The notes beneath the pieces were generated by a model. It did not search any database. It had not been told where the DNA came from and saw only the letters and a program-made list of their open reading frames with translations. A stretch of 64,000 nucleotides of DNA, from assembly GCF_000148725.1 (NCBI RefSeq), contig NZ_GL476319.1, positions 575,690 through 639,689 of the forward strand. Direction: 5' to 3'. A program made the translations under genes and the position numbers. The DNA is from Roseibium sp. TrichSKD4. Lineage in GTDB: Bacteria > Pseudomonadota > Alphaproteobacteria > Rhizobiales > Stappiaceae. Shown one piece after another: positions 1 through 64,000 of this stretch (the stretch's first letter is position 1; every line of letters begins with the position of its first letter).

Positions 1-581
1 TTTTCTGAATCAATGTCGGAAAACATGCTCGAAAGTGATCCATAGTACTTCCGAAGGTAATAACCTGAGAATTTAAGCGGCTTCGTCGCCCCATTATTTC
101 CAGAAAACTGGGCTTTAACCAGAGAGGGCTCAGCACAAGCAGAGCCTTTGCGATCCAGAACAGTTTCAAATCCATTCCGATCGTACTTAATTATTCCAAT
201 GTTGTTATCATCTGCGACGTTCTTTGCCCCAGACTGCAGACTAGAAGAAACAACAAAAACACCTTTCACAGCTTTTCCAAAAAGACGACCAATCTTTTCA
301 CTAAAGTCATTCACATAGATCTCAGCAATGTTTCCATCATGATTTTTACATTCAAAGACTATCCGAATATGAGGGTCTTTCCTGCCCTTTTTAAAAACTT
401 CAATAACAACGTCCAGATTTACGTTTGCTTTTCGAGCATTACAGTAATAGTTTTTCTTTTTATAAATTTCACACAGTTCTGGAGGATACACTCCAAAAAC
501 AAGCTCACCAGAATCCTTTTGTTCCAAAAGATAATCATAAAAATTATCTTCCAGCTCATTTCCTTTTTGAACCGTATTCAC
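1..581 (-). CDS. Mrr-like restriction endonuclease domain protein, N-terminal part (runs off left edge)
   Basis: The minus strand is open from a GTG at 581 to the window edge, giving the first 193 residues of a longer protein. GAGAG lies five bases before the GTG, and an in-frame TGA closes the frame further upstream. The N-terminus (KGNELEDNFYDYL) resembles the opening helix of Mrr-type nucleases. It is followed by LDVVIEV and then VFECKN, matching the D...(D/E)xK pattern of a PD-(D/E)XK core, and by hydrophobic strands (VKGVFVVSS; IGIIKYD) as in that fold. The stretch is AT-rich compared with the neighbouring genes, hinting at acquired DNA. The C-terminal domains lie outside the window, so the full role (defence nuclease or other DNA-processing protein) cannot be settled. 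The family call rests on motif reading only. Confidence 0.72.
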   Translation of the reverse strand, partial: MNTVQKGNELEDNFYDYLLEQKDSGELVFGVYPPELCEIYKKKNYYCNARKANVNLDVVIEVFKKGRKDPHIRIVFECKNHDGNIAEIYVNDFSEKIGRLFGKAVKGVFVVSSSLQSGAKNVADDNNIGIIKYDRNGFETVLDRKGSACAEPSLVKAQFSGNNGATKPLKFSGYYLRKYYGSLSSMFSDIDSE

Positions 582-742
582 ATCGACTCTCAAACCAAAA
601 AATTTAAAGATTCAGTACAAATACAACCTCAAATTTGATCCATCTCCGCCAACAACACAATACCCCATCCCCAATTCCCCTGATTGTCATTTTTGCCCGG
701 TTTGATAGAAAGTCGCGGCCAGACAAAGGTTGACTGGAAAAA

Positions 743-763
743 GATTGCGTACAGTCGTATACA
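743..763 (-). promoter_or_regulatory. Putative regulatory element shared by both isocitrate dehydrogenase promoters (copy 1)
   Basis: Read on the minus strand this begins TGTATACGACTG and ends CAATC. It matches the element at 17585-17605 at 17 of 21 positions, and every mismatch is a transition. It contains the palindrome GTATAC and lies about 75 bases before the isocitrate dehydrogenase start at 838. A repressor or activator site is inferred; no cognate regulator is evident in the window. Confidence 0.5.
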
Positions 764-831
764 GCTTCGCGATTATGTCGGACGGGCTCTCGAGACACCC
801 GCTTCGACGCCGACTCTGAACAGGGAAATGA

Positions 832-3069
<2,238 letters not shown>

Positions 3070-3096
3070 TCATCAGGCAGCTGGTACGAATTGAAA

Positions 3097-3120
3097 GGGC
3101 GGCCCACATGGCCGCCTTTT
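3097..3120. terminator. Intrinsic terminator between icd and the LysR gene
   Basis: A 7-bp GC stem (GGCGGCC 3098-3104 with GGCCGCC 3110-3116) with a 5-base loop is flanked by AAA on the left and TTTT on the right. It terminates icd on the plus strand. It can also serve the convergent LysR gene, although its minus-strand T-run is short. Confidence 0.85.
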
Positions 3121-3156
3121 CTAAATGGTTCTGAGCCCCAGTTCTGATCGCTTCAC

Positions 3157-4026
3157 TTAAACGACGCTCATGAGCCAATCACGAACTTTGGCTTGCGCAC
3201 TTCCAGATTCAATTCGATCTATGGACAAAAGAACATATTCAGACCCGTCTTTCACAAAACCAAGCGGGGCCGAAAGCAGGCCGTTGTTAATATCATCCTG
3301 CACTTGCCGTTTTGGACCAAGAGCAACGCCCAGCCCTGCGAAAGCTGCTTGCAAGCTGAAATAAAAATGTTCAAACACCTGCCCGTGCTGACACGAAACT
3401 GGATTACCTGTCATCCCGCTCCAGGTCGCCCAAGCATCTGACCGGGATTTGGTATGAAGACGCGGCGCATCTGATCGCACCTGGCCCCTTTCAAAAAATC
3501 GATCCACCAAATCAGAACGACAAACTGGAGCCACTTCTTCGGAAAACAGCGGAACCTGATTCAGCTTATCTGGGATTGCGAAGTCATTGCGCCGTATAGC
3601 GAGGTCAATTCCTTGTCCCAAGTTCACAGGCCCACCGCCCGCCACCAGCTGCAAATCAAAACCGGGGCATAGCCCTGAAAATGCAGAAACTCGCGGTATC
3701 AACCAACGCATCAATAAAGTCGGTTCGCAGGAAAGTACGACACGAGAAGTCGGTAAACGAGATCTGATATTGGCAATAGCTTGATCAATCCGCCCAAATC
3801 CTTCCTCAACCGCATTTAACAACTCTCGTCCATCATCTGTTAGAAAAACACGCCGGCTACGCCGTTCGAAAAGAGCAACGCCCAGATCTTCCTCCAACAG
3901 CCGAACTGACCGGCTGATCGCTCCGTGCGTAAGGCTTAGAGCGTCTGCAGCCTTACTGAAGCTCTCCAGCGAAGCTGCTGCACGAAAACAATTCAAAGAC
4001 GGCAAGGAGGTGATTGGCTGACGCAT
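3157..4026 (-). CDS. LysR-family transcriptional regulator (GcvA-like)
   Basis: The 289-residue protein has an N-terminal winged helix-turn-helix (residues about 8-67, with FSKAADALSLTHGAISRSVR as the HTH) and a C-terminal substrate-binding domain of the LysR type. The HTH sequence and the FERRSRRVFLT wing resemble the GcvA/AmpR branch. The gene is divergent from the LysE-type exporter at 4122, with less than 100 bases between the starts. That is the usual arrangement for a regulator of an amino-acid exporter, so the exporter is the likely target (inference). The inducer is unknown. No domain is missing. Confidence 0.9.
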   Translation of the reverse strand: MRQPITSLPSLNCFRAAASLESFSKAADALSLTHGAISRSVRLLEEDLGVALFERRSRRVFLTDDGRELLNAVEEGFGRIDQAIANIRSRLPTSRVVLSCEPTLLMRWLIPRVSAFSGLCPGFDLQLVAGGGPVNLGQGIDLAIRRNDFAIPDKLNQVPLFSEEVAPVCRSDLVDRFFERGQVRSDAPRLHTKSRSDAWATWSGMTGNPVSCQHGQVFEHFYFSLQAAFAGLGVALGPKRQVQDDINNGLLSAPLGFVKDGSEYVLLSIDRIESGSAQAKVRDWLMSVV

Positions 4027-4121
4027 ATGTCAGTTTTAATCACATGTTCTGTCAAAAGTCATCGTTAGTGGATCAATTCATGAACGGTTATGTAACCCTA
4101 GAAAATGAGGGACATAACAAT

Positions 4122-4733
4122 ATGACCGAATGGCTAGCAGTCGTTACAATTACAATCTTCGCCGTTATCAGCCCCGGACCTGACTTTGCAATGGTTTCCC
4201 GCAACGCGCTTTTGGTGGAAAGGCGCGTGGGGCTTTTGACTGCGCTCGGGATTTCACAAGGTGTGTTTGTCCATGTTGGATACACCTTGCTCGGTATCGG
4301 GCTGCTGATCAAACAATCTCCCGCCCTTTACGAGATATTGAAACTCGTAGGGGCGGCTTATCTCATTTGGCTCGGCGTGCGGATGCTCCAATCAAGCCCG
4401 TACCCATCCCATTTAGAGGAAGACAAGCCAGTTTATAAAAACTGGAAAGCGCTGCGAATAGGCTTCCTGACCAACGCATTAAATCCGAAGACGACCATCT
4501 TTGTGGTCAGCTTGTTTTTGCAAGTGGTGAATCCCAAAACACCTTTGACAATGCAGATCGCTTACGGTGCCTTCATAGCTGGAGCCCATTTGGTCTGGTT
4601 TGCACTTGTTGCACTTTTCTTTTCTCATCCAAAAATCCAGCAAAACCTTCTGGCAAGCCGCAAGTGGATCGATCGGGCCTTTGGCATTGCGCTAATAGGC
4701 TTTGGCATAGGTCTGGCGTTTGCCAATAAATAG
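4122..4733 (+). CDS. LysE/RhtB-family amino-acid exporter
   Basis: The 203-residue inner-membrane protein has about six hydrophobic helices and the family's N-terminal signature (ISPGPDFAMVSRNAL), followed by GxxxG-rich helices and TNALNPKTTIFV. Members export amino acids or analogues such as homoserine lactone, lysine or threonine; the substrate here is unknown. I chose the ATG at 4122 because it opens directly before the first helix and has GAGGG upstream. In-frame codons extend to 4014 but overlap the divergent regulator. It is paired with the LysR gene at 3157-4026, its probable regulator. Confidence in the family is high, in the substrate low. Confidence 0.9.
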   Translation: MTEWLAVVTITIFAVISPGPDFAMVSRNALLVERRVGLLTALGISQGVFVHVGYTLLGIGLLIKQSPALYEILKLVGAAYLIWLGVRMLQSSPYPSHLEEDKPVYKNWKALRIGFLTNALNPKTTIFVVSLFLQVVNPKTPLTMQIAYGAFIAGAHLVWFALVALFFSHPKIQQNLLASRKWIDRAFGIALIGFGIGLAFANK

Positions 4734-4881
4734 CCAAAAGCCACCTTCTCACTATTCCCAGTGTTGGAGAGATCACACACCAAACCTTCACAGCCGATCC
4801 CGTTTTCGTGAAGCCTGATGTAATTTGCCGCAGCGTGACTTATCTCCCGATCTCTTCACAAACATCTTTGGGGTTTTTGAA

Positions 4882-5652
4882 ATGCAATTCGGCATTCTAG
4901 GTCATGTTGCACCGGAGCTGGGCCTCTCCGATTGGATTGATGGAAATGGCAAAACGAAGCCTTTCAGCTTGTCTGATCATGAGGGCAAGGTGCGCATCCT
5001 CTATTTCTTTCAAGCTTGGTGCCCCAGCTGTCACAGCAACGGCTTCCCGGTTTTGAAAGAGCTTTTGGAGCATTATCAAGGTAACCCCGATGTGGTTTTT
5101 GCTTCCGTTCAGAGCGTCTTTGAAGGTTTTGGGGCCAATGGTCCGGAACGGCGACAGGAGATGCTGGAGGACTACGATATCGATTTGCCGATTGCGCAGG
5201 ACGAAGGACAGCGTCCGGACACGATCAAATCCTATCGTACCGGCGGAACGCCTTGGTTCGTGGTGATCTCACGTGATGGGCGCGTTGCTCACAATGACTA
5301 TCGGCTCGGTGTCAGAGCCGGGGTAAAATTGATCGACAGCCTGCTGGATGGCTCAGCATCCGTTCCCTCCCCGCGCGATGATCGCGTGTTGCATGACGAA
5401 AAACGTCAAACTTACCATGTCGAGTTTGCAGGTGGTGGAACCGGACGCATTGAGTATCGCCGCGATGGCCATATCCTGCACCTGCTCCACTCCGAAGTCC
5501 CTGCCTCAATGCGTGGCAAAGGCTTGGGCGGACGCTTGATGGAACGCGTCTTGGAACAAGTGGAGGCAGACAAACGTAAAGTCCGTCCGGTGTGTTCCTA
5601 TACAGCCGCTTATTTGAACAGATACAAGCGATGGGCACATCTATTGGCCTGA
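4882..5652 (+). CDS. Thioredoxin-fold protein fused to a YjdJ-type GNAT domain
   Basis: One uninterrupted frame of 256 residues combines two folds. Residues about 5-155 form a TlpA/peroxiredoxin-like thioredoxin fold: AWCPSC gives a CxxC redox pair at C47/C50, and GGTPWFVV carries the cis-proline. There is no signal peptide, so a cytosolic location is likely. Residues about 165-256 match small YjdJ-like GCN5-related acetyltransferases: HILHLLHSEVP, then the acetyl-CoA loop RGKGLGGRLM, then VCSYTAAYLNRYKRW. I chose the ATG at 4882; a TTG at 4825 is an in-frame alternative. Neither start has a strong ribosome site. A perfect terminator follows. Joint function is unknown. A redox-controlled or redox-related acyl transfer role is only a guess. 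The fusion is not the usual form of either family. Confidence 0.82.
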   Translation: MQFGILGHVAPELGLSDWIDGNGKTKPFSLSDHEGKVRILYFFQAWCPSCHSNGFPVLKELLEHYQGNPDVVFASVQSVFEGFGANGPERRQEMLEDYDIDLPIAQDEGQRPDTIKSYRTGGTPWFVVISRDGRVAHNDYRLGVRAGVKLIDSLLDGSASVPSPRDDRVLHDEKRQTYHVEFAGGGTGRIEYRRDGHILHLLHSEVPASMRGKGLGGRLMERVLEQVEADKRKVRPVCSYTAAYLNRYKRWAHLLA

Positions 5653-5673
5653 CATGTGCGGACATCAAAACCA

Positions 5674-5699
5674 AAAGGGCGGCCAATCGGCCGCCCTTT
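5674..5699. terminator. Bidirectional intrinsic terminator
   Basis: A perfect 11-bp stem (AAAGGGCGGCC with GGCCGCCCTTT) with a 4-base loop lies between the convergent fusion gene (+) and the CbiM-like gene (-). The A and T runs at both ends allow use in either direction. Confidence 0.92.
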
Positions 5700-5721
5700 C
5701 TCAATTCAAAAAGTGCTCTAC

Positions 5722-6405
5722 TCAAGCTGCAGCGCGGTGCAGGCGGTTGGTAAAGAGCGGGCTGTCCGCCAAGGGTGCAAGGGTCTTCGCACCGGCCAGG
5801 ACAGCAAGGTCCAGAAGCGGCTCGCCCAGAACAACCAGCATATAGGCTGCACCAAAAGTGCTGACCGACACCATGTTCTCCGCACCGAACCCCTGGCCGT
5901 AGAACGCCCAGAAAGCAACCCAGGCCACAATACCGCCCTGATAGGTGGTCGAAAGCGCCAGAGCCTGTGCGTAGGATAAGTCCTTGTAGGCTGTCTTGGT
6001 CGGGATGATCTTGTTCGCCAGCAGGCTGACCGCATAGAGCGGAACAATAAGTGTGGTGAGGTTGATGCCATATTGCGGCAGATCGAACGGAGCCACAACC
6101 ACCCCTTGCAGCAGAAGCCCGAGCGCAAGTCCGACAGCTGCCGGGCCCGCGCCCAAAACAAGAAACAGCGTCGAGCCGAGAATGAAGTGAACTTCCGAGA
6201 CACCCACCGGATAGTGCGGCAGTAGTTCAAAGAACGAAAAGACCAGCGCCGTCGCAATCACACTGCGCGCTGTCAGACCAACAATACCACCATCCTGGCG
6301 GAAGGTGTCGAGAAACATTTTGCCAATCAAGCCAGCAGAAACAGCCGCTGTTCCGTAAGACAGCGCCATCTTTGCACCATCGACGATACCCGGTTCAATA
6401 TGCAT
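5722..6405 (-). CDS. CbiM-like energy-coupling-factor transporter permease, cobalamin-riboswitch controlled
   Basis: The 227-residue membrane protein has about six hydrophobic segments. It starts MHIEPGIVDGA, the family form of the CbiM/NikM N-terminus in which the Met-His amino end helps bind Co2+ or Ni2+. CbiM-like GxxFxxEVHFILGST-type sequence (VGVSEVHFILGS) follows. The start at 6405 is fixed by AAGGAG eight bases upstream. A cobalamin riboswitch precedes it, so cobalt uptake for B12 synthesis is the likely role. No CbiN, CbiQ or CbiO partner is seen nearby, so the partner ATPase is encoded elsewhere or the protein acts alone. A 17-nt hairpin (6420-6436) immediately before the ribosome site could mask it. 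Confidence 0.85.
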   Translation of the reverse strand: MHIEPGIVDGAKMALSYGTAAVSAGLIGKMFLDTFRQDGGIVGLTARSVIATALVFSFFELLPHYPVGVSEVHFILGSTLFLVLGAGPAAVGLALGLLLQGVVVAPFDLPQYGINLTTLIVPLYAVSLLANKIIPTKTAYKDLSYAQALALSTTYQGGIVAWVAFWAFYGQGFGAENMVSVSTFGAAYMLVVLGEPLLDLAVLAGAKTLAPLADSPLFTNRLHRAAA

Positions 6406-6477
6406 TTTATTACTCCTTAGCGCACCCACCGTGCGCGAAGTCATTTCAGATTGCCTTCAGAGAAAAGGCGTCGTGTA

Positions 6478-6665
6478 CGGCAGGTCTCCTGGCTCACGGG
6501 TCTTTGCTTTGTCCGCCTTCCCGACCAGATGGTCAGTGGCATGAAGGGCATTGCTTTCCGCTGACAGTTGCGGGGGCAGCCACGGATTTGGTCCCTTTTG
6601 GGTACGCCTCACCGTGTTCCCATTTAATCCGCCGACACGTTTGCTTGGCGGAACCGTAGCGTGAT
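6478..6665 (-). ncRNA. Cobalamin riboswitch
   Basis: Read on the minus strand the leader contains the conserved core CCCCGCAACTGTCAGCGG (around 6560-6580). It ends with the B12 box AGCCAGGAGACCTGCCG at 6478-6494, the two best-conserved marks of AdoCbl riboswitches. It precedes the CbiM-like gene. The expression platform (6406-6477) carries GCGCAC/GTGCGC pairing next to the AAGGAG ribosome site, pointing to translational control. The 5' limit is approximate. Confidence 0.94.
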
Positions 6666-6757
6666 CCTTGCAAGTTTTTAAAACTGCTTGCAAGGCAGAA
6701 TCTGCAAAGCTGTATGCTGGCCTTCTTTCAATTGCCTACAATAGTACAGCTACCGTT

Positions 6758-7585
6758 CTAACTGATCACGAGGTCGACGTGATGGGGCAAAATCGCACGA
6801 GCGCCATCACGGATCATCTGGTTTTCAATCACCCGTCGATATCTCCGCAAACGGTCCTCGGGAAGAGACCGGCTGTCGGCATGCAGGAAGAAATCGAGAA
6901 AACGATAACTCCCCTCACTCTCCGGGTTTTCCTGATATGCGGTGAGATCGATTTCGGCCTTGAGGGTGCCAACTGTATACTCTTGCCCCAGTTCCGACAG
7001 CAGTTGGCGGTACTCCGCCGACATGACCGGATCAAAGCCGCGCTCCGGACGAGTTGTATCCTTGAAAAGCTCGTTCTGCGGTGTGTTAGACGACACCATT
7101 GTCATCAATTTCCCTTCAGGCGCCAACATCTCCATAGCCTTGGAAATCATCGGCCTGACATCTGAAGAATAGTAAGTGACGTGAACTGCTATTATGACAT
7201 CAAAGGTTCCGGCATATTCCGGGCCGAGATCTTCAAATATCCCCTCGCGTAGTTCATAGTTTTCAATACCAGCAGCTGAAAATCGCCTGCGCGCCATGTC
7301 CAGTTCAAATTTGTTGGGATCAACGCCCAGATACTCAACTTCGACATGCTCTTGAAGCAATGCAACAAGCGGTGCATCGAGGATACCGGTCCCCGGCCCT
7401 ATACTGGCGAGCCGCAACCGCTTTAGATCGCAGCAGCGAACTTCCAAAAGGATCATTTCAACCAGGGCCCTTTCCATCAAATGCCCCTGATCTGTGATGT
7501 GACGTCGGAAGTTGAGATGGACATCCATGTAATGTTGGCTCTGGAAATCCAGTGTGATTGATCGCTCACAAATATCGGTGTTCAC
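6758..7585 (-). CDS. Class I SAM-dependent methyltransferase (possibly histamine-N-methyltransferase-like)
   Basis: The 275-residue protein has a Rossmann-type methyltransferase core: motif I LASIGPGTGILDAPL at about residues 58-73, an acidic end of strand 2 (VEYLGVDPNKFEL), and motif IV-like FDVIIAVHVTYY. The arrangement recalls histamine/carnosine N-methyltransferase-like proteins, but the substrate cannot be read from sequence. The gene lies upstream of the riboswitch and is read in the same direction as the CbiM-like gene. The riboswitch gives the latter its own control, so co-regulation is not implied. An ATG at 7585 gives a complete protein. The 293 bases between it and gltS hold only short promoters or leaders that I could not define. 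Confidence 0.78.
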   Translation of the reverse strand: MNTDICERSITLDFQSQHYMDVHLNFRRHITDQGHLMERALVEMILLEVRCCDLKRLRLASIGPGTGILDAPLVALLQEHVEVEYLGVDPNKFELDMARRRFSAAGIENYELREGIFEDLGPEYAGTFDVIIAVHVTYYSSDVRPMISKAMEMLAPEGKLMTMVSSNTPQNELFKDTTRPERGFDPVMSAEYRQLLSELGQEYTVGTLKAEIDLTAYQENPESEGSYRFLDFFLHADSRSLPEDRLRRYRRVIENQMIRDGARAILPHHVDLVIS

Positions 7586-7878
7586 AGCCTTTTAGGCTCC
7601 GGACCAAGTTATCCCGAAGCTCCTTTGTTCATGACATTTTGATTGAGCGCGCGTCCCGTTCGGACGGAAAACTGGCAGTTTGAAGGAGAATTAAGAAATC
7701 GGTTCTGTAGATAATTTTGATAGGCTCAGATGATCACACAGAACTCCTGCCCATAACTCTCGAACTTGGGTACACAGCCTATAGTTTTCCGATTGCGAGC
7801 CATCACAACCTTGAATCCAAATTAAAATGCGGTCAGGTTGCCGACGCTTGGTTTTCTGACAGATTTGCGGATTTTGTA

Positions 7879-9081
7879 ATGCCCATTGAGATCGATGCTT
7901 TTGCCGCCCTGACAATTGGAATTGTCGTCTACCTGTTTGGAATGCACCTCAATCAACGGGTTGCATTTCTTCGGGAGTTCTCCATTCCCGAACCTGTCAG
8001 TAGTGGCCTGCTCACCGCATTCATCATCTTGTGCATCGTTCTCATCACTGGCAGGCAGGTGTCCTTTGACTTGGCAGCCCGTGACGTTCTGCTCGTCTAC
8101 TTTTTCACGACAGTCGGCCTCAACGCTCGCTTTGCCGATCTCGTCAAGGGAGGGCCTCTTCTTGGTATTTTGCTGGTCCTCACCCTTTTGTGCATGGGCC
8201 TGCAAAACCTCGTTGGTATGGTCAACGCGCTGCTCTGGGGGCTACCTGCTGAAGCCGGAGTAATGCTGGGCACCGCTTCCCTGATCGGCGGACACGGAAC
8301 AGCCATTGCCTGGGGCCCGGTGCTTGAGAACGAATACGGAGTGGTTGGCGCAGCAGAATTGGGCATTGCCACAGCCACGATGGGCTTGATTATCGCCAGT
8401 TTGCTGGGTGGGCCAATTGCTCGCTTTCTCATTGAACGCAAGAATTTAAGCCCGGACGACGACAAGACCGCCGATGAAAAGCCGAGCGAAACAGTCAAAA
8501 CGGCACAAGACCCGATCACCAACCCCGGCGTTCTCCGCTCGATCCTCTGGATTCATATCGCCATCGCGATTGGCTACACCGTGCATGGGATTATTCAGGA
8601 AGCTGGCATATTGTTGCCCTTGTTCGTGCCATGCCTGTTGGCCGGAATAGTTCTTTCCAACACACTGCCGAGCATCCTCTCCGGTGTTGAGTGGCCGGCG
8701 CGGTCAGCCTCAATGGCACTTATTCAGGAGTTCAGCCTCAGTGTGTTCCTGGCAATGTCCCTCATGAGCATGCAGCTCTGGACACTTGCCTCCAGCGCAG
8801 GGGTGCTCACCACAACAATCCTGTCACAAGCCTTTGTCGCAACGTTCTTCATTGTTTTCATCGTGTTCCGACTGATGGGCAGCAACTATTTTGCAGGGGC
8901 CCTGTCAGCTGGCTTTGCGGGTTTTGCCCTTGGCGCCACTCCAACGGCTATTGCCAACATGACAGCCGTCACCCAGCGCTACGGCCCCTCTCCGCTGGCG
9001 TTTATCGTCCTGCCACTGGTCTCTGCGTTCTTCGTCGACCTTGCCAATGCAGCAATGATTCAGTGGTTCTTGAGCCTTTAA
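7879..9081 (+). CDS. gltS: Sodium/glutamate symporter GltS
   Basis: The 400-residue multi-pass inner-membrane protein matches the length of GltS (about 401). It has the family N-terminus (LFGMHLNQRVAFLREF then IPEPVSSGLL) and the two re-entrant-loop regions typical of the ESS family (SLIGGHGTAIAWGP in the first half, GFALGATPTAIANM in the second). It imports glutamate with Na+. The ATG at 7879 was chosen because it aligns with the family start; the open frame extends upstream to 7717 without a recognisable protein. An inverted repeat (9091-9101 with 9112-9122) follows the stop but lacks a T-run. Confidence 0.93.
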   Translation: MPIEIDAFAALTIGIVVYLFGMHLNQRVAFLREFSIPEPVSSGLLTAFIILCIVLITGRQVSFDLAARDVLLVYFFTTVGLNARFADLVKGGPLLGILLVLTLLCMGLQNLVGMVNALLWGLPAEAGVMLGTASLIGGHGTAIAWGPVLENEYGVVGAAELGIATATMGLIIASLLGGPIARFLIERKNLSPDDDKTADEKPSETVKTAQDPITNPGVLRSILWIHIAIAIGYTVHGIIQEAGILLPLFVPCLLAGIVLSNTLPSILSGVEWPARSASMALIQEFSLSVFLAMSLMSMQLWTLASSAGVLTTTILSQAFVATFFIVFIVFRLMGSNYFAGALSAGFAGFALGATPTAIANMTAVTQRYGPSPLAFIVLPLVSAFFVDLANAAMIQWFLSL

Positions 9082-9097
9082 GGCTCCTTCGGATCAC

Positions 9098-9415
9098 TCA
9101 ACGTTTGCCGCTTGAGTGATCCCGAACCCATTGCAGATAGCTGTCGCTGCCATTGGGAATCGGCAAGACATAAATCGCGGGTTCATCGTAGCCGTGGTGG
9201 GTCTGGATGATCTTCTCGACTTGATCATAAGACTCATCTGTCGTTTTGAGCATTAGCCGGATCTCGCACTCTTCCTGAACGCTTCCGTCCCAAAAGAAAC
9301 AGCTTTCGATTTCATCCAAATGCGCGCAGGCCACCACTCCAGCCTCGACACAAGCTCGCGCAATAGCCTTGGCTTCCTCGCGGGTTTCGGTTGTGGTGCA
9401 TACGCTTATGATCAT
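9098..9415 (-). CDS. cutA: CutA divalent-cation tolerance protein
   Basis: The 105-residue protein is full length for CutA1, a small trimeric ferredoxin-like-fold protein linked to copper and other divalent-metal tolerance. Family segments are ACVEAGVVACAHLDEI, FFWDGSVQEECEIRL and YDEPAIYVLPI followed by YLQWV. The gene converges with gltS, and its 3' end overlaps an inverted repeat at 9091-9122. It is transcribed alone. Its biochemical role is not firmly known even in model bacteria. Confidence 0.92.
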   Translation of the reverse strand: MIISVCTTTETREEAKAIARACVEAGVVACAHLDEIESCFFWDGSVQEECEIRLMLKTTDESYDQVEKIIQTHHGYDEPAIYVLPIPNGSDSYLQWVRDHSSGKR

Positions 9416-9483
9416 TCCTTCAAGTTCCCCTGTGATCCTGGCAACGTTTTTCTATCTCAGCCATAAACTGTCAAACCAAGTCT

Positions 9484-9523
9484 CAAAAACAAAAACAGCG
9501 CCCCAACTTAGCCGGGACGCTGT
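9484..9523 (-). terminator. Intrinsic terminator of katG
   Basis: ACAGCGCCCC (9495-9504) pairs with GGGACGCTGT (9514-9523) with a short central mismatch. On the minus strand the stem is followed by TTTTTGTTTTTGA, so it ends katG transcription. Confidence 0.88.
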
Positions 9524-9546
9524 AATATTAGGACAAGCCTTAAAGC

Positions 9547-11955
<2,409 letters not shown>

Positions 11956-12873
11956 ATGACCCCACTCACCATTCGCCAACTGCACTATTTCGACGCGCTT
12001 GCTCGCACAGGCCATTTCGGACAAGCCGCAGAAGCCTGCGCGATTTCGCAACCCGCCCTCTCCATGCAAATCAAGGAACTGGAGAGCCTTCTCGGCGCGC
12101 CAATCTTTGAACGAAGCGTAAAAAAACTGCGCCTCACGCCGTTTGGGGAAGAAGCCGTCGAACGCGCCCGCCAGATTCTGAAGTCAATTGACGAGTTGGA
12201 AGACCTCGCCCGCGCCTCTTCAGAGCGCCTTGTTGGCCGTTTGAGAATCGGTGTGATTCCCACCATTGCCCCTTACCTGCTGCCTGCTGTGATCCAGAGG
12301 TTGCAAAAAGACCATCCTGGCCTCGACATCCATATTCGAGAAACAATCACGCCCACACTTCTGGAAGAGTTGAACAACGGCAAGTTGGATGCAGCCATCG
12401 TGGCCCTCCCCGTCTCGGAAGCGGGCATCAACGAAGTCCCGCTCATTGACGAAAATTTCGTGCTTGTCAGACCGGAAGCGGACGCCAACAAACCTATCCC
12501 CAATCCGGATGCTTTGCGCGAAATGCGCCTTCTGCTCCTTGAAGAGGGCCACTGCTTTCGCGACCAAGCCCTCGCCTTTTGTAACTTTCGGCCCGGCACA
12601 TCACGCGAAGTGCTGGACGCCAATTCTCTTGCCACTCTGGTTCAAATGGTCAGTGCCGGTCTTGGTGTCACTCTCATTCCCGAAATGGCCGTGCCGATTG
12701 AAACCCAATCCGCCAAAGTGACAGTAACAAGCTTCAAACAACCGAAACCAACCCGCACGATTGGCATGGTCTGGCGAAATTCAACTCCGCTGGCGCGTCA
12801 GTTGGAAGACATTTGCAATGCCACACGAGAAACGATTGAACTCAAAATGAAGGAGTTGATTCAAGGCAAGTAA
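11956..12873 (+). CDS. oxyR: Hydrogen-peroxide-sensing LysR regulator OxyR
   Basis: The 305-residue LysR-type protein has an HTH at about residues 20-40 (FGQAAEACAISQPALSMQIK) and the OxyR redox pair. C200 in EEGHCFRD and C209 in ALAFC correspond to the peroxide-sensing C199 and C208 of the E. coli protein. Oxidation forms a disulfide that turns the regulator on. It is divergent from katG, its probable target. The start ATG at 11956 directly precedes the conserved LTIRQLHYF helix. The C-terminal effector domain is complete. Confidence 0.95.
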   Translation: MTPLTIRQLHYFDALARTGHFGQAAEACAISQPALSMQIKELESLLGAPIFERSVKKLRLTPFGEEAVERARQILKSIDELEDLARASSERLVGRLRIGVIPTIAPYLLPAVIQRLQKDHPGLDIHIRETITPTLLEELNNGKLDAAIVALPVSEAGINEVPLIDENFVLVRPEADANKPIPNPDALREMRLLLLEEGHCFRDQALAFCNFRPGTSREVLDANSLATLVQMVSAGLGVTLIPEMAVPIETQSAKVTVTSFKQPKPTRTIGMVWRNSTPLARQLEDICNATRETIELKMKELIQGK

Positions 12874-12924
12874 ACCGGCGGAATTCCTTGCGGGCATCAA
12901 TCAACTTCAATTCGCCCAAATGGT

Positions 12925-15030
12925 TTAGTGCAAAGGAGAAATTGGTTTCTTCTCCATCGAATTAAACAGGTTGCCATTTGCTAGCAACAGCCGAAAATCT
13001 TCGATTGGAACTGGCTTGCTCCAGAGGAACCCTTGCGCATAGCGCCCACCCCAAGCCTGAATACACTCGGCTTGCAATTCGGTTTCAATCCCCTCTGACA
13101 CGGTCTCCATATGCAATTGGTTCGCCATGAGAAGGATCAACTCAACAATTCTCCGCCGCCCCTCGCTGTTTGCCAGATCAGATATAAACGACCTATCGAT
13201 CTTCAAAGTATTGAACGGCATGCCAGCAAGACTGTTCAGGCAGGAATACCCCGTACCGAAGTCATCAATTGCAAAACTCACCCCCTCATCCTTGATCGGA
13301 ATAATCTTGTTCATGATGTTCTGGCTGTAATCAACAAGACTCGATTCCGTCACTTCCAGTTCCAAACGGTCAGTCGGGAACCCGCTTTCACCAATGACCC
13401 CTAACACCCGGTCGGTGAAACTGGGGCTGTAGAGTTGCTGGGGTGAGATGTTGACGGCAACCGAAAGATCATATCCAAGCTCACGCACCTGCCCTATGTC
13501 CTCAAGCGCCCTTTTCATTACAAACTCACCGATTTGAAAAATGAGGCCAGTTTCTTCGGCAATCGGAACAAAGTGCACGGGTGATACTGATCCGAGCTCA
13601 GGATCTTGCCATCTCACAAGAGCTTCAGCACCGACAATCCGATGTTCGACCATGTCGACCTTGGGTTGATAGTGCACAGAAAGGGCCCCTATCTCTAACG
13701 CCTGCCGCAAGCGCGTTTCCATGAACTCGCGCTGGACAATTTCGTCACGGAGTTGGCTCGAATAGCATACAAATCGCGCGCGACCGGAGCTTTTCGCTTT
13801 GTGCATGGCGAGATTGCCATTTTGTAGCGTGTCAGAAAACGGTTCGCCTTTTCCTTCAGAGCGAACGCATCCTACGCTCATTGAAATCGAAAAAAGAAGC
13901 TGTTCCACACGAACTGAACGGCCCATACGATCTACGAGTTCCTGAGCAAACGCTTCAATATCTTCGTCGGTGAACTGACCGGGAATGAAGGCCACGAATT
14001 CGTCGCCAGCAAATCGTGCCACAAAAGGGGCAGTCGTTTTGTAGTAGTTTGACAGCTCTTCAATTGCGACCTTGAAACGGCGTGCCAACTGCTTGAGAAC
14101 AGCGTCGCCCACTCGGTATCCATGCATATCGTTGATGAGTTTGAATTTATCCAAGCCCGCGAAAAGCAGTAACCCGTCAGCATTGTCCTTTTGGCTGGTA
14201 TATTCTCCGGCGAACTTTTCAAGCCACGTCCGGTTCGGAAGCCCGGTGATCCCATCTGAATAGACAAGCCGCTGGATCTCTTGCAGACCTTCTCGCATGT
14301 TGGAAATCATTTTGCGGAAAACAGTCTGTAACTGCCCCACCTCGCCGCGCGGTTCAGCCGAAAGAAGCCCCTCCACGTTCAAATGTCCATCAGCTGCCGT
14401 TTTGGCAGCCAAAGTTATTTCACTGATACCAGCTGTCGCGCGATGCATGAGGCCCGCGATGATTGGAACGAAGAGCGCAAAAACCAATATGAGGGTGACA
14501 ATGACTTGATCCCTCACATCTTTCTGCAAGGTGAGGAAATCACTTCTGGAGATTCGAACCAGAACGCTTCCAACAATTCGACTTTTTACCCTCGCCGGGA
14601 CGATATAGTCTAAAAAACTCTCTGAAACTCTCGTTTGAACATCCCCACTTGAAGCAGCCAGTGCTGCATCCGGATTGATGACAATTCTTGCAAGCGGGCT
14701 GGACGATTTCTTATCACTGGCAAACTCCCGACCCGACAGGGTGTAGGCTTTCGCTGCTATGACCAGGTCGTCAGATACCGCGTTCAAAAGCAGTTCGACA
14801 TCGTCAGATCGACGCGCATGGATATCCACCGCAGCGACACGCGCCACGCTTTCAGCCTTCTGCTCTGCAAATCGCTCAAAGCGCTCTTTGATCTTGGAAG
14901 CTTGGGAGGTGTAGTTGATGCCGATTAGAGCGAGTGTGAACACCAACATTCCGAAGACAGAAAAGACGGTCGCGCGCACAAATACGCGGTCAAGTGCTCC
15001 CCTCAATGTCTTGCCCAGTTGCGTTCGCAT
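12925..15030 (-). CDS. Membrane-bound GGDEF/EAL cyclic-di-GMP protein, probably a phosphodiesterase
   Basis: Order of parts in about 701 residues: TM helix (about 15-40), extracytoplasmic sensor segment, second TM (about 175-200), HAMP-like linker, diguanylate-cyclase domain, EAL domain. The cyclase motif reads AGDEF instead of GGDEF, and no RxxD inhibitory site precedes it. The EAL domain keeps its catalytic set: AEALVRW, NISPQQL, LEVTESSLV, AIDDFGTGYS, LKIDRSF, SEGIET and QGFLWSKP. The protein therefore most likely degrades c-di-GMP, with the GGDEF part possibly regulatory. I chose the ATG at 15030, which has AGGCAGG before it; a GTG at 15045 is also in frame. It sits next to a chemoreceptor gene read in the same direction; both relate to motility control. 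Confidence 0.92.
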   Translation of the reverse strand: MRTQLGKTLRGALDRVFVRATVFSVFGMLVFTLALIGINYTSQASKIKERFERFAEQKAESVARVAAVDIHARRSDDVELLLNAVSDDLVIAAKAYTLSGREFASDKKSSSPLARIVINPDAALAASSGDVQTRVSESFLDYIVPARVKSRIVGSVLVRISRSDFLTLQKDVRDQVIVTLILVFALFVPIIAGLMHRATAGISEITLAAKTAADGHLNVEGLLSAEPRGEVGQLQTVFRKMISNMREGLQEIQRLVYSDGITGLPNRTWLEKFAGEYTSQKDNADGLLLFAGLDKFKLINDMHGYRVGDAVLKQLARRFKVAIEELSNYYKTTAPFVARFAGDEFVAFIPGQFTDEDIEAFAQELVDRMGRSVRVEQLLFSISMSVGCVRSEGKGEPFSDTLQNGNLAMHKAKSSGRARFVCYSSQLRDEIVQREFMETRLRQALEIGALSVHYQPKVDMVEHRIVGAEALVRWQDPELGSVSPVHFVPIAEETGLIFQIGEFVMKRALEDIGQVRELGYDLSVAVNISPQQLYSPSFTDRVLGVIGESGFPTDRLELEVTESSLVDYSQNIMNKIIPIKDEGVSFAIDDFGTGYSCLNSLAGMPFNTLKIDRSFISDLANSEGRRRIVELILLMANQLHMETVSEGIETELQAECIQAWGGRYAQGFLWSKPVPIEDFRLLLANGNLFNSMEKKPISPLH

Positions 15031-15236
15031 TAACGCCTGCCTCACGCATAAAACACTTATTGCGGGTATTTCTAGAATAATCTCCTTAAAGTTATATTGA
15101 GGGGATTACGCTGCGAAATGCAAATTGGACCAACTGAGCCGGTCGTCGCGAAATCGATATTCAGGAAAATATGATGAGAGAAAGCCAGACCAAGAGAGCC
15201 TAACTTCCTCTTTATCCGAACCGTTGCAGTTCTAAC

Positions 15237-17219
15237 TCAAGCTGCCCGAACCGCCGCTAAGAAGTCTTCTACCTGGTATCTCAGTTTTGCTGATTTCTGA
15301 CTTAATCCACCCGCAACCCCAGTCAGCGCGGCAGCAGTATCCTTGGATTGTTCGGCAACTCGGTTCACTTCCCTGATATTGAATGACACTTGCTGCGTTC
15401 CAGAAGATGCCTGTTCGATATTTTGGGCGATCTCAGACGTTGCAAGAGATTGCTGTTCTACAGCTTCGGAAATTCCAGACGAGATTTCATTGATTTGTGA
15501 AATAGTCGAAGCGATAGATTTGATCGCTTCAACCGCCTCATTCGTCTCAGACTGAATGTTGGCAATTTGACCGCTGATATCTTCAGTTGCTCGGCCCGTT
15601 TGGTTGGCAAGGTCCTTTACTTCAGCGGCTACAACAGCAAAACCTTTACCGGCGTCACCTGCACGCGCAGCCTCAATTGTGGCATTCAAGGCCAAAAGGT
15701 TCGTTTGCTCGGCAATGTCGGAAATCAGCTTTACAACCTCGCCGATTTTGTCCGATGCGAACGCAAGTCCACGCACCTGGTTATCGGTGTCACTTGCCTG
15801 CCCAACTGCCCTTTGAGCAATCGCAGATGATTGCTCAACCTGCCTCATGATTTCGCCAATAGAACTGGAAAGTTCTTCTGTCGCGCCAGCAACGGTTTGA
15901 ACATTGGAAGACGCTTCATCTGCCGCGTTGGCAACCGTCACTCCGCGTTGGCTTGTCTCATTTGCAATACCAGACATTGATGTCGCAGTTGAATCCATTT
16001 CGCCGGAAGCTTCAGACATGGCCTCAAGGAGTTCGGATACATTTTCATCGAAGTCTCGGGTCAACTTATCCAGTGCTTCAGCACGAGCTACTTGTTTCCT
16101 TGCTGCCTCAGCCTCACGCACAGACATTTCATCTGCTCTGATCATACTCTGACGGAAGACTTCAACAGCTGAAGACATCTCCCCAATCTCATGGCCGTGA
16201 TCGCGGCCTGGTATTTCGATTGCCTTGTTGCCGTCCGCCAGTGCCTTCATCGCACTGGTAATGCTCTTGATTGGGCTCGATATTCCCCGACCAATTGCTA
16301 GAGCGAATGGGGCTCCAAGTATTATACTGATACTAGCGACAACCAGTGTAATCACCAAAGAGTCCTGCGACGCTTTGCGAACCTCTACGCCAAGTTCTTC
16401 CTGTTGCTGTTTGATGGCTTTTTTCAGCCGCTCCATCTGAGAAGCGACAGCGGGGCCAGCCTGATCTAGTGTATTTTCGACAATGAAGTTTCTGGCGCGA
16501 ACGGTATCTCGTACAGACTTGAATGCATCAAAATACTGCTTGTGCATCGTGCGGACTTGTGCAGCCGAGGCTATGTGTTTGGGGTCAGTCAGATTGCGCA
16601 ACAATTCTTCATGACTATCATGAAGTGCTCGATACTCACGCCGAGCGCGAAAAAAAGTCTCTTTTTCATATTGCAACAGATATTTCGTGGCGAAGAGACG
16701 CACCAAAGCCAAGTCGCGTTGCACCACCCCTGCAAGGTAGGCAACTTTTTGATCACGATGATCAAATGCGTCTTGCATAATTGTCGTAATGGATTGCTCC
16801 ATCTTGGGGCCGATGACATCTAGCTTTTCGCTGATCATCTTATCCCGTTCAGTCTGAAACTTGTTCACATACTCAAACGCTTGCCCGTAGGACGAAACTT
16901 GCTTCCCAGCCTCCCGTGCAATGGACTGCAGCTTGGGATACTCACTTGTTAAAACGAGTAATTTCTCAATAAGCGCAAGCGTGCTGTCGGCATGGTCCCG
17001 CACGATGGCGTTACTGTTTTCGGACCTTTGAATAATGAAGTTTTTGACGGCCAGCTGCGTCGCCAGAAGTTTGGCTTGAACACGGCCTGCTTGATCAGTC
17101 TTTTCTGCTGAGGACAGATTGAGATACCCGTTACCGGCCATCACAAGAAGCAAGAGCAAAATTGTCAAGAAACCACCAAAAACCTTGACTGAAATCGACA
17201 ACTTATTCAGCACGATCAT
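15237..17219 (-). CDS. Methyl-accepting chemotaxis protein with helical periplasmic sensor
   Basis: The 660-residue receptor has a TM helix at about residues 11-33, an all-helical periplasmic domain of about 250 residues (HBM/four-helix-bundle style, no recognised ligand motif), a second TM at about 290-312, HAMP, and a cytoplasmic coiled coil. The receptor hairpin tip is [20 protein letters not shown] followed by [12 protein letters not shown], which binds CheA/CheW. No C-terminal CheR-tethering pentapeptide is seen. It ends at 15237, 191 bases from the GGDEF/EAL gene's start. The ligand is unknown. Confidence 0.95.
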
Positions 17220-17653
17220 TCTCCATTATAGCCGATTGAGCGACCAGTGCAGCACATCGGCGTTCGCGACCACCCGAAGCCAGTCGCCACAATGAAGAAA
17301 TTGATCAATATATCTTTCTGATAATTAAGTACAAATGTAAATTAATTCAATTAATTACTATATTACATAAATAATACATAGGGAATAATTACCATAAATC
17401 TGACTTTCATAGAAACAAATTTTAAATGCAGCAGTAAATATAACAACCAAGAACAGAAGTCGTCCCTTCGACGATCTCATCCCAAAAACCTGGCATCATC
17501 ACTGTGTAAGAACCACAATCTTCCGCCTGTCGAATTGCTCTGTTAAAACCTTACGAGACAAAGTTGCGCTGCATATCTTGATTTTGTATACAACTGCGCA
17601 CAATCAATTCATTTCGTTCCAATTCACCTTCCGAAACGAGGTCCCAAGACACT
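17220..17653. other. 434-bp AT-rich non-coding gap between the chemoreceptor and dimeric icd
   Basis: No convincing gene is present. The centre (about 17310-17440) is strongly AT-rich with runs such as AATTAATTCAATTAATTA, suggesting promoter or curved DNA. The 3' end carries the element shared with the other isocitrate dehydrogenase promoter (17585-17605). Promoters for the divergent chemoreceptor and icd genes must lie here. Confidence 0.7.
17585..17605 (+). promoter_or_regulatory. Putative regulatory element shared by both isocitrate dehydrogenase promoters (copy 2)
   Basis: It begins TGTATACAACTG and ends CACAATC, matching the minus-strand copy at 743-763 at 17 of 21 positions. The left part is a perfect palindrome, TTGTATACAA (17584-17593), of the kind bound by GntR/FadR-type regulators. 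It ends 48 bases before the icd start codon. Confidence 0.5.
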
Positions 17654-18865
17654 ATGTCGAAGATCAAAGTCGATAATCCGATCGTTGAACTTGATGGCGA
17701 TGAGATGACGCGGATCATCTGGCAGTTCATCAAGGACAAGCTGATCCACCCGTATCTCGACCTGCCGCTGGAATATTATGACCTTGGTATGGAAGAGCGG
17801 GATCGTACCGACGATCAAATCACCGTCGATGCTGCCAATGCGATCAAAAAGCATGGCGTTGGCGTCAAGTGTGCGACAATTACGCCGGATGAAGCCCGCG
17901 TAGAGGAGTTTGGTCTGAAACGGATGTACCGGTCTCCAAACGGTACAATCCGCAACATCCTCGGCGGCGTGATCTTCCGAGAGCCAATCATCATGAAAAA
18001 CGTCCCGCGTCTGGTTCCGGGATGGACGCAGCCGATCATCGTTGGCCGTCACGCCTTTGGTGACCAATATCGCGCGACTGACTTCAAGTTCCCGGGCAAG
18101 GGCAAGCTGTCCATCAAGTTCGTTGGCGAAGACGGGCAGGAAATCGAACGCGAAGTTTTCGACGCCCCGTCGGCTGGCGTTGCCATGGCCATGTACAATC
18201 TCGATGACAGCATCCGCGACTTCGCCCGCGCTTCCATGAACTATGCGCTGGGTCGAAAGGTGCCCTGTTACCTGTCCACCAAGAACACGATCCTCAAAGC
18301 TTATGACGGACGCTTCAAGGACCTGTTTGAAGAAATCTATGAAGCGGAGTTCAAGGAAAAGTTCGCAGATGCAGGCATCTGGTACGAGCACCGCCTGATC
18401 GACGATATGGTCGCCTCGGCCCTGAAATGGTCTGGTGGCTACGTTTGGGCCTGTAAGAACTACGATGGCGACGTTCAGTCCGACACAGTGGCCCAAGGCT
18501 TCGGTTCCCTCGGCTTGATGACCTCTGTCCTCATGACGCCGGATGGAAAAACCGTTGAGGCAGAAGCTGCCCACGGCACCGTGACACGTCACTATCGCCA
18601 GCACCAACAGGGCGAAAGCACGTCCACAAACTCCATCGCCTCAATCTTTGCATGGACCCGTGGTCTGGCTCACCGCGCCAAGCTGGACGGCAACGGCAAG
18701 CTCGCTCGCTTTGCCAAGACGCTGGAAACAGTCTGCATCGACACCGTCGAAAGCGGCTACATGACCAAGGATCTTGCGCTTCTGGTAGGCCCTGAGCAAA
18801 ACTGGCTGACCACCACAGGCTTCCTCGACAAGATCGATGAAAACCTCCGGAAGGCAATGAGCTAA
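17654..18865 (+). CDS. icd: NADP-dependent isocitrate dehydrogenase, dimeric type
   Basis: The 403-residue enzyme is of the homodimeric NADP-IDH subfamily shared by alphaproteobacteria and eukaryotes (EC 1.1.1.42). Motifs include [15 protein letters not shown] at the N-terminus, the isocitrate-binding [13 protein letters not shown], the metal-binding DD in [12 protein letters not shown] and the NADP-binding [12 protein letters not shown]. It catalyses the same step as the monomeric enzyme at 838-3069, to which it is not closely related. GAGG lies 12 bases before the ATG. A strong terminator follows. The promoter element at 17585-17605 recurs before the other gene. Confidence 0.98.
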
Positions 18866-18901
18866 AGCACCAGTCTTTGAGTCTTTCGATTTCAATCAAA
18901 T

Positions 18902-18924
18902 CCGGCGACAACGCCGGGTTTTTT
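18902..18924 (+). terminator. Intrinsic terminator of dimeric icd
   Basis: CCGGCG (18902-18907) pairs with CGCCGG (18912-18917) around ACAA, followed by a run of six T. Confidence 0.93.
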
Positions 18925-18949
18925 CGTGGATCCTTGAGCAGCCTTTCTC

Positions 18950-19957
18950 CTATGTTGTTCCGCGCTCAACCAATTTGTAACCGACGTCAATAACCTTTTG
19001 GGCTCTGGCCGCTTCAGGATCGAGAAGTGCTCTGGCCGAAGCAACACCAATTTCGTATCCCGGCACCGCAATTGTGGTTAGGTCAAATCCCGATGGCGCT
19101 GAAACTTCAAAACCGCCAAATCCTGATACAGACATGTCGTTAGGGACATCCACATCACGTCTGCTGGCTTCGCAAAGAACTCCGACCGCCACCTGATCGC
19201 TCACGCACATTACAGCGTCTACATGCGGATTTACGTTCAAACACTTTTCGAAACTTGCAGCTCCGAGTTCAATCCCGGTTAGTGCTGCCTGATCTTCATT
19301 AGGCCACATGACCGGTGCCAAGCCAGCAGACTTTAAGGCGTCCTTGTATCCTTCTCGCCGACGAAGCCCACGCACGTCGCGCGCACAACCTCCGCCAATA
19401 AATGCAATGTTTTCGCAGCCGCTGTTGATCAAATGACGAGCCATGTCATATCCGGCCTGATAATTGGAAAAGCCAACAGCGATGTCCAAGGGTTCAGATG
19501 GCAGCTGCCAAACTTCGACGACCGGAATACTGACGGCGTCAAGAAGTTTTGTGACCCCGATGGAGTGAGATGTACTCGTCAGGACAATTCCGTCCGGCCG
19601 ACGGGCAAGAAGCGCACGTAATGCCTCTTCTTCCACCTCAGGATTGTAGTTGGTACTTGTCAAAAGCAGTTCATATCCGGCGGCCCGAAGGGTGCTCGAA
19701 AGGCCGTCAAGAGTTTGTGCGAACACCGAGTCATTTACCGTAGATACTATTGCTCCAAACACACGGCTCTTGCTGGATGACAGCGCCCCAGCGGTATTGT
19801 CGGGAACATATCCCAATTCTTCAATCGCTTTTTCAACCCGTTGACGCTTTGCTTCCGAGACTTTTTCCGGAGTTCGCAAGACCCGAGAAACAGTGATAGT
19901 TCCCACATTGGCAAGATCGGCTACATCCTTCATTGTGACCCACTTGCCCATACCCAA
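18950..19957 (-). CDS. LacI-family transcriptional regulator
   Basis: The 335-residue protein has an N-terminal HTH (MKDVADLANVGTITVSRVLR, about residues 9-28), the hinge helix (NTAGALSSSKSR), and a periplasmic-binding-protein-like effector domain with VFGAIVSTVND-type strands typical of the gluconate-repressor-like branch. The start is most likely TTG at 19957, because AGGAGG sits six bases before it; an in-frame ATG at 19951 is 12 bases away. Two identical palindromes (20012-20023 and 20035-20046) lie in the gap to the divergent PhyH gene and are its probable operators. The effector is unknown. It likely represses the PhyH gene and itself. Confidence 0.92.
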   Translation of the reverse strand: MGMGKWVTMKDVADLANVGTITVSRVLRTPEKVSEAKRQRVEKAIEELGYVPDNTAGALSSSKSRVFGAIVSTVNDSVFAQTLDGLSSTLRAAGYELLLTSTNYNPEVEEEALRALLARRPDGIVLTSTSHSIGVTKLLDAVSIPVVEVWQLPSEPLDIAVGFSNYQAGYDMARHLINSGCENIAFIGGGCARDVRGLRRREGYKDALKSAGLAPVMWPNEDQAALTGIELGAASFEKCLNVNPHVDAVMCVSDQVAVGVLCEASRRDVDVPNDMSVSGFGGFEVSAPSGFDLTTIAVPGYEIGVASARALLDPEAARAQKVIDVGYKLVERGTT

Positions 19958-20011
19958 GGCGTGCCTCCTGCGCTGATTACCCGGTGAGAATTGACGAGCT
20001 AAATAAACGCG

Positions 20012-20023
20012 GGTATCGATACC
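20012..20023. promoter_or_regulatory. LacI-type operator, copy 1
   Basis: The perfect 12-bp palindrome GGTATCGATACC carries the central CG typical of LacI-family operators. It lies between the LacI-type regulator (-) and the PhyH gene (+). An identical copy is centred 23 bp away. Confidence 0.8.
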
Positions 20024-20034
20024 AAATCAACCGT

Positions 20035-20046
20035 GGTATCGATACC
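20035..20046. promoter_or_regulatory. LacI-type operator, copy 2
   Basis: This is an identical copy of GGTATCGATACC, 29 bases before the first ATG of the PhyH gene. Centre-to-centre spacing to copy 1 is 23 bp, about two helical turns, so two dimers could bind on roughly the same DNA face. Confidence 0.8.
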
Positions 20047-20074
20047 AAGCCTGACGTAGGCACAGAAAGGAACC

Positions 20075-20977
20075 ATGATGCTGACCCATGAACAGATCGA
20101 GTTCTACTTTGAGAACGGTTATCTTCTTGTCGAAGACGTTGTGTCTGCAGAATAGCTACACCAGATGCAGTCCATTACTCACGATTTCATTGATCGGTCG
20201 AGACGAGTGACTGAAAGCAATGACGTCTATGATCTGGATGAAGGCCATAGTTTCGAGACCCCGAAGCTGACTCGGATCAAACTCCCCCACAAGCAGCATC
20301 CGTTTTTTTGGGACGTTCTGAAAAATTCTGGGATCACCGAGGTTTTGCGACAATTAATCGGACCGAATGCCGTATTGCAAACATCAAAACTGAATGCAAA
20401 GGCACCCGGCGGCGGAGCTGCGGTCGAGTGGCATCAGGACTGGGCATTCTATCCCCACACGAACGACGACATGTTGGCTTTCGGTGTTTTTTTGGAAGAT
20501 GTCACGGAGGAAAATGGCCCGCTTCAGGTTATCCCAGGGTCTCACAAGGGCCCAATTTTGAACCATAACAGCTCAGATAACATTTTTTGCGGCGCGGTCG
20601 ATCCGTCCAATCCGGAATTCCAGATTGAGAAGGCAGTGACAATAACCGGAAAGGCCGGAAGCATGTCGGTTCACCATGCCCGGACCCTGCATGGTTCTGC
20701 CCCCAATGTCTCTGATCGCGCCAGACTGATGTTGTTCTACGAATGCTGTGCTGCAGATGCATGGCCGCTTATGGGTGGTTCTGCCTACATTCAACGCTTG
20801 TCACAACAAGAGCAATGGGACGACCTTTTGGACAGAATGATCATTGGAAATCCGGTTCTGCAACCTCGCATGAAAGAAGTTCCGGTCCGGCTTCCCTACC
20901 CTCCGGCTGCGGACATCAGCTCGATCTTCCAAGTGCAAAAAACCGGCGGCGCCAAAAGCGCTTTTTCCCGAGTCTGA
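20075..20977 (+). pseudogene. Phytanoyl-CoA dioxygenase (PhyH) family gene interrupted by an in-frame TAG
   Basis: GAAAGGA then ATG at 20075 opens a frame reading MMLTHEQIEFYFENGYLLVE, the standard PhyH N-terminus. It stops at TAG 20153-20155 (codon 27) and then continues in the same frame to 20977. The downstream part holds the Fe(II)/2-oxoglutarate core: HQD in VEWHQDWAFYP, and the distal His and Arg in VHHARTLHGSAPNVSDRARL. Without the stop the product would be 300 residues, normal for the family. A restart at ATG 20165 would drop the first helices and has no ribosome site. A recent nonsense mutation, a sequencing error or suppression are the options. The promoter carries two LacI-type operators. 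The substrate is unknown. Confidence 0.85.
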
Positions 20978-21077
20978 CATCAAACCAAGGGTATATTCAA
21001 GACATACTACCATTGGGTTGGGATGCTAGATGGTATTAAACCTGCAGAGTGTCCCAATACCAATTGGAGCTTATGTT

Positions 21078-21476
21078 ATGTCTTTAGCCCCTTTGATGAA
21101 TGCCAGCTTTCCAGTGCCTTTGCATGCCTTGGCCGCCATTGCAGCCTTTGTGCTGGGAGGTATTCAACTGCTTCTGGCAAAAGGCACACGAGCCCACCGG
21201 ATGTTGGGTTGGGTCTGGATCGGCCTTATGCTGATCACCGCAATCAGCGCCGCCTTCATTTATGGCTTCAGAATGATCGGCCCCTTTTCTCCGATCCACC
21301 TCCTGATACCACTGACGCTTTACACGCTATGGCAGAGCATTCGCGCCATTGGACAGGGCAATATAAAGGCCCATCGGAGCAATATGATCGGACTTTATAT
21401 CTATGCTCTTGTGTTGGCGGGTATTTTCACCTTTTGGCCGGGGCGGACAATGTATCAAGTCGTGTTTGGAACGTAA
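21078..21476 (+). CDS. DUF2306-type small membrane protein
   Basis: The 132-residue protein has four hydrophobic helices and the DUF2306-like pattern: VPLHALAAIAAFVLGG, then GTRAHRMLGWVWIGLM, then KAHRSNMIGLYIYAL. The conserved His residues (AHR and KAHR) sit at helix ends, as in haem-binding-like small membrane proteins of this group, but the function is not established. The ATG at 21078 has GGAG eight bases before it; upstream in-frame codons lack a site. It lies between the PhyH remnant and a GST gene, all read rightward, with about 100-base gaps, so an operon is uncertain. Confidence 0.8.
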   Translation: MSLAPLMNASFPVPLHALAAIAAFVLGGIQLLLAKGTRAHRMLGWVWIGLMLITAISAAFIYGFRMIGPFSPIHLLIPLTLYTLWQSIRAIGQGNIKAHRSNMIGLYIYALVLAGIFTFWPGRTMYQVVFGT

Positions 21477-21578
21477 GAAGTCAGGCGCGCCGGCCCCTTA
21501 AATATCGTCTTGACGCTGAGTGATTAAATGTGCTCACTAAGAAAGAACATTTCAGGAACAATTTGATTGGATTACAGT

Positions 21579-22193
21579 ATGAGTGACCTTGTGCTTTACA
21601 CAAACCCGATGTCCCGTGGCCGGATTGCAAGATGGATGCTGGAAGAGATCGAAGTTCCTTATGAAACAAAGATATTGGACTATGGCGAAAGTCTGAAATC
21701 GGATGAATTCCTCGCGATCAATCCCTTGGGAAAGGTGCCGACCATCACCCATAAGGGCAAAGTGATCACCGAAGCGGCTGCTATTTGCGCGTATCTGGCA
21801 GATGCTTTTCCAGAAAACAACTTAGCCCCGGCTTTGGATCAGCGAGCAGACTATTACAGATGGCTCTTTTTTGCCGCTGGGCCACTGGAATCCTGTCTGG
21901 TTGGCAGAGCTCTCGGATTTGACGTTCCCCAGGAAAAGCAACGCATGGCAGGCTACGGCAATTACACTGATATGCTCGCCACTCTCGAACTGGCACTTAA
22001 AAACACCCCATACATTGCGGGAGATAACTTCTCCGCAGCGGATGTTTATGTTGGGGCGCAGGTCATTTGGGGGCTGCACTTTGAAACGATCGAGCAACGG
22101 CCGGTTTTCGAAAACTACGCAAAGCGTGTCGCAGAGCGCCCAGCCTATGTTCGCGCCAACGAAATCGATGACGCCCTGATGGCAGAGAGCTAG
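21579..22193 (+). CDS. Glutathione S-transferase
   Basis: The 204-residue cytosolic enzyme has the thioredoxin-like N-terminal domain (residues about 1-78: SRGRIARWMLEE, then the glutathione-contacting NPLGKVPTI and ITEAAAICAYLA) and an all-helical C-terminal domain with the N-capping motif FSAADVYVG. The active-site Ser/Tyr region is LYTNPMSRGR, compatible with the bacterial beta or related classes. The substrate is unknown; general detoxification or conjugation is likely. The ATG at 21579 was preferred over a TTG at 21567 because it aligns with the family start. It converges with the channel gene at 22201, only seven bases apart. Confidence 0.92.
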   Translation: MSDLVLYTNPMSRGRIARWMLEEIEVPYETKILDYGESLKSDEFLAINPLGKVPTITHKGKVITEAAAICAYLADAFPENNLAPALDQRADYYRWLFFAAGPLESCLVGRALGFDVPQEKQRMAGYGNYTDMLATLELALKNTPYIAGDNFSAADVYVGAQVIWGLHFETIEQRPVFENYAKRVAERPAYVRANEIDDALMAES

Positions 22194-22200
22194 GGGCAGC

Positions 22201-23475
22201 TTAACTGTCTTTGTGTTTTGGGCCCTTGAATAAGTCAGGCTCAACCGCATCAGCTTCCTCATCAAGAGGGGAGATATCGGCCAAAGCGAGTTCGGACTCA
22301 GCCAAATCCCCAAAGGATTGCAGGTTGGCGGCTATGCGGATCTCTGCTTCCTTCAGGATTTTGTGGGTCAGATTTGCATTGTCATCCATCAGCTTCTGCA
22401 GTGCTTGTGCCGATAGAACCAGTAGTTCGCAGTCGCGCACTGCTCGAACTGTCGCTGCCCGGGGCCGCTGCTGGATCAGAGCCAACTCGCCAAAGAAATC
22501 GCCATCATCAAGATAAATCACTTTATCCAGAACGCGAATTTCGGCGGCCCCTTCAGCGATAAAATACATCTTGTCCGCCATTTCGCCCTTTTCAGCGATG
22601 ACAGTCCCTGCCCTAACCCTTTGCGCTTCCAACAACTTGGAAACCTCGGCGATTTCCGCCGCGCTCAAGTCTTCAAACAATGGCACGCGGGCCACCATCG
22701 ACCACGTGACAACAAAATCTCGACTATGGATCTCGCGCGCAAAGGCGGAGGCGATGATGCCCACTGGCAATGCGATCAACCCGTAGCCTAACAACATCAC
22801 AAACCCGGCGATCAAACGTCCCAAGTCAGTAACAGGCACCACATCACCGTAGCCTACTGTCGTGATGGTGGTGACAGCCCACCAGATCGCCCGGGGTATA
22901 CTTGCCAGCGCTTCCGGCTGATCATCATGTTCCACCAGATAAAGCAAAGTGGCCGACAACAAGATGACACCACAGATAATAACCGTTGAACCAATGAGTG
23001 CGTGGCGCTCAGAGCCAATGGCAGTCAGGAGTGACCGGAGAGCTGGAGAATACCGGGCCAGCTTCAAAAACCGCAGGAGCCGGAGGATCACTACAACAGT
23101 CACCGCCGTATTTGGCAGGAAGAAAATCAGAAGCAACGGCAGAGCAGCAAGGAAATCTATGATCGCATCAGGGTGCACCCCATAGCGAACACGCGCCCAA
23201 AACGGTCCATATTTGCGCAAAGGCGGGTGCAGATCGGCAACATAAAGCCGGGCAATATACTCCAGAACAAAAATAAAACCGGACAGCATTTGCAATCGGG
23301 TCAACAAGCCGCCTTGCGTATCCCGAATTTCCGGCACCGTCTCAATGATGGCGAAGAAAAGATTCGCGACAATCAAAGCGATTAGGAAGTGGCGAACTAT
23401 TCGCGCGGCAAACCGCTGCTGGCCTGTGTCTTCCAGTACATCGTAGAGCAGTTTCTTGAACGGCACTTGAGACAC
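22201..23475 (-). CDS. Cyclic-nucleotide-gated K+ channel (MloK1-like)
   Basis: The protein of about 424 residues has six TM helices. The selectivity filter ITTVGYGDVVP sits before the last helix, and the basic S4-like stretch is RLLRFLKLARYSPALRSLL. A C-terminal cyclic-nucleotide-binding domain follows, whose phosphate-binding cassette reads FFGELALIQQRPRAATV; the RAAT arginine contacts the cyclic phosphate. This is the architecture of Mesorhizobium MloK1. It conducts K+ across the inner membrane with cAMP control. GTG at 23475 (AGAGG eight bases before) fits better than TTG at 23481. The last 55 residues form an acidic tail (DISPLDEEADAVEPDL) that such channels do not need. Confidence 0.93.
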   Translation of the reverse strand: MSQVPFKKLLYDVLEDTGQQRFAARIVRHFLIALIVANLFFAIIETVPEIRDTQGGLLTRLQMLSGFIFVLEYIARLYVADLHPPLRKYGPFWARVRYGVHPDAIIDFLAALPLLLIFFLPNTAVTVVVILRLLRFLKLARYSPALRSLLTAIGSERHALIGSTVIICGVILLSATLLYLVEHDDQPEALASIPRAIWWAVTTITTVGYGDVVPVTDLGRLIAGFVMLLGYGLIALPVGIIASAFAREIHSRDFVVTWSMVARVPLFEDLSAAEIAEVSKLLEAQRVRAGTVIAEKGEMADKMYFIAEGAAEIRVLDKVIYLDDGDFFGELALIQQRPRAATVRAVRDCELLVLSAQALQKLMDDNANLTHKILKEAEIRIAANLQSFGDLAESELALADISPLDEEADAVEPDLFKGPKHKDS

Positions 23476-23650
23476 CTTCAAAGCCTCTTGGGAATCATAG
23501 CCGGAGAAAAGCTAGCAGGAACAGCACGCTCCCGCACCCATCCCTTCTTCTTCCCCCTCACGCTTCGGTGAACGAGAGTGAAAGATGGGATCTTGTAATT
23601 CGTGATCCAACATCCATCTTAAGAAAGCAAGCAGAGAAAAGGAGAATACA

Positions 23651-23776
23651 ATGTCCTTTGATGTAAACCGCACGGATACCGCTACTGTCTCCCCGCAAGA
23701 TAGCGACCTTTTGATGTTGGTTACATCCGCGTTTACTGCGAGCATACTGATGGCGTTCGTTGCTTTTTCCCTCTGA
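23651..23776 (+). CDS. 41-residue single-span membrane protein, unknown
   Basis: AAAAGGAG lies a few bases before the ATG at 23651, and the frame ends in TGA at 23776. The product starts MSFDVNRTDTATVSPQDSD and continues as one hydrophobic helix (about residues 20-41) ending directly at the stop. The leader carries a long-range hairpin (AAGATGG 23582-23588 with CCATCTT 23614-23620, extended by GATC/GATC). A strong terminator follows at 23810-23838. The gene therefore has its own leader, ribosome site and terminator, which supports it being real despite its size. No family was recognised. It faces the same way as nothing nearby; alaS and the channel are on the other strand. Confidence 0.68.
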   Translation: MSFDVNRTDTATVSPQDSDLLMLVTSAFTASILMAFVAFSL

Positions 23777-23809
23777 CCTCCCCTAAACGGGAAACTCAAC
23801 GAAACCTCA

Positions 23810-23838
23810 AAAAAGGCGGGCACTTGGCCCGCCTTTTT
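23810..23838. terminator. Bidirectional intrinsic terminator before alaS 3' end
   Basis: A perfect 12-bp stem (AAAAAGGCGGGC with GCCCGCCTTTTT) with a 5-base loop lies between the 41-residue gene (+) and alaS (-). It can serve both. Confidence 0.94.
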
Positions 23839-23864
23839 GATTCTGTTTCTGGCAACTGACCAGA

Positions 23865-26531
23865 TCAGGCAACACCTTCCAAATGCCCCTCAATCGCCTT
23901 GATCGCATCTTCAGCCTTGGAACCATCGGGACCTCCGGCCTGAGCCATGTCCGGACGGCCGCCACCACCGCGCCCACCAAGGGCTTCCGAGCCAAGACGA
24001 ACCAGATCAACAGCGCTCACCTTCTCAACCAGATCCTTGGTGACGCCGGTCACAATGGAGGCTTTCCCGCCTTCACCTGTTGAAATGAGAACCACAACGC
24101 CAGACCCAATTTGGGTCTTGGCTTCATCCACCATGCCCTTCAGATCCTTCGCATTGATGCCTTCCACAACGCGGCCCATCAGCTGTACTGACCCAATGGT
24201 TTTGACAGCTCCTCCCGCATCGCCGCCAGCACCACCGCCCATGGCCAGCTTCTTCTTGGCCTCTTGCAGTTCTTTTTCAAGTTTCCGGCGATCTTCAACC
24301 AGCTGCGCAACGCGCGCAGGCACGTCCGCCATACCGCTTTTCAAAATCGCGGCCACTTCCTTCACACGCTTGTCCTGCGCATCAAGATAGGCACGCGCTT
24401 CCGAGCCAGTCAGCGCTTCGACACGGCGCACGCCCGCAGCCACTGCAGCCTCAGAAACCAACGTCACAAGGCCTATATCGCCCGTGCGTTTGACGTGCGT
24501 TCCACCACAAAGCTCAAGCGAATAAGGCTTGCCTTCCTTTTCGCCATGAAGGGCTGTTCCCATGGAAACCACGCGAACCTCGTCTCCATATTTTTCACCA
24601 AACAGCGCCATAGCTCCGGCTTCGATGGCATCATCAACCGCCATCAACCGTGTTTCGACCGGTGCATTTTGAAGCACAATCTCATTGGCAAACTTTTCGG
24701 TGACAGCCAGCTCTTCATCCGACAGCGGCTTTGGATGGGAGAAGTCGAACCGCAACCGCTCCGGGCTCACCATTGAGCCTTTTTGCGCAACATGTGTTCC
24801 AAGCACTTCGCGCAGCGCTTCGTGAACAAGGTGCGTGGCTGAGTGGTTAGAGCGAATAGCTGTGCGACGTGCGTGATCGACTTTGAGTTCCAACGGTTGG
24901 TCGAGAGTGAGTGTCCCATCCTCAACCTTGACTGCATGAACAAACAGGCCATCGGCTTTCTTTTGAACGTCGCTGACAGTGACCCGAACACCCTCACCGA
25001 TCATCAACCCGGCATCACCAACCTGACCACCAGACTCGCCATAAAACGGTGTCTGGTTTAGGACAACAAAGCCCTCTTGCCCGGAATTCAGCTTGTCGAC
25101 TTGCGCATCATCCGCCACTAGGCCTTTGACCACACCTTCAGCTGTTTCCGTTTCATAGCCGAGGAAATCCGTCGCACCGACTTTGTCTTTCAGCGCAAAC
25201 CAGATCGTTTCTGTCACGGCCCCACCTGAGCCTGACCACGCTGCCCGGGCTTCAGCCTTTTGGCGCTCCATCGCGCTGTCAAAACCGTCCGTATCGACGG
25301 AAATCCCGCGGGTCCGCAATGCATCCTGCGTAAGGTCCAGCGGGAAACCGTAAGTGTCATAGAGTTTGAAAGCCGTTTCTCCGTCGAGTTGGCCGCCCTC
25401 AAACAGATCGCCACTTGCTGTATCCAGCAATCCGAGACCACGTTCCAACGTTTTGCGGAAGCGAGTTTCTTCCAGCTTGAGCGTTTCGGATATCAAGGCT
25501 TCTGCCCGGCCAAGCTCTGGATAAGCACGCCCCATTTCCCGGATCAGGGACGGCACCAGCTTATGCATTAGCGGATCACGGGCACCCAGAAGATGCGCAT
25601 GACGCATGCCCCGGCGCATGATCCGGCGCAGCACATACCCACGTCCTTCATTGGACGGCAGAACGCCGTCAGCAATCAGAAAACTGGTAGAGCGCAAGTG
25701 GTCTGCAATCACGCGGTGGCTGCTTAGCGCATCGCCGGATGCTTCAACTCCTGTCTCATGTTCAGACGCCGAAATCAGGGCCTTGAAGAGATCAATATCG
25801 TAGTTGTTATGAACACCCTGAAGAATGGTCGCAAGACGCTCAATCCCCATGCCGGTATCGATGGACGGGCGCGGCAGATCTACACGCTTATCAGCAAGCT
25901 GTTCGAACTGCATGAAGACAAGGTTCCAGATCTCGATGAACCGGTCGCCGTCTTCTTCCGGTGAGCCTGGAGGGCCACCCCAAATATGGTCGCCATGGTC
26001 ATAGAAGATCTCCGAGCACGGACCACACGGGCCAGTGTCCCCCATGGACCAGAAATTGTCAGACGTCGCGATCCGAATGATCTTGTCGTCGCTCAGCCCT
26101 GCGATCTTTTTCCAAAGGACGGCTGCCTCGTCGTCCTCGGCAAAAACAGTGACCAGAAGGCGGTCTGCCGGAAGACCGAATTCCTTGGTAATCAGGTTCC
26201 AGGCAAGCTCGATTGCACGATCCTTGAAATAGTCGCCGAAGGAGAAATTCCCCAGCATTTCAAAGAACGTATGGTGCCGCGCAGTGTAGCCAACGTTATC
26301 GAGGTCGTTATGCTTTCCGCCAGCGCGCACGCATTTTTGCGATGTCACAGCACGAGAGCACTCACGCTTTTCCAAACCGGTAAAAATGTTTTTGAACTGG
26401 TTCATGCCCGCGTTTGCGAACATCAAGGTCGGATCATTTCGGGGAACCAAAGGTCCGGATTCAACAACCTCGTGGCTGTTCTTGGAAAAGTAATCCAGAA
26501 ACGTCGATCTGATGTCATTAACGCCGGTCAT
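23865..26531 (-). CDS. alaS: Alanyl-tRNA synthetase
   Basis: The 888-residue class II synthetase (EC 6.1.1.7) charges tRNA-Ala in the cytosol. The catalytic domain begins [20 protein letters not shown] and contains [11 protein letters not shown] and [18 protein letters not shown]. The editing domain carries [11 protein letters not shown] and the zinc-type [12 protein letters not shown], so mischarged Ser/Gly can be cleared. The C-Ala domain with Gly-rich [11 protein letters not shown] closes the protein. I set the start at ATG 26531, where the conserved N-terminus opens; 53 further upstream codons are open but unrelated to the family. It lies downstream of recA, a common pairing in this class. 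Confidence 0.97.
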
Positions 26532-26690
26532 ACGCGGGGTCTCGCCTTGATCTGCAAAACGCTTTTGGCCAAAAGCGCGATGGGAATTGGTGGGCCAAAC
26601 CGATACCTGACCGGTTAGCCGGAAATGCCTTTTAACTTTCAAGGCAAACCCTGTCCAGAAGCCTCTACAATAGTGGGTCTGCAAGGCCAA

Positions 26691-26725
26691 AAAACAAGAG
26701 GCACCGAACGCTGTCCGATGCCTCT
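26691..26725 (-). terminator. Intrinsic terminator of recA
   Basis: On the minus strand AGAGGCA (26725-26719) pairs with TGCCTCT (26704-26698), followed by TGTTTTTT. It separates recA from alaS. Confidence 0.88.
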
Positions 26726-26750
26726 AAACGTCTACCGGTTGTTGACGAAC

Positions 26751-27818
26751 TCAGCTGTCGTCGTCTTCACCGCCTGTCGGGTCAATGATCGCTTCAGCGA
26801 TCAATCCGGCATTCTGACGAACAGCCAGTTCGATCTCTTCCGCTATTTCCGGATTGTCGCGCAAGAACTGCTTGGCGTTTTCGCGCCCTTGCCCCAACCG
26901 CTGACTGTTGTAGGAGAACCAGGCTCCTGATTTCTCAACAATTCCGCCTTTAACACCAAGGTCGATCAATTCACCCATCTTGGAGACACCCTCTCCGTAG
27001 ATGATATCGAACTCAACCTGACGGAATGGCGGAGCCAGCTTGTTTTTAACGACCTTCACGCGGGTCTGATTGCCAACCACCTCATCGCGGTCCTTGATCG
27101 CACCAATCCGACGGATATCGAGGCGGACAGAAGCGTAAAATTTCAGCGCATTGCCGCCCGTTGTCGTTTCAGGCGAGCCGAACATCACACCGATCTTCAT
27201 GCGGATCTGGTTGATGAAGATCACCATGCAGTTCGACTTGGAAATGGAGGCGGTCAGCTTGCGGAGGGCCTGGCTCATCAGACGCGCTTGCATGCCTGGC
27301 AGGCTGTCGCCCATTTCACCTTCCAGCTCTGCTTTTGGCGTCAGAGCTGCAACGGAATCGATGACCAGAACATCAATCGCACCAGAGCGAACCAAGGTAT
27401 CTGCAATCTCCAACGCCTGCTCACCCGCATCTGGCTGAGAAATCAGCAGATCATCAATATTGACGCCGAGCTTGCGTGCATAAATCGGGTCCAACGCGTG
27501 TTCGGCATCCACGAACGCGCAAATACCACCAGTTTTCTGCGCTTCTGCAACAGTGTGCAACGCAAGGGTCGTTTTACCAGAAGATTCAGGGCCATAGATC
27601 TCGACGATCCGCCCCTTCGGCAGACCACCAATTCCAAGCGCAATATCTAGGCCGAGTGATCCGGTGGAGACGGATTGAACCTCAACGGCCTGCCCCTGCC
27701 CCATCCGCATGATGGAGCCTTTTCCGAAGGCTCGTTCAATTTGCGAGAGCGCTGCATCAAGCGCTTTAGTCTTGTCCATCTGGCTGCTTTCTACGAGACG
27801 AAGTGTGCTTTGCGACAT
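26751..27818 (-). CDS. recA: RecA recombinase
   Basis: The 355-residue protein is normal for RecA. The Walker A motif [13 protein letters not shown] is near residue 75 and the Walker B motif [10 protein letters not shown] near 150. Loop 2 reads [21 protein letters not shown], shortened here to its key parts [11 protein letters not shown]. The C-terminus is acidic (PTGGEDDDS). It forms DNA filaments for recombination and triggers LexA self-cleavage. A GTTC-N7-GTTC LexA box lies at 27938-27952, so SOS induction is expected. The terminator lies downstream and alaS follows. Confidence 0.99.
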
Positions 27819-27937
27819 GCTTTCCGCTCCTTATTCCACGACGGGCAAGCCGTTTCAAACTGATGAATATGTACCTATTTTGTTCTCATTTGACAATGAA
27901 TTTTAAGTTAATGAAAAAACGAATGAAATTATGCTTT

Positions 27938-27952
27938 GTTCTCAATGTGTTC
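27938..27952. promoter_or_regulatory. LexA (SOS) box of recA
   Basis: GTTCTCAATGTGTTC is a perfect alphaproteobacterial LexA site (GTTC-N7-GTTC), about 120 bases upstream of recA in the gap to the divergent psuK gene. Confidence 0.85.
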
Positions 27953-28097
27953 ACATGGGGACATATCGAAACTTACGCTACGGTAATTTTTCACCTCGTT
28001 AGAATGAACATGATGGAATCACTCTGCACTTGAGGCGGCAGGCGACACCTGATAGGCACAGGTCCACGATCTTCTTTCAAGAAGGAGCGCGCACAAG

Positions 28098-29033
28098 ATG
28101 CGCCCTGAGCCATCCGCAGGCAATTCCAAACCCGTTTGGTGTTTTGGTGCTGTTCATCTCGACACAATCGTCCATGCAGATGTCGAACTGCAGCAGGACA
28201 CCTCGACACCAGCCCGGTTTCACGAAAGCCTGGGCGGTGTGGCCACGAACGTAGCTGTGGGTTTGGCCAAACTCGGGGTTTGCACCGAACTTCACGGCGC
28301 GGTGGGCCAAGATGATGCCGCTGCGCGGATCATGTCCAGATTACAAGAGACCAGTGTTGTTCCGCATTTAATAGAACGAACAAAAGAAGCCACAGGCAGA
28401 TACTGCGCCTTTCATCAGCCAGACGGTCAGATGGCGATGGCCTGCGTTGAAGGAAGAATACTGGAGACTGCACCGTCAACACTCTTTGAAAACGCTGTTC
28501 GCTGCGCTCAAGATCAAACGGATATGATCTGGTTTGCCGATGCCAACCTCCCTGTCCCCGTCTTGCAAGGCATTGCGAGCGCCAAGCAAGACAGGTTTTT
28601 GGCACTTGATGCCGTATCAGTCACGAAAGCGGGACGCTTGGAAGCGGTCTTGCCGGCCTGTGATCTGCTCTTCATCAACCGTGCGGAAGCTGCAGCACTA
28701 CTGGAAGGCACGCGCCCAACCACATCACAGGACACAGTCACAGCGCTGCAACACATGGGCGCAGGCTCCGTTATTCTAACTGCGGGGGCAGACGGACTTT
28801 ATTGGGCCGTGGAACGATCAACTCCGCAGCACCTGCCCGCACTTGAGGTCTCCGCGAAGGATGTTACTGGCGCCGGAGATGCGTTGATTGCCGGAACCCT
28901 TGCTGCGCTTTCTCGAGAACTTGGTCTTGAAACAGCCATTCAGTACGGACGAGCGGCAGCGACCCGCACATTGACCAGCAACGGTGCAACTGCTGCGAAA
29001 TATTCTTGGGATGACCTATCCCAATCCCTTTAG
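28098..29033 (+). CDS. psuK: Pseudouridine kinase (PfkB family)
   Basis: The 311-residue cytosolic kinase has the ribokinase/PfkB fold: an N-terminal glycine-rich motif GGVATNVAVGLAKLG and the C-terminal signature KDVTGAGDALIAG, with the catalytic aspartate in GAGD. Specific function is assigned from the neighbour: the next gene is a clear psuG. Together they phosphorylate pseudouridine and split the product into uracil and ribose 5-phosphate. AAGGAG precedes the ATG. The 3' end lies 70 bases before the psuG start, so the two are probably co-transcribed. No dedicated transporter gene lies next to the pair. Confidence 0.9.
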   Translation: MRPEPSAGNSKPVWCFGAVHLDTIVHADVELQQDTSTPARFHESLGGVATNVAVGLAKLGVCTELHGAVGQDDAAARIMSRLQETSVVPHLIERTKEATGRYCAFHQPDGQMAMACVEGRILETAPSTLFENAVRCAQDQTDMIWFADANLPVPVLQGIASAKQDRFLALDAVSVTKAGRLEAVLPACDLLFINRAEAAALLEGTRPTTSQDTVTALQHMGAGSVILTAGADGLYWAVERSTPQHLPALEVSAKDVTGAGDALIAGTLAALSRELGLETAIQYGRAAATRTLTSNGATAAKYSWDDLSQSL

Positions 29034-29103
29034 AACACCACTTGAGACCACGAGTTCCCACCGGTCCAAAACCCATAAAGCCAAATCACATGAAGGTTGT
29101 AAC

Positions 29104-30057
29104 GTGCAGATTTCTTCCCTTTTGAGCCTGAGCAGCGAAGTGCGCGATGCCAAGGAAAACGGCAAGCCTGTTGTTGCGCTGGAATCCACTATCATCACCC
29201 ATGGCATGCCCTTTCCAAAAAACGTAGAAACAGCGCGCATGGTGGAACAGGATATCCGGGATGCTGGAGCCGTTCCGGCCACTATTGCAGTTCTCGACAA
29301 GCGACTACGCATTGGCCTGGAACCCGAAGACCTCGACCGTCTTGCACAGGCAGAAAATGTCCTAAAGTGCTCCCGCGCTGATCTTGCCCTCGCCCTCACC
29401 ACGGGGCAGCCCGGCGCAACCACCGTTGCTGCCACAATGATGGCAGCTCATGCGGCAGAGATTTCTGTTTTTGCCACCGGTGGCATTGGCGGCGTTCACA
29501 AAGGCGCAGAAAAAACGTTCGACATTTCCGCAGACCTTGAAGAACTCGGCCGGACACCCGTTTGTGTTGTGGCAGCTGGCGCAAAGGCGCTGCTCGACAT
29601 TCCAAAGACACTCGAAGTTTTGGAAACCAAGGGCGTCCCCGTAGTTGGATATGGCACAAACGATTTGCCAGCCTTCTGGTCCCGACAAAGCGGACTTGCT
29701 GCGCCCTACCGAATGGATACACCGGAAGAAATTGCGGCCTTTATCGCGACCCGCGCCCTGTTTGAAGATCATGGCGGGGTTCTGGTCACCAATCCTGTGC
29801 CGTCTGAGGCCGAAATCTCCCAAGAAGACATGGCTGAACATATTGACGCTGCAATTCGGGCAGCAGAAGCTGACGCCATTACGGGTAAGGACGTGACACC
29901 ATTTGTCTTGGCGAAAATCTTTGAGCTGACAGGTGGGCGCAGTCTCGAGACGAATATTGCCCTTGTACGCAACAACGCGCGACTGGCGGCTCAAATCGCT
30001 GTTGCTCAGGTTGCGTGGCCGGGTCGAAGCACCGATATCACCAACATCACCGAATAA
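29104..30057 (+). CDS. psuG: Pseudouridine-5'-phosphate glycosidase
   Basis: The 317-residue enzyme (EC 4.2.1.70) cleaves the C-C glycosidic bond of pseudouridine 5'-phosphate reversibly. Family blocks are VALESTIITHGMPFP, KCSRADLALAL, FATGGIGGVHKGAE, GYGTNDLPAFW and GGRSLETNIALVRNNA. I chose the GTG at 29104, which has GAAGG seven bases upstream and opens the conserved N-terminus; the frame is open back into psuK. It follows psuK, its pathway partner. Confidence 0.95.
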   Translation: MQISSLLSLSSEVRDAKENGKPVVALESTIITHGMPFPKNVETARMVEQDIRDAGAVPATIAVLDKRLRIGLEPEDLDRLAQAENVLKCSRADLALALTTGQPGATTVAATMMAAHAAEISVFATGGIGGVHKGAEKTFDISADLEELGRTPVCVVAAGAKALLDIPKTLEVLETKGVPVVGYGTNDLPAFWSRQSGLAAPYRMDTPEEIAAFIATRALFEDHGGVLVTNPVPSEAEISQEDMAEHIDAAIRAAEADAITGKDVTPFVLAKIFELTGGRSLETNIALVRNNARLAAQIAVAQVAWPGRSTDITNITE

Positions 30058-30209
30058 AGTGTCACGGATCGGTAACACCGCCTTATCCTTGTCATAACCA
30101 TGCGGCAAGAGCGTTGACACTGTTAACAATGGCTGGCCTTACTAAGCCCGCCGCATGATGGAAAATGAGCCCGAGACAACACAGCGGGCACGAATGCGAG
30201 GAGGTTTTT

Positions 30210-31421
30210 ATGGTGGACACAACAACCGCACCAGAGAATGTACCGGCAACTCAATCATGGAGCGGTTTGTCTCCACTGCAGTATCTGGACAACGCTCTGA
30301 CCAAACTTCGCGACCTCGGTATTGCCGTGGAAAGCGAAGCCAATGCGCCGATCAACGCTCTGCTTGAGCAGATTTCCGACCTTTCTCCGGACAAGGTTGC
30401 CGTGATTACACGCACACTGGGCCAAGCATCCAACTTCAATGAAGTTGTGCGAACTCAAGTCCAGCAAATGGATATCAGCGAGCGCTACGAGACAATTACC
30501 GAAAGCTTCAACTCCATTCGTGATGATGCCAAATCCCTCGTCGACCAGCTGGCGGACGGCAAAATCTCCATGATGGAGAACCTCTCCAACAAGTGGCGTG
30601 ACATTACCCGCGGCACGATTTCTGATCGTTTCGACGACATTCGCACCACCTACAAGGATGTTGCGGCGGCCACCAAGGATCAGATCGAACGGGAACAGAC
30701 CATTCTGGAGGCTTACCGCGATTTCCGCGGCGCGCTGAAACAGGCTGAGGTTACTGCGTTTGAACTGCTCAACACCGCGACAGCCAAGCTGGACCAGACC
30801 AAGGCAAACCTGGAAAACGCGTCCAACGAAGTTGCGGCTTACACCGGCGATGACCAGGCTCAAAAAGCACGTCTGGAGCTTGCCCGCGACGAGCGCCTGC
30901 GTGAAATGCAGGATGAGGAGAAGCGCTATCAGATCGCCAAGGACCTCTCCGACAACCTGACCATTGGCTACAACACGTCGGAAATCATCATGGCGCGGTT
31001 GATGCAGACCACCAACGCCAAGGAGCGGGTCTATGCGCAGTCGGTCAGCTTTTTCTCGACCAACGAATCTGTTCTGACAGCCCTCAATGCGTCCTTCACA
31101 GGCCTGCAAGGTCTGCACGAATCCACCGAAACGCTGAATGCGATGAAGGACGGTGTGAACAAGAGCCTTGAGACCCTCGCCGAAATTGGTGATGCGGTTC
31201 AAAAGGAGGCTCTGAAAGCCGGTTACGGTCCGACAGTTCAAGCCGCATCTGTTAAGAAGCTGGTCGATTCTGTTGTGAACTTTCAGGTGTCTTCACGCGA
31301 AATCATCAATGAGATGCGTGAGATGTCGACTAAAAACTCCGAAGAAATCCGCACTGCAGTTGAAGACGGCAAACGCCGCCTCGCCAAACTGGCAGCTGAA
31401 GGCAATGCCTTGATGAGCTGA
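30210..31421 (+). CDS. Long coiled-coil protein of unknown function (first gene of a three-gene module)
   Basis: The protein has 403 residues, nearly all predicted helix, with no signal peptide or TM segment. Long heptad-rich stretches occupy about residues 130-280 (for example AKLDQTKANLENASNEVAAY and ERLREMQDEEKRYQIAKDL) and 300-403. Similar proteins are sometimes labelled cell surface protein, but nothing here shows export. A distant TelA-like look (helical, stress-related) is possible but not demonstrable by eye. GCGAGGAGG directly precedes the ATG at 30210, giving a strong start. The next two genes, a DUF6384 membrane protein and a second coiled-coil protein, are read in the same direction. 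I infer a shared complex. Confidence 0.75.
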   Translation: MVDTTTAPENVPATQSWSGLSPLQYLDNALTKLRDLGIAVESEANAPINALLEQISDLSPDKVAVITRTLGQASNFNEVVRTQVQQMDISERYETITESFNSIRDDAKSLVDQLADGKISMMENLSNKWRDITRGTISDRFDDIRTTYKDVAAATKDQIEREQTILEAYRDFRGALKQAEVTAFELLNTATAKLDQTKANLENASNEVAAYTGDDQAQKARLELARDERLREMQDEEKRYQIAKDLSDNLTIGYNTSEIIMARLMQTTNAKERVYAQSVSFFSTNESVLTALNASFTGLQGLHESTETLNAMKDGVNKSLETLAEIGDAVQKEALKAGYGPTVQAASVKKLVDSVVNFQVSSREIINEMREMSTKNSEEIRTAVEDGKRRLAKLAAEGNALMS

Positions 31422-31593
31422 CCTTGCCCCACTTCGGCAGGCCCGATTTCGGTGGGCCAGATTTCACTACCGAAATCAGAAGCAACAACGAAGAGGCAGG
31501 CGAAACTTGTCTCTTCGCATTTTTTGATATTGAAAACCGATCGGCATCAAAGGGCCTTGCCGGGACCTGATGCGGACCAGGAGAATGAGACAG

Positions 31594-32523
31594 ATGGCAG
31601 ACAAGACTCAGGCACCTTTGGATGACCTGATGATGGCCATGGACGTGGTGGACACACTGCGTCACGAACGGGCGGTTGTAGAAAAGGAAATCGCGGCAGA
31701 CGACCGGGACGCTTACATGCTCAACCGGCTGCGCCAAATCTACAAGTCGCAAGGCATAGATGTTCCTGATCACATCCTGAAAGCCGGTGTTGAGGACCTG
31801 AAGGCGGATCGCTTCGTCTACAAGCCGAAAGGCAGCGGGTTTTCCCGCATGCTGGCGACGGTTTACGTCACACGTGCCACTTGGTCGAAATGGGCAGGTG
31901 GGGCGCTGGCTGCACTCGTGCTTGCCGTGTTGGCCTGGCAATTTCTTGTCGTTGCCCCAAGAGAACGGGCGGCAATTGCGCTTCAACAGGAACTGACCGA
32001 AACCATCCCGCAATCCATCACGTCCCTGTCTGAGCGCGTTAAATCGCTCACCAATGACCCGGAAATCTTTGCAGAAGCTGACCGGCTTGCGACGACCGGC
32101 AAGCTCGCTGCCGAAGACGGAAACATCGAAACAGCCCGCAAGGCAGCCGACGACCTTCGCGATATCGCAACAGCACTCAATCAGGTTTTTGAAGTCCGCA
32201 TTGTTTCTCGCCCCGGCACCATGACCGGCGTGGAACGTGTACCGGACGTCAATCGCACACAGGCCAACTACTACATTGTTGTGGAAGCGATTGGACCCGA
32301 CGGCAACGCCCTGACCCGAAAGATTGTTTCGGAAGAAAATAACGAAACGCAAGAGGTCTCCAGCTGGGCCCAGCGCGTCACGCCAGCGCTTTATCGCAAA
32401 GTTCGTGATGACAAGGTGCAGGACGGCATTGTTCAGGACAGCCTACTTGGCACAAAAAAGCAGGGTGTTCTGGATATCGAGTGGGCCCGGGGTGTGAAGG
32501 ACGGAGCAATCACCAAATGGTAA
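31594..32523 (+). CDS. DUF6384-type membrane protein
   Basis: The 309-residue protein starts MADKTQAPLDDLMMAMDVVD, a pattern I associate with DUF6384. A short helical cytosolic part (residues about 1-90) is followed by one TM helix (about 100-120), then a helical segment and a C-terminal mixed domain of about 120 residues (VRIVSRPGTMTGVERVPD; ALTRKIVSEENNETQEVSSW), probably periplasmic. The function is unknown. It is the only membrane anchor in this module, between two soluble coiled-coil proteins. The gap to the previous gene (172 bases) holds a hairpin. AGGAGA precedes the ATG at 31594. Confidence 0.78.
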   Translation: MADKTQAPLDDLMMAMDVVDTLRHERAVVEKEIAADDRDAYMLNRLRQIYKSQGIDVPDHILKAGVEDLKADRFVYKPKGSGFSRMLATVYVTRATWSKWAGGALAALVLAVLAWQFLVVAPRERAAIALQQELTETIPQSITSLSERVKSLTNDPEIFAEADRLATTGKLAAEDGNIETARKAADDLRDIATALNQVFEVRIVSRPGTMTGVERVPDVNRTQANYYIVVEAIGPDGNALTRKIVSEENNETQEVSSWAQRVTPALYRKVRDDKVQDGIVQDSLLGTKKQGVLDIEWARGVKDGAITKW

Positions 32524-32560
32524 GGCAACCTTCTGCAAAACAAAAAAATGAGGTGGAGCC

Positions 32561-33994
32561 ATGCTGACCGGACGCCAAACCCTTGCCTCCATTGATGCAG
32601 CTCTGAATGATCTTCGCCGCGAAGAAGCAGAGCTGGGCACCCGCATTGAACGGGCCACACGCTCATTTGCCGATTTCCAGACCCGCAAGGGTGAAGCCTA
32701 CAAGGATCTGGCGCGGTTCCGGCTGGACACGCAATCCATTGAAACTCTGGACATCCGTCTGGATTCCGCGGCACGCGAAGCACGGCGCCTGTTGGACAAG
32801 CGCAGTGCTGACTTGAAGGTTTTGACCGAAACACTTCGCGAGCGGGAAACAGAGCGTGCGCAACTGGACGCGGAACGCGAAGCAATCATCACTGCACAGA
32901 CGGATGCCGAAGACCGGGTCGACAGCCTGTTGGAAGCTGTTGATGACGCGCTTGATGGGGACACGGCATTCCTTGCGCAGCGTGACATCGCCCTCAACGC
33001 TCAAAAGACCGCGGAAGCAACAGCTTCAAAGGCGCAAACTGCAATTCAGGATCAGGCAGAGAAGGGCAAGGCCTATGAGGATGACGCTCTTTTTGTGTAT
33101 CTGTGGCAGCGGGGCTTTGGCACTCCGGATTACAACCACCTTGGCTTGACCCGTGCGCTGGACCGCTGGGTAGCCGGTATAATTGATTTCCATGATGCCC
33201 GCGCTAACTACGCGATGCTCACCAGTTTACCGGAACGCCTCCAGAGCCATGCCGAACGCTGTGCAGAGCAGGCAGAAGAAGAAGCTGCTCGCCTTGATGC
33301 ACTCAGCCGTTCTGCCATGGAGACTGCAGCAGGCGAGGACCTGATCGGGAAAATCGAGACCTATAACGCGCAGGTGGCTGACTACGACTCCCGCGTTGAC
33401 GCTCTCGACAAGGCCATCGAAACAGTCGCTCAAGCGATCAAGGACTTCAGCACCGGGGATGATGCTGACTACCAGAAAGCCGAAGAACATCTGGCCACAT
33501 CATTGAGAGGAGATGATCTGGATGAACTCTGGCGCGAAGCACTCGCTACGCCTTCACCAGAAGACGAGAAAATCGTCCGGCAGATCGAGGATCTGAGCGG
33601 GCGGATGGAGGCCCTCACCCGCGAAATTCGTCAGGACCGGGAACTACAACGCGATATTTCTGCTCGGCGCAGTCAGTTGGCTGATGTCAGTACGCGTTTC
33701 CGCTCAAAAGGATATGACCGCTGGGAATCGACTTTCTCCGACAACAGTCTGGCAACCGTTCTTCTTGGCGAACTGGTCAAAGGCGGTCTGGATGCCGCCG
33801 AATATTGGGCCCGCGCCGAACGCTCACATAAATGGCGCAAGCCGCGTGGAGGACGGGTCGGTTTCCCGAAAGGCTCTGGCCTGCCCACAAGTATGGGCGG
33901 ACGCTCTCGTTCGAGTGGCGGCTTTGGAGGTGGCGGTTTCAGTTCCGGAGGTGGGTTTGGCGGTGGAGGCTTCACCACAGGCGGTGGATTTTAA
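32561..33994 (+). CDS. Coiled-coil protein with glycine/phenylalanine-rich tail, unknown
   Basis: Among its 477 residues, about 1-170 form a long coiled coil rich in Arg and Glu (LRERETERAQLDAEREAI). A globular middle part (DDALFVYLWQRGFGTPDYNH) is followed by a second helical stretch to about 400. The end is a low-complexity tail of GGGF repeats (GGFGGGGFSSGGGFGGGGF). Such tails occur on TPM/YgcG-type and other envelope proteins, but no such domain is visible here. AGGTGGA precedes the ATG, 37 bases after the DUF6384 stop, so the two are probably one operon. The function is unknown. Confidence 0.78.
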   Translation: MLTGRQTLASIDAALNDLRREEAELGTRIERATRSFADFQTRKGEAYKDLARFRLDTQSIETLDIRLDSAAREARRLLDKRSADLKVLTETLRERETERAQLDAEREAIITAQTDAEDRVDSLLEAVDDALDGDTAFLAQRDIALNAQKTAEATASKAQTAIQDQAEKGKAYEDDALFVYLWQRGFGTPDYNHLGLTRALDRWVAGIIDFHDARANYAMLTSLPERLQSHAERCAEQAEEEAARLDALSRSAMETAAGEDLIGKIETYNAQVADYDSRVDALDKAIETVAQAIKDFSTGDDADYQKAEEHLATSLRGDDLDELWREALATPSPEDEKIVRQIEDLSGRMEALTREIRQDRELQRDISARRSQLADVSTRFRSKGYDRWESTFSDNSLATVLLGELVKGGLDAAEYWARAERSHKWRKPRGGRVGFPKGSGLPTSMGGRSRSSGGFGGGGFSSGGGFGGGGFTTGGGF

Positions 33995-34092
33995 TTCCGA
34001 CTGCACACCATTGCCAACAGCCTCAATGCATTTATAAGTATTTCGCCCTAGACTTGCCGTTAAGTGACGTTGAAAAATCTGCCGAGAGTGCC

Positions 34093-34584
34093 ATGCTGAA
34101 ACGATATGCCTCTGTTGTTCTTGCTCTGTTGCTGGCCGCATGCCAGTCCAGCACAAAGCCGACCACTCCGGAGACGACACAACCTACCTTGACCGTTCCG
34201 CAGGGAGCGCAGAGCGTAAATATCGCGGCTGATCCGCAGACAGTTCGCACTGCCCTCGTTACGAGTGCCAACGAGCGGGGAACCAAGGTTGTGCAGAATA
34301 GCGCCAACATGGTGGTCATGGAGCGTGTCATGGCGGGCGATAACCCGGCGCTCGATCAAGAGTTTGGGCCGTCTAACAATGGAAACCGCGTTATCCGTAT
34401 TCGCGTACGGTTCACTGGAGCCGCCTGCAACACTTTTGCGGTGCAGGAGCTGGCCGTCATAAACAATGCCAGCACCGCACTTGAACAAAGCTTTGTCCTG
34501 CCGGGTAACGCCAACACGCAGGACAGCCTCAATGGCCTGAAATCCCGCGCTGAACAATCCAGCAGCTGTCCGAGGATTGGTTAG
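34093..34584 (+). CDS. Small putative lipoprotein
   Basis: The 163-residue protein has a signal peptide ending in the lipobox LLAAC (MLKRYASVVLALLLAACQSS), then a Thr/Pro-rich linker and a compact domain of about 110 residues. It has two further cysteines (GAACNTF and SSSCPRIG) that could pair. Membrane attachment is predicted from the lipobox. No family was recognised. GAGAG lies shortly before the ATG at 34093. It follows the coiled-coil/DUF6384 module by 98 bases in the same direction and may belong to it. Confidence 0.78.
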   Translation: MLKRYASVVLALLLAACQSSTKPTTPETTQPTLTVPQGAQSVNIAADPQTVRTALVTSANERGTKVVQNSANMVVMERVMAGDNPALDQEFGPSNNGNRVIRIRVRFTGAACNTFAVQELAVINNASTALEQSFVLPGNANTQDSLNGLKSRAEQSSSCPRIG

Positions 34585-34695
34585 GGACATTTACCCCCTT
34601 GGGAAAATCCACAATTTATCGGGCTGCCGCCAGCAAAACCACTTGGGTTTGAATATCAAGCACTTCACAACCTTCGGAAGAAAACGGAGGTTCAT

Positions 34696-35175
34696 TTGAA
34701 GTATCTCGTCTTACCTGTCGCATTGCTCTTAAATGGCTGCCAATCTGATGGCTCGGGTCCGGCACCTGAACCGAAATTGAATCCGGAAGAACTCGTCTGC
34801 AAGAATAGCGGTTTAACGCAAGGAACAGCAGATTTTAGTCGGTGCGTTTCTATCACTCGCATCGCCGAGGGATTTGTCGGGATTATGGAAACCGACAAAA
34901 ACCGAGGCACGTCCCAGGCAGAGCAGGCCCGGAAGGAACGCGACACAATCGGCAACGGTTTAGCGACCCAAATCTGCGACAAGTATGCTCGGGAAAGCAC
35001 TCGATATCCGATCAAACGGCTCCAGAATTCCAAAGTGACTGGAGACTATGAGAAAACGGTCACCATCAGTTATTCGATCGACCGGACAGCTGAAGATCCG
35101 AATGTGATCTATTCGGTATTGGAAGCCGAATGCAAACTTAGAGGCAGGCAGATCGTAGACTATAACGAGCGGTAA
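34696..35175 (+). CDS. Small putative lipoprotein
   Basis: The 159-residue protein starts at TTG (34696) with ACGGAGG five bases before. The signal peptide MKYLVLPVALLLNGC ends in a lipobox-like LNGC. The mature part contains four more cysteines (VCKNS, SRCVS, QICDK, AECKL), enough for two disulfides, and a mixed alpha/beta domain. No family was recognised. It follows the previous lipoprotein in the same direction after 111 bases. Whether both act with the coiled-coil module is open. Confidence 0.74.
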   Translation: MKYLVLPVALLLNGCQSDGSGPAPEPKLNPEELVCKNSGLTQGTADFSRCVSITRIAEGFVGIMETDKNRGTSQAEQARKERDTIGNGLATQICDKYARESTRYPIKRLQNSKVTGDYEKTVTISYSIDRTAEDPNVIYSVLEAECKLRGRQIVDYNER

Positions 35176-35300
35176 CGCCTGTTGCAGACCTGAAACGCAA
35201 TTCCGCTGGAGCAGCGTGGGGCAGCGCCAGAATGAACGATGGGAAACATCCCAGGCTGCTTAATGAATGAGAAAAGTTGAATTGCAGACAGAGGTGACGC

Positions 35301-35324
35301 ATGGTGAGCAAAATTGACCAGTAA
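35301..35324 (+). other. Seven-codon mini-ORF before the ynbA-like gene
   Basis: GAGGTGACGC then ATG opens a frame of seven codons (MVSKIDQ) ending in TAA nine bases before the ynbA-like start. The downstream gene has no ribosome site of its own (CTCTTCC before ATG). Translational coupling from the mini-ORF is plausible. It is in the same frame as the gene, separated only by the stop. Confidence 0.4.
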
Positions 35325-35333
35325 AGCTCTTCC

Positions 35334-35951
35334 ATGCCCACCGTTTATCAGCTGAAGTCCCGATTTCAGAACATTCTCCGCCCTCTCTGCAACAGACTTG
35401 CCAGTGCTGGCATCACTGCCAATCAGGTGACCATCGGCGCTCTTGCCCTGTCTGTTGTGGAAGGCCTCGCCATCTACACCTTCCCGGCCAGCATCTGGCC
35501 CTTTGTCCTTTTACCCGTAATCCTGTTCGTCCGCATGGGCCTGAACGCCATCGACGGCATGCTGGCCCGCGAACACGACCAGAAATCAAGTCTTGGCGCG
35601 ATTCTCAATGAGCTGGGCGATGTGGTATCGGATGTCGCGCTTTACCTGCCCTTTGCAGCCCTTCCCTTCATTCGACCGGACCTTGCCGTTGGTCTGGTGG
35701 TGCTGGCGATCATCGTGGAGATGACTGGCATCATCGGCGTCCAGATTGGAGCGAGCCGACGCTATGACGGCCCCTTTGGCAAAAGCGACCGGGCTGTTCT
35801 TTATGGAACCTGTGGCGCCTTGACCGCCATCGGCGTGACGAGCCCGCTGCTTTTCACCATCGTGTTTACCCTCGCGTGCGGCCTGTCTCTTTGGACCATC
35901 TGGAATCGTGCCCGCAACGCCCTTCGTGAACTGGAGCAATCCCGACCATGA
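35334..35951 (+). CDS. ynbA: CDP-alcohol phosphatidyltransferase family protein (YnbA-like)
   Basis: The 205-residue membrane protein has about six TM helices. The CDP-OH-P motif is present but altered: N71-A-I-D74-G75, A78-R79, G88, N92 and D96. The first and third of the four metal-binding aspartates are therefore Asn. The same NxxDG and N residues appear in E. coli YnbA as I remember it, so this is probably a family trait rather than damage. The enzyme would swap CMP on a CDP-lipid for an alcohol, but the substrate is unknown. It overlaps ynbB by four bases, and the PlsC-like gene follows: a lipid-synthesis module. Confidence 0.88.
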   Translation: MPTVYQLKSRFQNILRPLCNRLASAGITANQVTIGALALSVVEGLAIYTFPASIWPFVLLPVILFVRMGLNAIDGMLAREHDQKSSLGAILNELGDVVSDVALYLPFAALPFIRPDLAVGLVVLAIIVEMTGIIGVQIGASRRYDGPFGKSDRAVLYGTCGALTAIGVTSPLLFTIVFTLACGLSLWTIWNRARNALRELEQSRP

Positions 35952-36868
35952 CATCCTTTCATTGGGCGATTGCCGGTATCTGGGGGCTTTTGATCGTAGC
36001 CAGCATCATCGTATTCACTATCTCGAAGCGCTCTGCAAAGGATGTCAGCGAACTGGTTCAACGAACCCAAAGCTGGTGGGTCATGATCGGGATCTTCACG
36101 GTCGCCTTCCTCGTCAACCCAGTTATCTCGATCATCGTGTTCGGCCTCATCAGCTTTCTGGCGCTAAAAGAGTATTTCTCAATGATCCCGACACGACGGG
36201 CCGACCGACGGGTGCTGCTCTGGGCCTATCTTTCAATCCCTATCCAGTATTTCTGGGTCTATGACAGCTATTACGGCATGTTTGCGGTCTTCATTCCGGT
36301 CTACATGTTCCTGTTCCTGCCTTTTGCCAGCCTGATCTCCCAGCAGACGGACGGGTTCCTTAAGTCGGTCGGAACGCTGAATTGGGGCCTGATGCTGTGC
36401 GTGTTCTCGATCAGCCATGCGGCCTTTCTCATCACCTTGCCGCCGGTGACCGATGGCGGCGCGGGCGGCCCCGGACTGTTGCTGTTCCTTGTGTTTCTGA
36501 CCCAGTTCAATGACGTTGCCCAATACACCTGGGGCAAGATGTTCGGACGCCACAAGATCATTCCCGGTGTCAGTCCGAACAAGACCTGGGAAGGTTTTCT
36601 CGGCGGAGTTGGCACCACGTTCGTGCTTGCCGTTCTCACTGCACCCCTAGTTACGCCGTTTTCCTTGGCTCATGCGGCGGCAATCGGTCTTATCATCCCG
36701 GTCGCCGGCTTTGTGGGAGACGTCACGGTTTCAGCCCTGAAGCGGGACCTCGGGGTCAAGGACACAGGCAGCCTCATTCCCGGTCATGGCGGCATTCTCG
36801 ACCGGATCGACAGCCTGACCTTCACCGCGGCGATCTTCTTCCATTTCACCCGTTTCTTCTTCTACTAG
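35948..36868 (+). CDS. ynbB: Phosphatidate cytidylyltransferase family protein (YnbB/CdsA-like)
   Basis: The 306-residue polytopic membrane protein ends with the CdsA signature: SALKRDLGVKDTG, then LIPGHGGILDRIDSL. It is predicted to make CDP-diacylglycerol from phosphatidate and CTP (EC 2.7.7.41 type). The WGKMFGRHKIIPGVSPNKTW segment is the usual catalytic block. Its ATG overlaps the stop of the YnbA-like gene, so the two are translationally coupled. Sequence and order match E. coli ynbA-ynbB rather than the housekeeping cdsA, which normally sits beside other genes. It is likely a second, specialised enzyme. Confidence 0.9.
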   Translation: MTSFHWAIAGIWGLLIVASIIVFTISKRSAKDVSELVQRTQSWWVMIGIFTVAFLVNPVISIIVFGLISFLALKEYFSMIPTRRADRRVLLWAYLSIPIQYFWVYDSYYGMFAVFIPVYMFLFLPFASLISQQTDGFLKSVGTLNWGLMLCVFSISHAAFLITLPPVTDGGAGGPGLLLFLVFLTQFNDVAQYTWGKMFGRHKIIPGVSPNKTWEGFLGGVGTTFVLAVLTAPLVTPFSLAHAAAIGLIIPVAGFVGDVTVSALKRDLGVKDTGSLIPGHGGILDRIDSLTFTAAIFFHFTRFFFY

Positions 36869-36879
36869 GCCGCAAACGC

Positions 36880-37509
36880 ATGCTGCAGAAGGTCTTCTAT
36901 ATCTTCATCAAGATAGCAGTGCTCTTTCTGCTGGGGCTGAATGTTCGGCGCAAGGAACTCCTGCCGGACACAGGTCCGGCCATCATTGTCGCCAACCACA
37001 ACAGCCATCTCGACACGATGGTCTTGATGGCCCTGATGCCTCTGGACCGCCTGAAAGACATCAAGCCGGTCGCAGCGGCCGATTATTTCTTTTCAACCCC
37101 GAAGATGGAGTGGATTTCCGAACATGTGCTCGGCATCATTCCGGTTGAGCGCAGCGGTGCAAAGAAATCCGTCGATCCTCTTCAAGGCTGTTATGGCGCC
37201 CTTGAACAGAACAAGGTTCTGATCCTCTTTCCCGAAGGCTCGCGCGGCGAACCGGAGAAGATGATAGACTTAAAGAAAGGCGTGTCCTATATCGCCGAGC
37301 GCTTCCCCGATGTGCCGGTCGTTCCCGTGTTCACCCATGGTCTTGGCAAGGCGCTACCGAGGGGCTCTTGGCTATTGGTTCCCTTCTTCTGCGACATCTT
37401 TGTCGGCGACGCGTTCAATTGGACCGGTGATCGCGCCAGCTTCATGATCACCCTGCAGGAGCGGTTTCAAACCCTCTCAAAGGAAAAGAACTTTGCTTCG
37501 TGGGAATAG
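36880..37509 (+). CDS. 1-acyl-sn-glycerol-3-phosphate acyltransferase-like protein (PlsC family)
   Basis: The 209-residue protein has an N-terminal TM helix (about 1-22) and the acyltransferase HX4D motif in NHNSHLDT (about residues 37-44). FPEGSRGEPEKM (about 113-124) is the substrate-phosphate block, and VPVVPVFTHGLG is the fourth block. It would acylate lysophosphatidate or a related glycerolipid at the membrane. The start lies 11 bases after ynbB, completing a three-gene lipid module. In E. coli the ynb operon carries different third and fourth genes, so this combination is not identical to the model. Confidence 0.9.
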   Translation: MLQKVFYIFIKIAVLFLLGLNVRRKELLPDTGPAIIVANHNSHLDTMVLMALMPLDRLKDIKPVAAADYFFSTPKMEWISEHVLGIIPVERSGAKKSVDPLQGCYGALEQNKVLILFPEGSRGEPEKMIDLKKGVSYIAERFPDVPVVPVFTHGLGKALPRGSWLLVPFFCDIFVGDAFNWTGDRASFMITLQERFQTLSKEKNFASWE

Positions 37510-37530
37510 CCCCCACGAAGCGAAACCTCA

Positions 37531-38850
37531 TTACACCTGTGACAGCCCCCACCCCAGAGCAGCTGCGACCCCGAGGACCAGAAACAGGATCTTATGCCAG
37601 CGCAGCAGGAGAAGGCCGCAGATGAGCGTGATGACGGGCACGCGCCAATCGAGACTGGAAAGGTTCGGAATCCAAAGTGTCAGAGGCCCGTGCCTGCGTG
37701 CGCTCACCTCACCAAAGAGCACATGCAGCGCGAACCAGACCGACAGGTTGAGCACCACGCCAACGACTGCGGCAATAATCGCCGTCAGAGCCCCCTTCAA
37801 ACGCGGTTGGGCCGATATCCATTCAATGTAAGGTGCACCTGCAAAGATCCAGAGGAAACATGGCGCAAAGGTTGCCCAAAGCGCCACCATGCCCCCTGCT
37901 AGGGCCAACCCCACTCCCCCTTCCTTGAAAGCGGCCAGAAAGGCCACGAACTGGGTGACGAGAATGAGTGGTCCCGGCGTTGTTTCGGCCAAGCCGAGCC
38001 CGTCCATCATTTCCCCGGCGGTCAGCCACCCGTTCTGCGTCACCACATCCTGCGCCATATAAGCCAGAACCGCGTAGGCTCCGCCAAAGGTGACGACTGC
38101 GAGCTTTGAAAAGAACAGGCCAATTTCGCTGAGGATCGGCACGCCCGACAAGGCCCCAACGGCTACGAGAGGGGCGAACCAGACAACAAGTCCGATCAGA
38201 ACCGTTGCAAGTGTGCGCTTGGTAGAGACCGTTACCGCAACCTCCGCGCCCTCCCCCGCGTCTTCACGGTAGGCAACAGCTCCGTACCCGGCCGCCAGCA
38301 ATACGATCAACGGAAACGGCACAGCCAGAAAGAAGATCGCGAAGAAAGACAAGCCTGCGAGAACCCATTGCGAAGGATTGGTCAGGGCGCGCCGCGACAG
38401 CTTCAAGAGCGCTTCAAAGACAATGACAAGGACGGCAGCCTTGATGCCGAGAAAAGCCTGACCAAGCACGGAAACTTGCCCATAAAGGGCATAAATCGTC
38501 CCGAGCAGGAAAATGACCGCCGCACCGGGCAGGACAAACAACAGGCCTGCAAGCAATCCGCCTGCAACGCCTTTCAGCCGCCAGCCGGCATAGGTCGCCA
38601 GCTGCATCGCCTCCGGACCCGGCAACAACATGCAAAAGCCCAGAGCATTGGTGAAGCTGCGCTCCGACAACCATCTGGTCTCGTCAACCAGCTTGCGATG
38701 CATGAGGGCAATTTGTGCTGCCGGCCCGCCAAAGGACAAAAGCCCGATATTGAGAAACACGCGCAAAAGCGCTCGCCACCCCGGAGAGCCGTGATCTGAG
38801 GGCGAATTTTCCATCGCCCGCGTGGTCATTTCTGATCGCTGATCCACCAC
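37531..38850 (-). CDS. chrA: Chromate efflux transporter ChrA
   Basis: The long-chain CHR-family protein has 439 residues or slightly fewer, made of two homologous halves with about ten TM helices. The first half carries GLLSFGGPAAQIALMH and LPGPEAMQLATYAGWRLKG; the second repeats these as LAVVTFGGAYAVLAYM and LAETTPGPLILVTQF. It exports chromate from the cytosol using the proton gradient. The start is uncertain: GTG at 38850 abuts the chrB stop, and ATGs at 38829 and 38814 are alternatives. It forms an operon with the ChrB-like gene. Confidence 0.94.
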   Translation of the reverse strand: MVDQRSEMTTRAMENSPSDHGSPGWRALLRVFLNIGLLSFGGPAAQIALMHRKLVDETRWLSERSFTNALGFCMLLPGPEAMQLATYAGWRLKGVAGGLLAGLLFVLPGAAVIFLLGTIYALYGQVSVLGQAFLGIKAAVLVIVFEALLKLSRRALTNPSQWVLAGLSFFAIFFLAVPFPLIVLLAAGYGAVAYREDAGEGAEVAVTVSTKRTLATVLIGLVVWFAPLVAVGALSGVPILSEIGLFFSKLAVVTFGGAYAVLAYMAQDVVTQNGWLTAGEMMDGLGLAETTPGPLILVTQFVAFLAAFKEGGVGLALAGGMVALWATFAPCFLWIFAGAPYIEWISAQPRLKGALTAIIAAVVGVVLNLSVWFALHVLFGEVSARRHGPLTLWIPNLSSLDWRVPVITLICGLLLLRWHKILFLVLGVAAALGWGLSQV

Positions 38851-39669
38851 TCACCCCCGCTTCGCCGCTGCCGGCCAATCATGACCTTCATCGCTCGCAT
38901 CCCGAGCCCAGCGATAGAACGCATCATATAGGCCAAGTCCAGCCTCAAGTTGCTGAAGATCATTCATGAACATGCGCGACAACCCGACAGAGACAGCAAG
39001 CAGACCTGCGGCTTGTGGCGCAAGATCATGCCGGTTTGTATCGGCTGCCCGCACGACAAGGGCAAGGCGCTCCAGCGCCTCACTCTTAAGGCCGAATTCT
39101 TCAACCATTGTGTCAAACGTGCAGGTATCTCCCCTGTGGCTCCAGAAAACGTCCTCCACATCAAAAGGAACAGCGCCAAAACGATCGGCGACACCTTGAA
39201 CCTGCGAGGGAGAAACAGACAGGAACCGGGCCTTTGGATCGATAATCCGCCGGATAAGCCATGGACAGGCAATCCGGTCGATCTTGGGGCGGTGCCGCGT
39301 CACCCAGATTTGCTCGCCGGGCACATTGCCAGAAGCAACGGATGTAGCTGGAATGCGAACAAAACCGGCGGCATTCCAGCCCTCCGCCCCACCGTCCAGA
39401 TATTCGGCAGAAATACCATGAAGTCTCAAAAGCGCAGCTGTCCCTTCGCTCAGCTTCAAACCACCATGGCAGACCACCACCACCTTGCGACCGGCAAGGT
39501 CAGGAACAAGGTTCTCAATGGTTCGGTGAGAGTGCCTGAAGGCGGTCGGGATAAACGTCGGATTTGCCTCAAAATCCTCATTAATGCGCACATCAATGAT
39601 AACCGGGCAGTCCGGTGTTCCGATAAGACGGTTCAGTTGGGAAGCGGTAATGGCATTTGGTGACGGCAT
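38851..39669 (-). CDS. Rhodanese domain fused to a ChrB C-terminal domain
   Basis: The protein has about 272 residues. Residues 1-105 form a rhodanese domain (IIDVRINEDFEANP; active-site cysteine in VVVVCHGGLKLSEGTAALLR). Residues about 120-272 match the ChrB C-terminal domain (RHRPKIDRIACPWLIRRI; FDVEDVFWSHRGDTCTFDTM). Classical ChrB regulators carry a different N-terminal part, so this is the sulfurtransferase-fused variant. A direct role in chromate handling is more likely than DNA binding. The ATG at 39669 has GGAAGG upstream; an ATG at 39684 is in frame. It is first in the operon with chrA. Confidence 0.88.
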   Translation of the reverse strand: MPSPNAITASQLNRLIGTPDCPVIIDVRINEDFEANPTFIPTAFRHSHRTIENLVPDLAGRKVVVVCHGGLKLSEGTAALLRLHGISAEYLDGGAEGWNAAGFVRIPATSVASGNVPGEQIWVTRHRPKIDRIACPWLIRRIIDPKARFLSVSPSQVQGVADRFGAVPFDVEDVFWSHRGDTCTFDTMVEEFGLKSEALERLALVVRAADTNRHDLAPQAAGLLAVSVGLSRMFMNDLQQLEAGLGLYDAFYRWARDASDEGHDWPAAAKRG

Positions 39670-39812
39670 GATGCGCCCTTCCATGTTTCAGGATTAAAAG
39701 GACGCGAATTTGGGCCATCGCCTCACGGGGTATTCGCAAACCCCATGAGATACAAACTAATCAGATCCAACCTAAAGTCAAATCACTTGAAAAGAGCCGG
39801 GGTTCTTCCCCC

Positions 39813-42365
39813 TCAGCTTTCCAAGACCTCTTTCACTTTTGTCGCCAACTGCTTGAGGGTGAACGGTTTTGGCAGGAAGTCGAACTGCTCGTTTTCGGGC
39901 AGGTTTTCTTCAAAGGCATCTTCTGCGTAGCCCGAGACAAAGATGATTTTCAGGTCAGGCCGTGTCTTGCGCAGCTCAACAAGCAAGGATGGACCGTCCA
40001 TCTCCGGCATCACGACGTCTGAAACCACAAGATCAACTGCGCCGTCATTTTCGTCCATGACTTCGAGCGCCTCGGTTCCCGATCCCGCCTCATAGACTGT
40101 GTAACCGCGAGACGCCAAGGCACGAGCTGCAAACGCCCGTACGGCTTCTTCATCCTCGACCAGCAAGATGGATGCAGACCCCGTGAGGTCAGCGGTTTTC
40201 TCGCTCTCGGCTTCTTGGGCAACAGGTTTTGCTTCTTCTACGATGTCCGGAATATGGCGCGGCAGGAACAAACGGAAGGTTGTGCCAATGTCCACCTCGC
40301 TGGTGCAGAAGACGAACCCGCCAGTTTGTTTGACGATCCCGTAAACCGTTGAAAGACCTAGGCCCGTACCCTTGCCCACTTCTTTTGTAGAGAAGAACGG
40401 ATCAAAGATCTTTTGCATGACATCGGCCGGAATGCCGTGACCGGTGTCTTCGACTTCGACAAGCGCGTATTCGCCCGGAGGCATGCCGCGCGTGTTTTCA
40501 AATTTGGTCGATTCTTCGGCTGACACATTGGTTGTGCGGATTGTCAGCTTGCCGCCATCGGCCATTGCATCGCCAGCGTTGACAGCAAGGTTCACAATCA
40601 CCTGTTCCAGCTGGTTGAGGTCAGCCATAACCGGCCACAGGTCCCGGCCATGGATCACCTGCAGCTCGACCTTCTCGCCCAAAAGGCGGTCCAGAAGAAT
40701 GGAAAGATCAGCCAGAACATCATTGAGAGCGAGTTGTTGCGGGCGCAGCGTTTGACGACGGGAGAACGCAAGCAACTGACGGACAAGTCCAGCTGCGCGG
40801 TTGGCGTTCTGCTTGATATTCATGATGTCCTGGAAGGACGGATCTGTTGGACGATGGCTTGCCAAAAGCAGGTCCGAGAAGCCAATGATCGCTGTCAGGA
40901 CGTTGTTGAAGTCGTGCGCGACGCCGCCGGCCAGCTGACCAATCGCCTGCATCTTCTGACTTTGGGCAAACTGCGCTTCCAACGTGCGCTGCTGGGTGGT
41001 TTCAAGCGCATAGACGATGGTCGTCTCCCCGTCCCCTTCCCCATCCTGAACAGCTGAAACGTAGAACGTAGCCGAGCGCGGATCATGTCCTTCGCTCAGC
41101 GGAATATCAATTGGTGCAATCTCGCCAATGCCTTGGGAAGCCGCGCTAAGCGCTTTGCCAAGGTGGTCTCGGCCACTCTCGGCAACATAAGCCTCAAGTT
41201 TTGGCGCACCCTCATCCATATCCACCGCACCGAGCAACTTCAGGAACGGTGCATTGGTGCGAAGTACGCGGCCCTCTTTGTCGAGAGAGGCGATGGCAAT
41301 CGGCGTATTGTTAAAGAAGCGGGCAAAACGCACTTCTGCCGCCCGCAGCGCCTCGGATGCCTCTTCACCCCGCGAACGGTTCAAAACAAGCGTGCGGCTG
41401 TCCCCAGCAACACCATTTTCCCCAAACGGCACACGGTGCAGCAACCGAACAGGCAGACCGCGGCCAGACCGCGTCACAAGATCAAGGTCAAACGTGTCGC
41501 TCTTGACCTCTCCCGCGTGGCCCTTGACGGACCGGATCAGCTCCGCCCCATCACCGCGTACAATATCGATCAGGGAGAGATCTCCCACCTCGAACTGGGC
41601 CAGATCATAGCCGAGCCAGTCGGCAAGCGTCGCGTTGAGATAAACGACCTGACCGGATGCATCGCAGGACAGGAAACCGGCTGGGGCGTGATCGAGGAAG
41701 TTGATAACCCGCTGCAGTTCCTGAAACGAATTTTCCTGCTCGGCCCGATCGCGGGTAATGTCTGAGAGCTGCCACACGGTCAGGCGGCGTGCCGACCGGC
41801 CTTTGGCTGACACATCTACAGGGCGGACCAGCACCCGATACCAACGCGGGCCACCCTCCGTGCGCCCGAGCGGCGATACCATGCGAACTTCTTCCTGCGC
41901 CCGGCGTCCATCACGCATAGCCTGAGAAAGGCGATAGATGGCATCAGCAGCATCGGGATCGCTGGAAAACACCCGTTCGATTACACGAACATCTGAAGCC
42001 CCTTCCGCGCCGGTCAGATCAGCATAGGCCTGATTGGCATAGACGAGACGTCCATCCTGATCCGTGACCAAAGCGCCGTCTTCCAGGGTGGCTAGAAAGG
42101 CTGCGGCGATTGGGCTGGATTCATTTGTGCGGGAGGCAAGGCGCAAGAACCCGATGGCTCCTGCAAAAAGACAGAAAACCCCAATGACGGCGAGGATGCC
42201 CAACATACCCAAGACGAAGGGTTGAGCCTGAGCCCGATCCATGAGCGCAAAGCTTGCAGCAGCTCCGACAAGAACCAGCGCCAGCAAAATCAGCAACCAC
42301 AAACTGCCAGCCCGTTCAGGCCGGTCAATCAGGGGCTCATTCGCCGCACCGTCAAATTCACTCAT
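39813..42365 (-). CDS. cckA: Cell-cycle hybrid histidine kinase CckA
   Basis: The 850-residue inner-membrane kinase has two TM helices (about 20-42 and 48-75), PAS-type sensor domains (about 85-220, 225-340 and 345-465) and a HisKA phosphorylation site in [15 protein letters not shown] (His near 483). The HATPase follows with [10 protein letters not shown] and DTGHGIP, and [19 protein letters not shown]. The C-terminal receiver domain has its aspartate in [13 protein letters not shown] (near 782) and FLPKPF. CckA feeds phosphate through ChpT to CtrA and can run in reverse as a phosphatase. It follows flhB at 117 bases in the same direction, placing it at the end of the flgB-flhB block, whose promoter carries a CtrA box. 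Confidence 0.95.
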
Positions 42366-42482
42366 CGTCGTGTAACTCCTCAGCCCGAATCGGTTTCAGG
42401 CTTTCTTCCAGCATTCTGCGAACAGCAACCAAATTCAACCAAACCACCGCTTGGTCGTGTGGATGAATAGCGCCAGATCTCA

Positions 42483-43562
42483 TTATCCTGATCGCCAGCT
42501 GGACTTGTTCCGCATGCGATAAACGAAGCCGATGACTTCCGCCACTGCTTTATAATGTTCTTCGGGCACTTCCTGCTCAATCTCAACGCTTGCATAGAGC
42601 GCACGGGCCAAAGGTGGGTTCTCCACCACAGGAATCTTCTTTTCCTTGGCCAATTCACGGATTTTCAATGCGACAGCATCGGTTCCCTTGGCAAGACACA
42701 GTGGGGCTCCCATGCCCTCTTCATATTTTAGCGCCACCGCAAAGTGAGTCGGGTTGGTCACAACCACTGTTGCATCCGGCACAGCTGCCATCATGCGCTT
42801 GCGGGAACGTTCCATGCGGAGTTGCCGGATTTTGCCTTTAACGTGCGGGTCGCCTTCTGTTTGCTTGTACTCATCCTTGACGTCACGAAGGGACATCTTC
42901 TGCTTATTGAACCATTTGTTCTTCTGATAAGCATAGTCAGCAGCTGCGACCACCGTCATGAATGCCATCACAGCACCAAGCAACTGAAGGATCAAAAACC
43001 GCGCTTCTTCCAGCAAAATGACCGGATCTGCGAAGATCATGATGTCCGCCTCGTCCCGGTGTGGCCACAGGACGAGAACCATCAGGGCTCCCACTACAAA
43101 GATCTTCGCCAACCCTTTGGCGAAATTGACCAAACTGTCTTTGGAAAAAAGCCGCTTGAACCCAGACAGCGGCGACACCTTGGAGAGTTTTGGCTTCATG
43201 GTTTCAGCGGTAAAGACCAGTTGGTGCTGAACCATGTTTCCAGCAATCGCCATGACCACCAAAGCCATGAGCGGCAGACCGACGATCAAGGCGATGGACT
43301 GGCCGGTGTCCCGCCAAAGAGCTTTCAGCGCAAATCCGTCAACCGGAATGTCATGGGCATGTTCCATAAAGCCCTTCAGGTGATTGCCAACAGCCGCGCC
43401 AATCGTGGGTGCAAACAGGGCAATAAGCAGCGTTGTCCCGGCAAGCGTGAACCAGGTACTGACTTCCTGCGATTTGGCAACATCCCCCTTGTCTAACGCA
43501 TCCTTCAAGCGTTTCTGTGTGGGGTCCTCAGTCTTTTCTGCATCATCTTGATCATCAGCCAT
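42483..43562 (-). CDS. flhB: Flagellar type III export switch protein FlhB
   Basis: The 359-residue protein has four TM helices in the first 210 residues and a cytoplasmic domain with the autocleavage site NPTH (VVVTNPTHFAVALKYEEGMG). The N-terminal DQDDAEKTEDPTQKRL block is typical. FlhB sets the export gate's switch from rod/hook to filament substrates. It lies nine bases after fliR in the same direction. Confidence 0.97.
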   Translation of the reverse strand: MADDQDDAEKTEDPTQKRLKDALDKGDVAKSQEVSTWFTLAGTTLLIALFAPTIGAAVGNHLKGFMEHAHDIPVDGFALKALWRDTGQSIALIVGLPLMALVVMAIAGNMVQHQLVFTAETMKPKLSKVSPLSGFKRLFSKDSLVNFAKGLAKIFVVGALMVLVLWPHRDEADIMIFADPVILLEEARFLILQLLGAVMAFMTVVAAADYAYQKNKWFNKQKMSLRDVKDEYKQTEGDPHVKGKIRQLRMERSRKRMMAAVPDATVVVTNPTHFAVALKYEEGMGAPLCLAKGTDAVALKIRELAKEKKIPVVENPPLARALYASVEIEQEVPEEHYKAVAEVIGFVYRMRNKSSWRSG

Positions 43563-43571
43563 GACGCTCTC

Positions 43572-44345
43572 CTACCCCGCGATAAACTTGCCCAAAGCGC
43601 CTTCGAAATGGTCCAGATAGAAGGCCATCAAAGTGCTGAGCAGTACCATGAGGAGGAAGAACCCGATCGCAATATTGACCGGCATGGCGATGAAGAAGAT
43701 CTGCATTTGGGGCATCAGCTTGTTCAAAAGGCCGAGCCCGAAATAGAAGACAAGTCCCATCACGATAAAGGGGGCGCTCATGCGAAGCGCTATGGAAAAT
43801 ACTTCTGCAACGGTGTTCGTCGCATTGGTCACAAAATCCCCGACAGGCACCAACTCACCTGGAGGAAAAAGAGTAAAGCTGTCATGCAAGGCTGCAATGA
43901 CCAGATAGTGGCTGTCCGTGGCAAAAACCATCGCAATGCCAACCATGGACAGATAGTTGCCGAACAGGGTGCCCTGCTGGCCACCATTGGCAAGGTCTGC
44001 GCCGAACGCAAAGGCCAAACCGGACTGGTTGGCCATGATCACGCCCGCAGTTTGAAGTGTGGTTGTGAAAAGCCTTATGCAGAGGCCCACCGCAAATCCG
44101 ATAATCATTTCACCACCCATGAAAACCAGCAGGCGGGCCGGATTATCTGTCAGGCCTGCCGGATATGAGCCGGAAATGACGGGATAGAGAACCAGTGTAA
44201 TGCCCAACGCAATTGTCAGACGTATGCGCGTTGGGATTGATGTTTCACCCAAGGCGGGCATCAACATGATCAGCGTGCCAATCCGCGCGAACATCAACAA
44301 GAAGATCGCTGTGATTTGCGGCAGAAAGTCGAGCTGAACAGTCAT
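43572..44345 (-). CDS. fliR: Flagellar export gate protein FliR
   Basis: The 257-residue protein has about six TM helices. Family marks include the N-terminal FLPQITAIFLLMFARIGTL and an ANQSGLAFAFGADL loop. It forms the export gate core with FliP and FliQ. The start lies nine bases after fliQ and the stop nine bases before flhB, showing tight coupling. Confidence 0.95.
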   Translation of the reverse strand: MTVQLDFLPQITAIFLLMFARIGTLIMLMPALGETSIPTRIRLTIALGITLVLYPVISGSYPAGLTDNPARLLVFMGGEMIIGFAVGLCIRLFTTTLQTAGVIMANQSGLAFAFGADLANGGQQGTLFGNYLSMVGIAMVFATDSHYLVIAALHDSFTLFPPGELVPVGDFVTNATNTVAEVFSIALRMSAPFIVMGLVFYFGLGLLNKLMPQMQIFFIAMPVNIAIGFFLLMVLLSTLMAFYLDHFEGALGKFIAG

Positions 44346-44354
44346 CGGCCGCCG

Positions 44355-44621
44355 TCAGGACGTTTGCAGGATCATCTCAGCGATCCGCGCCGTGAAGGAA
44401 GCCAAAAGTTGCCCCATGAAAGGCAGAGACAACAGCAGAGTTACAAAAATGGCGAGGATCTTCGGAACGAAGACCAACGTCATTTCCTGAATTTGCGTCA
44501 GCGCCTGAAACAAGGCGATAACCACGCCAACAAGCAGACCGATAATCATCACGGGCGCGGAGATGAAGATCATCGTCCACACACCTTCTCGAGCCAAATC
44601 GAGCACTTCACCACCGGTCAT
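44355..44621 (-). CDS. fliQ: Flagellar export gate protein FliQ
   Basis: The 88-residue protein has two TM helices, as expected for FliQ. The segment VGVVIALFQALTQIQEMTL is the family hallmark, followed by VPKILAIFVTLLLSLPFMG. It is an export-gate subunit with FliP and FliR. It lies between fliE and fliR in the same direction. Confidence 0.95.
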   Translation of the reverse strand: MTGGEVLDLAREGVWTMIFISAPVMIIGLLVGVVIALFQALTQIQEMTLVFVPKILAIFVTLLLSLPFMGQLLASFTARIAEMILQTS

Positions 44622-44658
44622 CGCAAGCCTCCACTTCTCTCAGGAGCCGGAAACCGGA

Positions 44659-44991
44659 TCAGATTGGCATCCGCTTGATTTCTTCGTAAGCCGAAATCAC
44701 CCGGTCGCAAACTGAAACCATCATTTCAAGCGCTACTTCGGCTTCGGCAATTGCGGTCACCACGTCAACCACGTCAGTCTTGCCTTCCACAAGACCCATC
44801 GCCTTCTGGTCAGCATCGCGTCCTTGTTGGACGATATTTGATACCGCCTCTTGCACCATTTGCCCAAAATCAACGTCTGGCGTTTTGACCTTGGCTTCGT
44901 TTTGAGCAACCTTGGCTTCGTTTTGAGCAATTTGCTGCGCCATACGAGCAGCAGACTGATACGCATTGTTGGCGATCAACGAACTGGACAT
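44659..44991 (-). CDS. fliE: Flagellar hook-basal body complex protein FliE
   Basis: The 110-residue protein connects the MS ring to the rod. The C-terminal half carries the family pattern VDVVTAIAEAEVALEMMVSV then RVISAYEEIKRMPI. The middle contains a short internal duplication, IAQNEAKVAQNEAKVKTP. In DNA it is a tandem copy of about 21 bases near 44893-44935, so one extra repeat unit is likely a recent slippage event. It is cotranscribed with flgC upstream and fliQ downstream. Confidence 0.93.
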   Translation of the reverse strand: MSSSLIANNAYQSAARMAQQIAQNEAKVAQNEAKVKTPDVDFGQMVQEAVSNIVQQGRDADQKAMGLVEGKTDVVDVVTAIAEAEVALEMMVSVCDRVISAYEEIKRMPI

Positions 44992-45030
44992 GGTCCCGAA
45001 CTCCTAACTCTACAAAGGGACTGAACGGGG

Positions 45031-45441
45031 TCAGCCCTTCAGGATATCGATGGTTCGCTGAAGCATGCGACGGGAAGACTGGATCACGTTCAAATTGGCC
45101 TCGTAAGACCGTTGAGCTTCACGCATATCCGCCGTTTCAATCAGCGTATTGACGTTGGGCTCCAGAACATATCCTTGTTCATTTGCCGCCGGGTGGCCGG
45201 GTTGGTAGCGCTCTTTGAATGCTGACTTGTCTTCGGCTACTTTTCCAAGCTCGACAACTTCTGCGTTGAGTTCCTTGGAAAAATGAGATTGGAACGTTGG
45301 AACTCGGCGGCGATAGGGTTCCCCGTCCGGGGTCTTTGCCGTCGAATTCGCATTGGCAATGTTTTCCGCGATCACCCGCATCCGACCATTTTGCGCCTTC
45401 AGACCAGACGCTGCGACGAACAGGGATTTGATCAGATCCAT
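45031..45441 (-). CDS. flgC: Flagellar rod protein FlgC
   Basis: The 136-residue proximal rod protein starts with the rod/hook N-terminal motif (AASGLKAQNGRMRVIAENIA then NANST). It ends with the matching C-terminal helix (ETADMREAQRSYEANLNVI). It assembles after export through the gate. It lies 38 bases after flgB and 39 before fliE in one operon. Confidence 0.95.
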   Translation of the reverse strand: MDLIKSLFVAASGLKAQNGRMRVIAENIANANSTAKTPDGEPYRRRVPTFQSHFSKELNAEVVELGKVAEDKSAFKERYQPGHPAANEQGYVLEPNVNTLIETADMREAQRSYEANLNVIQSSRRMLQRTIDILKG

Positions 45442-45479
45442 TTCAGGTCTCCTGATGCCAATTCAAGGCACCGCTTGTA

Positions 45480-45884
45480 TCAGCCGCCTCTTGAAAGCGC
45501 GGTCCGAATGAGGCCCAAGCCTCGCGAATAGAGCGTTGTGGCGGCTTGATAGTCCATCTGGTTCTGAGTGACTTTCATCATCTGCTCTTCAAGAACCACG
45601 TTGTTGCCGCTCGGCGTCACCTCAAACATGTCACGCTCTTCAGCTTTACTGGCGACACCTGGCGCAGCTGATCCAGAGATATGCCCGACTTTTGTCACCG
45701 AAGTAGACAGGCCCGATTGCGCAAGCCCCACATGGTCAGCGAAACTGAATGCCGTGACTTCTCTGGCGCTGTAACGGGGGGTGTCAGCATTGGCGACGTT
45801 TTCCGACAAGACTCCTTGCCGAACCTGATGCCATTGCATCTTGGACTTGAGCGCTTGAAAAAGCGGAATGTCAGAAATCGCCAT
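45480..45884 (-). CDS. flgB: Flagellar rod protein FlgB
   Basis: The 134-residue proximal rod protein has the N-terminal helix and SENVANADTPRYSAREV motif typical of FlgB, and a conserved C-terminal segment EEQMMKVTQNQMDYQAATTL. ATG 45884 has GGTGG five bases upstream; ATG 45896 is a weaker alternative. It is the first gene of flgB-flgC-fliE-fliQ-fliR-flhB-cckA. A perfect CtrA box lies 50 bases upstream (45934-45949). Confidence 0.93.
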   Translation of the reverse strand: MAISDIPLFQALKSKMQWHQVRQGVLSENVANADTPRYSAREVTAFSFADHVGLAQSGLSTSVTKVGHISGSAAPGVASKAEERDMFEVTPSGNNVVLEEQMMKVTQNQMDYQAATTLYSRGLGLIRTALSRGG

Positions 45885-45933
45885 TTCGGCCACCATTGGT
45901 TAACAAACTAGGCAAACATTGCCGCCCAGAAGG

Positions 45934-45949
45934 TTAATGAAAGGTTAAC
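45934..45949. promoter_or_regulatory. CtrA binding site before flgB
   Basis: TTAATGAAAGGTTAAC matches the full CtrA consensus TTAA-N7-TTAAC. It lies 50 bases upstream of the flgB start and about 230 bases upstream of fliO, so either promoter could use it; flgB is closer. Confidence 0.82.
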
Positions 45950-46180
45950 AAATCATAACCCTGCACCCGCAGACCACCGGTTTCCGGGGCATTGACGCGA
46001 ATTTCCTTTGCATTTTGCAAGATTTTCCATGGCTTTGGCAGGCAGTTTTTGCCCACCTCTGTTAACCTGTGAACAGTGCAAGATTCGTTTTTGGCTTTCC
46101 GGCTCTGGTAGCACTTCTACCGACCCGTCGAATCCGGATCAGCAAGGTGTTCAGTCAAAGTTAGCGATCAAGAGGACCCA

Positions 46181-47974
46181 ATGTACGAGTGGATAGAACA
46201 AACGCTGGGTGTTGGAGACGGAATAGCCCGGATTCTCGCCTTTAGCGTCTCCCTGATCGTCGTTCTGGCCCTCTTCGGACTGTTCGTGGTGATCTTGAAA
46301 CGGTTGATGGGGTCTTCCATGCCCGGTCAGCGGAATCGCCAACCTCGTATCCAGATCATGGATGCGGCAAGCCTTGATCCAAGACGCCGCCTTGTTCTCG
46401 TTCGCCGGGATAATGTGGAGCACCTTATTCTGATCGGCGGCACCAACGATGTGGTTGTGGAACAGTCCATCGTCCGCAATGCTCCACTTGGTGCCCACAA
46501 TTCCCGGCAGATTGGACTGGCAGCAGGCCCCGGCCCTCTCCCTGAACCCAAAGTGCCGGAAATCACAGACGAACTGCCCGCACCGAAGATTGCAGCAGAA
46601 GGTGAGCCTGCAGAGCACCCGGCCAAGGCGAAACTGGAAGCAGCCATTGAGCGAAAGCGGGCAGAAAAATCTGTGGAAGCGGAGAAAACAAAACAGCTCC
46701 CAACGGCGGATCAACTGGCAACAGCTCGATCCCGCCCCTCCTCCAATCGCTCGGCATCTGACAACAAAATTGCGACCATCGAAAAACCAGCATCGTCCAA
46801 AGCCGCCGCAAGTTTGGTCCGTGCTGCCGCCAACAGCATGCTGAATTCGCGTCGGGACAAAACCGATCCGATCACCAAACCAGAGACAGAGAAGAAAGAC
46901 CAACACCTCTCTTTGGTCAGCCCGTTGGATGCACCTCTAGGTACAGACGCCAAGTCAGCCGACGCAAAAGCAAAAGCAGCACCAGATGTAAAGCCCGATA
47001 TTAAGGTAGAACAGAACGCCACTGAAACGGAGGCTGCTGCATCACCACTTGACGCCGAATTGTTCGAGCCGGAAAAGTCCGAGGCTCCAGAAACAGACAA
47101 ATCGGCAGCCACCCCTAATCGGTTTTCCGCTTTCGCCAGTCGCAGGGCAACCGATTGGCGGCAAAATGAGAGCCGTCCTGCGCCAAAAATCACTCCCCCC
47201 GCATCCGGGCCAGCGGCACGGGCACGAACAGCATTTTTGAACACAGGCACGAATAGTCTTTCCGATGCTTCGACAACGGAAAAAGACAATACCGGCTCGT
47301 CCAACCCTGCGAATGATCAAACCTTGTCGTCTTCATTGGATAAAGAAGAGACCAATGCAGCATCCGAAGCTACCAAGCCAACGAACACCCCTGCAATCTC
47401 TCGTCCAACTTTCGGCAAACTGACGACGCCTTCCAACCCAGAAACAAAGACACCCGGCGATGATGGAGCGTCTAAGGAAGAACAAGCCGCCCAGCCCGAA
47501 AGAGCCATGGCAGAAGCTTCAGTGACATCTGAATCTGTAGTGATGGATGACGAAGTCGTAGAAGCAAAAACGACAGAAGAGCCCATCGCTGAAGATCTAA
47601 CAAAGGAATCTGAAGAAGGGCTCTCAGAAACCGCAGCCAATCTGGATGACGACGACGTCGTGAAATCGGAAGTCGATCCGGAGAACCCGGAAACGCGGGC
47701 CGATGTCGCCATGGAAAAGGCTGAAAAAGCTGCTCAGCAAGACGCCGAAGAAAAAGCCAAACAGAAAGCTTCGACTGAAACAAAAACTGAAGCAAAAGCC
47801 GGGGCGATCCAATCGGTTGAGAAACCGGCGTTTCGGACAACTGCCAATCTTTCGTCTGTCAGTGCGGGCCCAAGAACCGCGACAGCTCAAGCCCACAGCA
47901 CCCCCATCGAGATAAACCCGATCGAAGCAGAAATGGAAAAGCTGCTCGATGAAATAAACGGACCACGAAACTGA
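46181..47974 (+). CDS. fliO: FliO-like protein with a very long low-complexity C-terminal tail
   Basis: Residues about 1-110 look like FliO. A short periplasmic start leads into one TM helix (about 16-42), then RIQIMDAASLDPRRRLVLVR and VEHLILIGGTNDVVVE, the conserved cytosolic strand pair. FliO helps assemble the FliP ring. Residues about 120-597 are a disordered, Ala/Glu/Lys/Thr-rich tail with no recognised domain; usual FliO proteins are about 100-150 residues. GAGGA precedes the ATG. The gene overlaps fliP by one base, confirming the flagellar context. The tail could be a species-group embellishment or carry binding motifs not visible by eye. Confidence 0.85.
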   Translation: MYEWIEQTLGVGDGIARILAFSVSLIVVLALFGLFVVILKRLMGSSMPGQRNRQPRIQIMDAASLDPRRRLVLVRRDNVEHLILIGGTNDVVVEQSIVRNAPLGAHNSRQIGLAAGPGPLPEPKVPEITDELPAPKIAAEGEPAEHPAKAKLEAAIERKRAEKSVEAEKTKQLPTADQLATARSRPSSNRSASDNKIATIEKPASSKAAASLVRAAANSMLNSRRDKTDPITKPETEKKDQHLSLVSPLDAPLGTDAKSADAKAKAAPDVKPDIKVEQNATETEAAASPLDAELFEPEKSEAPETDKSAATPNRFSAFASRRATDWRQNESRPAPKITPPASGPAARARTAFLNTGTNSLSDASTTEKDNTGSSNPANDQTLSSSLDKEETNAASEATKPTNTPAISRPTFGKLTTPSNPETKTPGDDGASKEEQAAQPERAMAEASVTSESVVMDDEVVEAKTTEEPIAEDLTKESEEGLSETAANLDDDDVVKSEVDPENPETRADVAMEKAEKAAQQDAEEKAKQKASTETKTEAKAGAIQSVEKPAFRTTANLSSVSAGPRTATAQAHSTPIEINPIEAEMEKLLDEINGPRN

Positions 47975-48741
47975 TGACACAGCGCCTCCGGCTGATCCCG
48001 GGACGCAAAGGGCTCTTACTCCTCATCGCAGCAATAGGATGTCTGTTGCTGCCGATCTGGGCAGCCAATGCACAGGAAATCACGATCGGTTTTGGGGATG
48101 ACACCACCTTGACCGAACGCGCAGTTCAACTGCTTGCGCTGTTGACTGTGCTGTCACTTGCACCGTCGATCCTGATCATGGTGACCAGCTTCACCCGGAT
48201 TGTTGTTGTTCTCTCTTTGCTTCGCTCTGCAATTGGCTTGCAAACCGCGCCCCCTAACATGGTGATGATCAGTCTGGCCATGTTCCTGACGGCGTTCATC
48301 ATGGCTCCGACCCTGCAAAAGGCGTATAATGACGGAGTCCAACCGCTCATTGACGATGATATTGAATTCAACCAGGCCTTTGAGCGGGCATCAGACCCGT
48401 TCCGCCAGTTCATGCTGTCTCAAGTGCGCGAGAAGGATCTAGCTCTTTTTCAGGAACTTTCCGGACGCCCTGCCCCCGATACGCCAGAAGAGCTAGAGCT
48501 GAGCACGCTCGTTCCAGCCTTCATGATCAGCGAGTTGAAACGGGCCTTTGAAATTGGCTTTTTGCTCTATTTGCCGTTTCTCATCATCGACCTTGTAATT
48601 GCATCGGTTCTCATGTCGATGGGTATGATGATGCTACCGCCAGTGGTCATCTCACTGCCGTTCAAGCTGATCTTCTTTGTGTTGGTGGATGGCTGGAATC
48701 TGGTGGCCGGATCACTCGTCAAGAGTTTCGGCGGCGGGTAA
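47974..48741 (+). CDS. fliP: Flagellar export gate protein FliP
   Basis: The 255-residue protein has a cleavable signal peptide (ending WAANAQ) and four TM helices. Hallmarks are LAPSILIMVTSFTRIVVVLS, LRSAIGLQTAPPNMVMISLA and PAFMISELKRAFEIGFLLYL. It forms the pentameric core of the export gate. The ATG overlaps the fliO stop, so the two are coupled. It converges with the TPR gene at 48772. Confidence 0.97.
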   Translation: MTQRLRLIPGRKGLLLLIAAIGCLLLPIWAANAQEITIGFGDDTTLTERAVQLLALLTVLSLAPSILIMVTSFTRIVVVLSLLRSAIGLQTAPPNMVMISLAMFLTAFIMAPTLQKAYNDGVQPLIDDDIEFNQAFERASDPFRQFMLSQVREKDLALFQELSGRPAPDTPEELELSTLVPAFMISELKRAFEIGFLLYLPFLIIDLVIASVLMSMGMMMLPPVVISLPFKLIFFVLVDGWNLVAGSLVKSFGGG

Positions 48742-48771
48742 ATCCGCCGACCAGACGCCCATTAAACAACC

Positions 48772-51700
48772 TTAACCGTTTTCGCTTTCCCCGGGAACCG
48801 CGGCTTGGTCGGCACTTGCCTGACTGCTTGGAGCCATGTACCGGCGACGATATTCTTCCATGAATGTCTCAAGGCTGTCGACGCCGGCAATGTTGTTTGC
48901 CACATCCATGAACTCGACACCTTGTGCTGAAATCGGGCGGGTCACGACTTCAAAAGCAAAAGCCTCAGGGCTATCGGCCATCTTGTTTGTGTATTTCGCC
49001 TGCAAGCGATTGAGGCTCAGCTCGTCACCCGCGAGAGAGTAGGCAATTGCGGAGCGGAGAATATCCCGGCGCTCCAAATCATCCAGCGGCACAGCGTCGG
49101 ACCAGCGTGAACCCAGCATACCTTCAAGCTGTTCTCCGGCCTCGCGCCAGCTTTGCGCCGCCCAGAACGTATCAGCCCTGAGCCGGTCGACTTCAGCACC
49201 GCGCATGTTTCGAACCAGCTCCAGCGCCAGGTCAGGCCGCCCTGTTGCTGTGAGTGCGCGTGCCTGAACAATGTTCCGCTGCCGCTCCAGCTGCGGCGGC
49301 ATACTGGATTGACGGGTCCGGTTGATAACACGCAAGGCCTCTTCCGGTTTGCGGTCCATCAAATAGATAGCACCTAGATCGGCAGCAATTTGCGCCCGAG
49401 CAGCCCCCTTCAGACGGTTGTCCACCTGATGCTGCAGAAGGTCGGTGGCCTGATCCAGCAGATCAACATCCATGAGACGGCGAGCCAGCTGCCGCACCAT
49501 ATCATCACCCTGGCGACCGATTGGCGTCATTTCCTTGAAATCGTAGTAAAGCGCCAGAGCCTTGACCGGAGACATTTCGTCCGCCTTGCCATCAAGGAAC
49601 AGGGAAACGAACACGGCGTTCATTTCTTCCTGCAGCAAGCGGGTCGTATCGGAATCCGGATCTGCCTGTACCGCAGACTTCATAGCCTCAAAGGCTTCGC
49701 GATACCGGCCATTTTCGGCATAAAGTTGCGACAGGAAGCGAAGCGTTTTCAGCTCGGTTTCATCCCCGCGCCATGAAACAGAAAGTCGGGAGAGCTGATC
49801 AATGGCTTCATCAGCCGTTAACTCGCCATCGCGAAACCGGATGCGAATTGCACGGTAGGTTGCCTCTGAGGCTCTCGGACGATCAAGTGACCCTGCAACC
49901 AGCTCAAATACACGCAGCGCTTCTTCTGTCCGGCCAGACGCATCCGCAACACGGCCGCGCAGCAGATCATAGCGCGCGGCTTGAGAAGCGGTGATTTCAC
50001 TCGGCTCAATTTCAGCAAGAAGCGTATTGGCCATGCCAAAATCGTTTGCCTCGACCATCGCGCGCGCTGCAGCCAGTTTGAATTCGGTCTGGATCGGGGT
50101 CGGATAAGTCCCGATAACGGACCGACCACGCGGCATCGCGATACGTGCCGCATTCCAGTTTTCCAGTTTCACATCGACAATAGTCTGCCAGACAGCTGCA
50201 TCAGCGCTGCTGGTCAGACGCGGATGGCTTAGAAAGCCATGGGCGACTTGTGGTCGGTCAGCCATGGCTTCGGCCGCGCCCATCAACAGGTTGAAGGAAC
50301 TGTCTGAGCCGATAGCCGGATCAGTTTCAAGGGCCAGCCGCATCAACCCTAGCGCCTCTTGCGGGAACTGATGTGCGAGATAAAAACGAGCCAGATTTAT
50401 GATCGGCTGACGACGACGGCCTTCAGGAGCGCGGCTCAGCTTGTCCTGCAGGTCGATCAAACGGCTGCGATAGGTATCCGGGCTGGCGGTCGTCAAGGTA
50501 ACGAACTCGACCGCATCAACGGCATCCGGGTCAACAATGGAACTGAAGACCCCGGTACCACCCTTCAAATGACGGTCAGACAGGGAGAGGCCGCGGTTCT
50601 TCTCGATAATGACATCGTCGCCCAAAATCTTGGCCTGCAAGCCATCCGACTTCGGAACAATCGCAATGCCCTGAGCTGAACTCAAAGCGTCCAAATCAAC
50701 AAAGGACTGGGCTTTCAGAAGCCCCCGAGGAGGGCCCAAGCCCGTAACCAAAACAATCTTGTCACCGATAAACGGGTCATTGAGTTCGCGGATTGCACGC
50801 GGCTCTTTGTAGTTGATGCGAAGCACCGAACCGCCGTCCCCACGAACAGTTCGTTCCAGCTTCAGCGGGATTGATGGCTCAAGGATCATGTCGCCGATAA
50901 CCAACGACCACGCATTTCCATCAGCCCCAACCGTTGCCAAAACCGGGTCCGCCAAGTCTACGCGGATGACCTGATGGTCAGAGTGTCGCTGGACGTCAAT
51001 GTTTCGGGCCGTATCAGCAAGCGCGGACCGCATGCCACGGGTATCGATGGCCTTGTCCGTGTCGAAGACCATCCAGATGCTGTCAAACCGGCGAAAAATT
51101 GCACTTGGTGTTGGTTTGTCAAACGGGAAGACAACACGAACGGTTTTCCCGATCCGACGGGCTTCCGCGGCGATCATGTTCCGGGTCCGATCACCAACAT
51201 TGGCCGGAGGTTGCTCGGGAGACGACCGTTGTTGTGGATAGTCTGCACCACCCTGCGCCCGCCAAGGCGCTGCGAGCGGATCTTGAGCAGGCAGAACCAA
51301 CGGCGGCGGAAGATCATTTCCCAAATCACTCGAAGCTGGAACCGGCTCGGGCTGCGGCGCTGTCTGCACCTCTTGCGTATCTGTGACCGCTTCTTCTGGA
51401 GCGGTTGATACGGTTGGAACATCTGCATTTTGTGGCTGCCCACCACCAAGAGGCATAGCAAGGCTAGCCGCTTCAGCGTCCGTGATCTGCTCGCCAGCAA
51501 ATTGGGGAATAGCCGCCGTGATATCTGCCTCATCAAACTCGACAGCTTCAAAGGTATCGAAATCGCCTGCAGTTGCCACCTCATCAGCGGAAGCCGTTTC
51601 AATCACCGCTTGCGGTTTTGAACGCGGCATCATTGGCTGAGACTGGGTGACCGCTGTGACTTCATTTGGCTCTGAAGTATCGTTGACTGATGTAACCTCT

Positions 51701-52749
51701 GTGGCTGCCGATGTATCAGATGCCGGGTCCAACATCTGAGCTGCAGGCATTTCAGTTGCTTCATCAGCTTGATTGCCATCCATCCGCTCACCCGGCGCGT
51801 TGATGACAGCGGAGCGCTCACCAGCCCCCTCTTCACCAATCCGCGATTGGAACGCCTGATTGACTGGGTCAAGCGGATCATTCGATTGCGGGGTGACGTC
51901 AACCACATAGGTCAAATCCTCCCTGAATGCACGAATATCGACCGTGGGGTCGATGCGCATCAAGAACTTCAATTTGCCCTGATCAACAAAAGCATTGGCG
52001 TCTACGATCCCCGGCGGCGGGTCGGAGAGCAGCTCGGCGAGATCTAGTTTGGCTTCATGATTGAAGGTGACTCGTATGTAGTCTTCTTCACGAACAAATG
52101 CCGTGTCGAAGCCGGTCGACCAATCAAATACCAAGCGCGTGAATGTCGGATGCCGGCCTACCTTAAGGTCAACTCGGGGAGGCGCCTGATTGGTCATGCG
52201 CTCCTGCTCAAGGGCCTTCACCTTGCGAAGTGCAGCTTCTGCGCGTTTCGCCAGTTCCCGAACAACATCATCCGGCAACCCCGGCGGAAGGCCACGCCAA
52301 TTGGCCGGCAAAATATCGATAAACAGTTTCTCGCCTGCTTCCAGCGTGTTGATTTGAAACTGCTTCTTCATCGCAAAACGAATTGCACTTCCATCCGGGT
52401 CCCGGCGGGCAATCGAGATGTAATCCGGAAGGTTGAGCGGCGCGTCATCTACCCGGATATCGACCGGGTTCTGGAAGGAAATACGCAGAACACTACCGGT
52501 TACCACAGCATCATAAGTTGGCAGCAGTGTCCGATCTGAGAACGTCAGAACCATCCGTCCATACCCCTCACCGGGCATGGATTGAAAAGTGACTGACTCG
52601 GGCGTCTGAGCTGAAACGCTCGCGGAAAATGACAAGCTGGCAGCCGCTGAAAACAGAACCGCAAATACGAGTGTCCACAGAGAGAAAATTCCTCTCTTCA
52701 CGCTGCTCTCAGCGTCTATGAACTTCTTGCTGCGACCCTTGTACGGCAC
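48772..52749 (-). CDS. Very large secreted AMIN-like/TPR protein in the flagellar operon, unknown function
   Basis: The 1325-residue protein starts at GTG 52749. It has a signal peptide (about 20-48, ending SVSAQ), then three beta-rich segments with an AMIN-like look (about 52-165, 192-290 and 545-650; for example GRMVLTFSDRTLLPTYD, FTRLVFDWSTGFDTAFV, VRVVFPFDKPTPSAIF). A long acidic, Gln/Pro-rich linker (about 295-530) precedes the third. The C-terminal half (about 770-1290) is TPR-like helical repeats (AEIEPSEITASQAARYDLLR; GAIYLMDRKPEEALRVINRT). It follows motE by 93 bases in the same direction. A periplasmic assembly or scaffold role in the motor is inferred from position only. Confidence 0.85.
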   Translation of the reverse strand: MPYKGRSKKFIDAESSVKRGIFSLWTLVFAVLFSAAASLSFSASVSAQTPESVTFQSMPGEGYGRMVLTFSDRTLLPTYDAVVTGSVLRISFQNPVDIRVDDAPLNLPDYISIARRDPDGSAIRFAMKKQFQINTLEAGEKLFIDILPANWRGLPPGLPDDVVRELAKRAEAALRKVKALEQERMTNQAPPRVDLKVGRHPTFTRLVFDWSTGFDTAFVREEDYIRVTFNHEAKLDLAELLSDPPPGIVDANAFVDQGKLKFLMRIDPTVDIRAFREDLTYVVDVTPQSNDPLDPVNQAFQSRIGEEGAGERSAVINAPGERMDGNQADEATEMPAAQMLDPASDTSAATEVTSVNDTSEPNEVTAVTQSQPMMPRSKPQAVIETASADEVATAGDFDTFEAVEFDEADITAAIPQFAGEQITDAEAASLAMPLGGGQPQNADVPTVSTAPEEAVTDTQEVQTAPQPEPVPASSDLGNDLPPPLVLPAQDPLAAPWRAQGGADYPQQRSSPEQPPANVGDRTRNMIAAEARRIGKTVRVVFPFDKPTPSAIFRRFDSIWMVFDTDKAIDTRGMRSALADTARNIDVQRHSDHQVIRVDLADPVLATVGADGNAWSLVIGDMILEPSIPLKLERTVRGDGGSVLRINYKEPRAIRELNDPFIGDKIVLVTGLGPPRGLLKAQSFVDLDALSSAQGIAIVPKSDGLQAKILGDDVIIEKNRGLSLSDRHLKGGTGVFSSIVDPDAVDAVEFVTLTTASPDTYRSRLIDLQDKLSRAPEGRRRQPIINLARFYLAHQFPQEALGLMRLALETDPAIGSDSSFNLLMGAAEAMADRPQVAHGFLSHPRLTSSADAAVWQTIVDVKLENWNAARIAMPRGRSVIGTYPTPIQTEFKLAAARAMVEANDFGMANTLLAEIEPSEITASQAARYDLLRGRVADASGRTEEALRVFELVAGSLDRPRASEATYRAIRIRFRDGELTADEAIDQLSRLSVSWRGDETELKTLRFLSQLYAENGRYREAFEAMKSAVQADPDSDTTRLLQEEMNAVFVSLFLDGKADEMSPVKALALYYDFKEMTPIGRQGDDMVRQLARRLMDVDLLDQATDLLQHQVDNRLKGAARAQIAADLGAIYLMDRKPEEALRVINRTRQSSMPPQLERQRNIVQARALTATGRPDLALELVRNMRGAEVDRLRADTFWAAQSWREAGEQLEGMLGSRWSDAVPLDDLERRDILRSAIAYSLAGDELSLNRLQAKYTNKMADSPEAFAFEVVTRPISAQGVEFMDVANNIAGVDSLETFMEEYRRRYMAPSSQASADQAAVPGESENG

Positions 52750-52842
52750 CTTTGCCTATCCCCGGCTTACTCCAACGCTCTATGTTAACGGAAATGACCT
52801 TAACGCAGGCTTACGCCACTCACTAAAACCCCAGACAATTGG

Positions 52843-53601
52843 CTAGTTTGACTGGATTTTTGGAAGTTCGTCCGCCTGTGCTTGTGTTTCCGGTTCTGGC
52901 TCTGCAGGAGCGGCGTTGCTGCTGGCGATCGCCACCGTCAGACGTTCCGCTGCTTCCGGGTCCATTCGACCCAAGATATCAGCCATTTTTTTCGGCTTCA
53001 TCTGGCGAACGACCTTCAACAAGACAGGCATGCTCAGCCGGTTGAAAATTCGAGCTGCATTCTTTGGCTTCATGTTCTCATACATGGACACCAGTCCCGC
53101 GAGCTCACTCTCTTCCTGCTTTTGCTTTTCCTGAAGCGCAGACTCAATTCGCTCTTCCAGAGCTTTTAACTCTTCAACACGCTTGTCGATCCGCTCTTCC
53201 GTGGCTTGAAGCAGCTTTTCTCTCAAATCGAGCTGACCTTCCTGCTCGTTGAGAGATTGACGCCGTTTTCCAAGGCTCTCCAGAACCGCCCGTTCAGCTG
53301 CGGACCCACCAATTTCCAAAGAATCCGGAAAAGGACCGGCCCCATCTTCGGCCACTTCAGCTCCCTCACCAGCGCCTTCTTCGCCGCCTTTTCCTGGAGC
53401 ACCGTCAGCAGTATCAGCTTCGCCTTCAACGGGAGCTTCGCCATCTGGCGAAGCCTCGCCTACGCCTTGCTCTGCCTCTTGAGCAACCGCTTCCTTGATT
53501 GGCAAAACTGGACCGTCCGACCCAAACGTCAGGCCGAGCAGTTTCAGGGCCAGCAAAGCACCGGCCGAAATCGCCAATAGAGGAAGCAGCCTTACATTCA
53601 T
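52843..53601 (-). CDS. motE: MotE-family periplasmic protein
   Basis: The 252-residue protein has an N-terminal signal anchor (about 5-26) and an acidic Gly/Ala/Glu-rich disordered stretch (about 40-95). A coiled coil follows (about 110-165; LDLREKLLQATEERIDKRVE), then a C-terminal helical domain like the MgtE N-domain (YENMKPKNAARIFNRLSMPV; MKPKKMADILGRMDPEAAER). In Sinorhizobium MotE acts as a chaperone for the motor protein MotC. Here the acidic insert makes it longer than usual. It overlaps the DUF6468 gene by four bases and precedes the TPR gene. Confidence 0.9.
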   Translation of the reverse strand: MNVRLLPLLAISAGALLALKLLGLTFGSDGPVLPIKEAVAQEAEQGVGEASPDGEAPVEGEADTADGAPGKGGEEGAGEGAEVAEDGAGPFPDSLEIGGSAAERAVLESLGKRRQSLNEQEGQLDLREKLLQATEERIDKRVEELKALEERIESALQEKQKQEESELAGLVSMYENMKPKNAARIFNRLSMPVLLKVVRQMKPKKMADILGRMDPEAAERLTVAIASSNAAPAEPEPETQAQADELPKIQSN

Positions 53602-54137
53602 GCAGCTGCACCTTCAGACCGTCTGCGGAACCGCTCAAGGCGCGCTGTTACTTCAGCGGCAGCATTGCGGATTTCGTCGGCGCGAGATCCCCGGCTTGGA
53701 GCGGGTGCAGGAGCCGGTTCATGGGCCGCAGCACGAGGTTCATGGATATCCTGATGGACAGCAGCAGCCGGAGCTCTGCTTGCGGCAACTCTCTGCGCAT
53801 TTCCGCCGCGAGCAGCTTCTGCGATCTGGCTGATTTTGCTGAAAATTTTCTCACCCTCATGAACCTGGCCAGCAAGCTCACGGGACATCTTTTCAGCCTC
53901 ATTCATGCGTGCTCCGAGGGTCTTGTCGGCTTCGGATGCCGTAGACTTCAAACCCAAAATGGCGCGCTCTGCGATTTCTGTTGCCGTCATCAACTCCGAA
54001 ATCGTCGCACGGAGCGTTTCTTCATCAGCCCGTAAGCGCTGCAAGCGGTTGTTCAAAACCCAGCAGTAGCCAATTGTTACCAACAAAAGGACGGCTACCA
54101 AGAGCTCAATAATCGTTCCAATTGGCAAGGTGCTCAT
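53598..54137 (-). CDS. DUF6468 membrane-anchored coiled-coil protein
   Basis: The 179-residue protein has an N-terminal TM helix (about 7-29), a heptad-rich coiled coil (about 30-105; LQRLRADEETLRATISELMT), an Ala/Pro-rich linker and a basic C-terminal helix (ERFRRRSEG). Proteins of this kind are found between fliM and motE in alphaproteobacteria and are presumed flagellar. The precise role is unknown. It overlaps both fliM (stop) and motE (start) by four bases, so the three are translationally coupled. Confidence 0.85.
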   Translation of the reverse strand: MSTLPIGTIIELLVAVLLLVTIGYCWVLNNRLQRLRADEETLRATISELMTATEIAERAILGLKSTASEADKTLGARMNEAEKMSRELAGQVHEGEKIFSKISQIAEAARGGNAQRVAASRAPAAAVHQDIHEPRAAAHEPAPAPAPSRGSRADEIRNAAAEVTARLERFRRRSEGAAA

Positions 54138-55366
54138 GATTGCTCCATGGTATCGCTTTGCATTGCACGCTCGAACGCTGCATATGTCATTTTTGGTTTT
54201 CTCAGGTTTTTCGTGACCTGAATTGCGATGGCATCTTCTGCCTTGCCCATCGTGCCTTCAGTCAACGGAACGTTGCCGCACTTCAGGGTGACAGGATCAG
54301 TTGGCTCAATATCGAAAACAAGCGTCTGTCCGACATCAAGATTCATGACCCTCCCAAGTGGAAGATGTGTTTCGTAGAGAACCGCATCGACTTCAACCTC
54401 GGCGGCGTGAACTTCTGTGGCCAAGTGACCTTCCCAGATCGGATCACGCCCGAATTTCTCACCCATGAACATCTGAAGCAGCAGATCACGGATCGGCTCC
54501 AGTGTTGCATAAGGCATCATGATCTCGACGGTGCCGCCGCGATCTTCCATATCGATCCGCAGTTCAACCAGGATCGCTGCGTTTGCCGGGCGGGAAATCG
54601 CCGCAAAACGAGGATTTGTCTCCAGCCGCTCCATAGTGAAATGAACCGGGGATAACGGCGCAAAAGCCTGCTCCGCATCCTGAAGGATCAAGGAAACCAT
54701 CTGTTGAACGAGGTTGGTTTCAATGGTCGTATATGGGCGGCCTTCAACACGAACTGCTGTAGCTCCGCGTCCGCCACCCAAAAGCACATCAATGATCGAA
54801 TAGATCAGGCTGGATTCAACCGTGATCATTCCAAATCCGTCCCACTCCTCGGCTTTGAACACCCCGAGGATGGCCGGCAGCGGAATTGAGTTCAGGTAGT
54901 CCCCAAATCGAACAGAACTGATGGAATCGAGTGAAACCTCAACGTTGTCCGATGTAAAATTACGCAAGGATGTCGTTGTCAGACGCACAAGGCGGTCAAA
55001 CACGATCTCCAACATCGGCAGACGTTCATAAGAGACCATCGCCGAGTTGATCAGCGCCCGGATACCGCTTTGGTCGCCTGCAATTGTGTCTTCGACATTA
55101 AACCCGAGGAGGTTGTCGATTTCCTCCTGGTTCAAAATCCGGTCGGCGCCGCGTGTTGCGTCTTCCAGTTCCGGCTCGCTGTCATCCACCATAGCCGCCC
55201 ACTGGGCTGCCATATCGTCAGAGCCTTCTACGCCCTGCTCTTCCAGAGCCGCGCCCCACGCGGCTGCAAGATCATCATCTTCGTCCTCACCAGCGCCCTG
55301 CTCTGCAAGTGCAGCACCCCAGGCATCGGCCATATCTTCATCAGAAATGTCGTCTTCTTCCGCCAT
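54134..55366 (-). CDS. fliM: Flagellar motor switch protein FliM with an acidic tryptophan-repeat extension
   Basis: The C-ring protein has 410 residues. The core (about 95-400) has the CheC-like middle domain (GIRALINSAMVSYERLPMLE) and the C-terminal FliN-like SpoA domain. The CheY-binding peptide is ILNQEEIDNLLGF at about 77-89, normally the extreme N-terminus. Here about 75 acidic residues precede it, with three repeats: MADAWGAALAEQ (12-23), LAAAWGAALEEQ (33-44) and MAAQWAAMVD (52-61). Each repeat centres on a Trp. The gene lies nine bases after fliL and overlaps DUF6468. Confidence 0.96.
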   Translation of the reverse strand: MAEEDDISDEDMADAWGAALAEQGAGEDEDDDLAAAWGAALEEQGVEGSDDMAAQWAAMVDDSEPELEDATRGADRILNQEEIDNLLGFNVEDTIAGDQSGIRALINSAMVSYERLPMLEIVFDRLVRLTTTSLRNFTSDNVEVSLDSISSVRFGDYLNSIPLPAILGVFKAEEWDGFGMITVESSLIYSIIDVLLGGGRGATAVRVEGRPYTTIETNLVQQMVSLILQDAEQAFAPLSPVHFTMERLETNPRFAAISRPANAAILVELRIDMEDRGGTVEIMMPYATLEPIRDLLLQMFMGEKFGRDPIWEGHLATEVHAAEVEVDAVLYETHLPLGRVMNLDVGQTLVFDIEPTDPVTLKCGNVPLTEGTMGKAEDAIAIQVTKNLRKPKMTYAAFERAMQSDTMEQS

Positions 55367-55375
55367 ATCGCACCA

Positions 55376-55885
55376 TCACTGCACGAGGATTTCCTTGAAA
55401 AGGACCCCGTCGACCCGCGCCGGATAAACCGACAAGTTGATGCGCCTGAGCAATTCTTCCTTCAGACGAAACAAACCTGCAGACCCTTCTAGATCCGCTG
55501 GACGTAATTCCCGGAGATAAATCTGGAATGCATCCAGAATTCTCGGGAGGAAAGGCTCGATCTGAGCGACCGTTTCCTCATCCTTGACTTCAAGAGCGAT
55601 GCGAACCTTGAGATAGGTTGTCCGCCCGTCCGTTGACAAATTCACCGTCATCTCCGGCAAGTCATAAAAGACCACCGGCTCTTGAACTTCTGGAACGGGC
55701 TGCCCCGGTTCACCTGCAGGTGCTTCCGGTTCACCTCCCATAAACAGGAAGAAATAGGCTGCACCACCAGCCGCAAGCAAAACAACAAGCCCGATCGCAC
55801 CAAAGAGGATCAGCTTCTTTTTGCCACCACCGCCCTCGGCACCTTCTTCGCCTTCTTCTTCTGCAGCGGCATTTTCGTCGGCCAT
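55376..55885 (-). CDS. fliL: Flagellar basal body-associated protein FliL
   Basis: The 169-residue protein has a short acidic/Gly-rich cytosolic start (EEEGEEGAEGGGGKKK), one TM helix (about 23-43) and a periplasmic domain with the family's YLKVRIALEVKDEETVAQ and LRELRPADLEG. It supports stator function. ATG 55885 has GAGGA just upstream; a start at 55912 is in frame but less likely. It heads the operon fliL-fliM-DUF6468-motE-(TPR). A CtrA-like site lies 66 bases upstream. Confidence 0.94.
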   Translation of the reverse strand: MADENAAAEEEGEEGAEGGGGKKKLILFGAIGLVVLLAAGGAAYFFLFMGGEPEAPAGEPGQPVPEVQEPVVFYDLPEMTVNLSTDGRTTYLKVRIALEVKDEETVAQIEPFLPRILDAFQIYLRELRPADLEGSAGLFRLKEELLRRINLSVYPARVDGVLFKEILVQ

Positions 55886-55950
55886 CCGTTCCTCATCCAA
55901 TCTTGCGCGCACGCGTGATTAGTATCTAAAGAGTTAATGATTAACATTCG

Positions 55951-55966
55951 TTACCAAAAGGTTAAC
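55951..55966. promoter_or_regulatory. CtrA-like site in the fliL/flgF divergent region
   Basis: TTACCAAAAGGTTAAC differs from TTAA-N7-TTAAC at a single base. It lies 66 bases before the fliL start. In Caulobacter the fliL promoter is CtrA-controlled, which supports the reading. Confidence 0.6.
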
Positions 55967-55976
55967 GAAGCGCACC

Positions 55977-55991
55977 CGGCAATTCTTGCCA
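55977..55991. promoter_or_regulatory. ftr-like (FlbD) dyad upstream of flgF
   Basis: CGGCAATTCTTGCCA is a near-perfect dyad resembling Caulobacter ftr elements bound by FlbD. It lies about 100 bases upstream of a sigma-54-type promoter (56075-56089), a suitable enhancer position. Confidence 0.55.
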
Positions 55992-56074
55992 ACCGGTTAA
56001 ACTTTGCCGGAATTCTTTGCCCCTCGCACCCCGACAAGTTTCCTTTTACCCAATTTTTTCAGCAACTTGGAAAT

Positions 56075-56089
56075 TGGCACGGTTCTGGC
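56075..56089 (+). promoter_or_regulatory. Sigma-54-type promoter of flgF
   Basis: TGGCAC-GGTTC-TGGC matches the -24/-12 consensus TGGCAC-N5-TTGC except for one base in the -12 element. GG and GC are ten bases apart as required. It lies 70 bases before the flgF start. Confidence 0.65.
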
Positions 56090-56158
56090 ATTAACCATGT
56101 CGAGCAGGCGGTCTGGGGAGACCAAGCGCTCGTCGGGGAGCAAAAGGAACCGTTAATA

Positions 56159-56899
56159 ATGGAGAATGCGCAACTCATCGCGCTCTCGCGCCAGTCAGCT
56201 TTGCGGAATCAGCTGAACGTTGTGGCCAACAACATGGCCAACATCAACACAGGTGGTTTCAAGGCACAGCGTCTGCTGTTTGAAGAATACGTCATGCCGG
56301 TCGCTGAAGCGACTGAGTTTAATCGGCGTGACCATGACCTGTTTTATGTCCAGGACTACGGCACACGAACCGAATTCATGCCGGGCAGCATTAAGCTGAC
56401 GGGCAATGAGCTAGACATTGCCATCGAAGGTGATGGCTTCTTTGTGGTTCAGACTGCTGACGGCGGTGAAGCCTACACACGCAATGGCGGGTTTACGCTT
56501 GATGAAGCCGGACAGCTGGTCACACCGAATGACAAGCCGGTTTTGACGGAAGGTGGACCGATCAACTTCACCACTGCCGACGGCAAGATCGATATTTCCC
56601 GTGACGGCACGATCTCTACCGAACTCGGTGTTCGTGGCCGTATCCGGGTGGTGAACTTTGATAACCCGCAAAATCTTGTCCAGATGGGCGACAACCTGTT
56701 TCAGGGGGAAAACGCAATCCCCAACGCCAAGGTGCGTGTGACACAGGGCGCTATCGAACAATCAAACGTGGAAGGCGTGGTCGAGGTTACCCGACTGATC
56801 GAGATCACGCGCGCCTACACCACGGTCAGCAAGATGATCAAGGACGCCGACGAGCTGCGCCAAAAGGCGATTTCAACTCTTGGCCGGCTTGAAGCCTGA
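56159..56899 (+). CDS. flgF: Flagellar rod protein FlgF
   Basis: The 246-residue proximal rod protein starts with the rod helix (LRNQLNVVANNMANINTGGF). It has the central FVVQTADGGEAYTRNGGFTL block and ends with the paired C-terminal helix (VEVTRLIEITRAYTTVSKMI). ATG 56159 has AAAAGGAA upstream; the frame is open further left (to 55937) but that sequence holds the promoter sites. First gene of flgF-flgG-flgA-flgH, probably sigma-54 dependent. Confidence 0.96.
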   Translation: MENAQLIALSRQSALRNQLNVVANNMANINTGGFKAQRLLFEEYVMPVAEATEFNRRDHDLFYVQDYGTRTEFMPGSIKLTGNELDIAIEGDGFFVVQTADGGEAYTRNGGFTLDEAGQLVTPNDKPVLTEGGPINFTTADGKIDISRDGTISTELGVRGRIRVVNFDNPQNLVQMGDNLFQGENAIPNAKVRVTQGAIEQSNVEGVVEVTRLIEITRAYTTVSKMIKDADELRQKAISTLGRLEA

Positions 56900-56920
56900 C
56901 CCCGCATAAGGATCTGAACC

Positions 56921-57703
56921 ATGAAAGCACTCCATATTGCGGCAACGGGCATGAAGGCCCAGGAACGCAACGTTGAAGTTATCTCAAACAACGTCGCCAA
57001 CCTGCGAACCACGGGTTACAAGCGCCAGCGCGTCGATTTTCAGGATTTGATGTACCAGAACCTGCGCCGTGCAGGGTCTGAAACGTCAACAGCCGGAACG
57101 ATTGTTCCAACCGGCGTCCAGATCGGATCGGGCGTCAAGGTTGCAGCCACATCGCGCATCATGAGTCAGGGCGCGGTTGAACAAACCGGCAAGGATCTCG
57201 ATCTGGCTGTTCGCGGTGAAGGCTTCTTTCAAATCGAGATGCCGGACGGAACAACAGCCTACACACGCGATGGCTCCTTTGAGCGCGATCCAAATGGCAC
57301 GCTGGTGACGGTGGACGGCTACACGGTCGTCCCCGGCATCACCATTCCGGAAGATTCTCGAAACATCACGATTTCGACAGATGGCACCGTTTCAGCCGTG
57401 GACGCAGGCGGCGCAACGGTCAATCTGGGCCAAATCCAGCTGGCCCGTTTCGTCAACAAGGCAGGCCTTGAAGCCATTGGCGACAACCTCTTCTACGAAA
57501 CTGAAGCCAGCGGACCAGCTCAGGTCGACAACCCGGGCGGCAATGGCTTTGGCAACGTACAGCAGTACTTCCTTGAAATGGCGAACGTGGATGCGGTTAC
57601 AGAAATTGCCGATCTGATTTCTGCGCAGCGTGCCTACGAGATGAATTCTCGTGTCATCAAGGCTGCGGACGAAATGTACTCCACCACTTCGAACCTGCGC
57701 TAA
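56921..57703 (+). CDS. flgG: Flagellar distal rod protein FlgG
   Basis: The 260-residue protein has N-terminal HIAATGMKAQERNVEVISNN and VANLRTTGYKRQRVDFQDL, FlgG-specific VPTGVQIGSGVKVAATSRI, and a C-terminal helix AYEMNSRVIKAADEM. It forms the distal rod. It starts 22 bases after flgF in the same direction. Confidence 0.97.
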   Translation: MKALHIAATGMKAQERNVEVISNNVANLRTTGYKRQRVDFQDLMYQNLRRAGSETSTAGTIVPTGVQIGSGVKVAATSRIMSQGAVEQTGKDLDLAVRGEGFFQIEMPDGTTAYTRDGSFERDPNGTLVTVDGYTVVPGITIPEDSRNITISTDGTVSAVDAGGATVNLGQIQLARFVNKAGLEAIGDNLFYETEASGPAQVDNPGGNGFGNVQQYFLEMANVDAVTEIADLISAQRAYEMNSRVIKAADEMYSTTSNLR

Positions 57704-57719
57704 CAGAAGGATCCTGATC

Positions 57720-58700
57720 ATGAAAATGTTTCGCATCCTCCTTTGCGCCGCCGTTGCCCTAGCTGGCTCGGCATCGCTTGCATATGCCAACCAACGCCCT
57801 GTTTTGCGCTCAGAAGTTCATACGCTTTCAGAAATCGTGACAGTCGGGGATTTCTACTCAAACGCAGGAAGCATCGCCTCGAAGCCGCTCTTCCGCTCAC
57901 CAGACCTCGGCACCCACGGCACCGTTCCAGCTCAAAGCGTTGCTGATCGCGCGCGTGCTGCAGGCCTAACCGAGGCTGCAACAGACGGACTGCGGTTTGT
58001 AACAGTACACCGCCGCGCCGAAGTCTTTGATCGGGCTCGCTTGAGTGCACTTGTTGCAGACACCTTGGTCGGACAAGACGCCAGCCTGACACCGCAAGAC
58101 CTCAAAATCACGCTGTTTGATGTGACTGGCACCATTCTCGCCAACCCGGCAGCAGAAAAGCTGGTTGAAGTGAAAAACATCCTCTGGTCCCGATCAGATG
58201 GCCGGTTCAACGTTCGGTTTTCCTTTGCAGGTGAATTTGGGCGCCAAAACGTGTCCCTGTCCGGGCACGCACAGGAAATGCTGGAAGTCACAACGCTGCT
58301 GCAACCACTCAGAAGCGGACAGGTTTTGCGCCTTGAGGATATGACAACAACGCGGCTGCCGCGCACCAAAGTGCCAGCCAACGCCGTCACAGATCCAAAG
58401 CAGATCGCTGGCCTTGCCGCCCGCACAGGCCTTCGCGCCAACATGCCCTTGGTGCGCAACGATTTTGCCAAGCCGGTTCTGATCTCCCGCGGGGAAAAAG
58501 TCAGCATCACCTATATGGTTGGCGGCATGAAGCTCACCACCCGCGGCCGTGCAATGGATGACGGTGCATTGGGTGACCCAATCGACATTAAAAATCTCGA
58601 CTCCGGCCGTATTGTTCCGGCCATGGTCCGCTCGCGGGGGCAAGTCCTCGCCCAACCGGCAAGCGCCCAACTCGCACGCGTGGAAGGACAAATTCAATGA
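57720..58700 (+). CDS. flgA: Flagellar P-ring assembly chaperone FlgA
   Basis: The 326-residue periplasmic protein has a signal peptide (ending SLAYA) and an N-terminal helical part, followed by the SAF-like C-terminal domain (LRRGQVLRLEDM-type SGQVLRLEDMTTTRLPRTKV and LRANMPLVRNDF). It assists FlgI polymerisation around the rod. AGAAGGA lies seven bases before the ATG at 57720. It overlaps flgH by four bases. Confidence 0.94.
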   Translation: MKMFRILLCAAVALAGSASLAYANQRPVLRSEVHTLSEIVTVGDFYSNAGSIASKPLFRSPDLGTHGTVPAQSVADRARAAGLTEAATDGLRFVTVHRRAEVFDRARLSALVADTLVGQDASLTPQDLKITLFDVTGTILANPAAEKLVEVKNILWSRSDGRFNVRFSFAGEFGRQNVSLSGHAQEMLEVTTLLQPLRSGQVLRLEDMTTTRLPRTKVPANAVTDPKQIAGLAARTGLRANMPLVRNDFAKPVLISRGEKVSITYMVGGMKLTTRGRAMDDGALGDPIDIKNLDSGRIVPAMVRSRGQVLAQPASAQLARVEGQIQ

Positions 58701-59449
58701 GCCGCACTCGCCCCCTCACCCGTCTTTCCCTTTGCGTCCTGACGGCTACAATGCTGACAGCCTGCGGAACCGCAGACAAACTTTCCCAAGTTGGCAAGGC
58801 CCCTGCCCTGAATGCAATCCAGGACCCAACAACAACACCCGGTTACCGGCCGGTCCAAATGCCGATGCCGGAACCACAGCAAGCTCATTATAGCCCGAAT
58901 TCCCTGTGGCGCTCCGGTAACCGGGCATTCTTTGAAGACCAGCGCGCCAATCAGGTCGGCGATATTCTGACCGTTCTGGTGACGATTGCTGACAAGGCCG
59001 AGATTGATAACAAGACAGAGCGCAAGCGCGAGGACACGAGCAACACAGGTGCTGGCGGTGTACTTGGCTCCCAGATCGAACAATGGGTCCTGCCAGATGC
59101 CGCTTCGGCAAGTGCGCTCGCCTCTATCAATTCTTCAACGGACTTCTCCGGCGAAGGCTCGGTGGATCGTGAAGAAAAACTTCAAACCACAGTCGCTGCC
59201 GTCGTGACCCAGGTTCTTCCGAACGGCAACATGGTCATCGAAGGTCGGCAAGAGGTTCGCGTGAACTTTGAGGTTCGCGAGCTGATTGTCGCCGGCATCG
59301 TTCGACCGGAAGACATTGCCTCCAACAACACAATTGCCAGCGAGAAGATTGCTGAAGCGCGCATCGGATATGGCGGACGCGGCCAGATCACCGATGTCCA
59401 GCAACCGCGATACGGCAGTCAGGTCATGGACATCCTCCTGCCCTTCTAA
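58697..59449 (+). CDS. flgH: Flagellar L-ring lipoprotein FlgH
   Basis: The 250-residue outer-membrane lipoprotein has the lipobox MLTACG at residues about 16-21. The FlgH blocks SLWRSGNRAFFEDQRANQVG, DILTVLVTIADKAEIDNKT and GNMVIEGRQEVRVNFEVREL follow, with IRPEDI-type IVRPEDIASNNTI. It forms the L ring. It overlaps flgA by four bases and ends the flgF operon. The 212 bases to dksA include the dksA terminator. Confidence 0.97.
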   Translation: MSRTRPLTRLSLCVLTATMLTACGTADKLSQVGKAPALNAIQDPTTTPGYRPVQMPMPEPQQAHYSPNSLWRSGNRAFFEDQRANQVGDILTVLVTIADKAEIDNKTERKREDTSNTGAGGVLGSQIEQWVLPDAASASALASINSSTDFSGEGSVDREEKLQTTVAAVVTQVLPNGNMVIEGRQEVRVNFEVRELIVAGIVRPEDIASNNTIASEKIAEARIGYGGRGQITDVQQPRYGSQVMDILLPF

Positions 59450-59608
59450 CGCTACCAACCCAACAACGCAGCCGGTCTTCCGGCTGCAGTCTCCCCCAGC
59501 TGTGTTAGGCAGGCATTCTAGAAGCCAGCTTATTCGCAGCCGATTGAAGGCACGGCGTCTCGCTCCCCGAGCGCCGTGCCGACATTCCCCGAAACTACGG
59601 ACAAAAAT

Positions 59609-59634
59609 ACCCTCTCCGCTAAAGCGAAGAGGGT
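59609..59634 (-). terminator. Intrinsic terminator of dksA
   Basis: ACCCTCTCCGCT (59609-59620) pairs with AGCGAAGAGGGT (59623-59634) with one mismatch and a 2-base loop. On the minus strand the T-rich ATTTTTG follows. It may also stop readthrough from flgH. Confidence 0.82.
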
Positions 59635-59661
59635 TTCAAAATTTGTGGTGAAACCGGAAAA

Positions 59662-60078
59662 TCAGTCGTCCCGATAAACCTTTTCGCGACGCTCGTGCGC
59701 TTCTTGCGCCTCGATAGAGAGCGTTGCAATGGGACGCGCTTCCAAACGCCGCAATGAAATCGGCTCTCCCGTCTCCTCGCAATAGCCATAGTTGCCATCC
59801 GCGATCCGGTCCAACGCCGCATCAATCTTGGAGATCAGCTTTCTCTGACGATCCCTTGCGCGAAGTTCAATCGAACGATCCGTTTCAGATGATGCCCTGT
59901 CCGCCAGATCAGGGTGGTTCTGGCTCTCTTCCTGCAGATTAGCCAGCGTCTCCTTGCTTTCCAGCAAGATCTCATCTTTCCACGCGAGCAGCTTGTTTTT
60001 GAAGTACTCGCGCTGACGATCATTCATGAACGGCTCGTCTTCGGTGGGGCGGTACTCAGACTCAATTTCAACCGTCAT
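59662..60078 (-). CDS. dksA: DksA-type RNA polymerase-binding regulator with a degenerate zinc finger
   Basis: The 138-residue protein has the coiled-coil tip region (DLADRASSETDRSIELRARD) with the acidic residues that enter the secondary channel, and a C-terminal zinc-finger-like region. Of the four zinc cysteines of E. coli DksA only the first remains: C100, then T103, S121 and A124 (YGYCEETGEP; ATLSIEAQEA). It resembles Cys-poor DksA forms that do not need zinc. It modulates transcription with ppGpp. It stands between flgH and fliX, with its own terminator, inside the flagellar region. Confidence 0.93.
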   Translation of the reverse strand: MTVEIESEYRPTEDEPFMNDRQREYFKNKLLAWKDEILLESKETLANLQEESQNHPDLADRASSETDRSIELRARDRQRKLISKIDAALDRIADGNYGYCEETGEPISLRRLEARPIATLSIEAQEAHERREKVYRDD

Positions 60079-60242
60079 CGATAGCTCCAGATTACCGTTG
60101 GTGCGGGCAGAATATATAACTCGACAGGAGCTACGACAACGTTATTTCGGTAAAATTTGCATTGTTGAAAAATGTTTTGTTTCAAATACTTGCCAGAAGG
60201 TGAACATTTTACCTGCAGCTTACCACCCGACAAAACCGCAGG

Positions 60243-60662
60243 TTATCGCTCGAATCGACCTAATTTCGCCAGCTCAACTTTTACGCGAAGCTCTATCTCA
60301 TCAATGACCCCATCAATCTGTGGATCACCACTTTCAATCCGGTTTTCTACCTCGTTTGCAAGAGCCTCGAGTTTGTCTTCCGGCACCAAACCTCCGAGCA
60401 ATTCAGCGCGCAACGCCTCCAATCCGTCCAGCAAGGAATGACCACGGCGTGTTGCCTGCGAATGCTGCTCATTTCGCGGCAGGACTTCCTGCAAAGACAG
60501 CAAGGCGTCCATTCCTTGAATAGACGTCCCACCTGTCACAGCCCCAGCAGATGAAGCCCCATCCCCCATGTCCGGCTGAAAGGTGGCCCCATCTCCGCCG
60601 ACCTTCTTTTTGCCACCACGGCCCTGGACACCGGATATTGGGTTTTTGCCTGTAATTCGCAT
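60243..60662 (-). CDS. fliX: Flagellar assembly regulator FliX
   Basis: The 139-residue protein matches FliX: N-terminal MRITGKNPISGVQGRGG, Ser/Ala-rich middle, and a C-terminal helical part (RRGHSLLDGLEALRAELLGG; LEALANEVENRIESGDPQ). In Caulobacter FliX couples early basal-body assembly to FlbD, the activator of sigma-54 flagellar promoters. That agrees with the ftr-like dyad and sigma-54-type promoter found in the gap to flgI. It is divergent from flgI, as in Caulobacter. No flbD gene lies in the window. Confidence 0.9.
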   Translation of the reverse strand: MRITGKNPISGVQGRGGKKKVGGDGATFQPDMGDGASSAGAVTGGTSIQGMDALLSLQEVLPRNEQHSQATRRGHSLLDGLEALRAELLGGLVPEDKLEALANEVENRIESGDPQIDGVIDEIELRVKVELAKLGRFER

Positions 60663-60748
60663 TTCTTCTGATCCGTTTCACAAAAGGCCCTGATAGAAGG
60701 CCGAACTGTCAGTTCTTGCCCAACAGGGTAATTGAGTCCGCGCAAATG

Positions 60749-60763
60749 CGGCAAGTTTTGCCG
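60749..60763. promoter_or_regulatory. ftr-like (FlbD) dyad between fliX and flgI
   Basis: CGGCAAGTTTTGCCG is a perfect 6-bp dyad with a 3-base centre, closely resembling Caulobacter ftr sites. It lies about 120 bases upstream of the sigma-54-type promoter at 60882. Confidence 0.65.
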
Positions 60764-60881
60764 AGCACTCTACACCAAATCGACCACAACTCGGCCCTTA
60801 GCAAGAGGAACAGGTCTGTTTTTCGCAGAAATGCGCTGGTTTGAACGGGGGATAACCCGCCGCCACCACAATACCTGAAAC

Positions 60882-60897
60882 TGGCACGCTTCTCGCA
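60882..60897 (+). promoter_or_regulatory. Sigma-54-type promoter of flgI
   Basis: TGGCACG-CTTC-TCGCA matches TGGCACG-N4-TTGCA with one mismatch. GG and GC are ten bases apart. Transcription would start near 60908, shortly before the flgI start. Confidence 0.68.
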
Positions 60898-60936
60898 TCT
60901 AGCTTTGCAACATCGCCTGTGAACCACCTTTTGGAT

Positions 60937-62091
60937 ATGCCAGAAACCATGAAAATGCCGAACACATCGCGCAGCCGACTTGTCAGCAGCTTTCTGAAAG
61001 TGGCGATATTGGCCTGCGCCACCTTGTACATTACAGCGCCCGCTCATTCGGCCTCGCGGATCAAGGACATTGCCGATTTCGAGGGCATTCGTGAAAACCA
61101 ACTGATTGGATACGGGCTTGTTGTCGGTCTCAATGGCACGGGCGACACCTTGCGCAATGCACCTTTCACCCGGCAAAGCTTGCAGGCCATGCTGGAGCGC
61201 TTGGGCGTGAACACCCGCGGCGTGGACTTGAACACAAACACCGTGGCCGCGGTTATGGTAACCGCCAATCTGCCGCCATTTGCCACGCAAGGTACGCGGA
61301 TCGACGTGAATGTCAGCGCGCTTGGTAACTCAGGCTCTTTGCAAGGCGGAACTTTGCTGGTCACCCCACTGGTCGCTGCTGACGGGGAGGTCTATGCGAT
61401 TGCCCAAGGTTCAGTCGCAATCGGCGGCTTTGCAGCCCAGGCAGACGCAGCTTCCGTCACACGCGGCGTCCCAACATCTGGCCGCATTGCAAATGGTGCA
61501 TTGGTGGAGCGCGAAGTTGAGTTCAAACTCGCTTCACTTACGACACTGCGCCTTGCCCTTAGAAATCCGGACCTGACGACCGCCCGCCGCGTCGCCCTTT
61601 CAATCAATGAGTTGATCGGGTTTCCGACTGCAGAACCGCTTGATCCGGGCACGGTTCGCATTGATCTGCCGCGTGAGTTCTCCGGCAACATTGTCGACCT
61701 TTTGACCGACATTGAGCAGTTGATCGTCCAACCCGACATGATTGCCCGCGTCGTGATTGACGAAAATTCCGGCATCATTGTCATGGGACAAGAAGTGAAA
61801 GTCTCCACTGTCGCCGTAGCGCAGGGCAACCTTACTGTGACGATCGCCGAGACACCTGAGGTCGTGCAGCCCCTACCCTTTGCCAATGGCGAAACAGCCG
61901 TTGTGCCGCGCTCGGAACTCCTCGTGAACGATGATCCGGATGCCAAACTCGCGATTGTTCCGGACACCGTCACCTTGAAACAGCTGGTCGATGGCTTGAA
62001 CGCCCTGGGTATCGGGCCACGCGACATGATCTCCATTTTGCAGGCCATCAAGGCATCTGGTGCCCTTCAAGCAGAGATTGAGGTGCTGTGA
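60937..62091 (+). CDS. flgI: Flagellar P-ring protein FlgI
   Basis: The protein has about 384 residues including a signal peptide (ending PAHSAS). FlgI hallmarks are SRIKDIADFEGIRENQLIGY, GLVVGLNGTGDTL, VNTRGVDLNTNTVAAVMVTA and GRIANGALVEREVEF. It polymerises into the periplasmic P ring with help from FlgA. The start is uncertain: ATG 60937, ATG 60949 and GTG 60919 are in frame and none has a strong ribosome site. The stop overlaps the next gene. The promoter at 60882 suggests sigma-54 control. Confidence 0.96.
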   Translation: MPETMKMPNTSRSRLVSSFLKVAILACATLYITAPAHSASRIKDIADFEGIRENQLIGYGLVVGLNGTGDTLRNAPFTRQSLQAMLERLGVNTRGVDLNTNTVAAVMVTANLPPFATQGTRIDVNVSALGNSGSLQGGTLLVTPLVAADGEVYAIAQGSVAIGGFAAQADAASVTRGVPTSGRIANGALVEREVEFKLASLTTLRLALRNPDLTTARRVALSINELIGFPTAEPLDPGTVRIDLPREFSGNIVDLLTDIEQLIVQPDMIARVVIDENSGIIVMGQEVKVSTVAVAQGNLTVTIAETPEVVQPLPFANGETAVVPRSELLVNDDPDAKLAIVPDTVTLKQLVDGLNALGIGPRDMISILQAIKASGALQAEIEVL

Positions 62092-62402
62092 TGATGGAAG
62101 CAGTCCAAGCAAACTCCGCCCAGAAAGATCCACGCAGCGTTCTTCAGGGGATCGACGGATCTAACAAGTCGGCCGCCAAGAAAGCCGCCAAGGAGTTTGA
62201 AGCCGTTTTCCTGAACAACATGCTGCAAATGATGTTCACCGGACTGGAAGAAGGTGGAACCTGGGGCGCTGGAAATGGCGCAGAAGCCTGGCGCGGCCTC
62301 TTGGTCAATGAATATGCGGAGTCGATAGCAGATGCAGGCGGTATTGGCCTGGCAGATGCGGTCGAACGAGAATTACTAGCCCTTCAGGAAGCATCACAAT
62401 GA
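62088..62402 (+). CDS. FlgJ-type rod-binding protein (no muramidase domain)
   Basis: The 104-residue protein equals the N-terminal rod-binding domain of FlgJ: AKKAAKEFEAVFLNNMLQMM then GLEEGGTWGAGNGAEAWRGL and LVNEYAESIADAGGIGLADA. The peptidoglycan hydrolase domain of enterobacterial FlgJ is absent, as is usual in alphaproteobacteria, so a separate enzyme must open the cell wall. It overlaps flgI and the next gene by four bases each, so all three are coupled. Confidence 0.93.
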   Translation: MMMEAVQANSAQKDPRSVLQGIDGSNKSAAKKAAKEFEAVFLNNMLQMMFTGLEEGGTWGAGNGAEAWRGLLVNEYAESIADAGGIGLADAVERELLALQEASQ

Positions 62403-62887
62403 CAGCACCAAGCCCGAAACCGGATCTTCCCTTTTCTCTTGATCGCCCATCCAGCCCGCCCGAAGCCGAACAATTCTGTCTGGCAATGGTCAATACGATG
62501 GAGCAACTCCTGTCCGTTATTGAACGGGAAACGGAACTTGTGCGCTCGGGAAGCCTCAAGGAAGCTGGCGTCCTGCAGCCGGAGAAGGCTCGGCTGATCC
62601 ATGAATACACGCGCGGCATGATGTGCGCGAAGCAACATGCCATCGCGCTTGGCAATCTAGCGCCAGCTGCTGCTGACCGCCTCCGCCGCCAACATGCAGA
62701 GTTCCAACCGGTCTTGCGGATCAATCTGGCAGTACTGGCCACAGCGCGCGAAGTGACCAATGATATTGTGTCCACTGTTGCCAAGGCCGTTGGCGCTCGC
62801 CGACAAACGTCGACCTACGGCCCCGGAGGCCAAGCACCGGGCGCCGCTTCCGCAGCAGAAGGGATCGCAATCAACCGATCCCTATAG
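62399..62887 (+). CDS. FlgN-like flagellar export chaperone
   Basis: The 162-residue, mostly helical protein resembles FlgN family members. The helix FCLAMVNTMEQLLSVIERET is followed by LVRSGSLKEAGVLQPEKARL, then IHEYTRGMM and FQPVLRINLAVLATAREV. FlgN binds hook-filament junction proteins before export. The C-terminal 35 residues are Gly/Ala-rich and look disordered. It overlaps the rod-binding gene by four bases. The family call is moderately sure; the client proteins are not encoded here. Confidence 0.75.
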   Translation: MTAPSPKPDLPFSLDRPSSPPEAEQFCLAMVNTMEQLLSVIERETELVRSGSLKEAGVLQPEKARLIHEYTRGMMCAKQHAIALGNLAPAAADRLRRQHAEFQPVLRINLAVLATAREVTNDIVSTVAKAVGARRQTSTYGPGGQAPGAASAAEGIAINRSL

Positions 62888-62943
62888 GGCAAGCACCGAG
62901 ACTTGAGCTAAAAAATACATAAATTCAAAATCTAAGATATTGT

Positions 62944-62965
62944 AATGGCGAAATTTTTCGCCATT
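62944..62965. repeat. 22-bp inverted repeat between the flgN-like gene and flaG
   Basis: AATGGCGAAA and TTTCGCCATT form perfect 10-bp arms around two bases. There is no T-run after it, so it fits an operator or an atypical terminator. A second small dyad, CGGTTTTCGCAAACCG, follows at 63001-63016. Confidence 0.7.
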
Positions 62966-63084
62966 GCGCACCTATTTCGTAGCAATCATTAAAATTGTAG
63001 CGGTTTTCGCAAACCGATATTCAGCGTTTGCCCGTATCCTCGTCCACGTGGGTCAAATGGACTCAACACCCGGAGGACAGGACA

Positions 63085-63459
63085 ATGGAAACGGGTTTTG
63101 CCCGGGCGCCATTGCCGTCATACACGGCGATCACGCCAGCAACCCGGGCCCCGGAACGGACGACACCAGCGGCACGAACGGAGTTGCCTGCTGGCAAGAC
63201 CGTTCCCCCGGCTCAGGAGCTAGATGAAGCTCGTCGCGCGGCGGACAATGGTGCCAAGTCGGAAACAGGCGCTGTCGTGCGCGAGGTCGAACGCAAGAAC
63301 GTGATTGACCCGGAAAGCGACAGCATGATCTTTATCGCCACGGATACCCAATCCGGCGAAGTGGTTGTGCAGCTGCCGAGCGAAACAAGATTGAAGCTTC
63401 GCGCCTATGTAAAGGCCGTCGAAGAACAAACAGCTCAAAAAACAAACCGCGTGGTGTAA
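63085..63459 (+). CDS. FlaG-like small flagellar protein
   Basis: The 124-residue protein has a disordered Ala/Pro/Thr-rich first half and a C-terminal domain (about 70-115) with the FlaG-type pattern: VIDPESDSMIFIATDTQSGE then VVVQLPSETRLKLRAYV, in which a strand-turn-strand around SGEVV and LPSE is typical. FlaG-like proteins affect filament length or assembly; here the match is partial. ATG 63085 has GGAGG eight bases before. It is the last gene in the window, 197 bases after the flgN-like gene, with its own likely promoter. Confidence 0.68.
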   Translation: METGFARAPLPSYTAITPATRAPERTTPAARTELPAGKTVPPAQELDEARRAADNGAKSETGAVVREVERKNVIDPESDSMIFIATDTQSGEVVVQLPSETRLKLRAYVKAVEEQTAQKTNRVV

Positions 63460-64000
63460 GCCTCGGCTTATGCCGATTGTGCCGACTGCGCGGTTCCTAT
63501 TCGCTTTAGCGCTCTCCTGACATTTAAGTTTCATTCGAACAAACTTGCAGCCGTGACTGCCTGTGTGCGTACGCGCAAACCTGTCTAAACGACACAAAAC
63601 AGACCAGTCAGCTGCTCCCCTTCCCCGCCAAACTCCCACTTACGCCCAAAGGTTTTGGTCATTATGGCGCCACTGTGCTTGCATTTTCGACTTAAAACCC
63701 GACCTCATCTGGCGTAAGTCTTTAAATTCGCCAGCATATTTTTTTGACCTGACGCAGATGCTATTTTTCGAAAAACTTAACTGGCTTGGCACACACAAAA
63801 GCCGAAAGTCGGTTCGCGCATCAAAAGCTTAACATTGGCTTACACCCCGCCAGCGCAAACCAAAATCCCCATACTAGCTATAAGGCATTGAAAATACGAA
63901 CAAAAAACGACTCTAACGCCCGACAACTCAGTAAAATCTGAATACAATTAGATTCATATTTTAATTGCATTTTATTTACCATCAAAATTCACTGTATTTA
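63460..64000. other. 541-bp gene-free end of the window
   Basis: No convincing gene. There is one CtrA-like site, TTAACATTGGCTTAC (63829-63843), one base short of consensus, and an increasingly AT-rich tail from about 63890. It may be the promoter region of a gene beyond the right edge; the open frame 63563-63832 shows no protein-like features. Confidence 0.6.

Follow-up and report, generated by a model that had tools for sequence, protein, structure and literature searches.

Transcriptional control of aconitase is known from Bacillus, where it is exerted by the LysR-type regulator CcpC with citrate as the effector, and from Corynebacterium, where it is exerted by the TetR-type regulator AcnR; the operators of both differ from the element described here. 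A GntR-type system has been characterized in Agrobacterium fabrum. Atu1419 is a repressor of the FCD/VanR group that recognizes the 10-mer ATGTATACAT at or close to the -10 region, G3 and C8 of the 10-mer are required and are read by Arg45, and a zinc ion is held by Asn137, His141, His192 and His214, with citrate in the pocket (PMC7797058). The effector given there is a folate (methylenetetrahydrofolate), and the bound citrate has no effect on DNA binding (PMC7797058). A second FCD/GntR protein, CitO of Enterococcus faecalis, responds to citrate together with a divalent metal; it differs from the regulator proposed below in being an activator of citrate-utilization genes, and it is reported to respond to citrate but not to isocitrate (PMC4746285). 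AkgR of Rhodobacter sphaeroides is described as a transcriptional activator with 32% identity to a gntR-like protein (PMC6365646), and the title of its source names the central carbon and energy metabolism of alphaproteobacteria (as cited in PMC6365646). The AkgR motif given there, GTGATCAC, is different from the present element (PMC6365646), and the AkgR regulon was rejected after comparison of the two by eye.

The locus analyzed here resembles the Atu1419 system in the 10-bp palindrome with a GTATAC core, in G3 and C8, which are essential there and invariant here, in operator positions that overlap the -10 region or lie between -10 and -35, as far as promoters can be predicted here, and in a candidate regulator that is also an FCD-type GntR protein with a conserved Asn-His3 zinc site. 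In contrast, the Atu1419 palindromes are 190 bp apart and act with looping, whereas those found here abut, and the targets of Atu1419 are hydroxycinnamate genes.

The window, i.e., the whole analyzed stretch of 64,000 nt from Roseibium sp. TrichSKD4, contains two isocitrate dehydrogenase (IDH) genes, each with one copy of the element upstream:

744..765, plus strand: 22-bp putative operator ATTGCGTACAGTCGTATACAGC upstream of idm, with two abutting, palindrome-like 10-bp boxes at 745-754 and 755-764
838..3069, plus strand: monomeric NADP-dependent isocitrate dehydrogenase (idm; TIGR00178, 1247 bits)
17583..17604, plus strand: 22-bp putative operator TTTGTATACAACTGCGCACAAT upstream of icd2, inverted with respect to the gene, with two 10-bp boxes at 17584-17593 and 17594-17603
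17654..18865, plus strand: dimeric-type NADP-dependent isocitrate dehydrogenase (icd2, icd; NF006156, 773 bits)

The sequence-only reading had noticed a pair of 21-mers, TGTATACGACTGTACGCAATC on the minus strand at 743-763 and TGTATACAACTGCGCACAATC on the plus strand at 17585-17605. The two indeed share 17 of their 21 bases, every one of the four mismatches is a transition, and the distances to the start codons are 75 (idm copy) and 49 (icd2 copy), as had been claimed; the true width of the element is 22 bp, slightly beyond the 21-mer. The two genes had also been called unrelated. As far as family models go, this is correct, as there is no cross-match between TIGR00178 and NF006156, while a remote structural relation between the monomeric and the dimeric enzymes is known.

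Within the window, the pair of 21-mers alone is suggestive at most, because a match of 17/21 was attained in 7 of 200 shuffles of the 300-bp upstream regions, in either orientation. The 12-base core was found with up to two mismatches at 4 places in the window, compared to 3.0 expected, and 2 of the 4 were exact. A position matrix built from the sites of the genus, which include the two sites of the window itself, scored 26.5 at 744-765 and 23.3 at 17583-17604; the next best score in the window was 6.4, and the top score over 100 mononucleotide shuffles of the window was 19.3.

Conservation of the element was quantified in the nearest genus, that of genome G002, which is represented by 45 genomes and includes G022, the monomeric IDH of which is 94% identical to that of the window. 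The monomeric gene is present in all 45 genomes and is preceded by the element in all 45. The dimeric gene was found with a strong match in 44 genomes, only a distant match being present in G032, and the element is located upstream of icd2 in all 44, within 300 bp in 43 of them and in the window. The deviating genome is G043 (locus L119), in which inserted DNA whose ends are inverted (agggtctgttgaggttca ... cctgaacctcaacagaccct, L119 1136-1497) comes between the operator and icd2, so that the operator is displaced to about 340 bp from the start codon of this gene. Among the other genomes of the family, 30 of 42 were examined; 29 contain icd2, and 23 of these have the element within 400 bp of the gene, while none was found within this distance in G049, G050, G051, G074, G080 and G087. 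Outside this group the result was different: of 80 fetched loci with a monomeric IDH gene, the four from Roseibium/Labrenzia have CGTATACAATTGTRCGCAATC upstream (19/21 to the pattern), and none of the remaining 76, the majority of which belong to other phyla or classes, exceeds 16/21 in the fetched stretch. Therefore, monomeric IDH genes do not generally have the element. Both copies are kept across the genus and much of the family, and this conservation at both IDH genes excludes the reading that the match in the window is a coincidence.

The specificity of the element was analyzed by scanning the 45 genomes with a model trained on the sequences of the IDH sites. In each genome, scoring was limited to 150 candidates and strict filters were applied, so that weaker targets may have been missed, and the model recovers its own training sites by construction; the informative results are the scarcity of other strong matches and the targets that were not part of the training. 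Among the scored candidates, 86 matches were obtained at E<=0.05, of which 42 are located at most 400 bp upstream of idm and 43 at most 400 bp upstream of icd2, while the 86th is located upstream of gltA in G005. Thus, with 85 of 86 at the two IDH genes, strong copies are almost absent outside these promoters. A recurrent weaker match was observed upstream of the aconitase B gene (acnB), which had not been included in the first model, and all 30 acnB loci examined, taken from 40 genomes with a full-length acnB, have the element. In a first search of four genomes, seven weaker matches had been inspected by ORF listing and received no assignment. Thirteen extra match regions included five at acnB (L187-L190 and L194) and one at gltA (L191), the other seven being likely due to chance or without assignment.

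Further copies are present at acnB and, in some lineages, at acnA (G047 and G061, both from other genera) or gltA (G005, G016 and, in another genus, G059). With 2 of 30 loci, gltA was rejected as a general target. In other genera (G052-G057), the element is found at acnB, idm or icd2. No copy at aceA was seen among the match loci examined, which came from the element scans. A separate scan of the family missed sites that are visible on direct inspection (G046, G048, G053 and others), and its negative results were not used. The copies at acnB, idm, icd2 and, in some cases, acnA or gltA show that the recurring targets are the enzymes leading from citrate to 2-oxoglutarate.

Alignment of 43 distinct sites together with their reverse complements (86 rows) yielded the consensus ATTGTATACAATTGTATACAAT, which consists of two abutting 10-bp palindromes similar to TTGTATACAA, each of which carries G3 and C8. 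None of the 86 rows deviates at the corresponding bases G4, C9, G14 and C19. The pattern first used to choose the IDH sites had fixed G4 and C19 in advance, but a matrix scan free of this constraint also found all four bases in 89 of the 90 upstream regions (45 for each gene, counting the window), the sole exception being L119 of G043 with its site farther upstream. A short palindrome with a 10-bp box containing G3 and C8 is characteristic of GntR-FCD operators, and the element has this form. GntR repressors of the FCD type bind such a form, and the sequence-only reading had likewise taken the GTATAC palindrome for a site of the GntR/FadR type. The element has opposite orientations relative to idm and icd2 in most genomes, while the icd2 copy has the idm orientation in G008 and G044. 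The flanks are conserved as well, with CTGGC upstream at idm and TTGC upstream of the element at icd2, and the promoters that can be guessed from them would place the element over the -10 region of icd2 and possibly also of idm and acnB.

Other operator types were also considered. Sigma-54 promoters follow the rule GG-N10-GC; the spacing of TGG...TTGC at idm is N9 in the window and in L001-L004 (by eye), i.e., one base off, and this type was rejected. Operators of the CRP, LysR and ribbon-helix-helix types, considered on the basis of spacing or tandem palindromes, were dropped on general knowledge of these families.

The distribution of the operator in the order was analyzed in a sample of 397 genomes, with up to 20 candidates scored per genome. 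Matches at E<=0.3 were obtained in at least 38 of the 397 genomes. In 13 of the 38 (G002, G006, G013, G015, G016, G024, G027, G030, G053, G054, G067, G069 and G073), sites are located at TCA cycle genes. For the other 25, one or more match places each were fetched, and in 24 of them tblastn revealed none of the five enzymes adjoining the match; the match in G049 is inside or near an unrelated ORF. In the fetched stretches of the first 17 of these non-TCA places, a GntR relative was found in 15, a tcuA-like gene, resembling that of tricarballylate dehydrogenase, in 14, and both in 13. The exceptions are L339 with neither gene, L332 and L330 without tcuA, and L336 without a GntR gene in its 6 kb. 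At eight further places, a tcuA-like gene was found in 5 and a GntR relative in 3, while L415, L417 and L419 have neither. Curated models named TcuA and TcuB at L320, TcuA at L326 and a 4-oxalomesaconate tautomerase at L330.

The GntR proteins encoded next to the motif led to a candidate regulator. A profile of six such proteins detected one protein at 263-275 bits in each of 12 family genomes, while the other GntR homologs listed for these genomes stayed below 150 bits, with the exception of close paralogs in four of them (see below). The candidate, a GntR-FCD ortholog of about 208 residues, has an N-terminal GntR winged-helix domain (PF00392, 63.5 bits, cut-off 27) and a C-terminal FCD domain (PF07729, 93.3 bits, cut-off 24.3). 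In a phmmer alignment to chain 6z74_A, inspected by eye, it keeps the DNA-reading residues Glu34, Arg45, Thr46 and Arg49 of Atu1419 as well as its Asn-His-His-His zinc site. The conserved DNA-reading residues fit the invariant bases of the operator.

The ortholog tracks the operator. A search of the order at E<=1e-55 retrieved 16 of the 397 genomes, namely all 13 with sites at TCA cycle genes and, in addition, G111, G244 and G298. The ortholog is present in every family genome sought that has such a site. The converse is represented by one case: among the six genomes with icd2 but without a nearby site, the search took in G049, which has neither an icd2 site nor an ortholog at E<=1e-55 and is the sole matching absence. 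The co-occurrence is confounded by kinship, as all 13 cases belong to one family. In the three orthologs outside the family, the same operator adjoins the GntR gene itself. G244 had contributed to the profile, while G111 and G298 had not been used to find the protein. In both of the latter, the site (matrix scores 18.7 and 20.3, respectively) is situated between the GntR gene and a divergent gene, and with some choices of the start codon it may reach the GntR start. The divergent gene is TauE-like in G111, with a tautomerase-like gene nearby, and tcuA in G298. Within the family, in contrast, no operator was detected near the ortholog in the fetched neighborhoods of 12 genomes, the best matrix score being 8.5, and thus the usual support by autoregulation is missing there. 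With respect to regulators encoded in the window itself, no link was seen between the dyad and the two LysR genes (3157-4026 and 11956-12873) or the LacI gene (18950-19957), and they were set aside. The LacI-family gene, on the minus strand, follows immediately after the dimeric IDH gene and resembles gluconate regulators.

Taken together, the element is probably, judged from sequence comparisons, the operator of a GntR-FCD repressor that responds to tricarboxylates and controls the genes of aconitase B and both IDHs and, in some lineages, acnA or gltA, and the ortholog of about 208 residues is the likely repressor. The sequence-only reading had proposed a common GntR/FadR-type regulator that adjusts the flux of isocitrate between TCA cycle and glyoxylate shunt. 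The type of regulator is well supported by the conservation, the few stray copies, the further copies at acnB, acnA or gltA and the GntR-FCD gene that tracks the element, while the glyoxylate-shunt part found no support among the loci examined, and the targets found belong to the arm from citrate to 2-oxoglutarate. Each 10-bp palindrome would be read by one protein dimer, with an arginine of the recognition helix contacting the invariant G3 and its partner C8. The protein would most likely act as a repressor, because the promoters that can be guessed have their -10 region under the operator. Binding of a tricarboxylate (citrate, isocitrate, aconitate or tricarballylate) at the metal site of the FCD domain could then release it from the DNA. 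The effector is the least certain step; by analogy, DNA binding of Atu1419 is insensitive to citrate, whereas CitO is citrate-responsive.

Outside the family, the three orthologs and many of their relatives are found with the same operator at tricarballylate (tcuAB) or oxalomesaconate tautomerase genes. There, the operators are located at the regulators' own promoters beside genes of tricarboxylate catabolism, and inside the family they are located at core TCA cycle genes, which suggests that a local catabolic regulator may have been rewired onto central metabolism in the Stappiaceae-type family. If this is true, one small GntR regulator co-controls aconitase and two IDHs of different families, so that a single signal would govern isoenzymes of separate types. 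A regulator of peripheral catabolism would then have been recruited to central metabolism, and a candidate protein, an operator and a target list are available for this case. No published report of such regulation was found in the open-licence literature. Tricarballylate is an inhibitor of aconitase or IDH. A more specific version, which we regard as speculative and rather doubtful, is that the regulator senses tricarballylate or similar inhibitors of aconitase and IDH, such as trans-aconitate, and raises precisely those enzymes that are inhibited (aconitase B and both IDHs), i.e., an antidote circuit based on target overproduction, with an operator that moved from local tricarballylate catabolism onto the core TCA cycle.

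It is unlikely, though deserving of some weight, that the operator is real but bound by a protein other than the ortholog, be it a close GntR-FCD paralog or a regulator of another kind. Several GntR-FCD lineages adjoining the motif have this class of operator in common, and four of the 12 family genomes (G005, G033, G053 and G057) encode one close paralog each (216-261 bits). Three of these adjoin tcuA (L353-L355) and one adjoins an AbrB-like gene (L352, by eye). Sites near the paralogs are fair in two cases (19.1 and 16.5), so that a paralog could bind, and weak in the other two (11.4 and 9.0). However, the paralogs occur in only 4 of the 12 genomes, whereas all 12 have sites at the IDH genes and the ortholog alone is present in all 12. 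In G053 the two proteins have similar profile scores (ortholog 266 bits, paralog 261 bits), but only one of them passes E<=1e-55 with the family protein as query.

Considerably less probable is the view that the element is a conserved core promoter (-35/-10) of strong metabolic genes instead of an operator. GTATAC overlaps a plausible -10 region and the flanks are conserved at both genes, but the element is a dyad, and in most genomes its orientation at icd2 is the reverse of that at idm. In addition, its strong copies in the 45 genomes are almost confined to these genes, and elsewhere it has GntR and tcuA genes as neighbors. That the match is a functionless product of chance or mutation can practically be dismissed, although shuffles of the window alone can match the pair, since the element is kept at both genes in all genus genomes that have them and was recovered at acnB, outside the model.

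Several copies of the operator at other genes were also observed. In the related genomes G055, G052 and G056, a strong operator is located just upstream of a gene for a TauE/SafE-type membrane protein (L318 2067, L286 and L275, respectively), an assignment that was made with Pfam for L318 alone. Class I methyltransferase genes have an operator at their start or close to it in G003, G045, G059 and G066 (L315 2035, L316 1994, L306 2051 and L307 2041); an identification of these proteins as trans-aconitate methyltransferase was rejected, as they remained below the model cut-off. In G030 and G057, an operator is situated near genes for AbrB-type membrane proteins (L317 1981 and L304 2071), in G057 together with a DUF3830 gene, and these neighbors resemble those seen at certain GntR genes outside the family. 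G016 has a further good copy, ATTGCATACTTTTGTATACTAA, with a score of 20.3 (L421 1759), and none of the queried TCA cycle, GntR or tcuA genes was found in the 3.5 kb fetched around it. Lastly, one ORF of the window (4825-5652, plus strand) encodes an AhpC/TSA thioredoxin-like domain (residues 26-156) together with a GNAT-like Acetyltransf_CG domain (residues 198-273), a pairing that appeared unusual.
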